Source: Verrucomicrobiia bacterium
GTDB lineage: Bacteria > Verrucomicrobiota > Verrucomicrobiia > Verrucomicrobiales > Akkermansiaceae
DNA length: 64,000 nt
Assembly (NCBI GenBank): GCA_030431475.1
Contig: JAUIJD010000006.1
Coordinates: 62,001 to 126,000 of the forward strand
Reading direction: 5' to 3'
Below, in pieces: positions 1 through 64,000 of the stretch; position 1 is the stretch's first letter; every line of letters starts with the position of its first letter. The notes beneath the pieces are model-generated. The model was not told where the DNA came from, did not search any database, and was given only the letters and a program-made list of their open reading frames with translations. The translations under genes and the position numbers were made by a program.

Positions 1-270
1 GCCAGAAACTGTATCGCTCATGCGAATGGCTGGATCGCTGATATGGCCCAGGAGGGTGGCAAATTACGACGAAGGATCGAGAGCGATGCCTCTCTCGACA
101 TGGTCGATGGACGACTCGTCGTCCAAGCGGACTACATTATCGACAGGTTTCGCGATTGCCACACACTGTTTCGCGAGGCTTTCACGGCTTTGAACTTCGG
201 GCCGGGCCTCATGCCTTTTGAATATCCTCCTGAAACCGGAGTGCGGCCCGAAGCAAAGGCCACAGCGTGA
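1..270 (+). CDS. HEPN-type protein, C-terminal fragment (cut by window edge)
   Basis: The reading frame is open at the left edge and stops at 270. The first residues read RNCIAHANGW, which fits the R-x(4-6)-H signature of HEPN ribonuclease or nucleic-acid-binding domains. About 45 residues later comes a second helical stretch (ADYIIDRFRDCHTLFREAFTAL), as expected for the last helix of a HEPN fold. HEPN domains are common in toxins and phage-defence proteins, which fits the island context. Only about 89 residues are visible, so neither the full domain layout nor activity can be judged. The HEPN call rests on one motif and is tentative. Confidence 0.5.
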   Translation, partial: ARNCIAHANGWIADMAQEGGKLRRRIESDASLDMVDGRLVVQADYIIDRFRDCHTLFREAFTALNFGPGLMPFEYPPETGVRPEAKATA

Positions 271-395
271 TGCCTGTCTTCATTGGGCCATGGCTCGCCG
301 GCTTCACCGGCCCCGTTTCGCTGGACGGGAAATGCTTTGCCATTCGAGACTGAGCCAACGCGGCGCTCTGCGCCGCGGGATCCGCCCCGCCTTCC

Positions 396-1148
396 ATGTC
401 CCGAATCCAGATCACCGCCCTCGTCGGACGAGCCACGTCCGGAGTGTCGATCTGTCCGTTCATCTGCGAGGACCACGAGGGAGGGTCTTGGTTCGTCAAG
501 CCCTCCGGCAGTTTACGGGAATCCCTGATCAGCGAATGGCTGGGGGCGCGTTTGGCGAACGAACTGGGCCTGCCCCTGCCCCGCCATGCAATCGCCGAGG
601 TGCCCGAAGGGCTGTCAAATGCCGAGGGTGCGAGCGAACTCCGCCCCGGTCCGGCCTTCGCCTCCGAGTCGCTGGCACCCGGAGCCACCGACCTGATGCC
701 GCACGATCTGGGTCGGGTTCGCCCCGAGATCCTGGCGGAAAGCCTTGTCTTCGACGCCTGGATTCGGAACGCGGACCGGCAGCTCGGCCCGACGGGTGGC
801 AATCCGAACGCGATGCTGGTGAGTCCAGGGAGTCGCTTCTTCCTGATTGATCACGACAACGCCTTCGACCCCGCTTTCGACGCCAAGACCTTAATGGCCC
901 ACCATCCAGGCCGGGAACAGGCGGCCGCATGGCTCGACCCCGGCCGACGGGCCGACTGGACTGGCCGAGCACGCAAAGCTTTCGACAAGATCGAGCAATT
1001 CTGGCAGGAATTGCCGCCGGAATGGGTGGAGGAGGAGGAAGGACCGGCTCCGGGGATCGAGGATTTCCTGGCCAGGGTTCTGGACATCCTGCGCCATCCG
1101 TTCGACCTTCCCGCCGACTTCTGGCGAACTCTTGACCCCACGAAGTGA
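396..1148 (+). CDS. HipA-like kinase family protein
   Basis: A 250-residue protein related to the short HipA-like kinase family, not full-length HipA. From residue ~118 it reads FDAWIRNADRQ, then GNPNAML, and near residues 149-156 FLIDHDNAFD. These match the catalytic-loop and metal-binding segments of HipA-type Ser/Thr kinases. The N-terminal part (FVKPSG..ESLISEWLGARLANELGLPLP) matches the ATP-binding lobe. Its stop overlaps the next start by one base (TGATG), so it is translationally coupled to the DUF3037-like gene, an arrangement often seen for this kinase class. A toxin or defence role is inferred from family and context; the substrate is unknown. Confidence 0.75.
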   Translation: MSRIQITALVGRATSGVSICPFICEDHEGGSWFVKPSGSLRESLISEWLGARLANELGLPLPRHAIAEVPEGLSNAEGASELRPGPAFASESLAPGATDLMPHDLGRVRPEILAESLVFDAWIRNADRQLGPTGGNPNAMLVSPGSRFFLIDHDNAFDPAFDAKTLMAHHPGREQAAAWLDPGRRADWTGRARKAFDKIEQFWQELPPEWVEEEEGPAPGIEDFLARVLDILRHPFDLPADFWRTLDPTK

Positions 1149-2047
1149 TGAAACCCACCGCTTTTCTCCACGGCACGATCGAACTGGTACCCTACGCGGA
1201 TCAGGGCGAGTTCGTGATCGTCGGCGTATTCGCGGTGGATCCGGGCGGGCGCACCCTGCATTGGCGCGTCCAGAAGCCGGTGAAGACTACGCGGCTGAGC
1301 GGATTTTTCCCCGAAATCGATCGCAAGCAATTCCGGGAGACCTTGAAACACCTCAACGAGGAATGGCGCGAACTCGGGGCGCAGATCAACAAGGGGATTG
1401 GCACCCGGGCCTTGGACTTTTCCGAAATGGACGGGACGCTGCTCTTCCGCACGCTCACCCAGCCCCGCGGCGGCAACCTCCGCTACCAAGCGCGGGGAAC
1501 TGTCATCGAGGCCGACATCGAGGGTTGGCTGGAGCGCCGATTCCGCAAGCTGGTGCTAAGGCAGGTCGAGGCAGTTGAAGCTCCTGAGGAGAAGCGTCTG
1601 ACCGACGATGTGCGCCGACAACTGCGCGAGTGGAAGGTCGCAAAGACCTGGAAGGAGGCAGTGATCGGCCCCGAAGCCTACCACGCCCGTTTCCCTTTTG
1701 CTTACCGGGATGAACCCGAGGCACCGGTTCAGCGAGCGATCAAGCCGCTCCATCTGGCGGGGCCTTCCCCGGTGCAGATTCTGGAGCATGGCGATACGTG
1801 GCTCCAAAAGATCCGGCGGCTGCGGCATTTCCGGGAAGCCCCCGAGGTCCTGATCTTTCCCCTCGCTTTTCCGGAACGTCCAGAGACGCCCCACTACGAA
1901 AACGCCCGGTTGGTGGCCGACGACCTCCAGAGTGAAGGCGTTGAAGTCCTCGACGCCGGGAAGCTAGTGGATCTGCGTCGGCACGTTCTCGAAGCGGGCA
2001 CGGACGACCTCGCCTTGTTTTCGAAAGGGGAACAACGTCCGGCGTGA
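1148..2047 (+). CDS. DUF3037-like protein, partner of the HipA-like kinase
   Basis: A 299-residue protein whose N-terminus (IELVPYADQGEFVIVGVFAVDPGG) resembles the DUF3037 opening 'v.P....EFvNvGVvl'. DUF3037 genes commonly sit next to short HipA-like kinases, and this one overlaps the kinase stop codon by one base. The rest of the protein is charged and soluble, with no signal peptide, membrane segment or recognisable catalytic motif. It is longer than the minimal DUF3037 domain. By position it could be the antitoxin, regulator or substrate of the kinase, but the sequence does not decide which. ATG at 1148 was chosen over GTG at 1145 because it gives the coupled TGATG junction. Confidence 0.6.
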   Translation: MKPTAFLHGTIELVPYADQGEFVIVGVFAVDPGGRTLHWRVQKPVKTTRLSGFFPEIDRKQFRETLKHLNEEWRELGAQINKGIGTRALDFSEMDGTLLFRTLTQPRGGNLRYQARGTVIEADIEGWLERRFRKLVLRQVEAVEAPEEKRLTDDVRRQLREWKVAKTWKEAVIGPEAYHARFPFAYRDEPEAPVQRAIKPLHLAGPSPVQILEHGDTWLQKIRRLRHFREAPEVLIFPLAFPERPETPHYENARLVADDLQSEGVEVLDAGKLVDLRRHVLEAGTDDLALFSKGEQRPA

Positions 2048-2083
2048 GCGTGCGGCAGGTCATCGACCTCATCGCCAATTTTC

Positions 2084-2106
2084 TGCTAATTTCCTCCTGA
2101 TTAGCA
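2084..2106. promoter_or_regulatory. Operator-like inverted repeat 1 upstream of fic
   Basis: A perfect inverted repeat, TGCTAAT-9 bases-ATTAGCA. It lies 65 bases before the fic start and 37 bases after the upstream stop. It shares its core and 9-base spacing with the second repeat at 2129-2159; the centres are about 49 bases apart. This is the expected layout for cooperative repressor binding over a promoter. Confidence 0.75.
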
Positions 2107-2128
2107 ATTGAGCTTGAGGAAAGGAAGA

Positions 2129-2159
2129 TTGCTGCTAATTTTGGCACGATTAGCAGCAA
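2129..2159. promoter_or_regulatory. Operator-like inverted repeat 2 upstream of fic
   Basis: A perfect inverted repeat with 11-base arms (TTGCTGCTAAT / ATTAGCAGCAA) and a 9-base spacer. It ends 12 bases before the fic ATG. The inner 7 bases of each arm are the same as in the repeat at 2084-2106. Its position overlaps the expected ribosome-binding region and start of transcription, so a bound protein would block expression. The fic product has a C-terminal winged-helix-like part that could be the ligand; this is inference. Confidence 0.75.
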
Positions 2160-2171
2160 ATCACCTGACGC

Positions 2172-3512
2172 ATGCGCCTGCCACGGCATCCACCCGATCT
2201 GACCGAGCTTTTGGGCGACCCCAAGCGCTTCATTTCGCTGATGCTGGGAGCGGAGGACGAAGCGAAACGCCGGGATCGCTACCTCCATTGGGAGGAACTG
2301 CGACACCGTCAGCCACCGGAGGGCTTGAGCCCGCAGGAGTGGTGGGCGGGCCTGAAGTTCCGGCGCATGTCCCAGCAACAGTGGATTCCTCTCACCGACC
2401 TTCGGGGGTCGAAGTTCAGCTTCTGGCTGACGCCCCGGATGTTCGAGCAACTGCACGACATCGACTTGAAGTGCGGAGGATCCGTCGAAGGCCCCGAACC
2501 CGTGACCAACCCGGAGACGCGCGACCGCTACTACGTGTCCTCGCTGGTCGAGGAGGCGATCACCTCCAGCCAGTTGGAAGGAGCGGCGGTGACCCGGTCG
2601 GTCGCGAAGGAGATGCTCCGCAGCGGACGCAAGCCGACGGACTCCGGTGAGCGGATGATCCTGAACAATTTCCTCACCATGAGGGAAATCAGCGGCTGGA
2701 AGGACCGCGACCTGACGCCGGAGCTGGTGCTGGAAATGCACCGGATGATCTCCCGCGGAACCCTGGAAGATCCGACCAAGGAAGGAGTGTTCCGAACGCC
2801 GGATGATCAGGTCCGGGTGGAGGATGACAGCACTGGTGAAATCGTCCACGTTCCCCCGAAGGCCGAGGAACTGCCCGCCCGGCTCCAGGCCCTTTGTGAT
2901 TTTGCCAACGATCCCAGGATGGAGGGTTACCTTCATCCGGTGATCCGCTCGATCATCCTGCATTTCTGGGTGGCTTACGATCACCCCTTCGTCGATGGCA
3001 ACGGTCGGACGGCGCGGGCCGTGTTCTACTGGTCGATGCTTCGGCACGGATTCTGGCTGTTCGAGTTTGTCTCGATCTCGCAACAGATCCTCCAGTCGCC
3101 CAAGAAATACTACCGCGCCTTTCTCTTCACAGAGACCGACGGCAACGACCTGAATTACTTCATCCTGCATCAGCTGGGCGTCGTTCAAAAGGCGATCGAC
3201 AAGCTGCACGATTACATCCGAAGGAAGTCGGACGAACTGGCCGAAATGCGGAGCCTGCTGGACAACCGCAGCGGCTTCAACCACCGGCAGCTCGCCTTGC
3301 TTCGCTATGCGCTGAAGCATCCGACCGCCACCTTCACCGTGGCCAGCCACCAACACAGCCACAACGTCGTGCCGCAGACCGCCCGCACCGATCTCGAGGA
3401 GCTGGTCCGGCTTGAGCTGCTGAAGAAGGCCCGCGTCGGGAAGGCGTTTCTCTACGCCCCGGTGCCGGACCTTCCTGATCGACTGCGGAACCTTCCCAGT
3501 GCCTTCGATTGA
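2172..3512 (+). CDS. Fic family protein (adenylyltransferase-type) with C-terminal winged helix
   Basis: A 446-residue Fic protein. The core motif HPFVDGNGRTAR lies at residues ~271-282 and is complete, with the catalytic His, acidic residue and nucleotide-binding Arg. An inhibitory-helix motif (TSSQLEG, residues ~131-137) precedes the core, marking a class II, self-inhibited Fic. An N-terminal Fic_N-like region comes before it, and the C-terminus (~370-446, FNHRQLALLRYALKHPTATFTVASH...TARTDLEELVRLELL) looks like a winged helix. Fic enzymes usually transfer AMP to target proteins. ATG at 2172 is the first start after an in-frame stop. Two operators precede the gene, and a type I R subunit gene follows 90 bases later. 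The target is unknown. Confidence 0.9.
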   Translation: MRLPRHPPDLTELLGDPKRFISLMLGAEDEAKRRDRYLHWEELRHRQPPEGLSPQEWWAGLKFRRMSQQQWIPLTDLRGSKFSFWLTPRMFEQLHDIDLKCGGSVEGPEPVTNPETRDRYYVSSLVEEAITSSQLEGAAVTRSVAKEMLRSGRKPTDSGERMILNNFLTMREISGWKDRDLTPELVLEMHRMISRGTLEDPTKEGVFRTPDDQVRVEDDSTGEIVHVPPKAEELPARLQALCDFANDPRMEGYLHPVIRSIILHFWVAYDHPFVDGNGRTARAVFYWSMLRHGFWLFEFVSISQQILQSPKKYYRAFLFTETDGNDLNYFILHQLGVVQKAIDKLHDYIRRKSDELAEMRSLLDNRSGFNHRQLALLRYALKHPTATFTVASHQHSHNVVPQTARTDLEELVRLELLKKARVGKAFLYAPVPDLPDRLRNLPSAFD

Positions 3513-3602
3513 TGGGTTGCCGGTCGGGATGCTTGGCTCCGTTAGGGATTGCGGTAACACCGGAATCCATGGGAAACCTCGGGTGCTGGCCATGAGGGCG
3601 TC

Positions 3603-6600
3603 ATGGCCGGTCGAGCGAGACCGACCATGAGCAACTTCACCTTCCTCCCCGCCGAGTTCCGCTCGATCGCCGAGGCCGCGACGAAGGCGGAGGGCCACAT
3701 CCACGGCGACCCACGGGCGGCTTGCTTCCATGCCCGCTTCGCGCTGGAGGCGATGGTCCACTGGCTCTACCGGCACGATCCGGCGCTGCGGATGCCCTAC
3801 GACCAGAGCCTCGGCGCTCTGCTCCACGAGCCCAGCTTCCAGAACCTGCTGCCGGAGGCGGTCTTCCAGAAGGCGCGGGTGGTCCAGAAGCGGGGCAACG
3901 ACGCCGTCCACAGCCAGCGGCCGATCCGCCAATACGACGCGCTCCAGGTGGTCAAGGAGCTGCACCATCTCTGCTACTGGCTGGTCCGGACCTATGCCCC
4001 GCAGGCGTCACGCGAGGGAGCGGCGTGGCGGGACGACCGGGTGCCATCCGCCCCGGACAACGCTGCGACGGTGCCACGCAAGGAGTTGGAGGCGCTGGAG
4101 AAGCAGCTCGCCGAGCGAAACGAGGAGGCGCTGAAGCAGCAACGGGAGCGCGATGAACTGGATGCCGAGCTGCAACGGCTGCGGCAGGAGGTCGAGGCGG
4201 TGCGCCAGACCCAGGAGGCGGTTCCGGATTCCCACGATTACTCGGAGGCGGAAACCCGCCGCTACCTGATCGACGTGGAGCTGCGGCGGGCCGGGTGGAA
4301 GCTGAACGGTCCGAACGATCGCGAGTACAAGGTGACCGGTATGCCCAACGTGCAGGGCATCGGCTACGTCGATTATGTCCTGTGGGGTGACGATGGTCTG
4401 CCGCTGGCGGTGGTCGAGGCGAAGAAGACCGGCGTCGATCCCGAGGTCGGCCGCCAGCAAGCGAAGCTCTACGCCGACGCGCTGGAGAAGATGCACGGCC
4501 GGCGACCGCTGATCTTCTACACCAATGGTTACACGATCTGGCTGTGGGACGACACGACCTACCCGCCGCGCCGGGTGGCCGGGTTCTACAAGAAGGACGA
4601 ACTCGCCCGCCTGATCCATCGCCGCACCCAGCGCGCCGCACTGGACGTGGCGCCGCTGAACATGTCCATCGTTGAACGCTACTACCAGAAGCGGGTGATC
4701 GGCAGCATCTGCGGCCACTTCACCGACGCCCAACGCAAGGCGCTGCTGGTGATGGCCACCGGCACCGGCAAGACCCGCACGGCGATTGCGCTTGTCGATC
4801 TGCTGCAACGCGCCGGCTGGGTGAAGCGGGCGCTCTTCCTCGCCGACCGGGTGTCGCTGGTGAACCAGGCGTGCAACGCCTTCAAGACCCACCTGCCCGA
4901 GGCCAGTCCGGTGAACCTCGTCACGGAGAAGGACGGTCAGGGCCGGGTTTTCGTCTGCACCTACCCGACGATGATGGGCCTCATCGACCAGTCCGACGGC
5001 GACCTGGCGCGGTTCGGGGTCGGGCATTTCGACCTCGTGATCATCGACGAGGCGCACCGCTCGGTTTACCAGCGATACGGGGCGATCTTCCGCTACTTCG
5101 ATTCGCTACTGGTCGGCCTGACCGCCACGCCCCGCGAGGAGATCGACAAGAACACCTACGACCTCTTCGACCTCGAATCCGGCGTGCCGACCGATGCCTA
5201 CGAGCTGACGAAGGCGGTCAGCGACGGCTTCCTTGTGCCCTACCAGGCCGAGCAGGTGGACCTGCGCTTTCCCCGCGAGGGGATCGACTACGACTCGCTG
5301 AGCGACGAGGAAAAGGCCCAGTGGGAAAGCCTCGACTGGGGCGACGACGAGGAGCAGCCGTTGCCCGACCGGGTGAACGCGGCGGCGGTCAACAGTTGGC
5401 TCTTCAACAAGGACACCGTGGACAAGGTGCTCCAGCACCTGATGGAACACGGCCACAAGGTCGAGGGCGGCGACCGACTCGGGAAGACGATCATCTTCGC
5501 CCGCAACCACGACCACGCGAAGTTCATCGAGGAACGGTTCAACCACCACTACCCCCAGCACGCCGGCCATTTCGCCCGCGTGATCGACAACCAGTCGAAG
5601 TATCCGCAGAGCCTCATCGACGACTTCTCGGAGAAGGACAAGGCCCCGCACATCGCGATCTCGGTGGACATGCTCGATACCGGCATCGACGTGCCCGAGG
5701 TGGTGAACCTCGTGTTTTTCAAGCCGGTGTATTCCAAGATCAAGTTCTGGCAGATGATCGGCCGGGGCACGCGACTGTGCCCGGATCTCTTCGGGCCGGA
5801 TGAGCCCAAGCAGAACTTCCGGATCTTCGACTTCTGCTTCAACTTCGACTTCTTCCGCGAGAACCCGGACGGGATCAACGCCAGCGACAGCCCGCCGCTC
5901 GGCACGCGGCTTTTCCGGGCACGGGTGCAACTGCTCGGGCATGTTCAGGCGCACCCGGAACTGGACCCAGACGCCGGGCTCGGATCGTCGCTGGCCAACA
6001 TGCTGCATGCCGAGGTGGCCTCGATGAACGAGGAGAACTTCATCGTCAGGATGAACCGCGAGGTCGTGGAGCGGTTTCAGGACCGGGGGGTGTGGGATCG
6101 ACTGAGCGAAGCCGACCGCGAGACTTTGCAGCGGGAGGTCGCCGGGCTGCCGTCGCAGATCGAGACCGACGATCTCGAGTCGCGGCTGTTCGACCTCACG
6201 GCGCTGCGGATGCAACTGGCGCTGCTGGGGGCTGACGCGGCCGTCTTCGAAGGCCTGCGCAAGCGGGTAGTGGAAGTCGCCTGCCTGCTGGAGGAGAAGG
6301 CGGCGGTACCGGCGGTGGCGGCGCAACTCGAATACCTCGCCCGCGTGCAGGAGGCCGAGTTCTGGCAAGGCATGGACCTCCCGACACTGGAGGACCTGCG
6401 TCTCCGGTTGCGGGGACTTGTGCCCTTCCTCGACAAGAAGAAGCGGAAGATCGTTTACACCGACTTCAAGGACGAGGTGCTCGGGATCCGACCGGAGGAG
6501 GGGCTGGAAGTGCCGTCGATGACCGGTGCGCAGTATGAGAAAAAGGTGCAGGCCTACCTGCGTGAGCACCTCGACGATCTGGTGATCCACCGGCTTCGGA

Positions 6601-7016
6601 CGAACGAACCGCTGACACCGACCGATCTTGAGGAACTGGAGCGGACTCTGGCAGCCATCGGCGAGGCGGATGGCGAAACCCTGCTCGCCGGCCTGCTGGA
6701 GCGGAGCGGCGCTCCGTCACTGATACATTTCATTCGCGGAATCGTCGGCATGGATCGAGCAGCGGCCCAAGCGGCGTTCGCCGAATTTCTAAACGACCGG
6801 AGCCTCACCGCCCCGCAAATCCGCTTCATCGAAATGGTGATCGATCAGCTCACGGCCCGCGGCGTGATGGACGCCTCCGCGCTCTACGACCCCCCCTTCA
6901 ACAGCCTCCACGCCGGCGGGCCAGATGAGCTATTCGCTGGCCGCGAGAACGTGATCGAGGGCATTTTCGAAGCACTGAACAGAGTCACCCCCCCGGTAGA
7001 TAGGACTGCGGGATAA
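3603..7016 (+). CDS. hsdR: Type I restriction enzyme R subunit (HsdR, EcoKI/EcoEI-like)
   Basis: A 1137-residue DNA translocase/nuclease. In order: DUF4145-like N-terminus (~20-125), coiled coil (~158-207), PD-(D/E)xK nuclease segment with GYVDYVLW and VVEAKKT (~253-275), Walker A MATGTGKT (~384-391), DEAH box IIDEAHR (~480), GLTATP, the helicase motif WQMIGRGTRL, and an EcoEI_R_C-type end (QIRFIEMVIDQLTARG...LYDPPF). Length and order match EcoKI-type HsdR. GAGGG precedes ATG 3603, but homologues tend to begin 'MSNF', so ATG 3627 is an equally good start. No hsdM or hsdS is present in the window, so alone it should not restrict DNA unless partners lie elsewhere. Confidence 0.9.
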   Translation: MAGRARPTMSNFTFLPAEFRSIAEAATKAEGHIHGDPRAACFHARFALEAMVHWLYRHDPALRMPYDQSLGALLHEPSFQNLLPEAVFQKARVVQKRGNDAVHSQRPIRQYDALQVVKELHHLCYWLVRTYAPQASREGAAWRDDRVPSAPDNAATVPRKELEALEKQLAERNEEALKQQRERDELDAELQRLRQEVEAVRQTQEAVPDSHDYSEAETRRYLIDVELRRAGWKLNGPNDREYKVTGMPNVQGIGYVDYVLWGDDGLPLAVVEAKKTGVDPEVGRQQAKLYADALEKMHGRRPLIFYTNGYTIWLWDDTTYPPRRVAGFYKKDELARLIHRRTQRAALDVAPLNMSIVERYYQKRVIGSICGHFTDAQRKALLVMATGTGKTRTAIALVDLLQRAGWVKRALFLADRVSLVNQACNAFKTHLPEASPVNLVTEKDGQGRVFVCTYPTMMGLIDQSDGDLARFGVGHFDLVIIDEAHRSVYQRYGAIFRYFDSLLVGLTATPREEIDKNTYDLFDLESGVPTDAYELTKAVSDGFLVPYQAEQVDLRFPREGIDYDSLSDEEKAQWESLDWGDDEEQPLPDRVNAAAVNSWLFNKDTVDKVLQHLMEHGHKVEGGDRLGKTIIFARNHDHAKFIEERFNHHYPQHAGHFARVIDNQSKYPQSLIDDFSEKDKAPHIAISVDMLDTGIDVPEVVNLVFFKPVYSKIKFWQMIGRGTRLCPDLFGPDEPKQNFRIFDFCFNFDFFRENPDGINASDSPPLGTRLFRARVQLLGHVQAHPELDPDAGLGSSLANMLHAEVASMNEENFIVRMNREVVERFQDRGVWDRLSEADRETLQREVAGLPSQIETDDLESRLFDLTALRMQLALLGADAAVFEGLRKRVVEVACLLEEKAAVPAVAAQLEYLARVQEAEFWQGMDLPTLEDLRLRLRGLVPFLDKKKRKIVYTDFKDEVLGIRPEEGLEVPSMTGAQYEKKVQAYLREHLDDLVIHRLRTNEPLTPTDLEELERTLAAIGEADGETLLAGLLERSGAPSLIHFIRGIVGMDRAAAQAAFAEFLNDRSLTAPQIRFIEMVIDQLTARGVMDASALYDPPFNSLHAGGPDELFAGRENVIEGIFEALNRVTPPVDRTAG

Positions 7017-7144
7017 CAACAACAATCTCGTTCGATGAGGTCTTCGTAACTGGAACCGCGCGCTCTTCCACACGAACCGCTGCCTCGATTCCGACGTCTC
7101 GGGCACCTCCCGGGCACCCGACTCCTAGCTCCCGATCTCACTTC

Positions 7145-7915
7145 ATGATACTCGATTTTCCAGCACACGGTTCACGAATTCGTGTGGAGGGAAGCAAGAC
7201 ACCTGAAGGTGAGCGCGTTACCCATTTCTGGCTCCACCCAGGAGAACCCGAGCCGACACTTTCCGTCTCAATCGAGCCTCTTGTAGAGGGTCTATTTCTA
7301 GATGCGGAGGCCCTACTCTCATCTGCATCCAAACCTTCCCTATTCACTCTCCTCTTGCCGTGGTTGAAAGGCCCGGAGCAGGAGATCCAACGCTTTTGGT
7401 GCTCGTTCTCCGAAGCCGATGCAAGCCGACAGGCATTGTGGGACCGCACCGACAAAAGCGGGCTACGCGGGCGGGACCTGGGCGTTTTTATCCATGATGT
7501 ATATCGGTTCCCCGACCTTAGTTTCAAAGAGAAGGTCACGGCAGCAGAGTCCATTGTCGGGTGGATCCTTGAAGGGATGGGCCAAGACCCAGTCCGTTTC
7601 CGCTCTCTCTATGAGGCGATGAACGGCGAATACCACCTGCCCTTGCCAGGTCGTCTACCTCCAGACTACACGGCTGAAGGAATTTCCTACCGGATCATGG
7701 TCGGTAAAGCGCTACTTCCGGTGCGAGCGTGCTCTTCCCAGCGCCACGAACTAAAAGCCAGATTACTGGAGTGCTTCGCAAACTCCATCCAGCGGGATCA
7801 CTGTCTCCCCACAAAGAAGAAGTTGCGAGAGCTCGAAGGGCTTCAAAGCGGTAGCGAGGCAGCGAGAGCTTTTCGGGAGACTGGCCTAGGTGGCCTCCCG
7901 GAAGCCAAAGGTTGA
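7145..7915 (+). CDS. Hypothetical protein, start of the satellite replication module
   Basis: A 256-residue protein that I do not recognise. It is soluble, with no signal peptide, membrane span or clear catalytic motif. It looks mixed alpha/beta, with a helical C-terminal half rich in Lys, Arg and Glu (residues ~205-256). Its base composition appears lower in G+C than its neighbours. The gene follows hsdR by 128 bases and is on the same strand as the AlpA-like and helicase genes, so it may belong to the mobile-element replication module. The function is unknown. Confidence 0.65.
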   Translation: MILDFPAHGSRIRVEGSKTPEGERVTHFWLHPGEPEPTLSVSIEPLVEGLFLDAEALLSSASKPSLFTLLLPWLKGPEQEIQRFWCSFSEADASRQALWDRTDKSGLRGRDLGVFIHDVYRFPDLSFKEKVTAAESIVGWILEGMGQDPVRFRSLYEAMNGEYHLPLPGRLPPDYTAEGISYRIMVGKALLPVRACSSQRHELKARLLECFANSIQRDHCLPTKKKLRELEGLQSGSEAARAFRETGLGGLPEAKG

Positions 7916-7977
7916 CAACCCTCCGTACGGGCGTCTGCCAGTGTTCAGATTCTGCCTGCGCCCGCATCTTCGCGGCC

Positions 7978-8196
7978 ATGGCTACTAATCAACACCACCC
8001 GCAACTCGTAGGCACCTCCCGCGTGATGGAACTGGTCTTCCCGGACCCGGACTCCCGGCCTGGAAAACGCACCTTCCTCGAATGGCAATATCGAGGCTAC
8101 TTCCGCTTCCACAAGATCGGCCGGCGCACGTTCTACAACGCTGAGGAGGTCGCATCCGACCTCGCCCGCCGCTTCCGCATCGAAGCCATCGACTAA
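7978..8196 (+). CDS. AlpA/excisionase-like helix-turn-helix protein
   Basis: A 72-residue protein. The stretch GKRTFLEWQYRGYFRFHKIGRRTFYNAEEVASDL (residues ~30-63) has the pattern of MerR-like HTH_17/AlpA excisionase domains: a helix, a 'G.f..kiGrRt.y' wing, then 'eev..dL'. Such proteins control excision or switch on genes of phage satellites and integrative elements. ATG at 7978 was chosen; an in-frame TTG at 7912 would add 22 residues that do not fit the domain. It sits 5' of the helicase gene, as in many satellites. Attachment-site binding is inferred. Confidence 0.65.
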   Translation: MATNQHHPQLVGTSRVMELVFPDPDSRPGKRTFLEWQYRGYFRFHKIGRRTFYNAEEVASDLARRFRIEAID

Positions 8197-8290
8197 AGCA
8201 ACAGGCCGCCTCCAGGGAGAACGGCCTGCCGCGATTACGAGTTGCAAAAGGAAACCACTCCCGGAGCCGGCTTTCAACCACGAAAGTCCG

Positions 8291-8713
8291 ATGCCCAACA
8301 TAGCTTTTCCGCCTTCGGAACGCCGCCCCAAACGACCAACGCTCGCACCGAGGCGAACACCAGACCTCATCGACTCCAAACTGCTAAGTGCCGTGTCAGT
8401 CCTTCTCTGGCACCTTGAGGTTCGCGACCTCTCCGCACTCTACAAGTCCGACGATGAGAAGCAGGCACTCCGTGTCATCATCAGCAACTTCCACGAACCT
8501 CTTCACCGGCGATTGGCTGACCGAGTGATGCATGCCTGGAATCACGCGACGAAGGAAGGAAAGACGCTGGCCGACGCACTTCGCACCCTCGACGACGAGG
8601 AGGCGTGGTGGATCCGGTGCCAGTTGCCGACCGATGTTTCGACAATCTCGGAATCTGAGCGCTTTGTCCGCAGGACTGTTGGCGAGTTATGGAGAGAGTT
8701 GCGCCATGAGTAA
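8291..8713 (+). CDS. Small hypothetical protein upstream of the helicase
   Basis: A 140-residue, mostly helical, soluble protein without a recognisable family. It has a basic N-terminus (SERRPKRPTLAPRRTP) and two amphipathic helical stretches (residues ~32-60 and ~72-105). Its end overlaps the helicase start by 8 bases, so the two are very likely co-translated and may work together in replication initiation. The function cannot be read from the sequence. Confidence 0.65.
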   Translation: MPNIAFPPSERRPKRPTLAPRRTPDLIDSKLLSAVSVLLWHLEVRDLSALYKSDDEKQALRVIISNFHEPLHRRLADRVMHAWNHATKEGKTLADALRTLDDEEAWWIRCQLPTDVSTISESERFVRRTVGELWRELRHE

Positions 8714-10058
8714 CGTGTTCAAAGACCAGATGACAACGATCACGCCGCCAGTGGAGTCCCAGGCGCCCGTCATCTACTATGACGGCAGTCGATACCTGCT
8801 CGACAGCGGCGAAAGATTCATCCCCATCGACCAGAGGAGTGCCATCCGTCACCTTAAGCGGAGCGGCATCGCCGAAGATGAGGTCGAGGAGGAAGTCTGC
8901 CAAATCCAGACCGATGGGTTTGTGGACTACGCCGGGCCGCTAGCAGGGCATTCGCGTGGCGTGCATGAGGCCGGAGGACAACGACTCCTGGCGACAAGCT
9001 CACCCTCGGTCATTCAACCGGGACCAGGATCATGGCCGACCCTGAAAGCCGTAGTCACCGGACTCTTGGGAGATGATCCCGAGGCAGGAAACCGGCAGGT
9101 CGAGACCTTCCTCGGATGGCTGAAATTTGCCCGCCAGAGCCTCACCAATGGAAACAGGCGACCGGGCCAGGCCCTTGCGTTGGCAGGGCCGCGACAGTGC
9201 GGCAAGTCCCTCCTGATCGACCTGATCGAACTGGCGATGGGTGGCCGGCGTGGAAACCCTTACCCGCATTTCTCTGGTCGAACCTCGTTCAATGGAGACT
9301 TGGCCGGCGTGGAATTGCTGGCGGTTGACGACGACTGCGGATCCTCCCAGATCGCAGCGCGGCGGCATCTCGCCGCGTCCATCAAGTCGAGCCTGTTCGC
9401 TGGATCCGTTCGCATCGAGGACAAGGGCAAGCGAGCTTTCACCTTCAAACCGTGCTGGCGAATGGTGCTGGCGGTGAATGACGAACCGGAAGCACTCATG
9501 GTGCTGCCGCCGATCACCGAGGACTTGGCCGACAAGCTAATCCTCCTTCACTGTCACAAGCGACCCTTGCCGATGCCGGCGTACACCGAGGAGGAGCGTG
9601 AGGCATTTTTCGCCAAGCTCACCGAAGAAATGCCCGCCATGCTCCGGGCGTTGGAAGCGTGGGACGTTCCACAAGAACTGAAGGAAGAGCGATGCGGAAT
9701 CGCCCACTACCATCACCCGGTGATTCTCCGCGCTCTGGTTGAGCTTTCACCCGAGGGTCAGCTGATCGGCCTTGTCGATGCTCTGACGACCGATGGACTG
9801 ATGAACCTGCCGTGGACCGGAACGGCATCGGAGCTAAAGTCCTTGCTGGTAACGAGCGACGCGACCCGCCGCGATGCGGAGAAGCTTCTCGGTGGGTGGA
9901 CTGCTGCCCCCGGCGTTTATCTCGGCAGGCTGGAGGGACACCGCGCCCAGAAGCTGGTGATCGGCGGCGATGGGATCCAACGGTGGAGGGTTTTGCCTCC
10001 CAGAACTGGAGACCTTGAGATGTTTCCCCCATCTAACGCACGGGAGGAGAAGGCATGA
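8706..10058 (+). CDS. SF3-type/DUF5906-like replicative helicase of a mobile element
   Basis: A 450-residue protein with a Walker A motif ALAGPRQCGKSLLIDLIELA (around residue 160) and a Walker B-like ELLAVDDDCGS some 40 residues later. After that comes the segment RAFTFKPCWRMVLAVNDEPEAL, typical of the 'sensor' region in P4-type and NrS-1-type superfamily 3 helicases ('N.ep..l'). This fits the helicase half of satellite and plasmid primase-helicases. No primase domain is seen in the ~130 residues before the P-loop. ATG at 8706 was chosen because upstream in-frame codons are the antisense-like shadow of the 140-residue gene. A role in replicating the island after excision is inferred. Confidence 0.75.
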   Translation: MSNVFKDQMTTITPPVESQAPVIYYDGSRYLLDSGERFIPIDQRSAIRHLKRSGIAEDEVEEEVCQIQTDGFVDYAGPLAGHSRGVHEAGGQRLLATSSPSVIQPGPGSWPTLKAVVTGLLGDDPEAGNRQVETFLGWLKFARQSLTNGNRRPGQALALAGPRQCGKSLLIDLIELAMGGRRGNPYPHFSGRTSFNGDLAGVELLAVDDDCGSSQIAARRHLAASIKSSLFAGSVRIEDKGKRAFTFKPCWRMVLAVNDEPEALMVLPPITEDLADKLILLHCHKRPLPMPAYTEEEREAFFAKLTEEMPAMLRALEAWDVPQELKEERCGIAHYHHPVILRALVELSPEGQLIGLVDALTTDGLMNLPWTGTASELKSLLVTSDATRRDAEKLLGGWTAAPGVYLGRLEGHRAQKLVIGGDGIQRWRVLPPRTGDLEMFPPSNAREEKA

Positions 10059-10216
10059 GTGCACACGATACTCGAAAAAGATCTCAAGGTGTCCAGTTCG
10101 GCTCAATCACGATCCCTCCATTCTCCGGTGAGGATTCTTTCAATCACTGTGATCCGCCTTCCGCCGCACCCGTTGCCCCGCCGACGAGAGGATGGGAGCC
10201 TGCGCATTTCGGAGCC

Positions 10217-11404
10217 TCACCGTTGGATCTCCACGTCCAAAGGAAGAACATTGCTGACTTCCACCTCCACCGGAGAGGAATCATCGACTTTCACCTCCCC
10301 GTCAATGGCTACGGTGCCCTCGACTTCTATGGCTCCATCCGCCACCACGGTCACAAGCCCGGTTTCATGGATGAGAACGCTTCGGCCTTGGAGTGCCAGT
10401 GCTCTTTCGACGTCCTCCTTCTGCCACGCATCCTCCAGTTCCCCTCTCGTAGCTGGCATCGCTTGCCGCAGCCCGTGGAGCTGAATTACGACCACCCCGA
10501 GGAGTGCGCAAACAACGATTCCAATTCCATCGATCAACTTCATTTTTCGCAATTTTCCATAGGAAGGCAGCACCAAGGCGGCTCCTTCTTTCTTTTCGGT
10601 CAGATCGGTCTCCTCCTCGATTACTGGAGGATCATCGCCGCTCGCCAGCACTCCGGCAGTGAATTGGTCTGCGGCTGAGCCTTCGAGTCCCTCCAACTCC
10701 GCCGCATGTCGGGCTAGATTTTCTCTTTCTTCCCGTGTTGTCGCCCTGGCCAGTTGAGCAGCCAACTGCCGCTTCTCTTCGGCGCGTGGTCCCATAATGT
10801 CCTCAAAGAAGTCCGAACTTGCGTGTGGAGCCTGCGGGGGTGCAGCGGAGGCCAGGGCCTCGTCGGCCTGCCCCCTCCGTCGCCGCTTCTTCTCCCGCCG
10901 GCGGATCTCGGCCCTCTGCCTCATCCGGTCGAAGCCGAACATCAAGGCAGTCGCCCCAGCGATGAGGAGTGGTGCAGTCAGCGGCGGAGTTATCTGACCT
11001 TGCGCATGGGCGCCGAGGATACCTGTCACAACACCAATGACGATGCCGGCGAAGATCAGGAATCCGACGGCGTTCTCTGTCGGCCGGATCTTCGCGCCAA
11101 ACGCTCCGAGGTATTCGCTTCGTAGCTGCCGCTTCCGTTTTCGGTCAAGATCCCGATACTCCACCAGCAATCCGTATCCAATCAGAAGGGCGATCCCTGT
11201 CGCAACCGCGCCCGCGAGGGCCATCCCATAGTCTTCTCGGTGAACGAGCCCTACGACGGCGACAGCAATGCCGTTGGTGGCGATCATCAGAACGAAAAAG
11301 AGAACCGGAAACAGACAGACCTTGTAGATCAGGGGGTCCGTGCCGCCTTTCGGCCTGATCTCCTGCGGTCCCGATGTTGGGGAGGTTTCAGGTTTGGTTT
11401 CCAT
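10217..11404 (-). CDS. Multi-spanning membrane protein with coiled coil and beta-rich tail
   Basis: A 395-residue protein of unknown family. Hydrophobic spans appear near residues 26-52, 60-80, 112-135 and 143-157, followed by a basic stretch (RRREKKRRRRGQ), a charged coiled coil (~205-240), and a fifth span near 290-312. The tail from ~345 alternates hydrophobic and charged residues (GAIEVEGTVAIDGEVKVDDSSPVEVEV), a short repeated V-x-V-x-G beta pattern. It is the only large minus-strand gene between the helicase and the small-gene block. A 10-bp perfect hairpin sits 27 bases before its start, and a TATAAAAT element about 113 bases before. The function is unknown; it could be an element-encoded membrane effector or transfer protein. 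Confidence 0.7.
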   Translation of the reverse strand: METKPETSPTSGPQEIRPKGGTDPLIYKVCLFPVLFFVLMIATNGIAVAVVGLVHREDYGMALAGAVATGIALLIGYGLLVEYRDLDRKRKRQLRSEYLGAFGAKIRPTENAVGFLIFAGIVIGVVTGILGAHAQGQITPPLTAPLLIAGATALMFGFDRMRQRAEIRRREKKRRRRGQADEALASAAPPQAPHASSDFFEDIMGPRAEEKRQLAAQLARATTREERENLARHAAELEGLEGSAADQFTAGVLASGDDPPVIEEETDLTEKKEGAALVLPSYGKLRKMKLIDGIGIVVCALLGVVVIQLHGLRQAMPATRGELEDAWQKEDVERALALQGRSVLIHETGLVTVVADGAIEVEGTVAIDGEVKVDDSSPVEVEVSNVLPLDVEIQR

Positions 11405-11430
11405 ATCGGCCTCGGGTTCAGAACAAACCA

Positions 11431-11454
11431 GCCACCTTGGTTTCCCAAGGTGGC
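11431..11454. repeat. Perfect 10-4-10 hairpin upstream of the membrane-protein gene
   Basis: GCCACCTTGG-TTTC-CCAAGGTGGC is a perfect inverted repeat with a 4-base loop. It lies in the leader of the minus-strand gene that starts at 11404. No U-tract follows on either strand, so a simple terminator is unlikely; an operator or an RNA leader structure fits better. A smaller GGTCGC-AA-GCGACC hairpin and an imperfect G+C-rich hairpin lie within the next 120 bases. Confidence 0.6.
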
Positions 11455-11695
11455 CGGGGAGTTGAGAAGCCGCACAGAGACGACCGCGACGACCTTCGGT
11501 CGCAAGCGACCTATTTTATACGCCGCCGCCTCCCCGACCTTGTGGCCGAGGGGCGGCGTTGTTTCGGTCAACGCCTTACCGCTCTGTGCGGGGTTCTCAC
11601 GCCCCGATCTGGGATTTCCAGACGCCCTCACTACACCAGCCACACGAGCACGCGGCAAGCCGCATCGGGGGTGTGCAGGTTTTCTCACCGGAGAG

Positions 11696-11824
11696 ATGGC
11701 GGGAATCAGCCGCACCGGACTCCGTCACATCAAATCGCTTGAGACCAGTCCGACCCTCCACAGCCTGCTCAAGTTGGCGAAGGCTCTTGATCTGGACCTC
11801 GGTCGACTCATCGGCGGGAAATGA
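11696..11824 (+). pseudogene. Truncated XRE-family HTH regulator
   Basis: The last 42 codons (AGISRTGLRHIKSLETSPTLHSLLKLAKALDL...) are a clear match to the second half of an XRE/Cro-type helix-turn-helix domain. The expected first helices ('lr..R...gls..elA') are missing. Upstream in-frame sequence does not resemble an XRE start, although GFLTGEMAG just before may be a decayed remnant of helix 2. No other frame supplies the missing part. I read it as a broken regulator left from the element's control region. A very short expressed protein cannot be excluded. Confidence 0.6.
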
Positions 11825-11997
11825 GGAGTGGGATCGATTTCTCGATCAGTAGAGGACTGCGGGCGGTTCCACTCAAAGGGGCTCCAATTGCCCCCGGAGG
11901 AAACTACCCACAGCGAAGCCACAGTGGCTCTGGGGCGGATTGATGTCAATGTCCCCACCGAAGACTTGCGCGCAGGAGTTGCTGACAGGGTAGCCGA

Positions 11998-12507
11998 TCA
12001 CCAGAATCGGTTGCCGAGATTGGTCCAGGCCGACTTGGAGACCGGAGGCATGTCCCAGCCTTCAAAGGGCACGTATGACGTTTCCTCGATCTGAACCACC
12101 CGCTCCGGATCATCCGCGTGATCCGCAAAGACCTCGGCGAAGTCGTGAAGCTCGAAGTCGTCACCGTCTTGGAATGCCCCGCTGACTTCGAAGACCGTAT
12201 CGGAGTAGGAGCTCCCGTCCGACCAGCAGCCGCGACCGAGAGCAAACTCGTCTTCATCGAGGCGGAGCTCCACCCATGCGGACTCGTCTTCACTCTCGAT
12301 CTTGAGAATGAGCAGCACTCCCATCCCCGGAGTCTGCTGAGGCAATCTTTCCAACCCGAGCACGAGCGTTCGGAGCAGGCGAGCCTCCTCCTCGGAACCT
12401 TCGTAGCGCTCGGACAGCCGGCGAACGGCCTCCGTAACGCAGTTCGCCGGAAGGTAGTCTTCCATGTTGAAGGCCAACATCGGGATATCGGATTCTTCAG
12501 TGCTCAT
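11998..12507 (-). CDS. Small, strongly acidic hypothetical protein
   Basis: A 169-residue soluble protein with about 38 Asp/Glu against about 12 Lys/Arg, a net charge near -26. No known family is recognised. Acidic runs include ESEDESAW, DEDEF and DGDDFELHDFAEVFADHADD. It overlaps the end of the upstream 138-residue gene by 11 bases, so the two are probably one transcript, read after the metallophosphoesterase gene. Such charge is typical of DNA mimics and antirestriction proteins but also of many ordinary proteins, so no function is assigned. Confidence 0.65.
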   Translation of the reverse strand: MSTEESDIPMLAFNMEDYLPANCVTEAVRRLSERYEGSEEEARLLRTLVLGLERLPQQTPGMGVLLILKIESEDESAWVELRLDEDEFALGRGCWSDGSSYSDTVFEVSGAFQDGDDFELHDFAEVFADHADDPERVVQIEETSYVPFEGWDMPPVSKSAWTNLGNRFW

Positions 12508-12913
12508 GGCTGATCCGGTTCGATCGTGGAGGGAGAGCGCTGAGAATGTTGACGGCGCTCTCCATCAGGAGAATCGGAATGGCGTGGTGAGCGGTACCGA
12601 CCCGCGCAGCCTCTTGGCAGGTAGTGACACATGGTTCGGAGGCCCGAACGGCCTGGATAATCCAGCCACGTGCGAGACGCGCTTTTCGCTCGGCTACTTC
12701 CTCGAAGGACTCTTTCGAGGTCGAGCTGATCTCGCCCAGTTCGTTGATCACGTCGTGTTTGCAGCCGACCCACTCGGAGCAGAGATTCTCGATCCGCTTC
12801 CGGAGATCATCCGGCATGGTCAGGCCGGGTAGCTCGCGAAGGATGTAGGCGGCGTTCTCCAGCATCCGCATCGCACAGGATTTGAGGGCGGAAACCTCGG
12901 TGAAGATGCTCAT
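12497..12913 (-). CDS. Small helical hypothetical protein
   Basis: A 138-residue, mostly helical protein (MRMLENAAYILRELPGLTMPDDLRKRIENLCSEW...) with a helical pattern through residues ~8-90 and five cysteines. No domain is recognised. It overlaps the metallophosphoesterase stop by 4 bases upstream and the acidic gene by 11 bases downstream, so the three minus-strand genes appear to be one operon. It may be an accessory or immunity-type protein, but this is only suggested by the arrangement. Confidence 0.6.
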   Translation of the reverse strand: MSIFTEVSALKSCAMRMLENAAYILRELPGLTMPDDLRKRIENLCSEWVGCKHDVINELGEISSTSKESFEEVAERKARLARGWIIQAVRASEPCVTTCQEAARVGTAHHAIPILLMESAVNILSALPPRSNRISHEH

Positions 12914-13863
12914 GGCGCAGCGACGTAATGGTTCGGTTGGAGCGATCGCTCGCCCTTCCAGCGATACGCGACCAGCGGCCCGCCCGTGGCGGCGCTGTGG
13001 TCCAGGCAGGCGACGTTGTGCCGCTCGGGACCGAGGGCATGGTCCGCCGGCTTGAAGTAGTGTCCGAAGAAGATCGGAACATCCTCTTCCGGATAGGGGC
13101 GGAACAGGTCATGATGAGCCGGATCGACCGGCTCGCAGACGATTTGCGTGTTCTCGGGGAACACCAGATTGCGGCAGGCCACCCCGTCGTCCGGGCGCTC
13201 CCACCACCGGGCACGAAAGTCCTTCCGGACGGCACCCGTGTGATCCTTGAACGTGTGCGGATCCGGCAACGGCACCTCCACTCCTTTGAGCAGGGTTTCG
13301 ATGGCCCGGCCCTCGGGCGTCGCCTTGCTCGCGCAGGCGATGAGGAAGCTATCGTCCTCCAGACTTCGGCCCGCGACGACCGCCTGGTGATCCTCATGCC
13401 AGCAGGCGTGGATCACGCGGAGCCCGCCGAGATCGAGCCAGAATGGCATCCGCTTCATCCAAGGGAGCCAGACCGTTTGCCACTCGCTGGCGGGATCCTC
13501 CCAGTCAGGAAAGTCGGCGAGCGTGCCGGCGTGTTGCTTCCGGTTGCCGGATCCTCGAATGCGGAGCCATTCTCCATCAGGCCCCCTGGAGTGGTAGCAG
13601 ATCGCGTTGAACTCGTGGTTGCCCATCACAACGAGGGCATGCCCACGGTCCACCATCGTCCTTACCATCTCTAGCGTCGCACGCACTCCTCCGAGGCGTT
13701 CGTGACCGGGCTTGGTGTCGATGAGGTCGCCCAAGAAAACGGCTTGGTGGCCCGCTGGCGGGATGTAGCCAATGCCGTCGTGGTGGTAGCCCATTTCCTT
13801 GAGGAGAGCCACCAGCTTGTCGTCGCGGCCGTGGACATCGGCGATCAGGTCGAAGTTCTTCAT
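12910..13863 (-). CDS. Calcineurin-like metallophosphoesterase
   Basis: A 317-residue phosphoesterase with all motifs of the calcineurin-like fold: DVHG (residues ~7-10), GDLID, GNHE, a single His in IHACWHEDH, and FGHYF. The order and the opening 'DLIADVHGRDDKL' resemble the PrpE/ApaH-like and protein-phosphatase branch, so the substrate could be a phosphoprotein or a dinucleoside polyphosphate. ATG at 13863 starts directly before the D-x-H motif, as in relatives; the upstream ATG at 13908 adds an unrelated 15-residue tail. It is divergent from lysR with a 71-base gap holding a palindrome, so the regulator may control it. Confidence 0.85.
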   Translation of the reverse strand: MKNFDLIADVHGRDDKLVALLKEMGYHHDGIGYIPPAGHQAVFLGDLIDTKPGHERLGGVRATLEMVRTMVDRGHALVVMGNHEFNAICYHSRGPDGEWLRIRGSGNRKQHAGTLADFPDWEDPASEWQTVWLPWMKRMPFWLDLGGLRVIHACWHEDHQAVVAGRSLEDDSFLIACASKATPEGRAIETLLKGVEVPLPDPHTFKDHTGAVRKDFRARWWERPDDGVACRNLVFPENTQIVCEPVDPAHHDLFRPYPEEDVPIFFGHYFKPADHALGPERHNVACLDHSAATGGPLVAYRWKGERSLQPNHYVAAP

Positions 13864-13918
13864 ACGAGCACAGAATGCCTCATGAACCCGGGCTTGGAAA
13901 CGTAGCATTCTGCATTTA

Positions 13919-13938
13919 TCATGACTCCACAGTCATGA
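13919..13938. promoter_or_regulatory. Palindrome overlapping the lysR start codon
   Basis: TCATGACT-CCAC-AGTCATGA is a perfect 8-4-8 inverted repeat. The lysR ATG (13935-13937) lies inside the right arm, and the divergent phosphoesterase gene starts 56 bases away. Its place suggests an operator acting on one or both genes, or an RNA hairpin hiding the lysR start. Confidence 0.6.
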
Positions 13939-14846
13939 GTGATTTCGGCGAACTCTTCGCGAAGCGGGGTCTTTCCTTGGACCGCCTGCGGTCGTTTCTG
14001 ATGATCGTCGAGGCCGGCGGCATCGCGAAGGCTGCTGAAGGCGATCCAACGCGGCAAAGTCAGTTCTCACGCCAGGTGAAGGAGCTCGAAGAGTTCTTCG
14101 GCGTCGCCCTCACCCGCCGGGTAGGCAAGAGCCTGGAGATCACCGAGGAAGGCCTGCGACTGGCGGACATCAGCCGCATGCAGTTCCGTGAACTCGCGAA
14201 CTTCCAATCCGTTCACACAGGGGGCACTCCGGCGTTACGGATCGGCTGTTCCGCCAGCGTAACGCAATGGATGCTCATCCCTCGGCTCCCGGCGTTACGC
14301 GGCGCGTTACGTGGAGCCTCGCTCGACCTGGTTCAGATGCGCAGCAAGGAGGTGGTCCGAGCCGTTACCGACGGCAGAATCGATTTGGGCGTCGTTCGGC
14401 GTGACGCGGTGCCGTCCCACCTTGCAGAGGTTTCGATCGGTGAGATCGGCTATTCTCTGTTCGGCCCGAAACGACTGGCACCCGGCGCGGAGAAGCGCGA
14501 CGCCTGCGACCTGCTCCACTCCCTGCCTTTGGTGCAAGTGCTCTCAGGCGGCAGCTTTGAAGAACGGTTCGCCGACTGGCTCGAGCTAGAACAGATCCGG
14601 ACCAACACGATTGCGCGGGTCAGCTCCTTCGTCGCTGGCGCGGAAGCGGTGCTCCAAGGGATCGCTGGTGCCGTTCTTCCGGACATTGCGGCGAGCGCCC
14701 TTCAGGCAACCTCTCTCTTTCGGATGACTCTCCCGTTCGACTACCGCCGCGAGTTGAGCATCGTGGGCAACCTCCGTGCGCTGGACCGTGCGGGTTTCGA
14801 TTCCTCCATCCTTCAAGCCTGCGTTACGGCCCTCCGAACCGATTGA
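13935..14846 (+). CDS. LysR family transcriptional regulator
   Basis: A 303-residue LysR regulator. The N-terminal winged HTH is clear (LDRLRSFLMIVEAGGIAKAAEGDPTRQSQFSRQVKELEEFFGVALTRRVGKSLEITEEG, residues ~14-72). A PBP2-like effector-binding domain follows (~95-300). ATG at 13935 gives the usual spacing to the HTH. Three Leu codons are TTA, which is rare here, and all lie inside repeated GCGTTAC words. The C-terminal ~50 residues have a diverged partial copy downstream at 15115. It is divergent from a metallophosphoesterase that it may regulate; the ligand is unknown. Confidence 0.88.
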   Translation: MSDFGELFAKRGLSLDRLRSFLMIVEAGGIAKAAEGDPTRQSQFSRQVKELEEFFGVALTRRVGKSLEITEEGLRLADISRMQFRELANFQSVHTGGTPALRIGCSASVTQWMLIPRLPALRGALRGASLDLVQMRSKEVVRAVTDGRIDLGVVRRDAVPSHLAEVSIGEIGYSLFGPKRLAPGAEKRDACDLLHSLPLVQVLSGGSFEERFADWLELEQIRTNTIARVSSFVAGAEAVLQGIAGAVLPDIAASALQATSLFRMTLPFDYRRELSIVGNLRALDRAGFDSSILQACVTALRTD

Positions 14847-14937
14847 TGCCCCGCAAGGGGCGTAACGGCCCCCGCCGTGACCTATCACCAGCGTTACAAC
14901 CGACTCCATCGACCCGTTTCGCCAACCCGTAATTTGC

Positions 14938-14953
14938 AGTACTTTACCGTACT
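14938..14953. promoter_or_regulatory. Operator-like inverted repeat AGTAC-N6-GTACT
   Basis: A 5-6-5 inverted repeat located 34 bases before the ATG at 14988. It probably belonged to the promoter of the HTH-like gene whose remnant follows. The arms are short, so the call is tentative. Confidence 0.4.
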
Positions 14954-14987
14954 CTCCCTCCCACTTTTTCCCTGTTCTCCGATCGCC

Positions 14988-15112
14988 ATGAGACCTCTCA
15001 TCCTCTGCCGCGAACGCCTGACGCGATTGCTCACAGTGCTTGAACGCGTTGGCGGATCCGCCACAAGTCGCCAACTTCAAAGGACTTACGGCCTCACCTG
15101 GTGGGAGATTGA
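14988..15112 (+). pseudogene. N-terminal fragment of a small HTH-like protein
   Basis: About 42 residues (MRPLILCRERLTRLLTVLERVGGSATSRQLQRTYGLTWWEIEQA) read like a helical, DNA-binding-type N-terminus: a helix, a 'GG.at...l' turn, then a helix. Beyond ~15112 this frame becomes low-complexity Arg/Gly/Ala sequence. From 15115 a different frame encodes a LysR-like C-terminus. I therefore read this as a gene broken by a recombination joint. The original family is not recognised. The boundary may be off by a few bases. Confidence 0.5.
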
Positions 15113-15114
15113 GC

Positions 15115-15291
15115 AGGCTGCCGGATCTCGCAGCGAGCGTGTTGCAGGGGGCGTCCGTATTCCGGAAACCGCTGCCGCTCGGCTACCGGCGGGAACTGGC
15201 CGTCGTCGGAAACCTGCGGGCGCTGGATCGGGTGGGGATGTCGAAGAGGCACCTTGAGAGGTGCTCGAAGATTCCAAGCAATGGCCGCTAG
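15115..15291 (+). pseudogene. C-terminal fragment of a second LysR regulator
   Basis: The frame encodes LPDLAASVLQGASVFRKPLP then YRRELAVVGNLRALDRVG. This closely parallels the last ~45 residues of the LysR protein at 13935-14846 (LPDIAASALQATSLFRMTLP, YRRELSIVGNLRALDRAG). After that the match decays. There is no LysR N-terminus nearby, so it is a fragment and not expressed as a regulator. It probably comes from a diverged paralogue or a different allele, because many third positions differ. Confidence 0.7.
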
Positions 15292-15385
15292 GGGGCGGCC
15301 GAGGCACCATTGTCGCTGGATCGGGCGTTGATCAGTCACGCATCGCCATTCAACTTCACGAGCGTTTCCGGTGAGTTACGAGCGA

Positions 15386-17536
15386 ATGAACCAACGACTT
15401 CTCCGCTGGATAGGATGCATCTTGGTCGGTTTGTGCTCCACGAGCAAATCCGAGGATTTCGGCATCCTTCATGAAGGGCTCCGCTACGCCAGCCCCCCTG
15501 CCTCAATAGGTGAACCGTTGCTGAAGGGCGTCCGATCCATATTTGCGGCGAATGGCGCTTCATTCGCAGTCCAACATGACGGGGGGCTATGGGGCTGGGG
15601 GAACAATGGAAGCATCCCCCATCCCGGTCGACTAGGAGTCGTCAAGGTGGTGTCCAATTCGGATACCATCGCGCTGCTTGAGGATGGCTCTCTTTGGCAA
15701 TGGGGGCACGTCTGGCCATCCATGGCGGTTCCGGAGGATCTGCCGCCGGTCGCAGATGTCGCGGAAGGGCGGGATCATGTGACCGTCCTTCTCCGCAACG
15801 GCGAACTTCGTTCCTGGGGTAGCGCCGGACAGGGCGAAACGACGATTCCGCCCAACCTTTCCGATGTCATCGCCATTGATGCGGGGGACTACCATGTCGT
15901 GGCCCTGAAGGCGGATGGAACGGTTGTCGTTTGGGGCGGGAACAGCTACGGCCAGCGCAACGTGCCCATCGGACTGGCCAACGTCCGCAAGATTTCCGCG
16001 GGCTCCAACCATACGCTCGCACTCACTGCCTCGGGCGAGGTGGTCGCGTGGGGGGCGGGTCGAACGAGCTACAATAGCGCTGGAAATGCCGGACAGTCAC
16101 GGGTTCCCAGCAATCTTGGAGAGGTGGTCGATATCGCGGCAGGAGGGCTACATTCCTTCGCGCTACTGGCTTCCGGCGCCATCCGAGCATGGGGGTCGAA
16201 CAGCTATCGCCAGCTGAACGTTCCAGCCGCCACGGACTTCAAGCAGGTCGCCTCGGGAAGCTCACACGGGATCGCGCTCACGAGCGATGGCACGGTGGTC
16301 GGATGGGGGCGCCCGTTCGAAGGGCAGATTGCCATCCCCCACCGCCTGACCGGCATTCGTGAGGTGGCATGCGGAACGAATCACACACTCGCCCTCACCT
16401 CATCCGGCGAAGTGGTCGGCTGGGGTCTGGACAGCTACGGGCAAGTAACCCCACCTGCGGGCTTGACCGAGGTGACTCAAATCAGCGCCGGCGAGAAGCA
16501 CTCGATGGCCCTCCGGACCAATGGGACGCTGGTGGGTTGGGGAAGTTCGTCCAATGGGCAACCGATGACTCCGGTGGGTGTCAGCGGAGTCACCAAGATC
16601 ACGAGCGGCCGCTTTCATGTCCTTGCACTGCTTGAGAACCGCACGGTGGTGGCGTGGGAGTATTCACCGACCGGCGGGGAGCGGATCCAGGTGCCAACCG
16701 GATTGAACGAGGTCATCGATATCGCGGCGGGATCCGATTTCTCCCTCGCGCTCAAAAGCGATGGAACCGTCGTTGGGTGGGGAGGTTCGTTCTGGCCGAC
16801 CGTCCCGGTGGGCTTGCAGGACGTCGTTGCCATTGAAGCAGGATCTTATCACGCTCTGGCGCTGAAGGATGACGGGACGGTGGTTGGCTGGGGCTCCAAT
16901 ACCTACGGTGCCGCGACCGTGCCGGACGATCTGAGTGGAGTGAGACAAATTGCCGCCGGCAAAGACCATTCCGCGGCACTCCTTGAAAACGGTCGGCTGA
17001 TTCTCTGGGGCAAACTGTCCTCCCATGCCGAGGGCCTGCCGGGAGGGATCGGAGAGATCTTCTCCGGCACAATGGCGGACGCCACCTTCTTCAGGGTGTC
17101 CGAAGCATCGGTGATGGAGCCCTACGAACTCGAGGCTCGGCGGGCAGGCCTTTTCAACGTCGCCGGCTTGCCTTCGGCTGACCCATTTGGAAGCGGGACA
17201 GTGAACCTCCTCAAGTTTGCTTTTGGTTTGGATCTGGACCGACGAGATCGACGAGCGATGGTGCGCAACGGAAGCCAAGGCTTGCCTCTCATTGAACTCG
17301 AAACGAGTTCCACGTCTCCTCGTTGGCGCTTCGAGTACGTCCGCAGGATCAACGGAGGGGTCCAGTATACGCCCAGAATCCGAAGCAGCCCCTCATCCGC
17401 GACATGGAACGCTCCTGCGTCCGTCGATCAGATCGAAGCAATCAATGCGAATTGGGAGCGGGTGGTGCTGAGTTCGCCGGTTGACCTCGGTTCGGCCCCG
17501 TCTGGATTTGCCGATGTCGAAGTGCGCGAAGATTGA
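15386..17536 (+). CDS. Secreted RCC1-repeat beta-propeller protein
   Basis: A 716-residue protein with a signal-peptide-like start (MNQRLLRWIGCILVGLCSTSKS). It carries about ten RCC1-type repeats of the form 'i.aG..H.lAL...G.vv.WG.n.yGQ' from residue ~40 to ~560, enough for one or two seven-bladed propellers. The C-terminal ~110 residues (ADPFGSGTVNLLKFAFGLDL... then beta-rich) match the tail seen on many verrucomicrobial exported proteins. ATG 15386 was chosen over GTG 15371 because it starts the signal peptide. RCC1 propellers bind proteins or chromatin in other systems; here an extracellular binding role is inferred. It is an odd gene for the inside of a phage-satellite-like island. Confidence 0.85.
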   Translation: MNQRLLRWIGCILVGLCSTSKSEDFGILHEGLRYASPPASIGEPLLKGVRSIFAANGASFAVQHDGGLWGWGNNGSIPHPGRLGVVKVVSNSDTIALLEDGSLWQWGHVWPSMAVPEDLPPVADVAEGRDHVTVLLRNGELRSWGSAGQGETTIPPNLSDVIAIDAGDYHVVALKADGTVVVWGGNSYGQRNVPIGLANVRKISAGSNHTLALTASGEVVAWGAGRTSYNSAGNAGQSRVPSNLGEVVDIAAGGLHSFALLASGAIRAWGSNSYRQLNVPAATDFKQVASGSSHGIALTSDGTVVGWGRPFEGQIAIPHRLTGIREVACGTNHTLALTSSGEVVGWGLDSYGQVTPPAGLTEVTQISAGEKHSMALRTNGTLVGWGSSSNGQPMTPVGVSGVTKITSGRFHVLALLENRTVVAWEYSPTGGERIQVPTGLNEVIDIAAGSDFSLALKSDGTVVGWGGSFWPTVPVGLQDVVAIEAGSYHALALKDDGTVVGWGSNTYGAATVPDDLSGVRQIAAGKDHSAALLENGRLILWGKLSSHAEGLPGGIGEIFSGTMADATFFRVSEASVMEPYELEARRAGLFNVAGLPSADPFGSGTVNLLKFAFGLDLDRRDRRAMVRNGSQGLPLIELETSSTSPRWRFEYVRRINGGVQYTPRIRSSPSSATWNAPASVDQIEAINANWERVVLSSPVDLGSAPSGFADVEVRED

Positions 17537-17655
17537 TCGAACCGTGCTCCCTACCCATGAGGCACGGTCGGCGACGAAGACCGATGAGACCATGCCGCTT
17601 CTTTGGTGTCTGCGCCCCTTACCTGAATCGGCTGCTGTCGCCGAGTCTGTGTCAC

Positions 17656-18123
17656 ATGGTCAGCCTGAACAATGCCAACGCTCTCAATCCCCGGCAGGAA
17701 CGGTTTGTTGCACTCGTCGCCTCGGGGGTGCCGGGAGGCCGCGCCTATGAACAGGCCGGCTACCGTTCGCAGGGCAACGCCGCTGATGTGGGGGCGAGCA
17801 AGCTGCTCAGAAACCCTAAGGTCGCCGGGGCGCTGGAAGACGAGCGACGTGCCGTTCGCGAGGCTTCACGGCTTACGCGTGACGAGAAGCTCGGCATCCT
17901 GGAGGAGATCGCCCGCAAGCCTGACGCGCCCTCTCGCGAACGCATCGCGGCGATCAAGGTCCACAACGAGATGACGGGCGAGGGCGAGTTCGTCGCGCAG
18001 GTGAGGGTGTCGAACACCTGGCTCGAAAGCATCAAGGCACGAGCGGCCGAGATCGGGTCGGGACTGGCGAGAACATCCCAAGCGCGGGAGCAGGCTACAG
18101 CGGCAGGCCAAAAAGGGCGATAA
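17656..18123 (+). CDS. Phage-type terminase small subunit
   Basis: A 155-residue protein. LNPRQERFVALVASGVPGGRAYEQAGYRSQ...ASKLLRNPKVAGAL (residues ~9-57) is the classic terminase small-subunit HTH, which recognises packaging sites. The middle (SRLTRDEKLGILEEIARKPDAPSRERIAAIKVHNEMTGE) is the usual oligomerisation helix region. ATG 17656 was chosen; earlier in-frame codons give a basic, unrelated leader. No large terminase, portal or capsid gene is near. A lone TerS next to a tRNA and on the same element as an SF3 helicase is typical of phage satellites that redirect a helper phage's packaging. Confidence 0.8.
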   Translation: MVSLNNANALNPRQERFVALVASGVPGGRAYEQAGYRSQGNAADVGASKLLRNPKVAGALEDERRAVREASRLTRDEKLGILEEIARKPDAPSRERIAAIKVHNEMTGEGEFVAQVRVSNTWLESIKARAAEIGSGLARTSQAREQATAAGQKGR

Positions 18124-18154
18124 TCCCCTCCCTGGGGCCCCATGAGCGCAGCCT

Positions 18155-18176
18155 GACCGTGCAACAGACCGTGCAA
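18155..18176. repeat. Short direct repeat near the attachment site
   Basis: GACCGTGCAA occurs twice in the same direction, separated by CA. It lies about 110 bases from the tRNA 3' end. Closely spaced direct repeats beside an attachment core are often integrase arm-type sites; that role is inferred from position only. Confidence 0.4.
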
Positions 18177-18251
18177 TAGAACCGGCTTAAACCCGCATTT
18201 CGGTGCATTTTGGCTACCGATCGACTTCTCGCGCCCCGGCACGAAATAGCC

Positions 18252-18272
18252 CTGTAACTCACTGAGTTACAG
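18252..18272. terminator. Perfect 10-1-10 palindrome just downstream of tRNA-Arg
   Basis: CTGTAACTCA-C-TGAGTTACAG is a perfect inverted repeat starting 12 bases past the tRNA 3' end (read on the minus strand). It may act as the tRNA transcript's terminator stem, although no clear U-run follows. It may instead be part of the island's attachment region. The sequence does not decide between the two. Confidence 0.45.
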
Positions 18273-18283
18273 AGCCTTGAAAG

Positions 18284-18360
<77 letters not shown>

Positions 18361-18456
18361 TGATGGGTCGCGTCGCGAGCGGCGCGGGGCCGGAAGAAAG
18401 CGGGTTTCGCCCCCGGGTGTCAAGAAATTCACACGGGAAATCCAACGACGGATCGA

Positions 18457-19821
18457 TCAGCCCGGGTCGGGAAACTCCTCCTCCCGGGTCGGACCGTAAA
18501 TGCCGGCCTGCTCCAGCGCGGCATGGCGTTCCTCCGCATCGCGATCGAGCCGCTCCTCCCAGGCCGCGGGAGAGTCGAGCGAGATCAACGAAAGCCCTTC
18601 GACTCGCTCCAGGTGGGCCGCCACCACCTTCTCGAGAGAGCCTCTCACGCGCTTCAACGCGACCGACGGCGGCAAGGGCTTCTGCAGGCGGAGGTTGGTG
18701 GTGAGGCAGAGCATTCCATCCTCCGTCCACGAGCGGACGCTCACTTCCATCACCTCCTTCGAGGCGCGGGCATTCGCCACCCGGACCACCGACAGGGTCA
18801 CCCCATGCCGACCCCTCGGGCAGGTCAGGGTGAACCACTGCGTGAGAAGGTCCCCCATCGGCGAGTCGAGTCGGCGCGCGTGGAGCAATCGCCAGCCCTG
18901 AAGCCGGTCGGCCGTCCCGACCTCGTCCCAGCGCTCGCGAAGCCGCGGATCCCATTCGCCGGCCGCCAGATCGTCCGCTTCCGTCAGCGCGAAGCTGTCC
19001 CGCTCCAGGAGGCGCGAGCGACCCCATTTCATCGCCAGCACCATGCTCAGCACCACCGGGTTCCACATGGCCCTTCCGACGAGGACCGGCAGGGAGAACC
19101 GGTGGAGATAGATGGTGAAGACCTTTCTCAGCCGGACGCGGCCGCCCCCCTCCATCGCCTCGCGGGCGGCATCGACCTGCAGGCGCCCGAGGACCGCCAG
19201 GGCGGCATCCGGAATCCCGTGGATCTCGAACCAGCCTTCCCGGGCGCCGGTGCAGCGAAGCACGAGGACCCGGCGCTGGGAGATGACCAGGACGACCAGT
19301 CCCACGACAAACAGCAGGATCGCGAGCGGAAACCAGTCCATCCAGTCGAGGAAGGCACAGGTCATCAGGAAACCGAAGGCCGCGAAGAAGATCCGGTTGG
19401 CCCACTTGACCCAACGCCGGCGTCCTTCCTCGCGGCCGGTGTCCACGTACCAGTGGAGCCGGGCGCCCTCGCTCCGCACGCGGGTGATCATCCGGGCGAC
19501 CACGCTCCACAGCACCGAGAAACCGAAAATGAACAAGGGCAGGGCGTAGCCGCGGATCCCGTCGACGAAGAGGATCGCCCCGACCACCAGCGGCACCCAT
19601 CCCCAGCGGGCGATCGCCGACGCCAGGGGCGAAACCGCGCGGAACTCGAACGCGGCCGGGGTCAGTTCGACCTCGGAGGACCCGGTGTGAAGGTCGATGG
19701 TCGGCAGCCTGGCCCCGTCGCGGAAACGCAGGCGCCCCCCGCTCACCATCCAGCGTCCCTCGCCGGCGGCCGGATCATCCAGCGAGGCCTCGGGAGCCGC
19801 GTAGGGGTTCAAGTCACTCAT
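18457..19821 (-). CDS. Conserved membrane protein of unknown function
   Basis: A 454-residue protein starting MSDLNPYAAPEA, an N-terminus often seen on planctomycete and verrucomicrobial membrane proteins. Four hydrophobic spans appear at residues ~74-88, 90-108, 140-158 and 162-182. The C-terminal ~270 residues are soluble and charged, with one possible further hydrophobic patch near 250. No catalytic motif is recognised. It is the first core gene after the tRNA and stands alone on its strand. Confidence 0.75.
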   Translation of the reverse strand: MSDLNPYAAPEASLDDPAAGEGRWMVSGGRLRFRDGARLPTIDLHTGSSEVELTPAAFEFRAVSPLASAIARWGWVPLVVGAILFVDGIRGYALPLFIFGFSVLWSVVARMITRVRSEGARLHWYVDTGREEGRRRWVKWANRIFFAAFGFLMTCAFLDWMDWFPLAILLFVVGLVVLVISQRRVLVLRCTGAREGWFEIHGIPDAALAVLGRLQVDAAREAMEGGGRVRLRKVFTIYLHRFSLPVLVGRAMWNPVVLSMVLAMKWGRSRLLERDSFALTEADDLAAGEWDPRLRERWDEVGTADRLQGWRLLHARRLDSPMGDLLTQWFTLTCPRGRHGVTLSVVRVANARASKEVMEVSVRSWTEDGMLCLTTNLRLQKPLPPSVALKRVRGSLEKVVAAHLERVEGLSLISLDSPAAWEERLDRDAEERHAALEQAGIYGPTREEEFPDPG

Positions 19822-19915
19822 CGGCCCGTCCTTTCAAGCGCCCCGGTGCTCGCCCGGCAAGCCCTCGATGGTGGCGGCTTGCCCGACCGGGCCGATCCGT
19901 GTTGGACTGCCCGGC

Positions 19916-20776
19916 ATGAAGTGGTTCGCCCTCCTCCTCGCTCTCCCCCTGCTGTGCCACTGCGGTGGCGGTTTCGGCGGCACCTCGGTCGGCAGCTCGC
20001 CCGCGATCCTGAACGTGTCCGGCTGGGACCCGAAGGAAGTCCAGCGCGGCGGCGACCGCTACAGCCAGCACGACGTGTCGGCCCTGCGTCGCAACGGGGC
20101 CCTCGGCCTGATCGCCCGCTCGGCGAAAGGCAACGCCCTCGACGACAAGTTCTCGGACTTCCTGAAATCCGCCGACCGCGAGGGCATGCTGCTCGGAGCC
20201 TATCACTTCGTCACCCTCTCGCCCTCCGCCACCGCCCAGGCCGACGCCTTCGTCGATCGCGTGCGCGCGGTCGCCCGGTCGCGTGGAATTTCGCGCCGCA
20301 AGATCCTGCTGGTCGGCGACTTCGACACCAAGTCGTCACCCGACCGGCTCGTCGACTTCATCCAGCGCGTCGAACAGCGCACCGGCGTGACGCCCGTCGT
20401 CTACCTCGAGAACAGCGCCGCCCTGCGCACCGCCCTGAGCAATGCCAGTCCGGCCCAGAAACGGGTGATGCGCCGAGCGCCCTACTGGATCGCCCTCTAC
20501 GGTCCGGCCGGCACCGAGCGCAGCATGGGCTCGGGCCACCTCACCCCGGACGAGCTGATGGATCAGTACGACGTCTGGAATGATTGGGCGATGTGGCAGT
20601 ACGGCGGCGTGATCTGGCAAGGCGGTCGCTCGAATCCGAAGCACTACAGCACCGCCAGCTGGCGCAGCCCGCGCTACTTCGGCAGCATGGCCATGCCCAT
20701 GGAGCGAAACGTCTTCCGCGGCAGCGTCGGCGAGCTCAACGCCTTCTGGAACCGCCACGGCCTCGCCTGGTGGTGA
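19916..20776 (+). CDS. GH25-like (lysozyme-fold) lipoprotein
   Basis: A 286-residue exported protein. The signal peptide ends in LPLLCHCGGG, a lipobox-like segment, so it is probably a lipoprotein. The body follows glycoside hydrolase family 25: SGWDPKEV near the start, GAYHFVTLSPSATAQADAFV, KILLVGDFDT, TPVVYLENS, and WAMWQYGG near the end. GH25 enzymes cut peptidoglycan. The usual 'D-x-E' acid pair appears here as GDFD, so the catalytic Glu seems to be Asp and activity is uncertain. ATG 19916 was chosen because it begins the signal peptide. Confidence 0.75.
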   Translation: MKWFALLLALPLLCHCGGGFGGTSVGSSPAILNVSGWDPKEVQRGGDRYSQHDVSALRRNGALGLIARSAKGNALDDKFSDFLKSADREGMLLGAYHFVTLSPSATAQADAFVDRVRAVARSRGISRRKILLVGDFDTKSSPDRLVDFIQRVEQRTGVTPVVYLENSAALRTALSNASPAQKRVMRRAPYWIALYGPAGTERSMGSGHLTPDELMDQYDVWNDWAMWQYGGVIWQGGRSNPKHYSTASWRSPRYFGSMAMPMERNVFRGSVGELNAFWNRHGLAWW

Positions 20777-20777
20777 A

Positions 20778-22595
20778 TCAGCGGGAGAGCTCGGGCTCCA
20801 GCCAGAGTCCCCAGTCACTGCCCGTGCCGTCGCCCCCGTCGTTGACCCGCAGCTCCAGTTCGTCGATGCCGGTCAGGTCGACCTCGAACCGTCGCACGGG
20901 CCCCTGCTGGAGCTTTCCGGAAGACCACTTCACCTTGCCATCGGCGACCACCTCGAAGCCGCAACTGCCGCCCGAAACCAGCTCGGCGATCCCCGCACCG
21001 CCGGTGAGCGACTTCCATTTTCCGCCGAGCTTCCAGCGGAATGACGAATCCGCGTGAGCGTAGAAGCCGTGCGGAAACACTTCGCCGCCAGCGATCAGAA
21101 GCGCCGAGGGATCCGGCACGCGGTCCCGCGTCACCCGGCCCCAGCCCACGCTCTCGGCCACCGTCCGTGCCTCCGAAAGCCGCAGTGCTCCGCCCTCACT
21201 GGTGACCGGATCCTGGAGCTCCCGACGGGTCAGCGTGCCGATCAGCGTCTCCGCGGTGGACATCAGCCGCTCGGGCAGCCCCTCGCCCGTCAGGCGCTCA
21301 AGTTCCTTCCGCGCACCGGCCGCGTCGCCGGCGTTCACCCGGTCGATCAGCCCCGCCAACCGCTGTTTTGCAAGGTGGGTGGAAAGGTCCACGGTGCCGT
21401 CATTCCCCACCGCGTAGGGAAGGCTCCACCGGCTCCGCGACCCCGCATAACCGGTGGCGGCGCCGTTGACCTGGCAGACGACGATCCGGAACGACTGCCC
21501 CTCGCCCGGACGCAGGGCGCTTGCCTCCAGCACGAAATGGCCGTCGGCGTCCGGAATGGCCGTGCAGGTCGTCGCGTCGTAGTCGCCACCGCCGGCCGGG
21601 TCCATGTACCCGATCACCGCGTAGGGCTCGGGGTCGGCGTTCACTTTGCCACTCACCCGGAAAGACTTGCCGAGCGGTTCGACCTTCAGGCCCTCGATCT
21701 CGGCGTTGGAGCCCGCGTCGAGACCCTTCACCGATCCGCTGAACATCGGGTGCGACGCCAGCTTCAGCCCGTGGGCGAGCGTGAGGAACGCACCCCGGCC
21801 CTCGTTCCGGCGATCCTCGCCGTAGCTCCGGTTGCCGCTGCCCATCAGAGCCGTCCCGAAGGCTTCCGCCTCGTCGGGCCGTTGGCGGTTGTGGGGCAGT
21901 CCGAGCGCGTGGCCGAGCTCGTGGCAGATGCCGCCGATGAAAATCGTGTTGTAGCGTCCCAGCGAAATGTGGCCGTACTGGCCGTCGCGCACCTTGTTGC
22001 CGGTGTCGGCGAGACCGTCGAGCCTGAGGATGGGGGAGTCGACCTGCCAGGCATTCCCGCCGGCCGGGGTGCCGCCGGCGTAGTAGGGACTGTTCTGGGT
22101 GATCACCCGCTTCTCCGGATCCCAGTTCGACATGTTGCAGAAGATCACCAGCGTCTCACGATCCGGAGCCAGTCCGGCGGCGCGGAGGGTCGGCAGGCAC
22201 TCGTTGCGGATCTCGCCCCCCGAGCCCACATCATACGCGGCGTAGTCCTTTCGGCCCCGCACCAGGTGCATCCGGAGCAGCCCGTCCGGCGCGTAGTCGA
22301 ACCGGATGGTCCGCGGGCCGAATCCAAGCCGCTTCATCTCCAGCGCGTAGAAGTCCCGAATGTCCTCGAGGATGGCGGTGAGCCGGGGCCGGAACTCCGG
22401 CGCCGGCTCCCGGTCGTTCGGCGTCCAGTAGACGACATGCAGCTTCCTTTCTCCCTGCTCCGGCGATGCCTCCTCCCAGGCTCGCAGGCGCTCCATCGCC
22501 TTCGGCACCTTGGCCTCGATCTCCTCCTCGGGCGTCATCGCCGACAACGTCATCGCCACTCCCATCGCCCCACCCATCATCAAAACGCATTTCAC
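20778..22595 (-). CDS. Secreted metzincin-type metallopeptidase with NPCBM-like C-terminus
   Basis: A 605-residue protein with a short signal-like start (MKCVLMMGGAMGVAMTLSAM). Residues ~224-234 read HELGHALGLPH, the HExxHxxGxxH zinc site of metzincins, with a following Met in TALMGSG that could be the Met-turn. The last ~150 residues (ARTVAESVGWGRVTRDRV...FPHGFYAHADSSFRWKLGG...) match NPCBM, a carbohydrate-binding module. It is likely exported to act on extracellular protein or glycan-linked targets. Its end abuts the GH25-like gene tail to tail, one base apart. Confidence 0.8.
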   Translation of the reverse strand: MKCVLMMGGAMGVAMTLSAMTPEEEIEAKVPKAMERLRAWEEASPEQGERKLHVVYWTPNDREPAPEFRPRLTAILEDIRDFYALEMKRLGFGPRTIRFDYAPDGLLRMHLVRGRKDYAAYDVGSGGEIRNECLPTLRAAGLAPDRETLVIFCNMSNWDPEKRVITQNSPYYAGGTPAGGNAWQVDSPILRLDGLADTGNKVRDGQYGHISLGRYNTIFIGGICHELGHALGLPHNRQRPDEAEAFGTALMGSGNRSYGEDRRNEGRGAFLTLAHGLKLASHPMFSGSVKGLDAGSNAEIEGLKVEPLGKSFRVSGKVNADPEPYAVIGYMDPAGGGDYDATTCTAIPDADGHFVLEASALRPGEGQSFRIVVCQVNGAATGYAGSRSRWSLPYAVGNDGTVDLSTHLAKQRLAGLIDRVNAGDAAGARKELERLTGEGLPERLMSTAETLIGTLTRRELQDPVTSEGGALRLSEARTVAESVGWGRVTRDRVPDPSALLIAGGEVFPHGFYAHADSSFRWKLGGKWKSLTGGAGIAELVSGGSCGFEVVADGKVKWSSGKLQQGPVRRFEVDLTGIDELELRVNDGGDGTGSDWGLWLEPELSR

Positions 22596-22846
22596 GATCC
22601 CTGAAACGACAACAATGGCACCGCTCGTTCATCCCGCTCGAGAATTCTCCACCGGTGCCCGTCCGCGGTCGCCAAATCCTGCTCCGCCCGGCGATCCATC
22701 CAACTTCCGGCTTGCCATTGCACGCCCCCTCCCCTATCCCGCGCGTCCCTTCCCGCGCCGCCGCCTCACAAGGGGAAACCGAAGGGATCCAATACGCGGC
22801 GGGTTTCCCGAAATCGCCCGACCTGAATCAAGGCGGGATACATCCC

Positions 22847-23524
22847 ATGATCAACGAACTCATCAGCGAAATGGTGGACGCCGGCGTCCACTACGGTCAC
22901 CAGACGAAAAAGTGGAATCCCGGCATGAAGCCCTTCCTCATGAAGGACAAGGGCGGGATCTACATCATCAACCTCGAGGAAACCGTCCGCTGCCTCGACA
23001 AGGCGACCGACTTCCTCACCGACCTCTCGAAGAAGGACAAGAAGATCCTCTTCGTCGGCTGCAAGCGCCAGGCCCAGGAAGCCGTCCAGCAGGCCGCCGA
23101 GGCGACCAAGCAATTCTACGTCAACCACCGCTGGCTCGGCGGCATGCTCACCAACATGAGCACCGTCAAGAAGTCCATCGAGCGCCTCAAGTGGCTGGAA
23201 GGCCTTGAGAAGTCGCCCGAGTTCAAGACGATCTCCAAGAAGGAGTTCGCCGCGCTCACCCGCGAGAAGAACAAGCTGCGCCGCAACCTCAACGGCATCC
23301 GCGGCATGGACGGCCTTCCGGACGCGCTCGTCATCGTCGACTCCGCCCGCGAGTCGATCGCCGTCGCCGAGGCCCGCCGTCTCAACATCCCGATCGTCGC
23401 CATCGTCGACTCCAACGCCGATCCCTCGATCGTCGACTACCCGATCCCGGGCAACGACGACTCGGTGCGCTCGATCCGCATCATCCTTCAGAACGTCGTC
23501 GACGCCCTCGTCAAGAAGGGCTGA
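22847..23524 (+). CDS. rpsB: 30S ribosomal protein S2
   Basis: A 225-residue S2 protein. Diagnostic stretches are AGVHYGHQTKKWNPGMKPF, IIDLE-type 'IINLEETVRCLDKA', FVNHRWLGGMLTN (here YVNHRWLGGMLTN), and VDSARESIAVAEARRLNIPIVAIVDSNADPS. ATG 22847 gives the standard S2 start (MINELISEMVDAGVHYGHQ-type); the longer upstream open frame is not S2-like. It is followed 68 bases later by tsf, the usual pair. The 250-base gap upstream (22596-22846) holds no gene and probably contains the promoter; no clear attenuator was seen. Confidence 0.97.
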   Translation: MINELISEMVDAGVHYGHQTKKWNPGMKPFLMKDKGGIYIINLEETVRCLDKATDFLTDLSKKDKKILFVGCKRQAQEAVQQAAEATKQFYVNHRWLGGMLTNMSTVKKSIERLKWLEGLEKSPEFKTISKKEFAALTREKNKLRRNLNGIRGMDGLPDALVIVDSARESIAVAEARRLNIPIVAIVDSNADPSIVDYPIPGNDDSVRSIRIILQNVVDALVKKG

Positions 23525-23592
23525 GCCGGTGACCGGACCGTCACCTTCGGTAGGCGGTCCCTTCCCGACAAGCGATTCACCATCCCACTCCC

Positions 23593-24459
23593 ATGATCAC
23601 CGCATCACTCGTCAAAGAACTCCGCGACAAGACCAACGCGGGCATGATGGACTGCAAGAAGGCTCTCACCGAAACCAACGGTGACCTCGACGCAGCCGTC
23701 GACTACCTCCGCAAGAAGGGCATCTCGAAGGCCGCCGGCAAGGCGGACCGCGAGGCGTCCGAAGGCATCATCACCGCCCGCCTCTCCGAGGACGGCAAGA
23801 CCGGCATTCTCGTCGAAGTCAACTGCGAGACCGACTTCGTCTCCCGCAACGAGAACTTCGTCGCCTTCGTCGACGAGATCGCCGACGCCCTCGCCGAAAG
23901 CGACGCCAAGACCCTCGAGGAAGCCCTCCAGGTCAAGAAGGGCGACATGACCGTCGAGGAATTCGTGAAGTCGAAGGTCATCGAGCTCGGCGAGAACATG
24001 CAGCTCCGCAAGTTCGAGCGCTTCGACCTCCAGGACAACGGCGCCATCGCCCAGTATATCCACATGGGCGGCAAGGTCGGCGTGCTCGTCGAGGTCGGTG
24101 CCGGCCAGGGCGACACCGCCGCCAAGGACGAGTTCCGCGAGCTGGTCAAGGACGTCACCCTCCACATCGCCGCCGCCGCCCCGCAGGGCCTGTCGCGCGA
24201 CGACATCCCGGCCGAACTGGTCGAGAAGGAGAAGGACGTCTACCGCGAGCAGATGAAGGAGGAGGGCAAGCCCGCCGAGATCATCGAAAAGATCATCATG
24301 GGCAAGATCGGCAAGTTCTTCTCCGAGAGCTGCCTGCTCGAGCAAGCCTTCGTCAAGGACCCCGACCAGAAGGTCGGCAAGCTCGTCGAAGCCACCGGCA
24401 AGAACGTCGGCGACGAGCTCGTCATCCGCCGTTTCGTCCGCTTCGGACTCGGCGAGTAA
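23593..24459 (+). CDS. tsf: Elongation factor Ts
   Basis: A 288-residue EF-Ts, the nucleotide exchange factor for EF-Tu. The N-terminal UBA-like domain reads LVKELRDKTNAGMMDCKKALTE, followed by the second signature LVEVNCETDFVSRNENF. Length is normal. It forms a two-gene unit with rpsB and ends 21 bases before a strong terminator. Confidence 0.97.
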   Translation: MITASLVKELRDKTNAGMMDCKKALTETNGDLDAAVDYLRKKGISKAAGKADREASEGIITARLSEDGKTGILVEVNCETDFVSRNENFVAFVDEIADALAESDAKTLEEALQVKKGDMTVEEFVKSKVIELGENMQLRKFERFDLQDNGAIAQYIHMGGKVGVLVEVGAGQGDTAAKDEFRELVKDVTLHIAAAAPQGLSRDDIPAELVEKEKDVYREQMKEEGKPAEIIEKIIMGKIGKFFSESCLLEQAFVKDPDQKVGKLVEATGKNVGDELVIRRFVRFGLGE

Positions 24460-24480
24460 GCCCATCCGCTTTTCCCACAA

Positions 24481-24514
24481 CGCCCGCTTCCGCCCGTCGG
24501 AAGCGGGCGTTTTT
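24481..24514 (+). terminator. Rho-independent terminator of rpsB-tsf
   Basis: CGCCCGCTTCC and GGAAGCGGGCG form a perfect 11-bp stem around a 7-base loop, followed directly by TTTTT. It lies 21 bases past the tsf stop codon. Confidence 0.92.
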
Positions 24515-24521
24515 GGTGTGG

Positions 24522-24567
24522 CGCAAAGCTCCCGCTTTGCGAGCGGGCCGCGTGGCTCCCGCCGCGC
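24522..24567. repeat. Two REP-like hairpins with TCCC loops
   Basis: CGCAAAGC-TCCC-GCTTTGCG (24522-24541) and GCGTGGC-TCCC-GCCGCGC (24550-24567, one mismatch) share the loop TCCC but have different stems. A weaker third unit with a TTCC/TCCT loop follows near 24640-24660. A constant loop with varying paired stems is typical of REP-like intergenic repeats. The rest of the gap to 24683 holds nothing recognisable. Confidence 0.55.
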
Positions 24568-24683
24568 AGCCTGGCCCGGACCGTTTCTCCAGCTCTTCCG
24601 GGCCTAACCGTCAAAATATGCGCATCTCCTGACGTCGGGAGCGTGGTTCCTGCGCGCCGGCTGGCGTTTCTTGAGCGCAGCCG

Positions 24684-25781
24684 ATGGTCGCGTCCGCCCA
24701 GTCCTCCGATCCTTTTGCCGAAAGGCCCTTTCTGGTCTTTTGGGAGATCACCCGCGCCTGCGCGCTGGCCTGTCGTCACTGCCGCGCCGAGGCGCAGTCG
24801 CACCGCCACCCGGACGAGCTCGACACCCCCGAGGCCTTCGCCCTGGTCGATCGGCTGGCCGAGCTCGAACCGCCGATGCTCATCCTCACCGGCGGCGACC
24901 CGCTGATGCGTTCCGACGTGCTCGAGATCGGTCGTCGCGCCAGCGACGCCGGCATCCGCGTCGGCCTCAGCCCGGCCGCCACCGCACGGCTCACCCGCTA
25001 CGACTTCTCGAAGATCCGCGATGCCGGGATCCAGCGGATCTCGCTCAGCCTCGATGGCGCCACCGCGGCCACCCACGACGCCTTCCGCGGCCTGACGGGC
25101 ACCTTCGAACGAACGCTCGAGGCCGTCGAGCTCGCCCACGCCGCCGGGCTCTCCATCCAGATCAACACCACGCTCACCCGCTCGAACGTCGCCGAGTTCC
25201 CGGCTTTCCGCGACCTGATGTTCCAGCTCGAGCCGGCCATGTGGAGCGTCTTCCTGCTGGTGCCCACCGGCCGGGCGCAAGCCGACGAGGTCCCCGATTC
25301 CGCCGATCTCGAGCGCATCTTCGGCGAGATGGCCGACCTCGTCGGCAAGGCGCCCTTCGCGGTGAAGACCACCGAGGGCCACCACTTCCGCCGCGTGCTC
25401 GCGCAGCGCGGCATGGGGGGGCACAAGGGTCGTCAGGGCATGCGTTCGCCGCTCGGCATCCGCGACGGACGCGGCGTGATGTTCATTTCCCACACCGGCG
25501 TCGTCAGCCCCAGCGGCTTCCTGCCGATGGACTGCGGCAACGTCCGCCACCGCGACCCCGGTGACATCTACCGCCAGCACCCGCTTTTCGTCAGCCTGCG
25601 CGACTCCGATGCGCTCGGGGGCAAATGCGGACGATGCGAGTTCCGCCGGATCTGCGGCGGCTCGCGAGCCCGGGCCTACGGCCTCACCGGCGATGCCTTC
25701 GCCGCCGACCCCGCCTGCTCCTATCAGCCGGAGAGACGGAAGACTCGAAGACAGAAGACCCAAGACCGGAATGCGGACTGA
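24684..25781 (+). CDS. SPASM-domain radical SAM protein (near NirJ family)
   Basis: A 365-residue radical SAM enzyme. The [4Fe-4S] site CALACRHC (Cys 26, 30, 33) is followed by LTGGDPLM and SLDGATAATHDAFRG. The C-terminal SPASM cluster region shows MDCGN, GGKCGRCEFRRICGGS and DPAC. The layout fits the heme-biosynthesis-linked radical SAM group whose genes sit beside nirJ/ahbC (TIGR04053-like). The next gene is a NirJ/AhbC-type protein 23 bases away, so they are likely co-transcribed. Role inferred: side-chain chemistry on a siroheme-derived tetrapyrrole, or peptide modification; the substrate cannot be decided. Confidence 0.8.
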   Translation: MVASAQSSDPFAERPFLVFWEITRACALACRHCRAEAQSHRHPDELDTPEAFALVDRLAELEPPMLILTGGDPLMRSDVLEIGRRASDAGIRVGLSPAATARLTRYDFSKIRDAGIQRISLSLDGATAATHDAFRGLTGTFERTLEAVELAHAAGLSIQINTTLTRSNVAEFPAFRDLMFQLEPAMWSVFLLVPTGRAQADEVPDSADLERIFGEMADLVGKAPFAVKTTEGHHFRRVLAQRGMGGHKGRQGMRSPLGIRDGRGVMFISHTGVVSPSGFLPMDCGNVRHRDPGDIYRQHPLFVSLRDSDALGGKCGRCEFRRICGGSRARAYGLTGDAFAADPACSYQPERRKTRRQKTQDRNAD

Positions 25782-25804
25782 AGTCTGCGCACCATCCACC
25801 ACTC

Positions 25805-27019
25805 ATGATCAATCTGACCCGACTCTGGACCGGCCACGAACAGCCGGCCGACCATCTCCGCTACGGCCACGGACACGGTTCCCCCGACAGCGCCCGCAAG
25901 CGGCGCCCCATCGTCGTCTGGAACATCACCCGCACCTGCAACCTGCGCTGCATCCACTGCTACTCCGACTCGATGGCCCGCCAGTACCCCGGCGAGCTCG
26001 ACTGGGAGCAGATGCAGGCGGTCGTCGAGGACCTGTCGAAATACGAGGTTCCCTCGCTGCTGCTTTCCGGCGGAGAGCCGATGATCCACCCGCGGTTCTT
26101 CGACCTGGTCGACCTGGCGACGGAGAAGGGGCTCAAGCTCACCATCTCCACCAACGGCACGCTCATCACGCCGGAGAAGGCGGCCCGGCTGAAGCAGGCC
26201 AACGTCGCCTACGTCGGCATCTCGCTCGACGGCATCGGCGACATCCACGACCACTTCCGCGGCAAGCAGGGCGCGTTCGAGGCCGCGGTCCGCGGCTTCC
26301 GGCACTGCCACGACGTCGACCAGAAGACCGGCCTGCGGTTGACCCTCACCCGCCACAACGTCGAGAACATCGAGCGCATCCTCGACTTCATCGAGGAGGA
26401 GGAAATCAAGCGTGTCTGCTTCTACCACCTCGTTCCCGCCGGACGCGGCAGCGATTTGCAGGTGCTCGACCCCAGCGCCGCCCGCCATGCGATCGACACC
26501 CTCATCGCCCGCGTCGAGAACTGGCATGAACGCGGCGTGCACCGTGAGCTGCTCACGGTCACCCAGCCGGCCGACGGCGCCTACCTCCTGCTGCGCATGG
26601 AGCAGGAGAATCATCCGAATCTCGAGCAGGCCCGCCGGCTGCTCGGTTGGAACGGCGGCGGCGCCAACAGCTCCGGGCGCGGCATCGCCAACATCGACAC
26701 CCAGGGCAACGTCCACCCCGACCAGTTCTGGCAGGACGTCATCCTCGGAAACGTCAAGCGCACCCCCTTCTCCACCATCTGGGAGGAAAAATACGCGCCC
26801 ACCGCGCCGATGCTCGAGGAGATCCGCAAGATCGGCCTGCTCAGTCAGGAGGAACGCAAGGAGCGGATGCACGGCCGCTGCCGCGCCTGCCGCTGGTTCA
26901 AGGTCTGCGGCGGCGGCTTCCGCACCCGCGCCGCCTTCTGCAACGACGACCTCTGGGGCAGCGACCCCGGTTGCTACCTCGCGGAAAACGAGATCACCGA
27001 AGACGTGCTGAGCGCATGA
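25805..27019 (+). CDS. nirJ: NirJ/AhbC-type radical SAM protein (heme d1 or alternative heme pathway)
   Basis: A 404-residue SPASM radical SAM protein. It opens MINLTRLWTGHEQPADHLRY, the hallmark start of the NirJ/AhbC family, then CNLRCIHCYSD (Cys 45, 49, 52), LLSGGEPMIHP, and a C-terminal cluster region with HGRCRACRWFKVCGGGFRTRA and DPGC. NirJ acts in heme d1 assembly and AhbC deacetylates 12,18-didecarboxysiroheme; sequence reading alone does not separate them. The NnrS gene downstream favours a link to nitrogen oxides. The stop codon merges with an AGGAG-type repeat. No nirS or other heme d1 gene lies in the window. Confidence 0.8.
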   Translation: MINLTRLWTGHEQPADHLRYGHGHGSPDSARKRRPIVVWNITRTCNLRCIHCYSDSMARQYPGELDWEQMQAVVEDLSKYEVPSLLLSGGEPMIHPRFFDLVDLATEKGLKLTISTNGTLITPEKAARLKQANVAYVGISLDGIGDIHDHFRGKQGAFEAAVRGFRHCHDVDQKTGLRLTLTRHNVENIERILDFIEEEEIKRVCFYHLVPAGRGSDLQVLDPSAARHAIDTLIARVENWHERGVHRELLTVTQPADGAYLLLRMEQENHPNLEQARRLLGWNGGGANSSGRGIANIDTQGNVHPDQFWQDVILGNVKRTPFSTIWEEKYAPTAPMLEEIRKIGLLSQEERKERMHGRCRACRWFKVCGGGFRTRAAFCNDDLWGSDPGCYLAENEITEDVLSA

Positions 27020-27045
27020 AAGGAGCGCCGATTATGAAATCGGCA
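27020..27045. repeat. REP-like repeat, AGGAG + hairpin family, copy 1
   Basis: AAGGAGC followed by GCCGATT-ATGA-AATCGGC and A. It begins at the nirJ stop codon. Near-identical copies lie at 28379-28405 (same direction) and 28572-28597 (opposite direction). A related copy with a different stem is at 36184-36207. Confidence 0.7.
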
Positions 27046-27087
27046 CCTCGCGAATTCAAGTGGACGATTTCAACCTTAGATATTGGA

Positions 27088-27169
27088 ACCGCCAAGACAC
27101 AAAGGTCGCAAAGGTCGTGAATTTCAGTACTCCACCGGTCGAGCTTGGCGCTCTTGGCGTCTTGGCGGT
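27088..27169. repeat. Imperfect palindromic intergenic repeat (CCGCCAAGAC type)
   Basis: The left end reads AACCGCCAAGACACAAAGG and the right end CTTGGCGTCTTGGCGGT, which pair over about 17 bases with a few mismatches. This resembles the 'CCGCCAAGACGCCAAG' palindromic repeats found between genes in many environmental bacteria. It fills most of the gap between nirJ and nnrS. Confidence 0.55.
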
Positions 27170-27219
27170 GAATCCCGGTACCAAGCTGGCATGAGATGCC
27201 CACACCAGGCACCGAGCGG

Positions 27220-28476
27220 ATGAACCGTCTCGACCGCGCCGCCGCCGAGCCGTTCCGGGCCTTCTTTCCGCTCGGTGGGGCGGCCTCGGTCGTCGGCGTA
27301 CTCCTATGGCCGGCGTACTTCGCCGGCTGGGTGGAGACCTGGCCGCTCGAAGCCCACGCCCGCTGGATGGTCGTCGGCTTCGGCGGGTGTTTCGTCACCG
27401 GCTTCCTCGGCACCGCCGGCCCCCGCCTGCTCGGCACCGACCCGTGGTGCCGCTTCGAGTTGCTGTGGCATCTCGCAATGGCGCTGGCGGTGATGGCCTG
27501 CCTCGCCACGCAGGCGATCGGAGCGGCGGATCTCCTCACCGGTTTCTGGCTGATCGGGGTGCTCACCTCCCTGCTCTTCCGCCTGCTTGTCGGTCGCCGC
27601 GACGTCCCGCCCCCGGGGCTCCCCATCGCCCTGCTCGGTGTCCTCGGTGCGGCGTTTTCCGCCTTCGTCCTGAGCGTCGATGGCGTGCTTCACCTTTCCG
27701 CCCCGCTGCGCGGCTTCTGCCGGCTCATGCTATTCCAGGGCCTGCTCTGGCTGCCCGTCCTCGGCGTCGCACCCTACCTGCTGCCGCGCTTCTTCGGCCG
27801 CGACTCCCGCCACTCGCTTCCCGAGTCCCGCGCCGTGCCGAGGGCCTGGTGGAAACCCTTCACCGCTTCGCTCGTCGCCGGCCTCGCGCTGATCGCGAGC
27901 TTCTGGATCGAGGTCCGCTGGGGCGGCCGCCCCGGCATGGCGCTGCGGGCCGCGGTGGTGCTCGGCTACCTCGCCGGCGCGGTGCCGGGGTGGTTCGGCT
28001 TCTCCAAGGTCAACGGCCTGGGCCTCGCGCTGCGCTGGATCCTGCCCGCCGCCGCCGGCGGATGGTGGCTGGCCGCCGCCTTTCCGCCGCTGCGCATCGG
28101 CTCGCTGCACCTGATGTTCATCGGCGGCACCGGGCTCATCCTGCTCGCCGTGGCGACGCGCGTGATGCTCGGCCACGCCGGACGCCACGACCGCCTCGCC
28201 TCGCCGATGCGCTGGATGCACGGCCTGTGGTTCCTCACGCTCTTCACCGCCGCCACCCGCGTCGCCGCGGACTTCGTGCCGGCGATCCGCACCTCCCACT
28301 ACCTCTACGCCGCCATGATGTGGACCGTGGTGGTCGGCTTCTGGGCGTGGAAGCTGCGCCGCGAAAAAAGAATGCCGGAAAGGAGCGCCGATGATGAAAT
28401 CGGCACGCCCATGAGCAGGCCGAAGAGAAGTACCCGGGTTGCCTCCCACAAGCGCTGCGGCAGACACTCCTCGTAG
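27220..28476 (+). CDS. nnrS: NnrS family membrane protein
   Basis: A 418-residue protein with about 12 hydrophobic spans over its whole length, matching NnrS, a heme- and copper-containing membrane protein linked to nitric oxide tolerance and denitrification. Conserved-looking parts are EPFRAFFPLGG near the start, GFGGCFVTGFLGTAGPRLLG, and HLMFIGGTGLILLAVATRVMLGHAGR. ATG 27220 was chosen (GAGCGG just upstream); ATG 27196 would add 8 residues. The last ~30 residues (ERSADDEIGTPMSRPKR...) are encoded by an AGGAG-type repeat and the sequence after it, so the natural C-terminus was probably changed by the repeat's arrival. Confidence 0.85.
   Translation: MNRLDRAAAEPFRAFFPLGGAASVVGVLLWPAYFAGWVETWPLEAHARWMVVGFGGCFVTGFLGTAGPRLLGTDPWCRFELLWHLAMALAVMACLATQAIGAADLLTGFWLIGVLTSLLFRLLVGRRDVPPPGLPIALLGVLGAAFSAFVLSVDGVLHLSAPLRGFCRLMLFQGLLWLPVLGVAPYLLPRFFGRDSRHSLPESRAVPRAWWKPFTASLVAGLALIASFWIEVRWGGRPGMALRAAVVLGYLAGAVPGWFGFSKVNGLGLALRWILPAAAGGWWLAAAFPPLRIGSLHLMFIGGTGLILLAVATRVMLGHAGRHDRLASPMRWMHGLWFLTLFTAATRVAADFVPAIRTSHYLYAAMMWTVVVGFWAWKLRREKRMPERSADDEIGTPMSRPKRSTRVASHKRCGRHSS
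28379..28405. repeat. REP-like repeat, AGGAG + hairpin family, copy 2
   Basis: AAAGGAGC followed by GCCGAT-GATGAA-ATCGGC and A. It differs from copy 1 by one loop base. It lies inside the nnrS reading frame near its 3' end and is read as part of the protein (ERSADDEIG). Confidence 0.7.
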
Positions 28477-28571
28477 CATCCTCCTCTTCATCCTCCCCCA
28501 TCCTCTTCATTCAGCAAAGCTCCCCCTCGCAGCCCGGCTCACCGGATCCACAAACGCGCTAGAACCGCCGA

Positions 28572-28597
28572 TGCCGATTTCATCATCGGCGCTCCTT
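28572..28597. repeat. REP-like repeat, AGGAG + hairpin family, copy 3 (inverted)
   Basis: This is the reverse complement of copy 2, 167 bases further on. The inverted pair could form a long-range hairpin spanning the nnrS end, and it separates nnrS from the convergent transglutaminase gene. Confidence 0.7.
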
Positions 28598-28600
28598 CCT

Positions 28601-31600
28601 TCAGCCCCGCAGATCCAGCGTGACCGGGAAGTCGTGCGACGGATCCTCGGGGCGGACTTCGGTGTAGGTTACGGCGGGGCCACCGGGACGCGATTCCATG
28701 CTCCGTCGTCCCGCCGTCCCCAAGGCTCCGGTTTCCATCACCCCCGGCGTGTGACCCTGCTGCCAGAAGCGGCTGTGACGTCTCGACTCGGCCTCGTAGG
28801 CGTTGACCGGGAAGGTCTCGTAGCTCCGTCCGCCCGGGTGGGAGACGTGGTAGACGCACCCGCCGAGCGACTTGCGGTTCCAGGTATCGACGACGTCGAA
28901 GGTCAGCGGCGTGTGCACCGGAACGGTCGGATGCATCGCCGACCACGGGTCCCATGCCTTGTAGCGCACGCCCGCCACGAACTCACCACGACGACCGGTC
29001 GGGTGCAGCGGGATGCGGCGGCCGTTGCACACCAGCACGTGCCTTTCCTCGACCATGCCGCGGATCCGCACCTGCACCCGTTCCACCGACGAGTCGACGT
29101 AGCGGGCGGTCCCGCTGCCGCTGGCCTCCTCGCCGAGCACGTGCCAGGGCTCGAGCGCCATGCGCACCTCGATCTCGACGCCGTCGTGGCAGACGCGCCC
29201 GTAGACGGGAAAGCGGAACTCGTGGAAGGGCTCGAGCCAGGCCCAGTCAAAGGCAATGCCGGCGCGCTTCAGGTGTCCGGCGACGTCGATCATGTCGGCA
29301 CGGACGAAATGCGGGAGCATGAAACGGTCGTGCAGCTCGGTGCCCCACCGGATCAGGGGACGCTCGTAGGGTTCGTCCCAGAAGCAGGCGAGCAGCGAGC
29401 GCACCAGAAGCATCTGCACGAGGCTCATCCGCGCGTGCGGCGGCATTTCGAATGCCCGGAGCTCCAGCAAGCCGAGCCGACCCGAGGCCGCTCCGGGCGC
29501 GTAGAGCTTGTCGATGCAGAACTCCGCGCGGTGGGTGTTGCCGGTGAGATCGGTGAGGAGATTGCGGAGCACCCGGTCGATCAACCACGGCGGATCGTCC
29601 GCCGAGGGAAGCTGGCCGAAGGCGATGTCGAGCTCGAACAGGCGGTCGTCGCGCCCCTCGTCCACCCGCGGCGCCTGGCTGGTGGGACCGAGGAACAGTC
29701 CGGAGAAGAGGTAGGACAGGCCCGGGTGGTGCTGCCAGAAGGTGATCAGGCTGCGCAGCAGGTCGGGGCGACGCAGGAACGGGCTGGCGTCGGGAGTCGC
29801 CCCGCCGATCGTCACGTGGTTGCCGCCGCCGGTCCCGGTGTGGCGACCGTCGAGCATGAACTTCTCCGTGCCGAGTCTCGATCGACGAGCTTCCTCGTAC
29901 AAGGCGGTGGTGTTGGAGACGAGTTCCTCCCATGAACCGGCCGGATGGATGTTGACCTCGATCACCCCGGGATCCGGCGTGACCTTGATGCGCTCGACGC
30001 GGCGGTCGTAGGGCACTTCGTATCCTTCGATGATCACCGGCATTCCGAGCTTCGCCGCCGCCTTCTCCACCGCCTCGAGGAGCACGAGGTAGTGCTCGAG
30101 CTGACTCACCGGAGGGAAGAAGACGTGGAGCCTGCCGCGGCGGGCTTCGAAGCACATCGCGGTGGGCGTCATTCCCCCTCCATGATCCTCGTCGCCGCTT
30201 TCCTGCTCGGAGCGTCCGGGCTCGGGCGCCACGTCGGCGAACGGCCCCGGGGGTCTCGCCTCCCCATGCGCGCTCTGCAGGGTGCGTCCGGCGGGAAGAA
30301 AGCCTCCGGGAGGTGCCAGCGGCTCGACCGGCTCCAGCGGCGAACGCTCGAGGTCGGCCCGCTCGCGCCGACGCTGCTCGTTGCCCACCAGCGACTCCAG
30401 CGGCAGCCGGAATCCCATCGGCGAGCCCCCGGGCAGCAGGAACATCCGGCCCCGCCGGAACTCCCAGCGCGAGCTTTTCCAAACCTCGGTTTCGGGATCC
30501 CATTCGAGCGGCAGGGCGTAGCCGGTCGGGGTCTTCACCCCGCGGTCGAGCAGCTCGACCAGATACTTCCGCTCCAGAGGATCGTCGAGGTTCGCTTCGT
30601 GCGGGTCGATATCCACCGGCAGCGTGCCTTCACGCCACAGGTAGTAGAAGGCGTCCTCGTAGCCCGTGACCAGGTGCTCGGCCCGGCAGTGCAGGGTCTC
30701 GACCAGGGCTCTGCCGAACGCCTCGGCCTGCTCCGGTCCGTGGCCAAGATCGGAGGCCGCCGCGGCGAGCAGGGAACGATCCCGCCACAGCGGCTCGCCA
30801 TCCTTGCGCCAGAGCACCGAATAGGCCCAGCGAGGCAGAGGCTCTCCGGGGTACCACTTCCCTTCGCCGTAGTGCAGCAGCCCGTCCGGTGCGAAGACCT
30901 GTTCGAGCCGTCCGAGCAGATCGAGGGCCAGCCTCCGCTTCTCCGGGCTGTCCGCGGTGAAATTCCACTCGTCGCCGTCCATGTCGTCGACCGAAACGAA
31001 GGTCGGCTCGCCTCCCATCGTCATCTCGACACCGGCCGACCCGAGACGCTCGTCGACCCGGCGACCGAGCGCCTCGATCGCCGACCACTCCTCGTCGCTG
31101 TAAGGCATGGTCACCCGCGGGTCCTCATGGACGCGGCGGACTTCGTTGACGTAGAAGAACTCGGTCTCGCACTCGTCCAGACTGCCGACGACCGGCGCGG
31201 CGCTGGCCGGCTCCGGCGTGCAGGAAAGCGGGATGTGCCCCTCGCCGGCGAGGAGTCCCGAGGTCGGATCGAGCCCGACCCAGCCGGCGCCAGGGATGAA
31301 CACCTCCGCCCACGCGTGAAGGTCGGTGAAGTCCTCGGTCGGTCCCGAAGGTCCATCGAGCGACTCCTGGTCGGGCTTGAGCTGGACGAGGTATCCCGAG
31401 ACAAAACGCGCGGCCAGCCCGAGGTGACGCGCCAACTGCACCAGCAGGAAGGCGGAATCCCGGCACGATCCCTTCTTCAACGACAAGGTTTCCTCGCAGC
31501 TCTGAACGCCGGGCGCCAGCCGGATGCCGTATTCGACCGCGCGGTGGACGATGCCGTTGATCTCCACGAGAAAGTCGACGGTCCGCTTCTTCTCGCGAGG

Positions 31601-32002
31601 CACGGAGTCGAAAAGTCGCCGCAGCTTCGGCCCATCCTCCCGGATCTTCAGGTATGGCGCCAGTTCGTGGGCGAGGTGTTCGTCGTACTCGAACGGGAAC
31701 TCCTCGGCGCTCTCCTCGACGAAGAAGTCGAAGGGGTTGATCACGGTCATGTCGGCGACCAGATCCACCTCGATTCGGAGTTTCCTCGTCTTCTCCGGAA
31801 AAACCAAACGGGCGCACCAGTTTCCGAATGGATCCTGCTGCCAGTTGAGGAACTGCTCCGCAGGCTCGACCTTGAGCGAGTAGGCGAGGACCGGCGTGCG
31901 GGAGTGAACGCAGGGCCGGAGGCGGATCACGTGCGGTCCGAGCGAGATCTCGCGATCGTAGCGGTATTCAGTGACGTGGTGGAGGCCGACGCGGATGGAC
32001 AT
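28601..32002 (-). CDS. Transglutaminase-like protein with DUF2126
   Basis: A 1133-residue protein. The N-terminal third is a transglutaminase-like domain with a full triad: Cys180 in KKGSCRDSAFLL, His229 in DLHAWAEVF and Asp245 in GLDPTSG, preceded by the usual beta-rich N-lobe (VTEYRYDREISLGPHVIRLRP). The remaining ~770 residues match DUF2126, including VEMTMGGEPTFVSVDDMDG and GRHTGTGGGNHVTIGG. It is divergent from a permuted ATP-grasp/alpha-E gene and a second transglutaminase, a conserved partnership predicted to make or tag peptides through amide bonds. ATG 32002 was chosen; upstream in-frame codons lack family similarity. The substrate is unknown. Confidence 0.9.
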   Translation of the reverse strand: MSIRVGLHHVTEYRYDREISLGPHVIRLRPCVHSRTPVLAYSLKVEPAEQFLNWQQDPFGNWCARLVFPEKTRKLRIEVDLVADMTVINPFDFFVEESAEEFPFEYDEHLAHELAPYLKIREDGPKLRRLFDSVPREKKRTVDFLVEINGIVHRAVEYGIRLAPGVQSCEETLSLKKGSCRDSAFLLVQLARHLGLAARFVSGYLVQLKPDQESLDGPSGPTEDFTDLHAWAEVFIPGAGWVGLDPTSGLLAGEGHIPLSCTPEPASAAPVVGSLDECETEFFYVNEVRRVHEDPRVTMPYSDEEWSAIEALGRRVDERLGSAGVEMTMGGEPTFVSVDDMDGDEWNFTADSPEKRRLALDLLGRLEQVFAPDGLLHYGEGKWYPGEPLPRWAYSVLWRKDGEPLWRDRSLLAAAASDLGHGPEQAEAFGRALVETLHCRAEHLVTGYEDAFYYLWREGTLPVDIDPHEANLDDPLERKYLVELLDRGVKTPTGYALPLEWDPETEVWKSSRWEFRRGRMFLLPGGSPMGFRLPLESLVGNEQRRRERADLERSPLEPVEPLAPPGGFLPAGRTLQSAHGEARPPGPFADVAPEPGRSEQESGDEDHGGGMTPTAMCFEARRGRLHVFFPPVSQLEHYLVLLEAVEKAAAKLGMPVIIEGYEVPYDRRVERIKVTPDPGVIEVNIHPAGSWEELVSNTTALYEEARRSRLGTEKFMLDGRHTGTGGGNHVTIGGATPDASPFLRRPDLLRSLITFWQHHPGLSYLFSGLFLGPTSQAPRVDEGRDDRLFELDIAFGQLPSADDPPWLIDRVLRNLLTDLTGNTHRAEFCIDKLYAPGAASGRLGLLELRAFEMPPHARMSLVQMLLVRSLLACFWDEPYERPLIRWGTELHDRFMLPHFVRADMIDVAGHLKRAGIAFDWAWLEPFHEFRFPVYGRVCHDGVEIEVRMALEPWHVLGEEASGSGTARYVDSSVERVQVRIRGMVEERHVLVCNGRRIPLHPTGRRGEFVAGVRYKAWDPWSAMHPTVPVHTPLTFDVVDTWNRKSLGGCVYHVSHPGGRSYETFPVNAYEAESRRHSRFWQQGHTPGVMETGALGTAGRRSMESRPGGPAVTYTEVRPEDPSHDFPVTLDLRG

Positions 32003-32103
32003 GGGTCTTTCCTTCTCTGAAGCGGATCGGATGCCAAGTCCGGAAACATCCCGGTTTCGCCAAGCGAGTTGCAATCCAACCGAAGCCCCGTCATATCCCC
32101 GTC

Positions 32104-34635
32104 ATGCCCGTCCGATCCCATCCGGCCCCGACCGCTCCCGCCGACTACCGGCCGGGCGAGTGGGACGAAATGGTGCTACCGGAGGGCGGGCTCCGGCCCG
32201 GCTGGGACCCGATCGTCCGCTGGCTGGACGACCACGGTCCGGCGGACCGCGAGGCGACCGCCTCGGAGATCCGCCGGCTCCTCCGGGAGAACGGCGTGAC
32301 CTACAGCGTGCACGGTGAGCCGGGCGACGGCCCCCGGCCGTGGCAGCTCGACAGCATCCCCTGGATCCTCCCCGACGGCGACTGGAAGACGATCGAAGCC
32401 GGGATGGTCCAGCGGGCCGAGCTGCTCGATGCGATCCTGACCGACCTCTACGGCGATCGCCGCCTTATCCGGGAGGGCTGGGTCCCGCCCGAGCTCGTTT
32501 CATCCCATCGCGGCTACCTCCATCCCTGCCGGGGGATGCGGCTTCCGTCGAAGCGCCAGTTGCTGGTCGCCGCGGCCGACCTCGCCCGCGGCCCCGACGG
32601 CCGCATGTGGATCGTCAACGACCGCACCCAGGCCCCCTCCGGTTTTGGCTACGTGGTCGAGAACCGGGTCGTCATGACCCGGGCCCTGCCCCGCCTCTTC
32701 CATCGCTGCGGCGTACGGCGGCTGGCTTCGTTCTTCCGGATGCTCCGGGAAACCCTCGAGAGCTTTCCCACGGAAAGAGGGCGCCGCCCCCGCGTCGTGA
32801 TCCTCACCCCGGGCCCGCAGAACGAAACCTACTACGAGCACGCGTTCCTCGCCTCCTATCTCGGCTACACGCTGGTGCAGGGCGACGACCTGACGGTCCG
32901 CGACGGCCGGGTTTGGCTGGGATCCCTGGGTGGACTGGAGCCGGTCGATGTCATCGTGCGGCGGGTGGATGCATGGTTCTGCGATCCGCTCGAACTCAAG
33001 GAGGACTCGGAACTCGGGGTTCCCGGTCTGCTCGAGGCCATCCGCCAGGGCAACGTCGCAGTGGTCAACCACCCCGGCAGCGGCGTTCTCGAGAACCCCG
33101 GCCTGATGGCCTACCTTCCGGGCATCTGCCAGCACCTCCGGGGAGAGGAGCTCATTCTCCCCTCGGCGGCGACATGGTGGTGCGGCGAGCGAAAGGCGCG
33201 CGACAAGGTGATGTCGAACCTCGACCGCTTCGTCATCAAGTCGATCCAGCGGGCGCCGACCTTCGGGACCGTCTTCGGCAGCCAGCTCTCCCGATCCGGG
33301 CGGGAGCAACTCCGGCAGCGCATCCTGGCCGATCCGGAAGGTTTCGTCGGTCAGGAACAGGTCGGGTTCTCCACCGTCCCATGCCTCAACGGCGAGGCTC
33401 TCGAGTCCCGCCGGGGCGTCGTCCGCAGCTTTGTGACGGCGGCGACCGATGGATCCTACGTGGTGATGCCCGGAGGGCTCACCCGGGTCGCCGCCTCCCA
33501 GGAGGCGGTCATCGTGTCCAGCCAGCTCGGCGGGGTCTCGAAGGACAGCTGGGTCATCGGCCCGGACCCCGAGCCCTACGTCTCACTTATCGAGGAAGCG
33601 GCGGACCCCGCCCCCGAAACCGACGCCCGCAGCGTGCCGAGCCGGGCGGGCGAGAACCTCTTCTGGACCGGCCGCTACGCCGAGCGCGCCGAAGGCACGG
33701 CCCGCCTGTTGCGCCGCACCGTGCTCGCCTTCGTCGAAGGCTTCGGGGAGGAGGAGGCCATCGCCGGCCGCCACCGGGAGATCCTGATGCAGGGGCTCGC
33801 CGGAGTGACCAATGCGGCCCCGATCCATCCCGGGGAGGACTTCGCCGCCGTGGACGACGAGGACGAGGTCCTGTCGCTGCTCGAGGACACCGAACGCGTC
33901 GGCTCCCTGCCCTTCGTGCTGCAGTGCTTCCGCGGGGCCGCCTTCGCCGTCCGCGACCTGTGGTCCCCCGACAGCTGGAGGGTCATCGACATGGTCCTGG
34001 CCGAGTGGACCGAGCGCCGGGCCGTGGGAAACAAGGGACTCGAGCCGGCCACCGGCCCGCTCGACCGCCTCATCATCGACCTGACCGCGCTGCTCGGCCT
34101 CAACCTCGAATCGATGACCCGCGACGCCGGGTGGCGACTCCTCGACTCGGGACGGCGCATCGAGCGGGCGCAGTTCGCGATCGGCATGCTTCGCCATTTT
34201 CTCGTCGACGTGCGTCCTCCGGCCGAGGAACGCCTGGTGATGGAATCGGTGCTCGCCGCATCCGACAGCCTGGTGACCTATCGCAAACGCTACCGGACGC
34301 ACCCCCGGCTCGATCTCGTGCTTGAACTGCTCCTTCTCGAGCCGAACAACGCCCGCTCCCTGCTCTATCAGATCGAACGCCTGGCCGCCAACGTCGAGGC
34401 GCTGCCCCGCCAGCCCCACGCCGCGCATCTGACCGCCGAGCAACGGCTTCTGGTGGAGGCCACCGCGCGGCTCCGCCTCGTCGAGATCCAGAAGCTGGCC
34501 GTGCCTGCCGGCGATTCCCGCCGCCGTCTCGAGACCTTCCTCGACCGGGTCTCCGAATCGCTCTCCGAGTTGTCCGACGCCCTCACGCTGACCTACTTCC
34601 GCCACGCCGAACGTCCCCGGCTGCTGCGGGGATGA
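32104..34635 (+). CDS. Circularly permuted ATP-grasp type 2 / alpha-E fusion protein
   Basis: An 843-residue fusion. The N-terminal ~480 residues match the circularly permuted ATP-grasp type 2 family (segments TIEAGMVQRAELLDAILTDLYG, HPCRGM, VENRVVMTRALP, PGPQNETYYEHAFLASYLG). From residue ~515 comes an alpha-E domain with its typical opening ENLFWTGRYAERAEGTARLLRR. In many genomes these two parts are separate neighbouring genes, so the fusion supports a shared step. ATP-grasp enzymes form amide or peptide bonds through acyl phosphates. It is followed 13 bases later by a transglutaminase gene and faces the DUF2126 gene across a 101-base promoter region. Confidence 0.9.
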   Translation: MPVRSHPAPTAPADYRPGEWDEMVLPEGGLRPGWDPIVRWLDDHGPADREATASEIRRLLRENGVTYSVHGEPGDGPRPWQLDSIPWILPDGDWKTIEAGMVQRAELLDAILTDLYGDRRLIREGWVPPELVSSHRGYLHPCRGMRLPSKRQLLVAAADLARGPDGRMWIVNDRTQAPSGFGYVVENRVVMTRALPRLFHRCGVRRLASFFRMLRETLESFPTERGRRPRVVILTPGPQNETYYEHAFLASYLGYTLVQGDDLTVRDGRVWLGSLGGLEPVDVIVRRVDAWFCDPLELKEDSELGVPGLLEAIRQGNVAVVNHPGSGVLENPGLMAYLPGICQHLRGEELILPSAATWWCGERKARDKVMSNLDRFVIKSIQRAPTFGTVFGSQLSRSGREQLRQRILADPEGFVGQEQVGFSTVPCLNGEALESRRGVVRSFVTAATDGSYVVMPGGLTRVAASQEAVIVSSQLGGVSKDSWVIGPDPEPYVSLIEEAADPAPETDARSVPSRAGENLFWTGRYAERAEGTARLLRRTVLAFVEGFGEEEAIAGRHREILMQGLAGVTNAAPIHPGEDFAAVDDEDEVLSLLEDTERVGSLPFVLQCFRGAAFAVRDLWSPDSWRVIDMVLAEWTERRAVGNKGLEPATGPLDRLIIDLTALLGLNLESMTRDAGWRLLDSGRRIERAQFAIGMLRHFLVDVRPPAEERLVMESVLAASDSLVTYRKRYRTHPRLDLVLELLLLEPNNARSLLYQIERLAANVEALPRQPHAAHLTAEQRLLVEATARLRLVEIQKLAVPAGDSRRRLETFLDRVSESLSELSDALTLTYFRHAERPRLLRG

Positions 34636-34648
34636 GCCCCGATCCGAC

Positions 34649-35521
34649 ATGGTCTACCGCATCCGCCATCAGACGACCTACCGCTACGAGGAACCGGCGA
34701 ACCTGTGCCACAACGAGGCCCGGCTCCGCCCCCTCGATCTGCCCACCCAGCGCTGCCTCGACTTCCGGCTTTCGGTCGAACCCACCGCGGACTTCCGGGC
34801 CAGCCGCAGCGACGGCTACGGCAATCACGTCGACTACTTCGCCATCCAGCGCCCGCACGAGCAACTCGTCATCACCGCCGAGAGCCGCGTCGAGGCACGG
34901 CCGGAGTCGCAGCTTCAGTTCGACGCCGGGGTCGCGTGGGACGAGCTGCCCGCTCTGTTGCTCGAGAGCACCGACACCGACGCGATCGACGCCCGGGAGT
35001 TCACGCTTCCCTCGACCCTCGTGCCGCGCCTCGCGGAGCTCGACGAGCTGACGGCCGACGATTTCGCGCCGGGCCGCCCGCTGCTGGAGGCGGTCGACGC
35101 CCTCAACGGGCGCATCTTCCGCGAGTTCGAGTTCAAGCCGGGATACACCGATGTCTCGACCCCGGTCTCGTCGGTGCTCGAGGACCGGGCCGGCGTCTGT
35201 CAGGACTTCGCCCACCTCATGATCGCGGCGCTCCGCTCGCGGGGGCTTCCCGCACGCTACGTTTCGGGCTACCTCGAAACCCTTCCGCCGCCTGGCAAGC
35301 CCAAGCTCGTCGGCGCCGACGCCTCGCATGCCTGGGTCTCGGTCTTCGTCCCCGGCCAGGGATGGGCGGACTTCGACCCCACCAACAACGTCCGCCCCGG
35401 CGACCGCCATCTGGTCACCGCGATCGGCAGGGACTATGCCGATGTCGCGCCGCTCCGGGGGGTGACCACCGGCGGCGCCGGACACCAGCTCGATGTCGCG
35501 GTCGACGTGAATCCCGAGTGA
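34649..35521 (+). CDS. Transglutaminase-like cysteine protease/ligase
   Basis: A 290-residue bacterial transglutaminase-like protein with N-lobe YRIRHQTTYRYEEPANLCHNEARLRP. The triad is Cys184 (DRAGVCQDFAHL), His227 (ASHAWVSVF) and Asp243 (DFDPTNN). It lies 13 bases after the ATP-grasp/alpha-E gene and is clearly in the same operon. It has no signal peptide, so it should act in the cytoplasm. By analogy with this cluster in other bacteria it probably cleaves or transfers a peptide made by the ATP-grasp partner; that is inference. Confidence 0.9.
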   Translation: MVYRIRHQTTYRYEEPANLCHNEARLRPLDLPTQRCLDFRLSVEPTADFRASRSDGYGNHVDYFAIQRPHEQLVITAESRVEARPESQLQFDAGVAWDELPALLLESTDTDAIDAREFTLPSTLVPRLAELDELTADDFAPGRPLLEAVDALNGRIFREFEFKPGYTDVSTPVSSVLEDRAGVCQDFAHLMIAALRSRGLPARYVSGYLETLPPPGKPKLVGADASHAWVSVFVPGQGWADFDPTNNVRPGDRHLVTAIGRDYADVAPLRGVTTGGAGHQLDVAVDVNPE

Positions 35522-35567
35522 CGCTTTTCCCTCGACTCGCCCTGCTTTCGACCGGAGCGTGATCGGG

Positions 35568-36083
35568 ATGAAGACCCTGCTCCTTCTTCTCGCCCTCGCG
35601 CTCCCGTCCCTCGCCGGCGACCGGGTCGCATTCGCCGACGACGCCTACTCGCTCGAGTTCGCCCAGGGCTGGACGAAGGCGAAAGCCCCCACCGCCGATG
35701 CCGAATTCGCCCGCGAAAGCCCCGACAAGGCGGTGATCATCGCGGTCAACTGCGACGACATCCCCGAGGGTGCGGAGGCGGACCTCGATGCCATGGCCAA
35801 GGCATCCGCTGAAAGCTATGCCAAGGGGATCCGCTTCAAGGGCGAGGCGATGATTTCCGACGGCACGCTCGACGGCTGCAAGGCGAGGTTCATCACGCTG
35901 GCGCCTCAAAACGCCGACGAGGCACCGATCGGCATGTTCGCGGTCTTCGTCGATGCCGGCGAACACCTCGTCCGCATCACCGCGACCATGAACCCGCAGC
36001 TCGACAAGGAAACCAAGGACGCCTGCCTTGCGATCGTGAAGTCCTTCCGGCGGGAGGACACCGGCGAGAATGAGGCACGATAA
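35568..36083 (+). CDS. Small exported protein of unknown function
   Basis: A 171-residue protein with a good signal peptide (MKTLLLLLALALPSLAGD). The mature part starts 'YSLEFAQGWTKAKAP' and ends 'VRITATMNPQLDKETKDACLAIVKSFR', a pattern like PsbP/DUF1795-type domains, in which a short exported sheet protein closes with 'i..Sfr'. It lies downstream of the transglutaminase operon on the same strand with a 46-base gap, so it may be read through from it. No partner is evident. Confidence 0.7.
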   Translation: MKTLLLLLALALPSLAGDRVAFADDAYSLEFAQGWTKAKAPTADAEFARESPDKAVIIAVNCDDIPEGAEADLDAMAKASAESYAKGIRFKGEAMISDGTLDGCKARFITLAPQNADEAPIGMFAVFVDAGEHLVRITATMNPQLDKETKDACLAIVKSFRREDTGENEAR

Positions 36084-36085
36084 AT

Positions 36086-36207
36086 CGATCGACCATCGAT
36101 CGGCACCACGCAAGATGGAAGGTCGGCCGCCCATCGCGGCGTTGGGCGCGAACCGGGCGATTGAAAATCGCCAGCCCGGCTCATGGCGCTTCGAAAGCGC
36201 CACTCCT
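36086..36207. repeat. Cluster of REP-like hairpins
   Basis: Three hairpins are packed between two convergent genes: CGATCGA-CCA-TCGATCG (36086-36102), GGCGATT-GAA-AATCGCC (36156-36172, with an outer CCGGGC/GCCCGG), and TGGCGCTT-CGA-AAGCGCCA then CTCCT (36184-36207). The last, read on the minus strand, is AGGAG plus a hairpin. It therefore belongs to the same family as the copies at 27020, 28379 and 28572 but with a different stem. The cluster may also stop transcription from both sides. Confidence 0.6.
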
Positions 36208-36662
36208 CAGCCTCCCGCCTTCTTCTTGAGGAAGCCGAGGATCTTGGAGAAATCGACCTTCTTCTTCGCCTCGCCGACTTGGAAGACGATGCGCGAAGTC
36301 TTGCCGTTGGCCACGACGTTGGCGAGGTAGTTGCCGGGCTCGAGCTTCTTCTTGTCCATCGTGTCGCTCAGCTTCACCTGCTTGGTGTCCTTCGCGAAGA
36401 TCACGGCCGCCGCCTGGCTTTCAACCACGGTTCCGTCCTCCTTGCAGGGGAAGGCGTTGACGATGAGCATCGGCACTTCGGCCTCCAGTTCGAGCACCGC
36501 GTCGGCTTTCACCGGTTCCTCGATCGGTGCGAAGAGGTCGTTCCCGTCCGCCATTTCCGCCTTCTGCCCGCCGAGCGTGACATCGAAGGGAAGGAACAGA
36601 GGACGTTCTTCGGCCGCGAGCGGCAGCACGAAGCTCACGAGCAGGGCGGCGACGGTTTTCAT
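36207..36662 (-). CDS. Small exported protein of unknown function
   Basis: A 151-residue protein with a signal peptide (MKTVAALLVSFVLPLAAEE) and a beta-rich body ending in a Lys-rich tail (ILGFLKKKAGG). The middle, DTMDKKKLEPGNYLANVVANGKTSRIVFQV, resembles a small Ig-like sheet. No family is recognised. Its stop touches the repeat cluster, and the first base of the AGGAG-type repeat is shared with the end of the gene. Confidence 0.7.
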   Translation of the reverse strand: MKTVAALLVSFVLPLAAEERPLFLPFDVTLGGQKAEMADGNDLFAPIEEPVKADAVLELEAEVPMLIVNAFPCKEDGTVVESQAAAVIFAKDTKQVKLSDTMDKKKLEPGNYLANVVANGKTSRIVFQVGEAKKKVDFSKILGFLKKKAGG

Positions 36663-36710
36663 GCCCGCATGTAAGAAAGAAACGCCCGTCGTGACAAGGA
36701 GGAGCTCCCG

Positions 36711-37577
36711 TCAGCTCCCCACCGACTCGACGGTCGCCTTCTCGAGCAACTCCTTCAGCCTCTCCGGGGCGGTGGCGCTGGTCTTCGCCACGAAGCCGCG
36801 CGCATGGGCGAAATGCACGTCCGGCTCGTCCTCGATACGCGTAAAATCGAAGCGCCGGTCATCGCGGAACCGCGACAGTCCGTAGCCATCGCCCCGGCGG
36901 TCCGGATAGACCAGCCCGGAGGTCTCTTCTTCCATCCCGAGCACCTCGAGGTGCCGGCCCAATCCGGCCGACGGCTCCGCCGGCAGGGGCTCCGTGCGGG
37001 GCATGAAGAGGATCTTGAGTCCGCCGACCTGCCACACTTCCGCATGCTTCGCGATGTACTCCAGGCGCTCCCGCAGCGACTTGAGGTAGTCGAGGAGGTC
37101 CTGCCCGATCCAGCGCATCACTTCGTAGAGCGGCTCCCCGGCCGCCAGGCGCTCCACCTTGGCGAAACGTCGCAGCAGCGTGATGTCGATCGGTGAATTC
37201 AGGCGACCGAGCACCTCGGGGTCGATCCCCAGCCAGGCCGAGGTTTCCCGCGGCCCGGTCACGTCCATCCGCTCGGTGGTCTCCAGCCAGTCGCAGAACC
37301 TGCGGGCATCATCGTAGATCCCGAGATGCTGGAGCACCAGGGTCAGCGCGCACACCGGCGCGTGATCGGCGGAAAACTGGTGGTGATCGAAGTTCGAACG
37401 CTCCGGCTCGTGGCGGCCCCCTACATCGAGCACCGCCACGCCGGCATCCTCCAGATCGGCATCCGCGGGCTCACGACGAACCATTTCGCAACCGTGCACG
37501 GCAGCGAGCACGCAGCAGGCGAGGAAGTCGTCCTTATGGGCGCCGCCGGGGTGGGTGAGGATCTGTCGGATGGCCAT
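36711..37577 (-). CDS. MYG1-like DHH-type hydrolase
   Basis: A 288-residue protein of the MYG1/UPF0160 family. It opens ILTHPGGAHKDDFLACCVL, with the metal-binding H-x-D pattern, followed by VLDVGGRHEPERSNFDHHQ, a DHH-like metal motif. Eukaryotic MYG1 is a 3'-5' RNA exonuclease; the bacterial members are uncharacterised phosphoesterase relatives. Length is a little under that of the eukaryotic protein. The gene stands between two exported-protein genes on the same strand, with no obvious functional tie. Confidence 0.82.
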   Translation of the reverse strand: MAIRQILTHPGGAHKDDFLACCVLAAVHGCEMVRREPADADLEDAGVAVLDVGGRHEPERSNFDHHQFSADHAPVCALTLVLQHLGIYDDARRFCDWLETTERMDVTGPRETSAWLGIDPEVLGRLNSPIDITLLRRFAKVERLAAGEPLYEVMRWIGQDLLDYLKSLRERLEYIAKHAEVWQVGGLKILFMPRTEPLPAEPSAGLGRHLEVLGMEEETSGLVYPDRRGDGYGLSRFRDDRRFDFTRIEDEPDVHFAHARGFVAKTSATAPERLKELLEKATVESVGS

Positions 37578-37622
37578 CGGGCGCGCAGCCTGCGGGCCCG
37601 GCGCGCCCGTGACAACCCCGCA

Positions 37623-38429
37623 TCAACCGAACTCGAGGGTAAAACGGGCCTTGCCCTCCGGATCCTTCTCCGGGTCCGGTTTCCACCCGAAGGTGAAGCC
37701 CTTGTAGAGGGGACGCTTCTCGCCGTTCCAGAACTCGAACAATCCACCATCGCCGGCCTCGAGTTCGAGCTTGCGCCCGTCGTAGCCGTCGAGGTCGATC
37801 CTCGCCGACTGCACCCCGGGGCCACTGATCTCCTTCTCGGCCCAGACCGGCTCCCACCCGTCGAGCGAGAACTTCTTTCCGTCCCCGCGCTCGAGGCGGA
37901 TCTTGTCGCCGTCGGCCAAGTCCTCGATCTTGTCGTCGTCCTTCACGTAGTGATAGACGTTCGGCACCTTGACCCGGATCGCGAAGCGCAGGGGATGTTC
38001 GGTCAGCTCCCCCTTCTCGAGGATGCGCCCGCCGGCCTTCAGCACGCCCCGGTCCATTTCGAGGTGCACTTCGAAGGTCGCCCCACCGGTCACGGTCCCG
38101 CGGTAGCTCGCTTTCTCCATTTCGCCGGTCGCCTCGGTGATCGCCTCCCATCCATCATCGACCGCCTGCTTGGTCACCACCCGCTCGCCGCGTACCTCCT
38201 CGATCACCGGCTGGATGTCGATCCAGTAGCGGGGGCTCACCGGCTCGTCCTTCCGCTCGTCGAGGGGAATGAGGACCGCGATGCCGTCGGCCCGCACTCC
38301 GAAGCGGAAGTCCCGGTCCTCGTAGCCGGCGAACCAGCCGACCCAGGGCTTCTCGTTGAGCTGCGGCAGGGTGTTGCCGGCGGCGACGCCGGAAAGAGTG
38401 ATTGCGAGAAGGAGGGGGAGCTTGATCAT
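37623..38429 (-). CDS. Exported protein of unknown function
   Basis: A 268-residue protein with a signal peptide (MIKLPLLLAITLSGVAAGN). The body is beta-rich and acidic, with regular 'DGDKIRLERGDGKKFSLDGWEP' type strands. No enzyme motif or known domain is recognised. It lies between the MYG1-like gene (45 bases) and the efflux operon (49 bases), all on the minus strand, so it could be read through from the efflux operon. Confidence 0.7.
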   Translation of the reverse strand: MIKLPLLLAITLSGVAAGNTLPQLNEKPWVGWFAGYEDRDFRFGVRADGIAVLIPLDERKDEPVSPRYWIDIQPVIEEVRGERVVTKQAVDDGWEAITEATGEMEKASYRGTVTGGATFEVHLEMDRGVLKAGGRILEKGELTEHPLRFAIRVKVPNVYHYVKDDDKIEDLADGDKIRLERGDGKKFSLDGWEPVWAEKEISGPGVQSARIDLDGYDGRKLELEAGDGGLFEFWNGEKRPLYKGFTFGWKPDPEKDPEGKARFTLEFG

Positions 38430-38478
38430 GATGTCCCTAGCTAAACGTCGGATTCAGCGGGAAGCCAACCGGAAATGA

Positions 38479-39849
38479 TCAGCGTTTCCAGCCTCCCCCG
38501 AGTGACTGGATCAGCTGCGTCGCCGCCAGCGCCCGGGCCCGCTCGATGGCCAACGCCGCCCGCTGCTCGGCCAGCGACGTGCGCTCGGACTCGACGACCT
38601 CGAAGTAGTCGGTCGCCCCTCCGGTGTATCGCTTGCGGACCAGCGAAGCCGCCGTCCGGGCACTCTCGGCCCCACGCTGCCTCGAGGTCGAGGCGGCGGC
38701 GAGATGACGCCCGTCCCCCATCGCATCCTCGGTGTCGCGCACCGCCTTGAGCAAGGTGTCCCGGTAGTTCTCGAGCGCCTCCCGGTAGGCGGCCTCGGCA
38801 CGATCCTTGTCGGCAAAGGCCCGCCCTCCTTGAAACAGCGGGATGTCGAGCTCCGGCCCGAGCGACCACAGCTTGGAGTTCGACTGGAACAGATCGCTGG
38901 TGCTCAGCGAGCGGAAGCCGCCCTCGCCGGTCAGCGTCAGCCGGGGCAGGTAGCTGGCGATGGCGAGACCGATGCGATCGCTGGCGGCGGCCAGGCGGCG
39001 CTCGGCGGCGGCCAGGTCGGGACGCCGGCGGAGCAGGTCGGAGGGCACCGCCGACGGCGGCGCGGGAATCGACGGGCGACCGGCTTTCGCCGGCACCCGG
39101 AAGCCCGACGCCGAGCGCCCGACGAGGGCGGCGAGGGCGTTCTCATACTTGCCGCGCTGCGCCCGCAGCTGCTCGATTTCCGAGCGAACGCTCTCGTGCT
39201 CGGTGATCGAGCGCTCGTGGTCGATCCGGCTGCTCGCCCCCCCTTCGAAGCGAGCCTTCATGAGGCGTCTCGCCTCGGCCCGCAGCTCCTCGGTTTCCTC
39301 CAGCAGCGCGATCTCCGCATCGGCGAAACGCAGCGAGAGGTAGGCCCGGGCGACCTCGCCCCGGAGCGACAGCATCGCCCCCCGGTAGTCGTATCCCGAC
39401 GCTTCGGTCTCAGCCACGGCCGCCCCGATCTGGCGCCGCACCCGCCCCCAGAGGTCGACCTCCCACGACAGGTTGAGCGCCGCCCGGTAGTCGTTGTAGA
39501 TGCCCGACGAGAAATTCGAGTTGCCGCTGTCCTGCTGGCGGCGGCCGAAGGCATCCGCGGTCACCACCGGCCACGCATCGACCGTGTCGAGCCCGAGCGA
39601 GGCCCGGGCCAGGTCGTAGCGCGCAAGTGCCGCCCGGGCGGTCGGCCCATCGGTCTCGGCCATGCGGATGTAGCGGTTGAGCTGGGCATCGCCGAACAGC
39701 CCCCACCACGAGCCCTCGGGCGGCGCCTTCGAGAAGCCGGCGTTCTTGAAAGCCGCCTCGAGCTCGACGCTTGGGGCCTCGTAGTCCGGGCCGACCGCAC
39801 ACGAGGCGAACAGCGCCACGCCGATGAAGGATGGAAAAAGGCGTTTCAT
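38479..39849 (-). CDS. Outer-membrane efflux lipoprotein (OprM/NodT type)
   Basis: A 456-residue outer-membrane channel of the TolC superfamily. The signal peptide ends in LFASC, a lipobox, followed by AVGPDYEAP as in OprM/NodT proteins. Two long helical repeats follow, with signature segments WEVDLWGRVRRQIGAA and LRRRPDLAAAERRLAAASDRIGLAIASYLPRLTLTG. Its ATG overlaps the RND gene stop by 4 bases (ATGA), so it is translationally coupled and completes the tripartite pump. ATG 39849 was chosen because it starts the signal peptide. Confidence 0.93.
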   Translation of the reverse strand: MKRLFPSFIGVALFASCAVGPDYEAPSVELEAAFKNAGFSKAPPEGSWWGLFGDAQLNRYIRMAETDGPTARAALARYDLARASLGLDTVDAWPVVTADAFGRRQQDSGNSNFSSGIYNDYRAALNLSWEVDLWGRVRRQIGAAVAETEASGYDYRGAMLSLRGEVARAYLSLRFADAEIALLEETEELRAEARRLMKARFEGGASSRIDHERSITEHESVRSEIEQLRAQRGKYENALAALVGRSASGFRVPAKAGRPSIPAPPSAVPSDLLRRRPDLAAAERRLAAASDRIGLAIASYLPRLTLTGEGGFRSLSTSDLFQSNSKLWSLGPELDIPLFQGGRAFADKDRAEAAYREALENYRDTLLKAVRDTEDAMGDGRHLAAASTSRQRGAESARTAASLVRKRYTGGATDYFEVVESERTSLAEQRAALAIERARALAATQLIQSLGGGWKR

Positions 39850-42800
39850 GAGGAAGTCGAGGGCTTGAGGGCGAAGATGGAGCTGAGCACCGTCGGCACG
39901 AGGACCATGGTGAAGACCGTGCTCACCGACAGGCCACCGACGACCACGGCGCCGAGGCCGCGGTAGAGTTCGGAACCCGCGCCCGGCATCAGCACCAGCG
40001 GCAGCATGCCGCCCACCGAGGTCAGGGTGGACATCAGGATGGGCCGCACCCGCGAGCGCACGCTTTCCACCACCGCCTGCTGCGGCTCGAGCTCGCCCTC
40101 GCGCATGAAATTCAGCGCCTGGTGGACGATGAGGATGGCGTTGTTCACCACCACCCCGGCGAGGATCACGAAGCCGAGGATGGTCAGCATGTCGAGGTTC
40201 TGCACCGGCATGTAGCGGTCCATCTTGCTCCACTGGTGGACCATCGCCAGCCCGAGGAAACCCCCGAAGGTTGCCAGCGGCACACTGAGCATGATGACGA
40301 GCGGGTAGGACCAGCTCTGGAAGAGAATGACCATGAGCAGGTAGATCACCAGGAAGGCCATGAACAGACTGCTCGCGACCGTCCCGGTGAGCGTCCCGTC
40401 ACCCAGCAGCGAGTTGCGGATCTCGGCCAGCTTGCCGGCCGATCCGGCGAGCCCGACATCCACGCCCGGGGGGATGGTGCCGTCGGCCCGGAGTCCCTCG
40501 ATGACCCCGTTCACCTCGTCGATCACCGTTTCCAAGGGCTGCCCGGCCGGCGGCTCGAGTTCGAGGGTCACGGCGCGCTGGCGGTCGACGTGGCGGATCT
40601 GGTCGGGACCACGGACGCGCTCGACGGTCGACACCGAGCGCAGGTCGACGATGTCGCCATCGGGCGTCGCCAGCGGCAGGTCGAGCAGCTTGTCGAGCGG
40701 TTGCTCGTCGTCGCCGCGGGACGTGAGGATCTTGATGTCCTTCAGCTCGCCGTTCTGCTCGTAGTCGCGGAACAGGACGATGCCGTCGCCGCCCGCCTGG
40801 ATCGCGAGGCCGAGGTCGGTGCGGCTCATCCCGAGCTCGCGCAGGCGCTCGTCGTCGGGCACCACCCGGAGCTCGTCGAGCGGCAGCGCGAAATTCGGCG
40901 GGGCCGGGGTGATGTTCGACCCCGGCGGCATCGACCCGAACAAGCGCCCCATCGCCGCCCCGGCGGCCTGCGACACGGTGTCGAGATCGCGCCCCCGGAA
41001 GTCGATCTGCACCGCTCCGCCGGTCGAGCCACCGACGCGGAAGAGCGGCATCTGACGGGCGATGGCAAAGGTGTCCGGCATCCCCATCGTCGCCTTCTGG
41101 AACGCCGGGATCAGGTCGGCGACGCGTTTCTTGTCGGCCGAGATGCCCCCGTGGAACATGCGACCTTCGAAGGACACGAGGAAGTAGTTCTCGAGCGGGG
41201 GCGGCATCACCGTCTGACCCGATCCGTCCATCAGGGGCACCGGCTCGCGGTGGTCCTCCGGCCCGGCATTGCCGCCGTTGAGGCGGGTTTCCACGCCGTA
41301 CTTGTCGGGGGTCGCGTCCCACAGCGGCTCGATCTCGCGCTCGATGCGCCCGCCCATCTCGGAGAGCTTCTCGAGGTTGTAGGTCGGCGGAGGAAAGAGC
41401 AGCCCGAAGACCAGGTTGCGGTTCCCCTGGGGCAGGTAGTCGAGCGGTGGCAGCAGGACCCGGGTGCCGGCAATGGTCACGAGGGTGAATCCGGCGATGA
41501 TCGCGATCCGTCGCGGCCAGGTGGCGGTGCCCGTGGTCACGGCCCGCGCCGCGATGTCGGGCATGCGTTCGAAAAGAACCGCCAGCGGATGGAAGGGCGC
41601 CCCGAGGATCCGGAACAGCCGGGAACCGAACACCCGGTCGAACATCGAGGGACCGTCGCCGGTTTCGTGAGGCGTCAGCCATCTTCCGGAGGCCACGGGG
41701 ATGAGGGTGAGGCTGACAATGAACGACAGGCTCACCGCCGCCATCAGCGCCAGCGCGATGTCGCGGAAGAGCTGTCCGGCCTGCTCCTCGATCAACAGGA
41801 TGGGGGCGAAGACGACGACCGTGGTCATCGTCGAGGCGAGCACCGCCCCCCCGACCTCCACCGCCCCGTCACGCGCGGCGGCGACCGGCTTCTTCCCCAT
41901 CTCGAGGTGCCGGTGGATGTTCTCGATCACCACGATGGCGTTGTCGACGACCATGCCGACGGCGAAAGCGAGCCCGGCCAGCGAGATGATGTTGATCGAG
42001 CGGCCGAGGATCACCAGCACGGTGAACGAGGCGATGATGGAGACCGGGATGGCGACCGCGATGATGCCGACCGCGCGCACGCTGCGCAGGAAGAACAGCA
42101 GGGTGATCGTCGCCAGCACGCCGCCGAGGACCAGGTTCGACCGGACCAGCACGAAGGCGTCCTCGACGTAGGTCGAGGCGTTGTAGGTCGGCACCAGCTC
42201 GAGCTTGCCGTCGAGGCCGAGCTGCCGCGCCTTCTGGTCGAGAAGGTTGCCCGGCTGGTTCATCGTCTCCACCTCGTCGAGCAGCATCCGCATCGTCTCG
42301 AGCAGGTTGGCCCCGCGCTGGAGCTGGAAGTTGAAGAAGGCCGCCCGTTGTCCGCGCGAGCGCACCCACGAGGTCGGCTCCTTGAAGCCGTTGCGGATGT
42401 CGGCGACGTCCCCGAGGTAGACGGGGCCGGCCTCGTCGCGGAAGACGATCATGTTGGCCGCCGCCTCGGGCGTGTCGAAGCGGCCGGTCGCGCGCACCCG
42501 GAAGTCGCGCTTGCCCATCTCGATCTTGCCGCCGGAGAAGTTGGCATTGGCCGCGGTGATCCCCTGCCGGAGCTGGGCGAAGGTGATGCCGCGCTGCGCC
42601 AGCGCCTCGGCATCGACCACGACCTGGAGCTCCGACGCGGAAGCCCCGCGCACGCCCACCTGGCTCACCCCCGGGATGCGCTCGAAGCGGGGCTTCATGC
42701 TCCGGTCCATGAAATCGTAGAGCTGACCCGGGTCGAACTCGGGATCGGTCGAGAACAAGCCGATCCACGCAATGTAGTCGGCGGACTCCGGATCGTAGTC

Positions 42801-43187
42801 CTCGACCACCGGCTGCAGCACGCCGCTCGGATAGCCGGGCACCTCGTCGAGCTTCTGCAGCACCTCGTCCTGCGCGTCGCCGATGTCGGTTCCGGTTTCG
42901 AACTCCAGCCTCAGGGTCCCCTGCCCCGCCGAGCTGGTGCTGATCATCGATTTCAGGCCGGTGACCTCGCCGAGCACCCGTTCCTGTTCCTCGATGATGT
43001 CGGACTCGATCTCCTCGGCCGACGCGTTCTCCCAGTTCGTGGTCACGGCGATGACCACCGACGACACCTCGGGAGTCATGCGCACCGGCACGCGGGTGAT
43101 CGCGAGGATCCCCGAGAAGATGGCAAGCATGGTGCCGACCGCGATGGTGATCGGCTGCTTGAGCAGAAAGTCGATGGGCGATCTCAT
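39846..43187 (-). CDS. RND efflux pump inner-membrane transporter (AcrB-like)
   Basis: A 1113-residue RND permease. The first helix follows 'MRSPIDFLLKQPITIAVGTML'. The TM4 proton-relay region reads GLAFAVGMVVDNAIVVIENIHRHLEMGKKP, with Asp followed by Asn where AcrB has Asp-Asp. The second half repeats the design with GFVILAGVVVNNAILIVHQ. Two large periplasmic loops are present. It exports drugs or other small molecules, driven by protons. It is the third gene of the tetR-MFP-RND-OMF operon, 4 bases after the adaptor gene. Specificity cannot be read from the sequence. Confidence 0.95.
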   Translation of the reverse strand: MRSPIDFLLKQPITIAVGTMLAIFSGILAITRVPVRMTPEVSSVVIAVTTNWENASAEEIESDIIEEQERVLGEVTGLKSMISTSSAGQGTLRLEFETGTDIGDAQDEVLQKLDEVPGYPSGVLQPVVEDYDPESADYIAWIGLFSTDPEFDPGQLYDFMDRSMKPRFERIPGVSQVGVRGASASELQVVVDAEALAQRGITFAQLRQGITAANANFSGGKIEMGKRDFRVRATGRFDTPEAAANMIVFRDEAGPVYLGDVADIRNGFKEPTSWVRSRGQRAAFFNFQLQRGANLLETMRMLLDEVETMNQPGNLLDQKARQLGLDGKLELVPTYNASTYVEDAFVLVRSNLVLGGVLATITLLFFLRSVRAVGIIAVAIPVSIIASFTVLVILGRSINIISLAGLAFAVGMVVDNAIVVIENIHRHLEMGKKPVAAARDGAVEVGGAVLASTMTTVVVFAPILLIEEQAGQLFRDIALALMAAVSLSFIVSLTLIPVASGRWLTPHETGDGPSMFDRVFGSRLFRILGAPFHPLAVLFERMPDIAARAVTTGTATWPRRIAIIAGFTLVTIAGTRVLLPPLDYLPQGNRNLVFGLLFPPPTYNLEKLSEMGGRIEREIEPLWDATPDKYGVETRLNGGNAGPEDHREPVPLMDGSGQTVMPPPLENYFLVSFEGRMFHGGISADKKRVADLIPAFQKATMGMPDTFAIARQMPLFRVGGSTGGAVQIDFRGRDLDTVSQAAGAAMGRLFGSMPPGSNITPAPPNFALPLDELRVVPDDERLRELGMSRTDLGLAIQAGGDGIVLFRDYEQNGELKDIKILTSRGDDEQPLDKLLDLPLATPDGDIVDLRSVSTVERVRGPDQIRHVDRQRAVTLELEPPAGQPLETVIDEVNGVIEGLRADGTIPPGVDVGLAGSAGKLAEIRNSLLGDGTLTGTVASSLFMAFLVIYLLMVILFQSWSYPLVIMLSVPLATFGGFLGLAMVHQWSKMDRYMPVQNLDMLTILGFVILAGVVVNNAILIVHQALNFMREGELEPQQAVVESVRSRVRPILMSTLTSVGGMLPLVLMPGAGSELYRGLGAVVVGGLSVSTVFTMVLVPTVLSSIFALKPSTSS

Positions 43188-43191
43188 CGAG

Positions 43192-44412
43192 TCAGCGGGC
43201 TTCGGCGGAGGTTTCTTCCTTCGGCGCTTCCCATGGCTGCGGCGCGATCGGCGAGGCGGGCTGCAGGCGCTCGTTGCCCTCGATGATCACCGCCTGTCCG
43301 GCCTCCAGCGCCCCCTCGGCGAGGATCGCCTCGCCGGAGCGCTCGAAGAGCAGCTCGACGTCCACCCGTTTCGCCACCGGCGGGCCGTCTCCGGAGGCAT
43401 CCGGCACGAACACGTAGGCCCCGGAGTATCCCGTCAGGATCGCATCGCTGGGCACCACGATCCGCCGCGCGGGATCGCCGAGCGGGACGTTCGCGGTGAC
43501 CGAGGAACCGGCGGTGAGCAGGTTCTCGGGATCGGGCACGTGGGCCACCACGGTGAAGCGTCGCGAGCGACCGTCGACCTCCGGAATCACCGTCAGCTTG
43601 TCGGCTCCGATCGTCTCGTCGAGCCCGGTGACCTGCAGCTCCACGCTCCCCGGTGCGGTCTGACGCAACAGCCTCGCCTTGCGTTCGGGAAGCTGCAGCC
43701 AGGCCTCCATCTCGCCCGTCGACACCAGCGTCACCACGGGTGCCCCCTCGCTCAGCCACTCCCCGAGCTCGGTGTGGCGCGCCACCACGCGACCTTCGAA
43801 AGGCGCGAGGACCTCGAGGTCGGTCTTGCGCACCTCCAGCAGGTCCATCCGCTTCTGCGAGGCCTCGATCATTTCGCGGGCGGCATTGGCCCGGGCCTCG
43901 GCCACCTTCATCTCGCGCACGCTGTCGAGATACTCGCGCTCGGCCACCGCCCGCTGCTCCCACAGGCCGCGCATCATTTCCTCGTCACGAACGGCCCGCT
44001 CCTGCTCGGCCTCGCGCTGGGCGAGGTCGGCACGGGCGGAGGTCAGGTCCGCCGACGCCTCCTGGATCTGTGCCTCCAGGCGCCGGGGGTCGAGCTTCGC
44101 CAGGACGGCTCCTGCTTTGACCATGTCGCCCTCGTCGACCAGCAACGCATCCACAGCCGCCGACTCGCGCGCCGCCACCTCGGCACGCCGGACCGCCCGC
44201 AGGGTTCCCGTGACGGACAGCCGCTCGACGACCTCCCGCTCCTCGGCCGGACGCGTCACCACGGGAGACGGAGGCCGGGCGCCGCCGCCGTTGGCACCCT
44301 GCCCGGGCTTGGCGTCCCGGAGGGCCTTCCAACCGAACCAGGATGTGACGGCGATGATCAGCAGGACGGCCAGCCAGCCGAACGCGACGCGGAGGGATGA
44401 TGAATTCGACAT
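43192..44412 (-). CDS. RND efflux periplasmic adaptor (membrane fusion protein)
   Basis: A 406-residue HlyD/AcrA-type adaptor. An N-terminal anchor (LRVAFGWLAVLLIIAVTSWFGW) is followed by a biotinyl-lipoyl-like half (VSVTG-type 'LSVTGTLRAVRRAEVAARESAAVDALLVDEGDMVKAGAVLAKLD'), a coiled-coil hairpin (~110-190), the second lipoyl half (LEVLAPFEGRVVARHTELGEWL), and a beta-barrel domain. It links the RND pump to the outer-membrane channel. ATG 44412 was chosen over 44442 because it is closer to the anchor and leaves a short gap after tetR. Confidence 0.93.
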   Translation of the reverse strand: MSNSSSLRVAFGWLAVLLIIAVTSWFGWKALRDAKPGQGANGGGARPPSPVVTRPAEEREVVERLSVTGTLRAVRRAEVAARESAAVDALLVDEGDMVKAGAVLAKLDPRRLEAQIQEASADLTSARADLAQREAEQERAVRDEEMMRGLWEQRAVAEREYLDSVREMKVAEARANAAREMIEASQKRMDLLEVRKTDLEVLAPFEGRVVARHTELGEWLSEGAPVVTLVSTGEMEAWLQLPERKARLLRQTAPGSVELQVTGLDETIGADKLTVIPEVDGRSRRFTVVAHVPDPENLLTAGSSVTANVPLGDPARRIVVPSDAILTGYSGAYVFVPDASGDGPPVAKRVDVELLFERSGEAILAEGALEAGQAVIIEGNERLQPASPIAPQPWEAPKEETSAEAR

Positions 44413-44425
44413 GTCGGGAAAGGAA

Positions 44426-45052
44426 TCAGGCCTGCACGGCATCGAGATCGGGATGAAGCTCGGCCCCGATCACCCGGGAGAAGGCTTCCGAGAAGTGGCG
44501 CACGCGTTCGGGGTCGTTGTGGATGCGGGCCTGGGTCGACGACCCCTCGAGCATGGAAAAGAGGCAGGCAGCGGTTTCCCCGGGCGAGGTGATGTCCACC
44601 AGCCCGGCCTCCTTCGCATCCCTCAGCCCCTCCTCGAGATACGCCTGAAAGGCATCGAGCAACTCGCGAACCTTGGCCGCCAGCTCCGGTTCGGCCGCCG
44701 CGGTTTCGGCGCCGATGTTGAAATACGGACAACCCAGCACCCGCCCGTGACGCTCCCGGCACTCGAGCGTCTTGCGGTAGCCGTGCTCGATCAGGCGCTC
44801 GAAACGCGTGAGCGGCGGCAGCGAGGCACTGAAGATGCGCTCGAGGTTCGGGCGGCTCTCGGTTTCCCAAAGGTGGTCGAGCGCCGCCACCGCCAGCGCG
44901 GTCTTCGACTTGAAGAAATGGTAGAAACTCCCCTTCCGCACGTCAGCCCGCTCGCAGATGCGGTCGACCGAGCTGGTGCCGTAGCTGCTCTCCCAAATCG
45001 CACCGATCATCGCCTCGAGAAGACGGATACGGGCAGGAGCGGGCTCGGACAT
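44426..45052 (-). CDS. TetR family repressor of the RND efflux operon
   Basis: A 208-residue TetR regulator. The N-terminal HTH reads SSYGTSSVDRICERADVRKGSFYHFFKSKTAL (residues ~18-50), the textbook TetR pattern. The C-terminal ~150 residues form the ligand-binding part, similar to the 'C-terminal TetR of the YP/AcrR type' with GCPYFNIGAETAA. It is the first gene of the operon (adaptor 13 bases downstream). A perfect palindrome 15 bases before its start is the likely binding site, so the pump and its repressor should be autoregulated together. Confidence 0.93.
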   Translation of the reverse strand: MSEPAPARIRLLEAMIGAIWESSYGTSSVDRICERADVRKGSFYHFFKSKTALAVAALDHLWETESRPNLERIFSASLPPLTRFERLIEHGYRKTLECRERHGRVLGCPYFNIGAETAAAEPELAAKVRELLDAFQAYLEEGLRDAKEAGLVDITSPGETAACLFSMLEGSSTQARIHNDPERVRHFSEAFSRVIGAELHPDLDAVQA

Positions 45053-45066
45053 GCGGGGACCAGTAG

Positions 45067-45082
45067 TTGACCGGTCGGTCAA
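45067..45082. promoter_or_regulatory. TetR operator
   Basis: TTGACCG-GT-CGGTCAA is a perfect 16-base palindrome of the kind bound by TetR-family repressors. It lies 15 bases upstream of the tetR start codon and would overlap the operon promoter. Confidence 0.85.
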
Positions 45083-45187
45083 GTCAAACGAGGAATCCGG
45101 ATTTTCTCCATGGGACCGCAGGATTTCCCGGGAGGAGGCCTCCTCCGCGGGGAGTCGCTCGAAACAAGGAGAAGCTCCCGGCTCCGG

Positions 45188-45772
45188 TCACGGAGGCGAT
45201 GCCTTGCCGCTCCGGCGCATCGGGGGGAATCGCCCCTCCCGCTCCGCCGCCGAGATCCGGGCGTGGATGGCGCTGCGCTGCTGGAGATAGCGGGTCTTCA
45301 TCGCCTCGAACTCCCGGGCACGCCGCCGGGAATGCCGGGCGATCATGAACCCGGCGACCAGGATGCCCCCGCCGAGGACGGCAACTGGCCACATGGGAAT
45401 ACCGGACAGGCCTTCCACCAGAAACCCGATCCCGAGGATGGCGGCGAAGATCACGACCCCGATCCCATCCGAACCGCTCGGGGGTGCGGCACGGCCATCG
45501 CGCTTCCGGGCGGAGACCGAGTCGACGAAGGCATGCCACTGCTTCTCCAGGCGATCGAGCTGGCGCTCGAGCCGGATCAGGCGCAGCTCCCGCTCGGTCG
45601 ATCGCTGGGTCCGTTCCACGCGCTCGAGCAGCTTGGTGTAGACCGACGAGGGATGGTGGCAGATCTCGAGTCGCGAGTGGCAGTAGCGACAGGTCACGTA
45701 GCGGATCGACTCGTCCACTTCGAGATCCGCGCCACAGCTCTGGCAAGCGACTTTGGTGACCTTCACCGACAC
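45188..45772 (-). CDS. Zinc-ribbon membrane protein
   Basis: A 194-residue protein with an N-terminal zinc ribbon (CQSCGADLEVDESIRYVTCRYC, residues ~10-31) and a charged helical region (~47-85). Two hydrophobic segments follow (~103-123 and ~127-144), then a basic tail. This layout is common in small membrane proteins of unknown function. It stands alone, 135 bases from tetR's upstream side. Confidence 0.7.
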   Translation of the reverse strand: MSVKVTKVACQSCGADLEVDESIRYVTCRYCHSRLEICHHPSSVYTKLLERVERTQRSTERELRLIRLERQLDRLEKQWHAFVDSVSARKRDGRAAPPSGSDGIGVVIFAAILGIGFLVEGLSGIPMWPVAVLGGGILVAGFMIARHSRRRAREFEAMKTRYLQQRSAIHARISAAEREGRFPPMRRSGKASPP

Positions 45773-45837
45773 GCTTCGTTCTAACGAGGCACCGTCCCGC
45801 GCGCAGCTACAAAGGCCGCGTTTCTGAGGAATCGCGA

Positions 45838-46533
45838 TCAGAAGGTGCGCACGCTCGAAAGGCCCCCGTCGGGCCGCAGGACCTGGCCGGTCATGAACTT
45901 CGAGCGGTCCGAGAGCAGGAAGGCGACGAGCTCGGCGACCTCGTCCGGAGAGCCGACCGCCTGCAGCGGGTGTCGTTTTTCGGACGCCTCGCGCTTGGCC
46001 TCGTTGCCGAGCAGGTTCGACGCCAGCGGCGTGTCGGTGAGCGACGGCGCGATCACGTTGACCCGGATCTTCGGGGCGAACTCGGCCGCCAGCGACCGCC
46101 CCAGCCCCTCGACCGCCGCCTTGGCCGCGGCCACCGAAGCATGGAAGGGCATGCCCTGACGGACCGCCACCGTCGAGAACAGGACGATCGAGGCCGACCC
46201 GGCTTTCTTCAGCGCGGGCAGCGCGGCGCGGATGGCGCGCACGGCGCCGAGCGCGTTCACCTGCATGTCGTCGATGAAGTCCTGATCGCTCAGGCGGTGG
46301 AAGGGCTTGAGGTTGATGGTGCCGGGAAAGTAGACGAGTCCGCCGAGGGCGTCGGGCAGGTCGAACTCCGGCTCCGACGCGGCGTCGAAGGACTGGGTCG
46401 GAACGTCCGGCTCGGTCAGGGCCTCGGGATGGCGAAGCGCGGCCAGCATCGCCATGCCGTCACGCTTCAAGCGCTTCACGGTCGCCAGTCCGATGCCCGA
46501 GTTGCCGCCGATGATCAGGATGGGGTCGCTCAT
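45838..46533 (-). CDS. Short-chain dehydrogenase/reductase-like protein (catalytic Tyr absent)
   Basis: A 231-residue Rossmann protein of the SDR superfamily. The nucleotide-binding part reads IIGGNSGIGLATVKRLKRDG, with a GGxxGIG-type glycine motif; NALGAVR and STVAV follow at the expected places. The active-site Y-x-x-x-K is not present: the stretch is HASVAAAKAAVEGL, with Val where Tyr should be and Lys retained. Some SDR subfamilies share this 'HAS.aaAK' pattern, so the fold is sure but the reaction is not. It is monocistronic, followed by folC on the same strand only in the upstream direction. Confidence 0.85.
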   Translation of the reverse strand: MSDPILIIGGNSGIGLATVKRLKRDGMAMLAALRHPEALTEPDVPTQSFDAASEPEFDLPDALGGLVYFPGTINLKPFHRLSDQDFIDDMQVNALGAVRAIRAALPALKKAGSASIVLFSTVAVRQGMPFHASVAAAKAAVEGLGRSLAAEFAPKIRVNVIAPSLTDTPLASNLLGNEAKREASEKRHPLQAVGSPDEVAELVAFLLSDRSKFMTGQVLRPDGGLSSVRTF

Positions 46534-46573
46534 GGCGCACCCTTCGACGCCTCATCGGATCGTCAAGCGGCGA

Positions 46574-47782
46574 TCACTGCGCACTCACCCTCCGCTCGCC
46601 GCCCTCGAGCCACTGCTTGGCCTCGCCGATCAGGAACAGGGAACCCGCCACCAGCACCGGCCCTCCCCCGGCAAGCGCGGCCTCGATCGCCGACGGGAAA
46701 TCCGCGTGCTCCAGCGGCGTGGAAAACCGCGACGCCAGTTCGGCGGTCGCCAGGGCCCTCGGCGAATCGATCGGGCACAGGTGGGTGGTCGAGGCGATCG
46801 CCCCGAGCCGCGAGGCGATGCCCTCCACATCCTTCGACTCGACCGCGCCGAACACCAGCGCCGCCTTCCGCTCGCCGAACCGGTCGCGCCAGGCCTCGAC
46901 CAGGGCCGCGGCCCCGTCCGGGTTGTGCGCGCCGTCGAGCACCACCGTCGCGCCCTCGTGATCGATGACCTCGAAGCGGCCCGGCCAGCGCACCGTCTCG
47001 AGCCCGTGGCGCACCGTCTCGTAGTCGAGCGGCAGGCCGAGCGCATGCAGGCAGTCGAGCGCCAGCGCCGCGTTCCACGCCTGGTGCCGACCCGGCAGCC
47101 CGATCGGGTAGCCGCGGAGCGGTTCGCTCACGAACTCCAGCGGACTGCGGCGCTCGTTCGCCTCCATCTCCAGCGTGCGCCGTACTTCGTCCGGCTGCGG
47201 CGCGGAGAGCGCCCGCTTTCCCTCGACGAAGATCCCGGCCTTCTCGAAGGCGACCTTCGCCAGCGTGTCGCCGAGCCACTGGGTGTGATCGAGGCCCACG
47301 GGAGTGATCGCGCAGACATCGGCCGGCACGGCGGTGGTGGCGTCCAGCCGCCCGCCCATGCCGGTCTCGAGAATCACCAGCTCGCACTCCCTTTCCCGGA
47401 ACCAGCGCATCGCCGCGGCCAGCGTGATCTCGAAGAAGGTCGGATGCGGATCGAGCCGCTCACAGATCGTCCGCAGTCCGGTCAGCAGCGCGGCACAGTC
47501 GTCCTCGGGGATCTCGACGCCCGACACCCGGATCCGCTCGCGGAAATCGACCAGGTGGGGCGAGGTGAACAGGCCGGTGCGGGTGCCGCCGGCCCGCGCG
47601 ACCGACTCGGCGAGGGCGCAGGTGCTGCCCTTGCCGTTGGTGCCCGCGACGTGCAGCACCCGGGTCGAGTGCGCCGGGAACGCAAGGAACTCCTTGAGCA
47701 GGCGACGGGGACCCTCGAGCCCGAGCTTGATCCCGAAGAGCTGCGTCGAAAACAGCCAGTCGATGGACTCGCGGTAGTTCAT
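46574..47782 (-). CDS. folC: Folylpolyglutamate synthase / dihydrofolate synthase
   Basis: A 402-residue Mur-ligase-family enzyme. The P-loop is VAGTNGKGSTCALAESV (near residue 45), followed by TSPHLVDFRERIRVSG and LILETGMGGRLDATTAV, all FolC signatures. The C-terminal domain shows VVLDGAHNPDGAAALVEAW. It adds glutamate to dihydropteroate or folate. The gene is 19 bases after accD, the classic accD-folC pair. ATG 47782 gives the usual start MNYRESIDWLF. Confidence 0.95.
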   Translation of the reverse strand: MNYRESIDWLFSTQLFGIKLGLEGPRRLLKEFLAFPAHSTRVLHVAGTNGKGSTCALAESVARAGGTRTGLFTSPHLVDFRERIRVSGVEIPEDDCAALLTGLRTICERLDPHPTFFEITLAAAMRWFRERECELVILETGMGGRLDATTAVPADVCAITPVGLDHTQWLGDTLAKVAFEKAGIFVEGKRALSAPQPDEVRRTLEMEANERRSPLEFVSEPLRGYPIGLPGRHQAWNAALALDCLHALGLPLDYETVRHGLETVRWPGRFEVIDHEGATVVLDGAHNPDGAAALVEAWRDRFGERKAALVFGAVESKDVEGIASRLGAIASTTHLCPIDSPRALATAELASRFSTPLEHADFPSAIEAALAGGGPVLVAGSLFLIGEAKQWLEGGERRVSAQ

Positions 47783-47801
47783 GCCCGACCGGCGCGCGGA
47801 A

Positions 47802-48629
47802 TCACGGCATCATGTAGCCGAGCAGCGTGGTCAGCTTCTCGCGCATCTTCGTCCGCGGCACGATGGCGTCGACCAGTCCGTGCTCGAGCATGAACTCGGC
47901 GGTCTGGAAGCCGGGCGGAAGATTCTGGTGGGTCGTTTCCTTCACCACCCGCGGACCGGCGAAGCCGATCATGCACTTCGGCTCGGCGAGATTGATGTCG
48001 CCGATCGTCGCGAAGCTGGCGGTCACGCCCCCGGTCGTCGGGTGGGTGAGCACGGAAATGTACGGCAGCCCGGCCTCCCCCAGGCGCGCCAGCGCGCCGC
48101 AGGTCTTGGCCATCTGCATGAGCGAGAGCATGCCCTCCTGCATCCGCGCGCCGGACGAGGCCGACACGATGATCATTCCGCGCTTCTCCTTGATCGCCAT
48201 CTCGATGGCACGGGTGATCTTCTCCCCGACCACCGAGCCCATCGAACCGGCGAAGAACTTGAAATCCATCACCGCGACCATCGCCGGCTTGCCACCGATC
48301 GTCACCCGTCCGGTCACGACGGCATCCTTGAGTCCGGTCTTCTCCCGAAGTCCGGCGGTTTTCTCGGAGTAATTCTGGAAGCCCAGCGGGTTGGCGGAAA
48401 CCAGTTCAGTCTCGGTTTCCTCGAAGCTCTGCGGATCCGCGATCAACGCGATGCGGTCGTGCGAATCGAGGATGAAGTGATGCCCGCAGTGGTGACAGGT
48501 CTGCAGGTGCTGCCGGAGTTCGAGCTGGTGGAGCATGGCCGAACAATCCGGACACTTCGTCCACAAGCCTTCCGGCATCGTATCCTTCGCCTTGTTTTTC
48601 CGGAGCTTCGGCTTGTCGAAGATACCCAT
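47802..48629 (-). CDS. accD: Acetyl-CoA carboxylase carboxyltransferase subunit beta
   Basis: A 275-residue AccD. The N-terminal zinc ribbon is CPDCSAMLHQLELRQHLQTCHHCG (Cys at ~28, 31, 47, 50). The crotonase-like body shows VGEKITRAIEMAIKEKRGMIIVSASSGARMQEG and LTHPTTGGVTASFA, as expected. With AccA (not in the window) it makes malonyl-CoA for fatty acids. It is co-transcribed with folC. Confidence 0.96.
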   Translation of the reverse strand: MGIFDKPKLRKNKAKDTMPEGLWTKCPDCSAMLHQLELRQHLQTCHHCGHHFILDSHDRIALIADPQSFEETETELVSANPLGFQNYSEKTAGLREKTGLKDAVVTGRVTIGGKPAMVAVMDFKFFAGSMGSVVGEKITRAIEMAIKEKRGMIIVSASSGARMQEGMLSLMQMAKTCGALARLGEAGLPYISVLTHPTTGGVTASFATIGDINLAEPKCMIGFAGPRVVKETTHQNLPPGFQTAEFMLEHGLVDAIVPRTKMREKLTTLLGYMMP

Positions 48630-48678
48630 GTGCTTGCTTGAAGAAAAGAGAACGCCCCCAACCGGGCTGGCCCCGAGG

Positions 48679-49404
48679 CTAGCCGCGCATCACGGTCACG
48701 ACAATCACCTTTTGGAAACCCGCCCGGCGCAGAATCCGCGCACATTCGTGGGCCGTCGAGCCGGTCGTGAACACGTCGTCCACCAGCACCGCCCCTTCCC
48801 CACCGGTGACACCGCGGCGAACCGCGAAAGCCCCGCGCAGGTTCTTCTGCCGCTGGGCCCGGCTGAGACGGGTCTGGGTCTCGGTCGGACGGATCCGCTT
48901 GAGCGCGACCGCCAGCGGCAGGCCGAGGCGGCGACCCAGCGGACGCGCGATCTCGAGGGATTGATTGAACTGGCGCCAGTGGAAGCGCCGCCGGTGCAGC
49001 GGCACCGGGACCAGCGGCCAGCGGCCCTCCAGGGCCTCGCCCAGGCGCGGATCCTCGAACGAACGGGCCGCGAGGTCGGCCAGCTCCCGGGCCAGTTCGA
49101 GGCGTCGACCATACTTGAGATCGTGGACCAGCGTCATGATGCCGTCGGACCGGAACAAGGCCGGACGAGCGAACTCGAAGGCGAACTTCTGGTCGCGACA
49201 GTTCGGGCAGGAGAACGCTCCCTCCACCCGGCCGTCGTAGCCCTGACCGCAGGTGGAGCAAAAGGGCGGCACCACCGGAGACAGCGCATCGGCACAGCCG
49301 GCGCAGAGACACCTCCCTCCCGGCACCCCGGCGCCACAAAGATGGCAGACCCCCGGATACACCAGGTCCAGCACCCGGGACAGCCCGGCTCTAATCATCG
49401 ACAT
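48679..49404 (-). CDS. comF: ComF family phosphoribosyltransferase-like protein
   Basis: A 241-residue ComF protein. The N-terminus carries paired zinc-ribbon Cys motifs (CHLCGAG, CLCAGC, CSTCGQGY, CPNC), and the C-terminus a PRPP-binding motif AVLVDDVFTTGSTAHECARIL. ComF is required for DNA uptake in naturally competent bacteria and may act with PriA during strand handling. ATG 49404 was chosen (start MSMIRAGLSRVLDLVYPG); it overlaps the end of the CPBP gene by 14 bases, so the two may be coupled. Confidence 0.9.
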   Translation of the reverse strand: MSMIRAGLSRVLDLVYPGVCHLCGAGVPGGRCLCAGCADALSPVVPPFCSTCGQGYDGRVEGAFSCPNCRDQKFAFEFARPALFRSDGIMTLVHDLKYGRRLELARELADLAARSFEDPRLGEALEGRWPLVPVPLHRRRFHWRQFNQSLEIARPLGRRLGLPLAVALKRIRPTETQTRLSRAQRQKNLRGAFAVRRGVTGGEGAVLVDDVFTTGSTAHECARILRRAGFQKVIVVTVMRG

Positions 49405-50464
49405 CGTCGATTTCATCGCCCGCCGCCACCCGCGTCATCATCGCCACGACCAGCCCCGTCATGATCACGACCGCCAGCGGCAGCAGCCCCTCGAGCAGGC
49501 TCATGCCGACCAACCAGCCGGCGATCTCCGGCAAACCGGACACCGGCCACGTCGCCGCCTTGAAGAGCGCGAAGCAGAAGATCCAGCCGGCGTGGAGCCC
49601 GATCGGCAACCACAGCGACGCCGTCCGGTAGCGGGCCACGCCGAGCACCACGCCCACGGCGAACAGCACCGAGAACCGGCTCGCCATCGAGAGCGGATCG
49701 GCGAAGCGCGAAAGGATGTGCCCGAGCATGACGAAGCCCGCGTCGGTCGCCTCGGGATCCGGCACCCCGACCCCCTCCGGAGGCTCGAGGAAGTGCACGA
49801 AGGCGAACAGGAAGGACAGCAGCGCGATCGCCGGAGCAGGCCGCATCGCCCGGAGAAAGATCCCCAGCAGCACCCCTCGGAAAAGGACTTCCTCGATCAC
49901 CGACACCACCAGCGCCGCGGGCACCGCCTTGCGCGCCGCCCCGAACCAGTCGATGTCCGACACGAAGGGATTCGGTGCTCCGTGGGTCGATTCCGGCACG
50001 TCGCGCCAGACGAAGAATCCCGCCTTCACCAGCACCCAGCCGGACACCATCAGCAAGCCCCCCGCCAGCACGAACCCGAAGACCCCCTCGGCCCAGCCGT
50101 GGCGGTTCCGGCGCAGCGGCTGCCCCCGGCCGCTGACCACCGAATCCGGCAGCCTCAGCGACCACGGGGTGTCCCGGTAGCGCTCGCCGCCCCGGCCCAG
50201 CCGCAACCAGGCCAGCAGCGGCCCCAGCAGTAACAGCGCGGCCAGCAGCACCGAGCGGTCGAAGAATCGCGGAAAGTTGTCCTTCGAACGGGCGGCGGCC
50301 TCGCCGAGCCATTCGATCAGGCCGTTGGTCGGCTTGTCGGCGGTCACCTCGGCGATCCCCATGCCCATGTTGTAGAGCCACGGGGCGATCGCCGCTCCGA
50401 GCACCAGCGTGCCCACCACGTAGAGAAAGACTTTCAGCACATCGCTCTGGGAACTCCGCGGCAC
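49391..50464 (-). CDS. CPBP family intramembrane metalloprotease
   Basis: A 357-residue membrane protein with about eight hydrophobic spans. The CPBP/Abi motif is SVIEEVLFRGVLLGIF (EExxxR, near residue 190), followed by SFLFAFVHF and, later, LPIGLHAGWIF, which supply the other metal-binding His residues. CPBP proteases cut membrane substrates and are often tied to bacteriocin immunity or protein prenyl processing. It lies directly upstream of comF on the same strand. Confidence 0.87.
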   Translation of the reverse strand: MPRSSQSDVLKVFLYVVGTLVLGAAIAPWLYNMGMGIAEVTADKPTNGLIEWLGEAAARSKDNFPRFFDRSVLLAALLLLGPLLAWLRLGRGGERYRDTPWSLRLPDSVVSGRGQPLRRNRHGWAEGVFGFVLAGGLLMVSGWVLVKAGFFVWRDVPESTHGAPNPFVSDIDWFGAARKAVPAALVVSVIEEVLFRGVLLGIFLRAMRPAPAIALLSFLFAFVHFLEPPEGVGVPDPEATDAGFVMLGHILSRFADPLSMASRFSVLFAVGVVLGVARYRTASLWLPIGLHAGWIFCFALFKAATWPVSGLPEIAGWLVGMSLLEGLLPLAVVIMTGLVVAMMTRVAAGDEIDDVDD

Positions 50465-50518
50465 TCCGGAACGCTAGATGGCTCCCGCGCGGTGCCAAGA
50501 ACGGAGTGGCCCGCCCGC

Positions 50519-51616
50519 TCAGCGCGGCCCGAACCCGGCGAGGCGGTCGACCGTCACCTTTCCGTCCCGCAGCCGGGGGTCGACGCCGTAGAGACCGTCG
50601 GCCTCCGCCACCGGAAGCGCCGGTCGGTGCCGTCCCGCTTCGTGAAACCAGGCATTCTCGGAAAACCGGAAGCTGTCGGCTTCGGTATCGGGCCCGACGT
50701 TGACCGCGACCCGGTTGGACGCCGGCAGCACGATCACGTTGCGGAACACCTCCCCCGAGGCGCAGGCACCGAACTCGGGCACCGGCTGCTCCTGGAGGAT
50801 GCGGAACGCCCACTTCTCCGGGCGCACGACGAGGTTGTGGTGCACCCGCCCGCCCTTCGCCGTGACGAAGGCGACCGCCGTCCCGCCGCCGATGAAGACA
50901 TTGTCGCGGACCTCGATCTCCTCCGCCTCGAAGCGGGTCACCTCCGGACGGAAGTACGACTTCCCCGTACTTCCTCCGAGGTTCACGGCCCGTTGACCGG
51001 CGTTCTCGAAGCGACACTCCGACACCCGGATCCGCCGGCTTCCGCCCTTCATCTGGATGCCCGACATCTGGTCGTGCCCGTCCAGCCCCCGCAGCGTGCA
51101 TTCCTCGATCGCCCCGTCCCGGCAGCCGACCAGGTCGATGCCCGAACCACCCCAGCCCTCGACGAGGCAACCCCGCACCGTGAACTTCGTCAGGCCCGAC
51201 ATCTTGATGCCGTCATGGTTCCCACGCGGACCGGTCCGGCGGACCACGAGACCGTCCAGCACCACCCCCTCGACCGGTTCGTCCCGGCGCCCGGCATCAT
51301 CGAAATTGAAGCCATTGCCGGTGAACCCCTCCGCCTGCAGGCCCTGGATCACCCAGAACGGGCAGGCCGAGAACTGCATCGCGGTCGAGCCGCCACCCCG
51401 CAACCGGACCACCCCTTCGGCCCGCAGCCGGATCGGACGCTCCGCCGTGCCGGCACGGTCGCGGACGTGGATCCCGCCCCGATAGCTTCCGGACGCCACC
51501 ACGATCTCGTCTCCCGGCTCTGCCGCGGCCAGCGCCCGGCGCAACGAAGCATCGTCGTCCACGGTCACCGCCGCGAGCCTCAGCACCCCCAGCAGGGCCG
51601 GAACCAGGACCTTCAT
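50519..51616 (-). CDS. Exported right-handed parallel beta-helix protein
   Basis: A 365-residue protein with a short signal-like start (MKVLVPALLGVLRLAAV). From ~20 it shows 'SLRRALAAAEPGDEIVVASGSYRGGIHVRDRAG', the usual opening of pectate-lyase-type beta-helix proteins, then many rungs (VEGVVLDGLVVRRTG, FTVRGCLVEGWGGSGIDLVGC, IRVSECRFENAG). These proteins often bind or cleave polysaccharide; no defined catalytic set was identified. It is monocistronic. Confidence 0.8.
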   Translation of the reverse strand: MKVLVPALLGVLRLAAVTVDDDASLRRALAAAEPGDEIVVASGSYRGGIHVRDRAGTAERPIRLRAEGVVRLRGGGSTAMQFSACPFWVIQGLQAEGFTGNGFNFDDAGRRDEPVEGVVLDGLVVRRTGPRGNHDGIKMSGLTKFTVRGCLVEGWGGSGIDLVGCRDGAIEECTLRGLDGHDQMSGIQMKGGSRRIRVSECRFENAGQRAVNLGGSTGKSYFRPEVTRFEAEEIEVRDNVFIGGGTAVAFVTAKGGRVHHNLVVRPEKWAFRILQEQPVPEFGACASGEVFRNVIVLPASNRVAVNVGPDTEADSFRFSENAWFHEAGRHRPALPVAEADGLYGVDPRLRDGKVTVDRLAGFGPR

Positions 51617-51674
51617 GCCGACCACGCAAGCACAGGCCCGCCTCCCGCGGGAAGCCCGAAGCGTCGGAAAGTCC

Positions 51675-52697
51675 CTATCGCGCCCAGAGCGCGCCGCCGA
51701 GACCCTCGTTGCCGCCGACGGATGTCACCACCGCCCGCTCGGCCGCCCCGGCGGTCAGTTTCGCCAGGGCCACGACCGTCTGGAGACCGGCCGAGGCGCC
51801 CATCGAGTCACCCAGCAAGGGCCGCAGCGACATCCGCGGACCCCGCCATTCGACCGAATTCTCGGCCGCATCGTAGCGCCCCACGCCGACCCGGCCGTCG
51901 CACCACAGCGTCGCGCCGTCGTCATCCACCCCCAACTCGTTCCAGAGCCGGGCGAAGCCGGCGACGCGATCGGGCTCGTCGGCGTAGTTCACGGCATCCG
52001 GCACCGCCATCAGCCGCGGCCCCTCGCCGTCCTTCTCGAGCACCACCGCACCCGCGCCTTCGGAAGGACACATCCGGGAGCTGTAGTAGCTCATCGCCTC
52101 GGCGCTCAGCCAGTCGGCCTCCTCGGGCGCCACGACCGCGCACAGGTCGCAGTCGCCGCGCTCCAGCCACTCGGCGGCGAGCTCGAGTCCGGTGAAAAAC
52201 TCGGCACCATCGCCCACCAGGGTGTCGTTCGGCGCGGTGCACCGGGTCACCGCGGACAGGTGGCTCGCGGGCGCGTTGTAGACGGTCTCGGGAAAGAGGA
52301 TCGGGCTGGCCGTCGCCGGATCGGAGAGCACCTCCCCGTAGAACCGGTTCGAGTAGTTCACGCATCCGTTCATCATCGTGCACACGACGCCGAGCCGGAC
52401 CTTGCCGGCCCGCACCTCCTCGAAACGCTCCGGCCCGAGGGCCTCGAACAACGCGGCGGCGGCGTACTTCCCCACCGCGCTGGCGCGCCGCAGCCGAGGG
52501 TCGCGGGGAAGCTTCGAACGATCCTCCAGTTTCGGCACCCGGGTCACGGGAAGGGTCACGGTGCGACCGTCGGCGGTCGTCCTCTCGAACTCGCCCCTCG
52601 CGGGCGGCTCTCCCGATTCCACGACCCGGAGGAGGGCATCCATCCCCCAGCCGGCCGACGAGACCGCTCCGACCCCCGAGGCGACGATGCGGCTCAC
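51675..52697 (-). CDS. Ketosynthase-like protein without active site (chain-length-factor-like)
   Basis: A 340-residue thiolase-fold protein. Segments FPETVYNAPASHLSAVTRC, SYYSSRMCPSEGAGAVVLE and LLGDSMGASAGLQTVVALAKL follow the beta-ketoacyl synthase outline. The nucleophile Cys is missing: the region reads TLVGDGAEFF. Both active-site His motifs are also lost (no HGTGT; DSMGAS replaces GHLLGA). This is the pattern of a KS-beta or chain-length factor that pairs with an active KS. GTG at 52697 overlaps the KS stop by 4 bases (GTGA), so the two are made together. Confidence 0.8.
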   Translation of the reverse strand: MSRIVASGVGAVSSAGWGMDALLRVVESGEPPARGEFERTTADGRTVTLPVTRVPKLEDRSKLPRDPRLRRASAVGKYAAAALFEALGPERFEEVRAGKVRLGVVCTMMNGCVNYSNRFYGEVLSDPATASPILFPETVYNAPASHLSAVTRCTAPNDTLVGDGAEFFTGLELAAEWLERGDCDLCAVVAPEEADWLSAEAMSYYSSRMCPSEGAGAVVLEKDGEGPRLMAVPDAVNYADEPDRVAGFARLWNELGVDDDGATLWCDGRVGVGRYDAAENSVEWRGPRMSLRPLLGDSMGASAGLQTVVALAKLTAGAAERAVVTSVGGNEGLGGALWAR

Positions 52698-53929
52698 GAC
52701 GCCACCTCCCTTCCGAAGATGAGCGTCGCATTGGCGCCCCCGAACCCGAAGGAGTTGGTCAGCGCATGACGGACCTCGGCGTCCCGGGGCTCGCGCACCA
52801 GGTCGAACGACACCGCCGGATCGACCTCGCGGATGTTCAGGCTGCCGGGAAGCCACTGACCCTCGAGCGTCATCAGGCAGATCACCGACTCGACGGCTCC
52901 CGCGCCTCCCAGCAGGTGACCGATCGATGACTTCGTGGAACTCAGGCGGACGCCCCCGACCGCGTCCCCCGCCCAGCGGCGCACCGCCCCGGCTTCGGCG
53001 ACGTCGTTCAGCGGCGTGCCGGTGCCGTGGGAATTGATGTAGTCGATCTGCTCCGGCTCGAGCCCGGCCATCCGGGTCGCCTGGGTCATCGTCACCAGCG
53101 CGGCATCGCCCTCGGGATGCGGCTGCGTGAGGTGGTGGACGTCGGTCGCGGCGCCATACCCGAGCACGCTGGCCCGCACGGCCGCGCCCCGGGCGCGGGC
53201 CGACTCGAGGCTTTCCACCACCACGAAGCCGGCGCCCTCGCCGATGGCCAGACCGTCGCGCTCCGCATCGAAGGGACGCGGAACGCCCGACGGGCTCAAC
53301 GCCTGCAGCGAGTCGAAGCCCGCGAAAACGAGCTGCGCCAGGCCATCGTAGCCACCGGCCAGCACGCGTTCGGCCCGACCCTCGCGGACCATCTGGAAGG
53401 CATGCCCGATCGCGTTGGCGCCCGACGCGCAGGCATTCGACACGATCCTCAGCGGCCCGGCCACCCCGAGCTCGCGCATCATGGTGGTCAGCTGTCGCTG
53501 CGGCTGGTAGCGCTCGACCCGCTGGAACTGTCCGAGCCGGTCGCCCGCCACCGCATGACGGTAGAATTCCTCACCCAGCGGCATCGCCCCCGCCGAGGTC
53601 CCGACGAACACCGGCATCTCGCCGGCGAGGTCCGCCTCGTCGAGCGCCTCGCGGGCCGCCTGCAAGGCGAAGCGCGTGCCGCGGTCCATGCGCTCCCACG
53701 CCCGCCGGCCGACTCCAGCCGGCCGCCCGGGCAAGCTGGCCTGCCCCGCCGTCTTCGTTCGCTGCTTCCCGGTGTCGAAGAGATCGACCTCACGGAAAGC
53801 GGTCCGCCCCGCCCGGAATCCCCCGGCGTTCTCGGCCATGCCGCACCCCATGGAAGTGACGATCCCCGCTCCGGTGATCACCACGGGGCGGGGTTGCGCG
53901 GGTAGCGTTGCGTCGGCTCGGTAGGCCAC
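52694..53929 (-). CDS. Beta-ketoacyl-ACP synthase (FabF-like, active)
   Basis: A 411-residue type II ketosynthase with all catalytic residues: Cys167 in SNACASGANAIG, His301 in NSHGTGTPLND and His338 in SSIGHLLGGAGA. It condenses acyl-ACP with malonyl-ACP. It differs from a housekeeping FabF in having a CLF-like partner right downstream and no fabD/fabG/acpP neighbours. The group (KS-CLF, acyl ligase, FabZ-like, PlsC) resembles aryl polyene or specialised lipid clusters. Confidence 0.9.
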   Translation of the reverse strand: MAYRADATLPAQPRPVVITGAGIVTSMGCGMAENAGGFRAGRTAFREVDLFDTGKQRTKTAGQASLPGRPAGVGRRAWERMDRGTRFALQAAREALDEADLAGEMPVFVGTSAGAMPLGEEFYRHAVAGDRLGQFQRVERYQPQRQLTTMMRELGVAGPLRIVSNACASGANAIGHAFQMVREGRAERVLAGGYDGLAQLVFAGFDSLQALSPSGVPRPFDAERDGLAIGEGAGFVVVESLESARARGAAVRASVLGYGAATDVHHLTQPHPEGDAALVTMTQATRMAGLEPEQIDYINSHGTGTPLNDVAEAGAVRRWAGDAVGGVRLSSTKSSIGHLLGGAGAVESVICLMTLEGQWLPGSLNIREVDPAVSFDLVREPRDAEVRHALTNSFGFGGANATLIFGREVAS

Positions 53930-53997
53930 AATCGGTGGAATTCAGGCTGGCGGTCGGGCGGGGAAGGCAGCTAGGCAACGGCCAGCGACCTTGTCAA

Positions 53998-55236
53998 ATG
54001 CTGCGTAACCGATGGCAGAAAACCCTCGAGCGATGCGCCGACCAACCGGCGATCTACGAGGGTGCCGAGGTCCTTCGCTTCGCCGATCTCGCCGAGGCGC
54101 TCGAGCGCCTGCCGCCGGCCCGGGGCCCGGTGCTTGCCAGCGGGAAGGCCCGCGACATCGCCCTCGCCACGCTCCAGGGTTGGCGCGACGAACAACCGGT
54201 GCTGCCGGTGGAGCGCGCCGATGGGGATCTCCCGGAGTTCGGTGAGCGCCCCGGCGAGGTGGCCCACCTCAAGCTGACCCCCGGCAGCGACGGGCGCCCG
54301 CGGACCGTGCGCTTCACCGCCCGGCAGATCGCGGCCGATGCCGACCGCCTCGTCGAGGCGATGGGGCTGACCCCCGAGGTCCCGAACCTCGCCACGCTGT
54401 CGCTCGCTCACTCCTACGGCTACTCCTCCGTCATCCTGCCCCTGCTCCTCCACGGCATCCCCGTCCGCACGGTGGAGGTGCCCTTCCCCGCCGTGGTTTC
54501 CGAGGCCTGGAAACCACACGAGGCGATCGTCGTCCCCGCCGTCCCCTCGATGTGGAAGGCCTGGCTCCGCTCCGGCATCCTCGCCGACGCCCCGATCCGG
54601 CTCGCCATCTCCGCCGGTGCGCCGCTGCCGCTCGATCTCGAGGTCGCCGCGTGGGAGGCGCATGCGCTCAAGCTCCACAATTTCTACGGGGCCACCGAAT
54701 GCGGCGGCATCTCGTGGGACGCCACCGCGACGCCGCGGAGCCATCCGCACGACCTCGGAGAACCGCTCCCGGGCGTCGACGTCGAGGTCGACCCGGACGG
54801 GCGCCTGCGGGTCCGCAGCTCATCGGTGGCCCTCGGCTACGATGGATCCCGTTGCGACGACCAGCTGGCGGACGGCACCTTCCTGACCCCCGACATCGGC
54901 CACCTGGATGGCGGCCGGATCCTGCTCGACTCGAGTGCCGGCGGCCACATCAACGTCGCTGGCCGGAAGATCGGCGCGGTCCGGGTCGAGAATATCCTGC
55001 TTGCCACCGGTCTGCTGCCCCGGGTGCGCGTCTTCGCCGTGCCCAGCCAGGATCCCGAGCGCGTCGACGAAGTCGCCGCCCTGGTCCCGCCGGAAAGCGA
55101 TCTGGCGGCGCTTCGCAGCGCCGCGTCCGAGAAACTCGCCGGCTGGGAAATGCCGCGGCACTGGTTCACCGATCCCACCGCCTGGCAGCTTTCCCGTTCC
55201 GACCTGCGCCAGCGCTTCGCCCGGCGCCCGGCCTGA
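53998..55236 (+). CDS. Divergent AMP-dependent acyl ligase
   Basis: A 412-residue short member of the ANL adenylating family. Visible motifs are LAHSYGYSSVILPLLLHGIPV (A4-like), NFYGATECGGISWD (A5) and NVAGRKIGAVRVENIL (A8 hinge). The P-loop is weak (LTPGSDGRPRTV instead of a Ser/Thr/Gly-rich loop). The A10 catalytic Lys position reads QLSRSDLRQRF, so the Lys seems absent. It may bind an acyl substrate without normal adenylation, or use another residue. It is divergent from the KS gene by 68 bases and probably serves the same pathway. Confidence 0.75.
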   Translation: MLRNRWQKTLERCADQPAIYEGAEVLRFADLAEALERLPPARGPVLASGKARDIALATLQGWRDEQPVLPVERADGDLPEFGERPGEVAHLKLTPGSDGRPRTVRFTARQIAADADRLVEAMGLTPEVPNLATLSLAHSYGYSSVILPLLLHGIPVRTVEVPFPAVVSEAWKPHEAIVVPAVPSMWKAWLRSGILADAPIRLAISAGAPLPLDLEVAAWEAHALKLHNFYGATECGGISWDATATPRSHPHDLGEPLPGVDVEVDPDGRLRVRSSSVALGYDGSRCDDQLADGTFLTPDIGHLDGGRILLDSSAGGHINVAGRKIGAVRVENILLATGLLPRVRVFAVPSQDPERVDEVAALVPPESDLAALRSAASEKLAGWEMPRHWFTDPTAWQLSRSDLRQRFARRPA

Positions 55237-55248
55237 GCGTCGCCGCCG

Positions 55249-56241
55249 CTACGCGCCTTCCGAGAGGTGTCGGCTCCGCAGGAGCCGAAGACGACGGAAC
55301 CAGACCGCCGACGCCAGGAAGACGACGACAAGCATGATGGCCCGCGGCAGGTCGATCGGCACGAGGATCGCCGTCGTCACCACCTCCACCGTGACCAGCA
55401 CGAACACGAAGACCAGGATGGCGCCTCCCTTCACCTTCGACGCGACCCACGCGCCGACCGGCGCCCCCAGCGCCACCACCGGCGCCGCCACGGCCCAGTA
55501 TTCCCAGACCACGCCGATCGGCTGGGGAAGGATGAGCCGGAAAAGAAACCCCACCGCCGACACCGCCCCCATCGTCACCACCGAGGTGGGTACCGCGATT
55601 CTTTCGTCCAGGCCGTAGCCGAGCGTCATGAGCATGAAACACAGCATGTCCGCCCCCGATCCGAGCTGCGACGCCGCCAGGCCGCCCACCCCCCCGACCA
55701 GCGCGAAGCGCACGCCATCCCGCCTCGTCCACGCGACCACGCTGGACTCGGGTCGGTGACGGCGTTTCCAGTGCGACCGGTAGAGGGTGACGGCGAACAC
55801 GAGCAACAGTGAGGAAAACGCCAGTCGCGGCACGTTCTGCGGCAACTCGACGAAAGCCAGGCCCGCCATCACCGCCGGCACGGCTCCGAGCAGCGTCCAT
55901 CCGATCACCCGCACGTTGATCCGGATCCCCCGCGTCAGGATGAAGAGCGCCGCCATGTTCATGCCGACGGCCTGGATCATCAGACCGAACAAGGCCGCAT
56001 CCGCCGTCGGAATCGCCAGCAGCTTGGTGAACACCGGGTAGGCCACCGCTCCGCCCCCCGCCGGCGTCGAACCCGCCACGAAGGAGCCGAAGACCATGGT
56101 CAGCGCCATCGGCCAACGCGTCAGGTAGAGGCCCCAGGCACCGTCGACCGCCATCCAGGCCGCCCACGCCGCCCACAGCGACAGCAGCGCCGCCGGGTAG
56201 ACCCACGTCCTCGTCGGGGGAATGATGGTGCCTTCCTTCAC
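55249..56241 (-). CDS. TauE/SafE family membrane transporter
   Basis: A 330-residue protein with about eight transmembrane spans and the TauE/SafE repeat pattern (GSFVAGSTPAGGGAVAYPVFTKLL near residue 50, PTSVVTMGAVSAVGFLFRL in the second half). The family exports sulfite, sulfoacetate or related organic anions. It shares a 4-base overlap with the FabZ-like gene upstream, which places it oddly in the lipid group; whether it moves a product or precursor of that pathway is unknown. Confidence 0.87.
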   Translation of the reverse strand: MKEGTIIPPTRTWVYPAALLSLWAAWAAWMAVDGAWGLYLTRWPMALTMVFGSFVAGSTPAGGGAVAYPVFTKLLAIPTADAALFGLMIQAVGMNMAALFILTRGIRINVRVIGWTLLGAVPAVMAGLAFVELPQNVPRLAFSSLLLVFAVTLYRSHWKRRHRPESSVVAWTRRDGVRFALVGGVGGLAASQLGSGADMLCFMLMTLGYGLDERIAVPTSVVTMGAVSAVGFLFRLILPQPIGVVWEYWAVAAPVVALGAPVGAWVASKVKGGAILVFVFVLVTVEVVTTAILVPIDLPRAIMLVVVFLASAVWFRRLRLLRSRHLSEGA

Positions 56242-56675
56242 GCCTGGCCGCTGAGCATCACCTTGGCCGTGGCGAGCCGCCGCCCGCCCGACTCGATCTC
56301 GCCCGAAATCTGGATCATCCCGCCGAGCCGACCCTCGACTTCAGCACGGATCTCAAGCGTCTCGCCCGGCTCCGCGGCGCCGAGGATCTTCGCCCCTCGG
56401 ATGCCCGTCAGCAGCAGCCCGTCCATCGCCCCGTGCTCGGGATCGCTCTGGGCCGCCACGCCGCCGAGCTGCGCGATCGCCTCCACCAGGATCACCCCCG
56501 GCATCAGCGGGCGCCCCGGAAAATGGCCCGCGAGGAACGCCTCGTCGCCCCTCACCCGGTAACGACCCACCGCCGAGCGCCCGGGATCGATCTCGACCAG
56601 ATCGTCGACGAAACGGAATTCGGGACCGTGCGGCAGGGCTTCAAGCTCGGACATGAGCGCATCTCTGTCACTCAT
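56238..56675 (-). CDS. FabZ-like 3-hydroxyacyl-ACP dehydratase
   Basis: A 145-residue hot-dog protein with the FabZ signature FLAGHFPGRPLMPGVILVEAIAQLGGVAA (catalytic His and Glu present). It removes water from 3-hydroxyacyl-ACP in fatty acid or polyene synthesis. ATG 56675 was chosen; the longer open frame upstream carries a Cys/Gly-rich, unrelated leader. A second in-frame ATG at 56654 is possible. It overlaps the TauE/SafE gene by 4 bases. Confidence 0.9.
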   Translation of the reverse strand: MSDRDALMSELEALPHGPEFRFVDDLVEIDPGRSAVGRYRVRGDEAFLAGHFPGRPLMPGVILVEAIAQLGGVAAQSDPEHGAMDGLLLTGIRGAKILGAAEPGETLEIRAEVEGRLGGMIQISGEIESGGRRLATAKVMLSGQA

Positions 56676-56782
56676 CCGGCGCTTGGCAAGCCGCGTTGCG
56701 AAAAAGCATCCACCCCCTCGAACAGCAATTCGTGCGCAATTCGATCTTGGCCCCGGCGCGCCGCCCCCGGTATGTTTGAAAC

Positions 56783-57616
56783 ATGCCTCCGCCCGACGGC
56801 ACACTCATCCGCGAGTCCGCGACCCTTCCGGTTGCCGGTCGCGGCTGGTGGTGGTGGCCGGTCGAAACCGTGGCGGCCATCGGCGCCTTCGCCTACTGGG
56901 GCGTCTTCGGGCTCCTCTTCACCCTCGCCTCACTGCCGCTCCGCCTCGTGCTTCCCCGCCGGCGGGCCGAGATCCTCGGCCGCGGTCTTCTGCACCGCGC
57001 CTTCCGCGTGTTCGTCCGCTACCTGCGGGTGACGGGGCTCGTGTATGCCGACCTCGGCACGCTGAAGTCGCTGCGCCAGCTCAAGGAGCCGGTCATCATC
57101 GCCCCCAACCACACCTCGCTGTGGGACGCCGTGTTCGTCATCGCCTGCCTGCCCCAGCCGATCTGCATCATGAAGGACAGCATCCTTCGGAATCCCTTCC
57201 TCGGCGGTGGCGCGCGGCTCGCCGGCTACATTCCCAACGGCTGCTCGTCGCGCCTGGTGCGCGAAGCGGCCGATGCCCTCCAGCACGGCGGGCAGCTCCT
57301 GCTCTTCCCGGAAGGCACCCGCACCCGCCACGACCGGCGCTGGATCAACCCCCTCAAGGGCGGCTGCGCCCTCATCGCCCGACGCGCCGGCGTCCCGGTC
57401 CTGCCCGTCTTCATCCGCAGCAACACGCGCTTCCTCGAGAAGGGCTGGCCGCTCTGGAAGCGCCCCGAGTTCCCCATCCGCATCAGCTTCGAGCTCGGCG
57501 ACGCGCTCGAACCGGGCACCGAAGAGTCCGCCAAGCAGTTCACGTCCCGGCTGCAGCGGGTCTACGAGGGCCATCTTTCCCGGGCCCACAAGCTGCGCCG
57601 CCAGATCGAGGAGTGA
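56783..57616 (+). CDS. 1-acyl-sn-glycerol-3-phosphate acyltransferase family protein (PlsC-like)
   Basis: A 277-residue acyltransferase. NHTSLWDAVFVIACL (NHxxxxD) and LLFPEGTRTRHDRRW are the two diagnostic motifs, with a hydrophobic N-terminal anchor (ETVAAIGAFAYWGVFGLLFTLASL). It esterifies an acyl chain to a lysophospholipid or other hydroxyl acceptor at the inner membrane. It is divergent from the dehydratase gene and is likely the last enzyme of the neighbouring lipid group, or the cell's general PlsC. Confidence 0.88.
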   Translation: MPPPDGTLIRESATLPVAGRGWWWWPVETVAAIGAFAYWGVFGLLFTLASLPLRLVLPRRRAEILGRGLLHRAFRVFVRYLRVTGLVYADLGTLKSLRQLKEPVIIAPNHTSLWDAVFVIACLPQPICIMKDSILRNPFLGGGARLAGYIPNGCSSRLVREAADALQHGGQLLLFPEGTRTRHDRRWINPLKGGCALIARRAGVPVLPVFIRSNTRFLEKGWPLWKRPEFPIRISFELGDALEPGTEESAKQFTSRLQRVYEGHLSRAHKLRRQIEE

Positions 57617-57833
57617 TCCCGGGGGCGCCCGGCTTACGAGGCACGGACGGAGCAGGCAGCGGTCCTGCTCCCGGAGAACGCAGGATCGCCGCCCGCCCGG
57701 AGGCCGGCATCCGGCCGAAAGGCGGAGACGCGCGTCCGCAAACCCATTCCGCATTCGACAACCCGCCGCTCCCGCCCGTAACCTCCGCCGCCGCGACCGG
57801 GAAGACGGACTTCCCGCCGCCCCCACCTGCCTC

Positions 57834-58973
57834 ATGAAAGCCATTCTTGCCCTCGAAGACGGCCGCCTGTTCGAAGGACGCTCTTTCGGAGCCGCCGGCA
57901 CGCGCACCGGCGAAATCTGCTTCAATACCTCGATGACCGGCTACCAGGAGGTCATCACCGACCCTTCCTACCGCGGGCAGATCGTCACCATGACCTATCC
58001 GCAGATCGGCAACTACGGGATCAACCCCGACGACGCCGAGTCCTCGTCGCCCCACGTCCGCGGCTTCGTCATCGGCGAGCTTTCCCCCATCGCCTCGAAC
58101 TACCGGTCCCGCCAGACCCTCGCCGACTACTTCGCCGAACACGGCATCATCGGCATCGAGCACGTCGACACCCGGGCGCTCACCAAGCACCTCCGCTCGC
58201 TCGGCGCGATGCGCGCCTGCCTGACCACCGAACTCACCGCCGACGAGGCGATCGCCGAGGCGAAGAAGTCGCCGTCGATGGAAGGCTGCGACCTCGTCAA
58301 GGAAGTGACCTGTGGCGAAGGCTTCAACTGGGAGCAGGATTCCCGCCGTTTCACCCTGCCCAACACCGTCACCGGTCAGGAGGGCAACTGGGCCGAGCTT
58401 CCTCCGATCCGCAGCCGCATCGTCGCCTACGACTTCGGCATCAAGTACAACATCCTCCGCCGCCTGCGCCAGGTCGGCTTCGAGGTCGAGGTGGTGCCCT
58501 CCACCACGCCGGCCGACGTGGTCCTCGGCAAGAACCCCGACGGCATCTTCCTCTCGAACGGCCCCGGCGATCCCGCGGCGCTCGGCTACATCCACGAGGA
58601 GGTGAAGAAGCTCATCGGCAAGAAGCCCATCATGGGCATCTGCCTCGGCAACCAGATCCTCGGCCACGTCTTCGGAGGCAAGACCTTCAAGCTCAAGTTC
58701 GGCCACCGCGGCGGCAACCAACCGGTCAAGGACCTGCGCACCGGCAAGATCTCGATCACCTCGCAGAACCACGGCTTCGCGGTCGATCCCGAGTCCTTCG
58801 ACACCAACGTCGAGGTGACCCACATCAACCTCAACGACGACACCGTCGAGGGCATCCGCCACAAGGACCACCCCGTCTTCAGCGTCCAGTATCACCCCGA
58901 AGCCGCCCCCGGCCCGCACGACGCGACCTACTTCTTCGACGAGTTCGCCGAACTCGTCGACCAGTCCAAATAG
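57834..58973 (+). CDS. carA: Carbamoyl-phosphate synthase small subunit
   Basis: A 379-residue CarA. The N-terminal domain reads LEDGRLFEGRSFGA...NTSMTGYQEVITDPSYRGQIVTMTYPQIGNYGIN. The C-terminal glutaminase has the nucleophile Cys in MGICLGNQILGH and the His in VQYHPEAAPGPHD. It supplies ammonia for carbamoyl phosphate in pyrimidine and arginine synthesis. carB is not next to it in the window. ATG 57834 gives the standard start MKAILALEDG. The 217-base gap upstream (57617-57833) has a short CCGGG-GGCG-CCCGG hairpin and nothing else clear. Confidence 0.97.
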   Translation: MKAILALEDGRLFEGRSFGAAGTRTGEICFNTSMTGYQEVITDPSYRGQIVTMTYPQIGNYGINPDDAESSSPHVRGFVIGELSPIASNYRSRQTLADYFAEHGIIGIEHVDTRALTKHLRSLGAMRACLTTELTADEAIAEAKKSPSMEGCDLVKEVTCGEGFNWEQDSRRFTLPNTVTGQEGNWAELPPIRSRIVAYDFGIKYNILRRLRQVGFEVEVVPSTTPADVVLGKNPDGIFLSNGPGDPAALGYIHEEVKKLIGKKPIMGICLGNQILGHVFGGKTFKLKFGHRGGNQPVKDLRTGKISITSQNHGFAVDPESFDTNVEVTHINLNDDTVEGIRHKDHPVFSVQYHPEAAPGPHDATYFFDEFAELVDQSK

Positions 58974-58975
58974 AA

Positions 58976-59004
58976 CCGCGAATGGACGCGAATGGACGCG
59001 AATG
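58976..59004. repeat. Tandem GCGAATGGAC repeat after carA
   Basis: GCGAATGGAC occurs twice in tandem, followed by a third partial copy (GCGAATG), immediately after the carA stop. Similar 'CGCGAATGGACGCGAATG' strings occur between genes in many environmental bacteria. The start codon of the next open frame lies inside it. Confidence 0.6.
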
Positions 59005-59422
59005 CGGAGCCTGCCTGAGCGTGCTGGCCGCATGTTGCGCGACGGCTTCCCTGGCATGCTCGCCATGCGGAAGCGTCGATTCCCACGCAGGAACCTACGC
59101 CTCGACGTCCACCATCAGTCTCAAACCCGGGCACTCGATGCCGCGGAACCACCTGATCATCGAGTCCGACGGAGAGGTGATTTCAAGCCTGATGCCCCAC
59201 CTCAAGCCGGGAAACCACTCGCTCGTCGGGACCGCTTGCCCGGATCGCTCGGCCCCCACCTCGGTGGGACTTATCGCCTCATCGAACAACACCCTCTGGA
59301 TGGGTCGGAGCCTCGACTTCACCCCGGACTTCCAGCGATTCACCCTCAGTCGATCACTCGGCGAGACGGAATCCCCCCTGGGCGCAGAAACCACCTACAT
59401 CCGTGTTGACACGGACGACTGA
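58982..59422 (+). CDS. Putative small lipoprotein
   Basis: A 146-residue frame. Residues ~8-32 (CGACLSVLAACCATASLACSPCGSV) look like a signal peptide with a lipobox, and the rest is beta-rich. It has no recognised domain. The ATG at 58982 lies in a tandem repeat, so a start further in (for example at 59132) or a decayed gene is possible. It is between carA and purA on the same strand. I rate it as likely but not sure to be real. Confidence 0.45.
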   Translation: MDANGRECGACLSVLAACCATASLACSPCGSVDSHAGTYASTSTISLKPGHSMPRNHLIIESDGEVISSLMPHLKPGNHSLVGTACPDRSAPTSVGLIASSNNTLWMGRSLDFTPDFQRFTLSRSLGETESPLGAETTYIRVDTDD

Positions 59423-59446
59423 TCACCGATCACCGATCACTCTTTC

Positions 59447-60715
59447 ATGAACACCATCGTCACCGGTCTCCAATGGGGAGACGAAGGCAAGGGCAAGATC
59501 GTCGACTACCTCACCGAATCCGCCGACGTCGTCGTGCGCGGCCAGGGCGGCAACAACGCCGGGCACACGGTCATCGCCCGCGGCACGAAATACGTCCTCC
59601 ACCTCCTGCCATCGGGCATCCTCTGGGACGGCAAGACCAACGTCATCGGCAACGGCGTCGTGCTCGACCCGATCGGCCTCGTCGCCGAAATCGAGCGCCT
59701 CGAGGGCCAGGGCGTCGCCGTCACCCCGGAGAAACTCCTCATCTCCGACCGGTGCCACGTCGTCCTCCCGCTCCACAAGGAACTCGACGCCGCCCGCGAG
59801 GCCGCGCTCGGCGACCGCCGGATCGGCACCACCAAGCGCGGCATCGGCCCCGCCTACGCCGACAAGGTCAACCGCAACGGGCTGCGCGTCGCCGACCTGC
59901 TCGACGAGGCCTATTTCCGCGAAGTGCTCGCCCACCGCACGGCCGAGGCCAACGAGATCCTCTCGAAATTCGACCTCCCGACCTTCGACGCCGACCAGCA
60001 GGCCGGGGAGGTGCTCGCCGCCTTCACCCGGCTCAAGCCGCACGTCGCCAACACCATCCCCGTGCTCCACGAGGCTTGGAAGGCAGGCCGCACCATCCTC
60101 TTCGAAGGCGCCCAGGGCTCGCTGCTGGACATCGACTTCGGCACCTTCCCCTTCGTCACCTCGTCGAACACGACCGCCGGCGGCTCGTGCACCGGCACCG
60201 GCCTGCCGCCGACCGCCATCCGGCAGGTCATCGGGGTCTGCAAGGCCTACACCACCCGGGTCGGCGCCGGCCCCTTTCCCACCGCCGACGAGGGCCTCGC
60301 CGACTACCTTCACGATCTCGGACGCGAGTTCGGCGCCACCACCGGGCGCGCCCGCGGCTGCGGCTGGCTCGACGCCGTCCTGCTCCGTCACGGCTGCATG
60401 GTCAACGGCACCACCGGCCTCGCCGTCACCAACCTCGACGGCCTCGACAACTACGAGACCCTCCGTATTTGCACGGCCTACGACATCGACGGCGTTCGAC
60501 ACGAACTGCCCCCGGCCGACCGCCACGCCTGGGACCGGGCGGCTCCCGTCTATGAGGAACTCCCCGGCTGGATGAGCGACACCACCGCGTGCACCGCCTA
60601 CGACCAGCTTCCCGAAAACGCCCGGGCCTACCTGACGCGGCTTTCCGAACTCTGCGACACCCCCATCCAGTTCGTCGGGGTCGGTCCCGACCGTGAGCAG
60701 ACCCTCGTCGTCTGA
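59447..60715 (+). CDS. purA: Adenylosuccinate synthetase
   Basis: A 422-residue PurA. The GTP-binding P-loop is GLQWGDEGKGKIVDYL at the N-terminus, followed by GQGGNNAGHTVI, GTTKRGIGPAYADK and GAQGSLLDIDFGTFPFVTSSNTTAGG. It makes adenylosuccinate from IMP and aspartate in AMP synthesis. It is full length, with a consensus start (MNTIVTGLQWGDEGKGK). Confidence 0.97.
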   Translation: MNTIVTGLQWGDEGKGKIVDYLTESADVVVRGQGGNNAGHTVIARGTKYVLHLLPSGILWDGKTNVIGNGVVLDPIGLVAEIERLEGQGVAVTPEKLLISDRCHVVLPLHKELDAAREAALGDRRIGTTKRGIGPAYADKVNRNGLRVADLLDEAYFREVLAHRTAEANEILSKFDLPTFDADQQAGEVLAAFTRLKPHVANTIPVLHEAWKAGRTILFEGAQGSLLDIDFGTFPFVTSSNTTAGGSCTGTGLPPTAIRQVIGVCKAYTTRVGAGPFPTADEGLADYLHDLGREFGATTGRARGCGWLDAVLLRHGCMVNGTTGLAVTNLDGLDNYETLRICTAYDIDGVRHELPPADRHAWDRAAPVYEELPGWMSDTTACTAYDQLPENARAYLTRLSELCDTPIQFVGVGPDREQTLVV

Positions 60716-60843
60716 ACCCGGCCCGTGTGCCCGCCCCGGGGCTCCGAGTCGCCCCACGGGATGAAATCCCGATTATTTCCGACGTCTTCATCGAATCTTC
60801 ACCGGGCGGGTGTCTCATGGCGGCCCGCCACGTGCGACGCCCC

Positions 60844-61554
60844 ATGAACGAACCCCCGACAGTCCCCGCCCACATCGCCATCATCATGGATGGCAACGGG
60901 CGTTGGGCGAAGGAACGCGGCCTTCCCCGCCGCGAGGGTCATCGCGCCGGTGCCGAGTCGGTGAGGGAGTGCGTCGAGGCCTGCAAGCAGCTCGGGGTGC
61001 GGTATCTCACCCTCTACGCCTTCTCCTCCGAGAACTGGAGCCGGCCCGCGAACGAGGTGTCGGCCCTGATGAGCCTCCTCGAGCGCTTCCTCGAGCAGAA
61101 GGCCGAGGAGATGATGAAGCAGGACGTCCGCCTGAAGGCGATCGGCCACCTCGAGCGCCTGCCCGAAAAGACGCGCCGACGCCTGCGTTCCGCCATCGAG
61201 CGCACCGCCGGGAACACCTCGATGACGCTCGTCCTCGCCCTGTCCTACGGCTCGCGCGAGGAGATCACCGAAGCGGCCCGCAGCATGGTCCACGAAGCCG
61301 TCGAAGGCCGGCTCACGCCCGGCGACGTCACGCCGGACCTCGTCGCCTCGCACCTCTACACCGCCGACATTCCGGATCCCGACCTGCTCGTCCGGACCTC
61401 CGGCGAGATGCGGGTCTCGAATTTCCTTCTCTGGCAGATCAGCTACGCCGAGATCGTCATCTTCAAGAAGTTCTGGCCCGACTTCGCCCAGGCCGATCTG
61501 TTCGAGGCGGTCGACGAGTACCGCCGGCGCCACCGCCGCTTCGGGGGACTCTGA
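60844..61554 (+). CDS. uppS: Undecaprenyl diphosphate synthase
   Basis: A 236-residue cis-prenyltransferase. IAIIMDGNGRWAKERGLPRREGH carries the catalytic Asp and the diphosphate-binding residues. Later come LYAFSSENWSRP and DLLVRTSGEMRVSNFLLWQ. It makes the C55 lipid carrier for cell-wall synthesis. ATG 60844 was chosen to start just before the conserved block; the upstream ATG at 60727 adds an unrelated 39-residue leader. Confidence 0.96.
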   Translation: MNEPPTVPAHIAIIMDGNGRWAKERGLPRREGHRAGAESVRECVEACKQLGVRYLTLYAFSSENWSRPANEVSALMSLLERFLEQKAEEMMKQDVRLKAIGHLERLPEKTRRRLRSAIERTAGNTSMTLVLALSYGSREEITEAARSMVHEAVEGRLTPGDVTPDLVASHLYTADIPDPDLLVRTSGEMRVSNFLLWQISYAEIVIFKKFWPDFAQADLFEAVDEYRRRHRRFGGL

Positions 61555-61725
61555 CGGGCATCACACGGCTCCAATCGCGCCTTGCTTTCCCGGAAAAGCA
61601 CCGCATGCTTCCCGGCGTCGGCCACTTGGAACGCCGACCCGCGCGAGCCACGCGCCCCCCGCAGCCGGCGTTCTCCGGCCACCCGCGACCCCGAGGTCGC
61701 CGTGCACCCTTTTTTCATCACCATC

Positions 61726-64000
61726 ATGTCACGCAATCCCCTGCGCGACCGCATCCTCGAAACGATGCGCCGTCGCGACTACCGCCCCCTCAACAAGTCC
61801 GAGTTCGCCCGCAGCCTGGATCTCCCCTCCGACAAGAGGTCCCAGCTCCGTCGCGAACTCGCCAAGCTCGAGGCCGACGGCCAGATCGAGGCCGGCAAGA
61901 AGGGCCGCTACGCGCTCGCCGCCGACCGCGGCGACGAACTTCGCGGCACCATCAAGTTCGCCCCGAAAGGTCACGGGTGGTTCTACCCCGACCCCATCGA
62001 CCTCGAGGAAAGCGACACCGGCTTCGACCTCGAACCCGGCACCCGGCTCTACGTTTCCCGTCAGGACACCGGCAAGGCGCTCGACGGCGACACCGTCCTC
62101 GTCTCGCTGAAGCAACGACCGATCAGCCCCAAACAATTCCGCCGCAACCGCCAGAGCGGCGGGCGACCGCAGGACGACAACGACGAACCGCGCGCCGTGG
62201 TCGAGGCGATCGTCGAGCGGCGCTCCGGCAAGATCGTCGGCACCTACCAGCAGAAGGGCCGGAACGCCTGGGTGAAGGCCGACGATCCGGCGATCGAGGG
62301 CAGTGTCGAGCTCATCGGCGACACCACCGCCCGCCCCGGACAGATGGTGGTCGTTGCCATCGAGAACTGGCAGCACTCGAAACCGCACGGCCGCATCATC
62401 GAGGTCCTCGGGTGGCCCGACGAAGCCGGCGTCGACATCCTCTCCATCATCCATCGCAACGGCATCCGCACGTCCTTTCCCGACGAGGTGCTCGCCGAGG
62501 CGCGGGCCTTCCCCGAAGAGGTCGACCCCGACGAGGCGGCCCGCCGGGAGAACTGGCGCGACCGTCTCGTGATCACCATCGACCCCGCCGATGCCAAGGA
62601 CCATGACGACGCGATCTGGGTCGAACGCACCGACAAGGGCTGGAAGCTCGGCGTCCACATCGCGGACGTCTCCCACTACGTGAAGCCTCGTAGTTCCCTC
62701 GACCAGGAGGCGGTCAAGCGCGGCAACTCGACCTACCTCGTCGACCGCGTCATCCCGATGCTTCCGGTCGAACTCTCCAACGGACTCTGCTCGCTCAAGC
62801 CCGACGTCGAACGCCTGACGAAGTGCGCGGTCATCGAGGTCGACCGCTCCGGAAAGGTCTTCAAGTCGCGCTTCTGCAATGCCGTGATCCACTCGCAGGC
62901 CAAGCTGTCCTACGAGCAGGCGCAGACCATTCTCGACGGAGGCGATGCGCCGCAGGGCTCGCCGAAAGAGCTGGCCGGCATGGTCCGCGAGGCCTGGAAG
63001 ATGGCCGCCGCCCTGCGCAAGCGTCGTTTCGCCCGCGGTGCGCTCGACCTCGAGATGCCCGAGATCCGCGTGATCCTCGGCGACGACGGCCGTGCCTCGA
63101 AGATCGAGAACGTCGTGCATACCGAGAGCCACCAGCTCATCGAGGAATGCATGCTGGTTGCCAACGAGTCGGTCGCCCGCATCCTCAAGATCCGCAACAA
63201 GCCGGCGATCTACCGGGTCCACGACGATCCCGACTTCTCCAAGCTCCAGGAGTATGGGGAGACCGCCAAGGCCTTTGGCTACGAATACGGGGACCTCACC
63301 AATAAGAAGCACGTCCAGCAGCTCCTCGACGCCGCCCGCGGCCGCCCCGACGAGCACGCGATCAAGGTCGGCCTCCTCAAGTCCCTGAAGCGCGCCGCCT
63401 ACTCACCCGATCCGCTCGGCCACTACGGGCTGTCGAAAGGCGACTACTGCCACTTCACCTCCCCCATCCGGCGCTACGCCGACCTCGTGGTCCACCGCGC
63501 GCTCCAACCCTTCCTCGACAACCCTCCGAAGAAGACCGACACGACGCCGAAACAGGCCGAACTCGCCGAGATCGCGCGCCACATCTCCGACACCGAGCGC
63601 GCCTCCGGCGACGCCGAGGGCGAGTCGAAGATGATCAAGCTCCTCGACTACCTCGACCAGTGCGCCCGGGCCGAGAAGCCGGTCGTCTTCGAGGGCCTCG
63701 TGACCGAGATCCGCAGCATGGGCCTGATGGTCGAGGCCACCGACATCTCGACGCGGGGGGTGATCAAGCGCGAGGACCTCCCCGGAGGCCGCTGGCGTTT
63801 CGAGTCGGGCACCGGACGCTACGCCGGCCCGGGCGGCCGGACCATCGAACTCGGCCAGAAACTCAAGATGGTCGTCGCCCGCATCGACCACGATCGCCGC
63901 TTCGTCGATTTCCAACTCGCCGGAGAAGCCGGTGGGACGGGCGGTTCCGATCGCCGCAAGGGTGGAGGCAAGCCGCCCGGAAAGACGAAGTCCGGGACCA
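61726..64000 (+). CDS. rnr: Ribonuclease R (3' end cut by window)
   Basis: An open frame of 758 codons runs off the right edge. It starts MSRNPLRDRILETMRRRDY with an N-terminal winged-helix-like domain, then cold-shock-type domains, and the RNB catalytic block with IDPADAKDHDDAIWVER, VHIADVSHYV, RGNSTYLVDRVIPMLP and FTSPIRRYADLVVHR. A C-terminal S1 domain begins near residue 660 (PVVFEGLVTEIRSMGLMVE), followed by a basic Gly/Lys-rich tail. It degrades structured RNA 3'-5'. It lies 171 bases after uppS; ATG 61726 fits the family start. Confidence 0.95.
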   Translation, partial: MSRNPLRDRILETMRRRDYRPLNKSEFARSLDLPSDKRSQLRRELAKLEADGQIEAGKKGRYALAADRGDELRGTIKFAPKGHGWFYPDPIDLEESDTGFDLEPGTRLYVSRQDTGKALDGDTVLVSLKQRPISPKQFRRNRQSGGRPQDDNDEPRAVVEAIVERRSGKIVGTYQQKGRNAWVKADDPAIEGSVELIGDTTARPGQMVVVAIENWQHSKPHGRIIEVLGWPDEAGVDILSIIHRNGIRTSFPDEVLAEARAFPEEVDPDEAARRENWRDRLVITIDPADAKDHDDAIWVERTDKGWKLGVHIADVSHYVKPRSSLDQEAVKRGNSTYLVDRVIPMLPVELSNGLCSLKPDVERLTKCAVIEVDRSGKVFKSRFCNAVIHSQAKLSYEQAQTILDGGDAPQGSPKELAGMVREAWKMAAALRKRRFARGALDLEMPEIRVILGDDGRASKIENVVHTESHQLIEECMLVANESVARILKIRNKPAIYRVHDDPDFSKLQEYGETAKAFGYEYGDLTNKKHVQQLLDAARGRPDEHAIKVGLLKSLKRAAYSPDPLGHYGLSKGDYCHFTSPIRRYADLVVHRALQPFLDNPPKKTDTTPKQAELAEIARHISDTERASGDAEGESKMIKLLDYLDQCARAEKPVVFEGLVTEIRSMGLMVEATDISTRGVIKREDLPGGRWRFESGTGRYAGPGGRTIELGQKLKMVVARIDHDRRFVDFQLAGEAGGTGGSDRRKGGGKPPGKTKSGT

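Follow-up and report, generated by a model that had tools for sequence, protein, structure and literature searches.

A class II Fic protein that probably binds two palindromic operators in its own promoter, and a correspondence between recognition helix and operator among its relatives

We found that two matched palindromes in front of a fic gene of a Verrucomicrobiia bacterium are probably operators of the Fic protein encoded there. In the reading that we favor, to which we give a probability of about 0.8, a class II, SoFic-like AMPylator binds both sites in its own promoter through a C-terminal winged helix, most likely as a repressor. Coordinates are those of the window, that is, the whole stretch of 64,000 nucleotides analyzed, and the loci of the survey are numbered with an L. 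The two sites are:

2084..2106, no strand: operator site 1 (predicted), TGCTAAT-N9-ATTAGCA with no mismatch, same layout in homologues
2129..2159, no strand: operator site 2 (predicted), core TGCTAAT-N9-ATTAGCA at 2133-2155, perfect 11-base arms

The sequence-only reading had described two matched TGCTAAT-N9-ATTAGCA repeats 49 bases apart, the second with perfect 11-base arms ending 12 bases before the fic ATG, and had found the site at no other gene of the window. All of this held: both copies are exact (2084-2106 and 2133-2155) and lie 49 bases apart from start to start, the arms of site 2 occupy 2129-2139 and 2149-2159, and 12 bases separate the arm end from the ATG at 2172. These are the only two matches in the window at up to three mismatches; 100 dinucleotide shuffles gave 0.11 on average and 1 at most. 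A third copy is absent from the bacterium's own genome (4.73 Mb; 4,728,419 bases in 109 contigs) at up to two mismatches, while the control, the pattern read backwards, has one match there at the same setting.

The gene behind the sites and its parts are as follows:

2172..3512, + strand: fic, 446 amino acids, class II Fic protein with a C-terminal winged helix (Pfam, PADLOC, and structure model)
2565..2582, + strand: inhibitory motif SSQLEG, residues 132-137, N-terminal to the Fic core (alignment)
2982..3008, + strand: catalytic Fic motif HPFVDGNGR, residues 271-279 (alignment of 29 rows)
3282..3461, + strand: predicted winged helix-turn-helix domain, residues 371-430 (AlphaFold2 model; VIA-align row 2d1h_A)
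3372..3410, + strand: predicted recognition helix PQTARTDLEELVR, residues 401-413 (AlphaFold2 model; residues 401, 402, and 406 track the operator letters)

The product matches the Pfam Fic family well above its cut-off of 24 bits (67.9 bits, 1.4e-18). Among the 29 aligned rows, P272, F273, G276, N277, G278, and R279 of the catalytic motif are invariant and H271 and D275 are kept in at least 90%; in the inhibitory motif, S132, E136, and G137 are invariant. The former fits the class II pattern HPFx[D/E]GN[G/K]R, with the Fic fold given by Pfam and the fold comparison, and the latter fits [S/T]xxxE[G/N]; together, they suggest a class II Fic that inhibits itself and whose active-site motif is intact. 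The winged-helix-like region that had been proposed for the C-terminus reappears in the AlphaFold2 model (29 aligned rows), which predicts helices at 371-382, 390-397, and 401-413 followed by strands at 417-422 and 425-430, with a mean pLDDT of 85.9 overall and of 84-96 in ten-residue blocks over 371-430. In VIA-align, 2d1h_A matches residues 355-446 of the model (Z 11.6, rmsd 2.4, 90 residues), and it is the only row to cover this part, the others testing mainly residues 4-362. Foldseek places SoFic, CbFic2, Dde_2494, a Mycobacterium marinum Fic, and 7xux among the nearest solved structures, the best rows being SoFic/Sofic (PDB 3eqx, 3zcn). The PADLOC SoFic model matches the product with 144.1 bits (1.7e-42), but the NCBIfam SoFic equivalog (NF046030) gives only 53.8 bits against a cut-off of 550, and for this reason we call the protein SoFic-like rather than SoFic.

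Relatives of fic were collected from several sets of genomes: the phylum to which the window belongs (matches in 32 of 387) and, with a stricter limit, its class (20 of 384), the own genome being included in both; the class that contains a Rhodocyclales genome (38 of 369); and the phyla of a Prevotella (7 of 247) and of a planctomycete (18 of 246). To these were added two plasmid relatives and, out of 475 loci in named genomes, the 80 best. The 128 loci above 195 bits were reduced to 111 by dropping 17 that were cut, lacked a fitting start, or were duplicates; this set includes the window's own fic and a near-identical pair (L030 and L031) and leaves out 2 matches of the window's phylum and 8 of the Rhodocyclales class. 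The nine genomes of the same genus within the phylum and class sets had no match to fic. In viral contigs, the operator pattern occurred 5 times, and tblastn found no fic relative there.

A perfect 7-bp inverted repeat with a spacer of 7, 9, or 11 is present upstream of fic in 68 of the 111 loci, in several phyla, compared with 2/111 and 6/111 control segments inside the gene, 8/109 after it, and 5/105 further upstream. With spacer 9 alone, 49 such repeats lie between -140 and +3, where 50 shuffles gave a mean of 2.4 and never more than 8. A finder blind to the proteins called at least two sites in 63 loci, one in 46, and none in 2, its weaker calls including chance matches. The half-site letters vary among relatives (TGCTAAT, TACTAAT, TATCAAT, TCCTAAT, TACCAAT, GGCTAAT). 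Thus, the expectation that homologues would carry the same site stood for the layout and failed for the literal TGCTAAT, which we dropped as a general site; a plain search for it would mostly come back empty and wrongly refute the idea, since the letters differ while the layout is kept. The centre-to-centre distance also varies (median 46 in 48 genes; the values of 18 in L007, L009, and L010 and of 29 in L006 are not real, being overlapping half-sites of opposite sense that were paired), which rules out a fixed looping or tetramer geometry.

The sites are close to exclusive to fic. In ten genomes with a TACTAAT-type fic, TACTAAT-N9-ATTAGTA occurs 17 times when up to one mismatch is allowed; 16 of these copies stand immediately in front of fic, and the other is in G295:C28. 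It is absent from two further genomes with other helix types, and the pattern read backwards matches once in all twelve genomes. By this measure, Fic has a single predicted target.

The letters of the operator are related to the recognition helix of the adjacent Fic. We sorted the 111 loci by residues 401-402 and counted a hexamer when it was present at least twice, the hexamer lists, here and in the tree test below, having been compiled after inspecting the sequences. TACTAA accompanies YQ in 26 of 27 loci and TATCAA accompanies YA in 15 of 17; TCCTAA goes with NQ (3/3) and HQ (2/3), and TGCTAA with TQ (3/3) and with the window's own PQ. Other groups are mixed: RQ has GGCTAA in 5/9, TGCTAA in 2/9, and none in 2/9; YE has TACTAA in 2/5, TACCAA in 1/5, and none in 2/5; and YD has TACCAA in 3/10 and TACTTG in 6/10, the latter six with V or I instead of T at position 403. 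TACTAA was also counted in one of two NF rows and in the QQ row. None of the eight hexamers occurs twice in 33 of the 111 loci, many of which have other palindromes. L016, which lacks the C-terminus, is an unclassed row here and was left out of the helix tests. The six TACTTG loci (L144, L147, L149, L156, L157, and L159) have a helix of the form SYD(V/I)ARKDLL and a TACTTG palindrome with no CTAA-type sites, and look like a distinct branch of the code.

A scan of protein columns with at most 20% gaps against half-sites called without the proteins (57 genes, in 7 of which the half-site is off the main pattern, that of L138 being real-looking in a shifted register and the others perhaps chance) gave residues 402, 401, and 406, all in the modeled recognition helix, as the best predictors; base 2 is best predicted by 401, and bases 3 and 4 by 402. 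The partial Mantel correlation of operator with helix, given the rest of the protein, is 0.61 (reached in 0 of 2,000 permutations, largest 0.28), and that of operator with the rest, given the helix, is -0.04. With the nearest helix as predictor, bases 2-4 come out right in 75, 75, 74, and 71% of cases at Fic-part divergences of at least 0, 30, 40, and 45%, versus 54, 47, 32, and 46% for the nearest rest of the protein and 25-26% for random choice. These covariation tests are only partly corrected for descent. On a quick tree of 83 of the 111 proteins made with the winged helix left out, Q402 occurs with CTAA 43 times and A402 with TCAA 16 times, with none reversed and 3 of each unlabeled; among the Q402 rows, 24 combine Y401 with TACTAA and 18 combine a different residue with a different second base, and one row is an exception. 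The independent pairs on well-supported branches run in the predicted direction, and with only three of them for residue 402 and two for 401 the tree test alone is not significant.

Among relatives, the half-site changes together with residues 401, 402, and 406 of the neighboring Fic, and this points to Fic itself, as had been suggested from the sequence, and not to a separate regulator. We consider it very unlikely that a regulator coded elsewhere binds the sites while the winged helix of Fic serves only in dimerization or activity control. A role other than DNA binding is conceivable for such a domain, since the C-terminal domain of EcSofic is reported to regulate toxicity (PMC12249575). However, the operator letters track recognition-helix positions of Fic across phyla, and such a regulator would have to travel with fic, whereas among the 20 of 117 neighbor proteins that were annotated with Pfam, the sole shared family is 6-phosphogluconate dehydrogenase (L196 and L205).

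How the sites are placed relative to the promoter bears on what bound Fic would do. The promoter itself is a weak candidate:

2107..2171, + strand: presumed promoter region, weak candidate TTGAGG-N17-AATTTT (7/12 matches)

Its candidate -35 lies between sites 1 and 2 and its candidate -10 inside site 2; a scan of 1900-3800 for a consensus (sigma-70-like) promoter gave none at threshold, and a single terminator-like site was found in the same range (2210-2225), fewer than in shuffles. Of 43 genes with two sites, 17 have a best -10 candidate that overlaps site 2. For the 21 genes with a promoter score of at least 8, the overlap is found in 6, and in 8 the -35 candidate is the last six bases of the right arm of site 1, a coincidence partly forced by the half-site letters TTGATA and not taken as proof of repression. 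In the two-site relatives, the second site ends near the start codon and thus covers the likely start region. Since the sites flank the presumed -35 and cover the presumed -10 together with the start region, bound Fic would most likely block transcription, and it is the second site near the start codon, together with the self-repression of CccR (see below), that made us choose repression.

A different arrangement is seen in six Akkermansia-type relatives (L015, L019, L020, L036, L123, and L125, of which L036 is recorded as Akkermansia and the other five are placed there by inference), where, by eye, the half-sites precede a TTGAC-type -35 and leave the -10 uncovered. These loci also have, by eye, a TATAAT-like -10 with the ATG 6-7 bases after it, which suggests leaderless transcripts. 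For such sites, promoter-covering repression is no obvious explanation, and there may be room for activation in part of the family. It seems unlikely that Fic binds the sites through its winged helix but activates, or activates at site 1 and represses at site 2 as restriction controller proteins do. The position of site 1 just upstream of the presumed -35 and the uncovered -10 of the Akkermansia-type relatives would suit it; the second site over the likely start region in two-site relatives would not, and a self-activating toxin would be risky. CccR, the only tested case that we found, also represses (PMC9755527).

The same placements speak to whether the palindromes work in RNA, as attenuators or leader hairpins, instead of as DNA sites. 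Inverted repeats just before a start codon could be read in this way, and in L004 and L021 an arm overlaps the likely ribosome-binding site (by eye). Nevertheless, the spacer is mostly 9 while the arms vary with the recognition helix, the same half-site appears twice, and the sites of the six Akkermansia-type relatives, being upstream of the promoter, would be outside the transcript, so that we regard an RNA role as scarcely credible.

In the repressor reading that we prefer, the C-terminal winged helix would bind both TGCTAAT-N9-ATTAGCA palindromes, presumably as one dimer each, and bound Fic would block its own promoter, so that a potentially toxic, probably anti-phage enzyme would be held at a low level until released by a signal or by a drop in Fic; the downstream hsdR would possibly be under joint control with fic. 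What the analysis shows is that the sites exist, that relatives keep their layout, that they are nearly confined to fic, and that they covary with the recognition helix; we infer the physical binding, the one dimer per site, the repression, the anti-phage role, and the signal. An anti-phage role is probable from the similarity to the SoFic model and the place of the gene beside hsdM-, hsdS-, and hsdR-like genes, the last of which follows fic:

3603..7016, + strand: hsdR-like type I restriction subunit (PADLOC REase_I 1.5e-176; Pfam ResIII, EcoEI_R_C, HSDR_N)

The true start of hsdR may be the ATG at 3627, and the gene, directly downstream, possibly shares the fic promoter. Upstream on the same contig are a gene that by eye looks like a tyrosine integrase and has no NCBIfam match, a second Fic gene whose match spans most of the SoFic model, and genes resembling hsdM and hsdS that score below the curated cut-offs, after which the order is HipA_2, DUF3037, fic, and hsdR. 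The HipA_2 kinase-like and DUF3037 genes (window 396-2047) overlap by 4 bases and match the PADLOC candidate pair PDC-M66A/PDC-M66B. The second Fic gene of the island (L186:7278-8432) has, by eye, an unrelated inverted repeat, CTTTTAAAGAAAAG ... TTTTTCTTTAAAAG, at L186:7186-7218 (about 57185-57217 of its own contig, C6), roughly 60-90 bases before its start; from this repeat, self-operators may extend to other Fic subfamilies.

An hsdR gene follows fic in 3 of the 111 loci (the window, L011, and L150), as counted with two hsdR queries in loci that mostly had 1.5-kb flanks, the query for L011 coming from its own genome (L195). In that genome (L195/L011), the order is hsdM, hsdS, a GmrSD-like gene, fic, and hsdR, and 4 bases separate the fic stop from the next ATG. 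Among 47 loci with longer flanks, many still short, the window's hsd queries match only L195 (hsdM and hsdS) and L058 (hsdM, weakly). On these counts, we rejected type I restriction as a general partner of fic. The annotated neighbors in other genomes are mostly unrelated to each other and to defense, which makes fic look like a cassette of its own that in some cases precedes a restriction gene.

A more far-reaching version, which we consider doubtful, joins these threads: the AMPylator would double as controller of the type I restriction subunit, with HsdR limited until methylation is in place, within a wider family code. The two operators before fic-hsdR would then delay HsdR as well as limit it, and during phage infection a change of state of Fic (whether by ATP binding, by release of the inhibitory helix, or by self-AMPylation) would also free the promoter, so that abortive toxin and restriction would rise at the same time. 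More generally, proteins that join Fic to a winged helix would form a large family of enzyme-repressors, mostly with one target per genome, themselves, in which base 2 would be set by residue 401 and bases 3 and 4 by residues 402 and 406.

If the repressor reading is true, the DNA target, the residues that read it, and the usual target (the own promoter) could be predicted from sequence alone for members in several phyla. One published case would become a testable rule and would provide orthogonal repressors with an enzyme attached; in three of the loci, the promoter of an AMPylator would be tied to a restriction gene.

Restriction-modification controller (C) proteins are autoregulators with two operator sites before their own gene and the restriction gene; in contrast to the window Fic, they are helix-turn-helix proteins that lack an enzyme domain, and they occur mainly in type II systems. 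Among Fic proteins, class II makes up 80% of the family, with functions and control nearly unexplored according to the discussion of PMC9755527. In the accessible open-access literature, a scope that most subscription papers fall outside, we found neither a family-wide double-N9 operator nor a helix-operator code in print, and CccR is the only published sequence-specific Fic self-regulator that we found.

The window Fic resembles SoFic/Sofic in combining a Fic domain, a C-terminal winged domain, and an inhibitory helix (PDB 3eqx, 3zcn; PMC12249575). Sofic is a single-gene anti-phage AMPylator whose C-terminal domain is critical for toxicity, and the accessible part of that work describes no operator or DNA binding (PMC12249575); DNA binding by SoFic had not been demonstrated according to PMC10628234. 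The same source describes CbFic2 (PDB 8cil), like the window Fic a class II Fic with a winged helix-turn-helix, as shown to bind DNA, of random sequence and with no specific site known, and as AMPylating histone H3 (PMC10628234).

The closest parallel is CccR of Yersinia pseudotuberculosis, a Fic-HTH protein that represses its own gene via palindromes near -35 and -10 (PMC9755527). Both are class II Fic proteins with an N-terminal inhibitory motif and a C-terminal helix-turn-helix in the same chain (in the window, by the AlphaFold2 model), and CccR is a dimer (PMC9755527). PDB 7xux, probably CccR judging from its 380 residues and release date, matches the window Fic weakly at the sequence level (phmmer 6.9e-10). 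The operator of CccR consists of a single pair of 10-bp arms with 26 bp between them (PMC9755527), whereas the window has two separate N9 palindromes; the inner half-sites of the window are also 26 bp apart, a likeness that is probably a coincidence, since this distance differs among relatives. CccR is a type VI secretion system effector (PMC9755527). For the predicted binding of the window Fic to its own promoter with repression, as in CccR, the support is the covariation of helix and operator.
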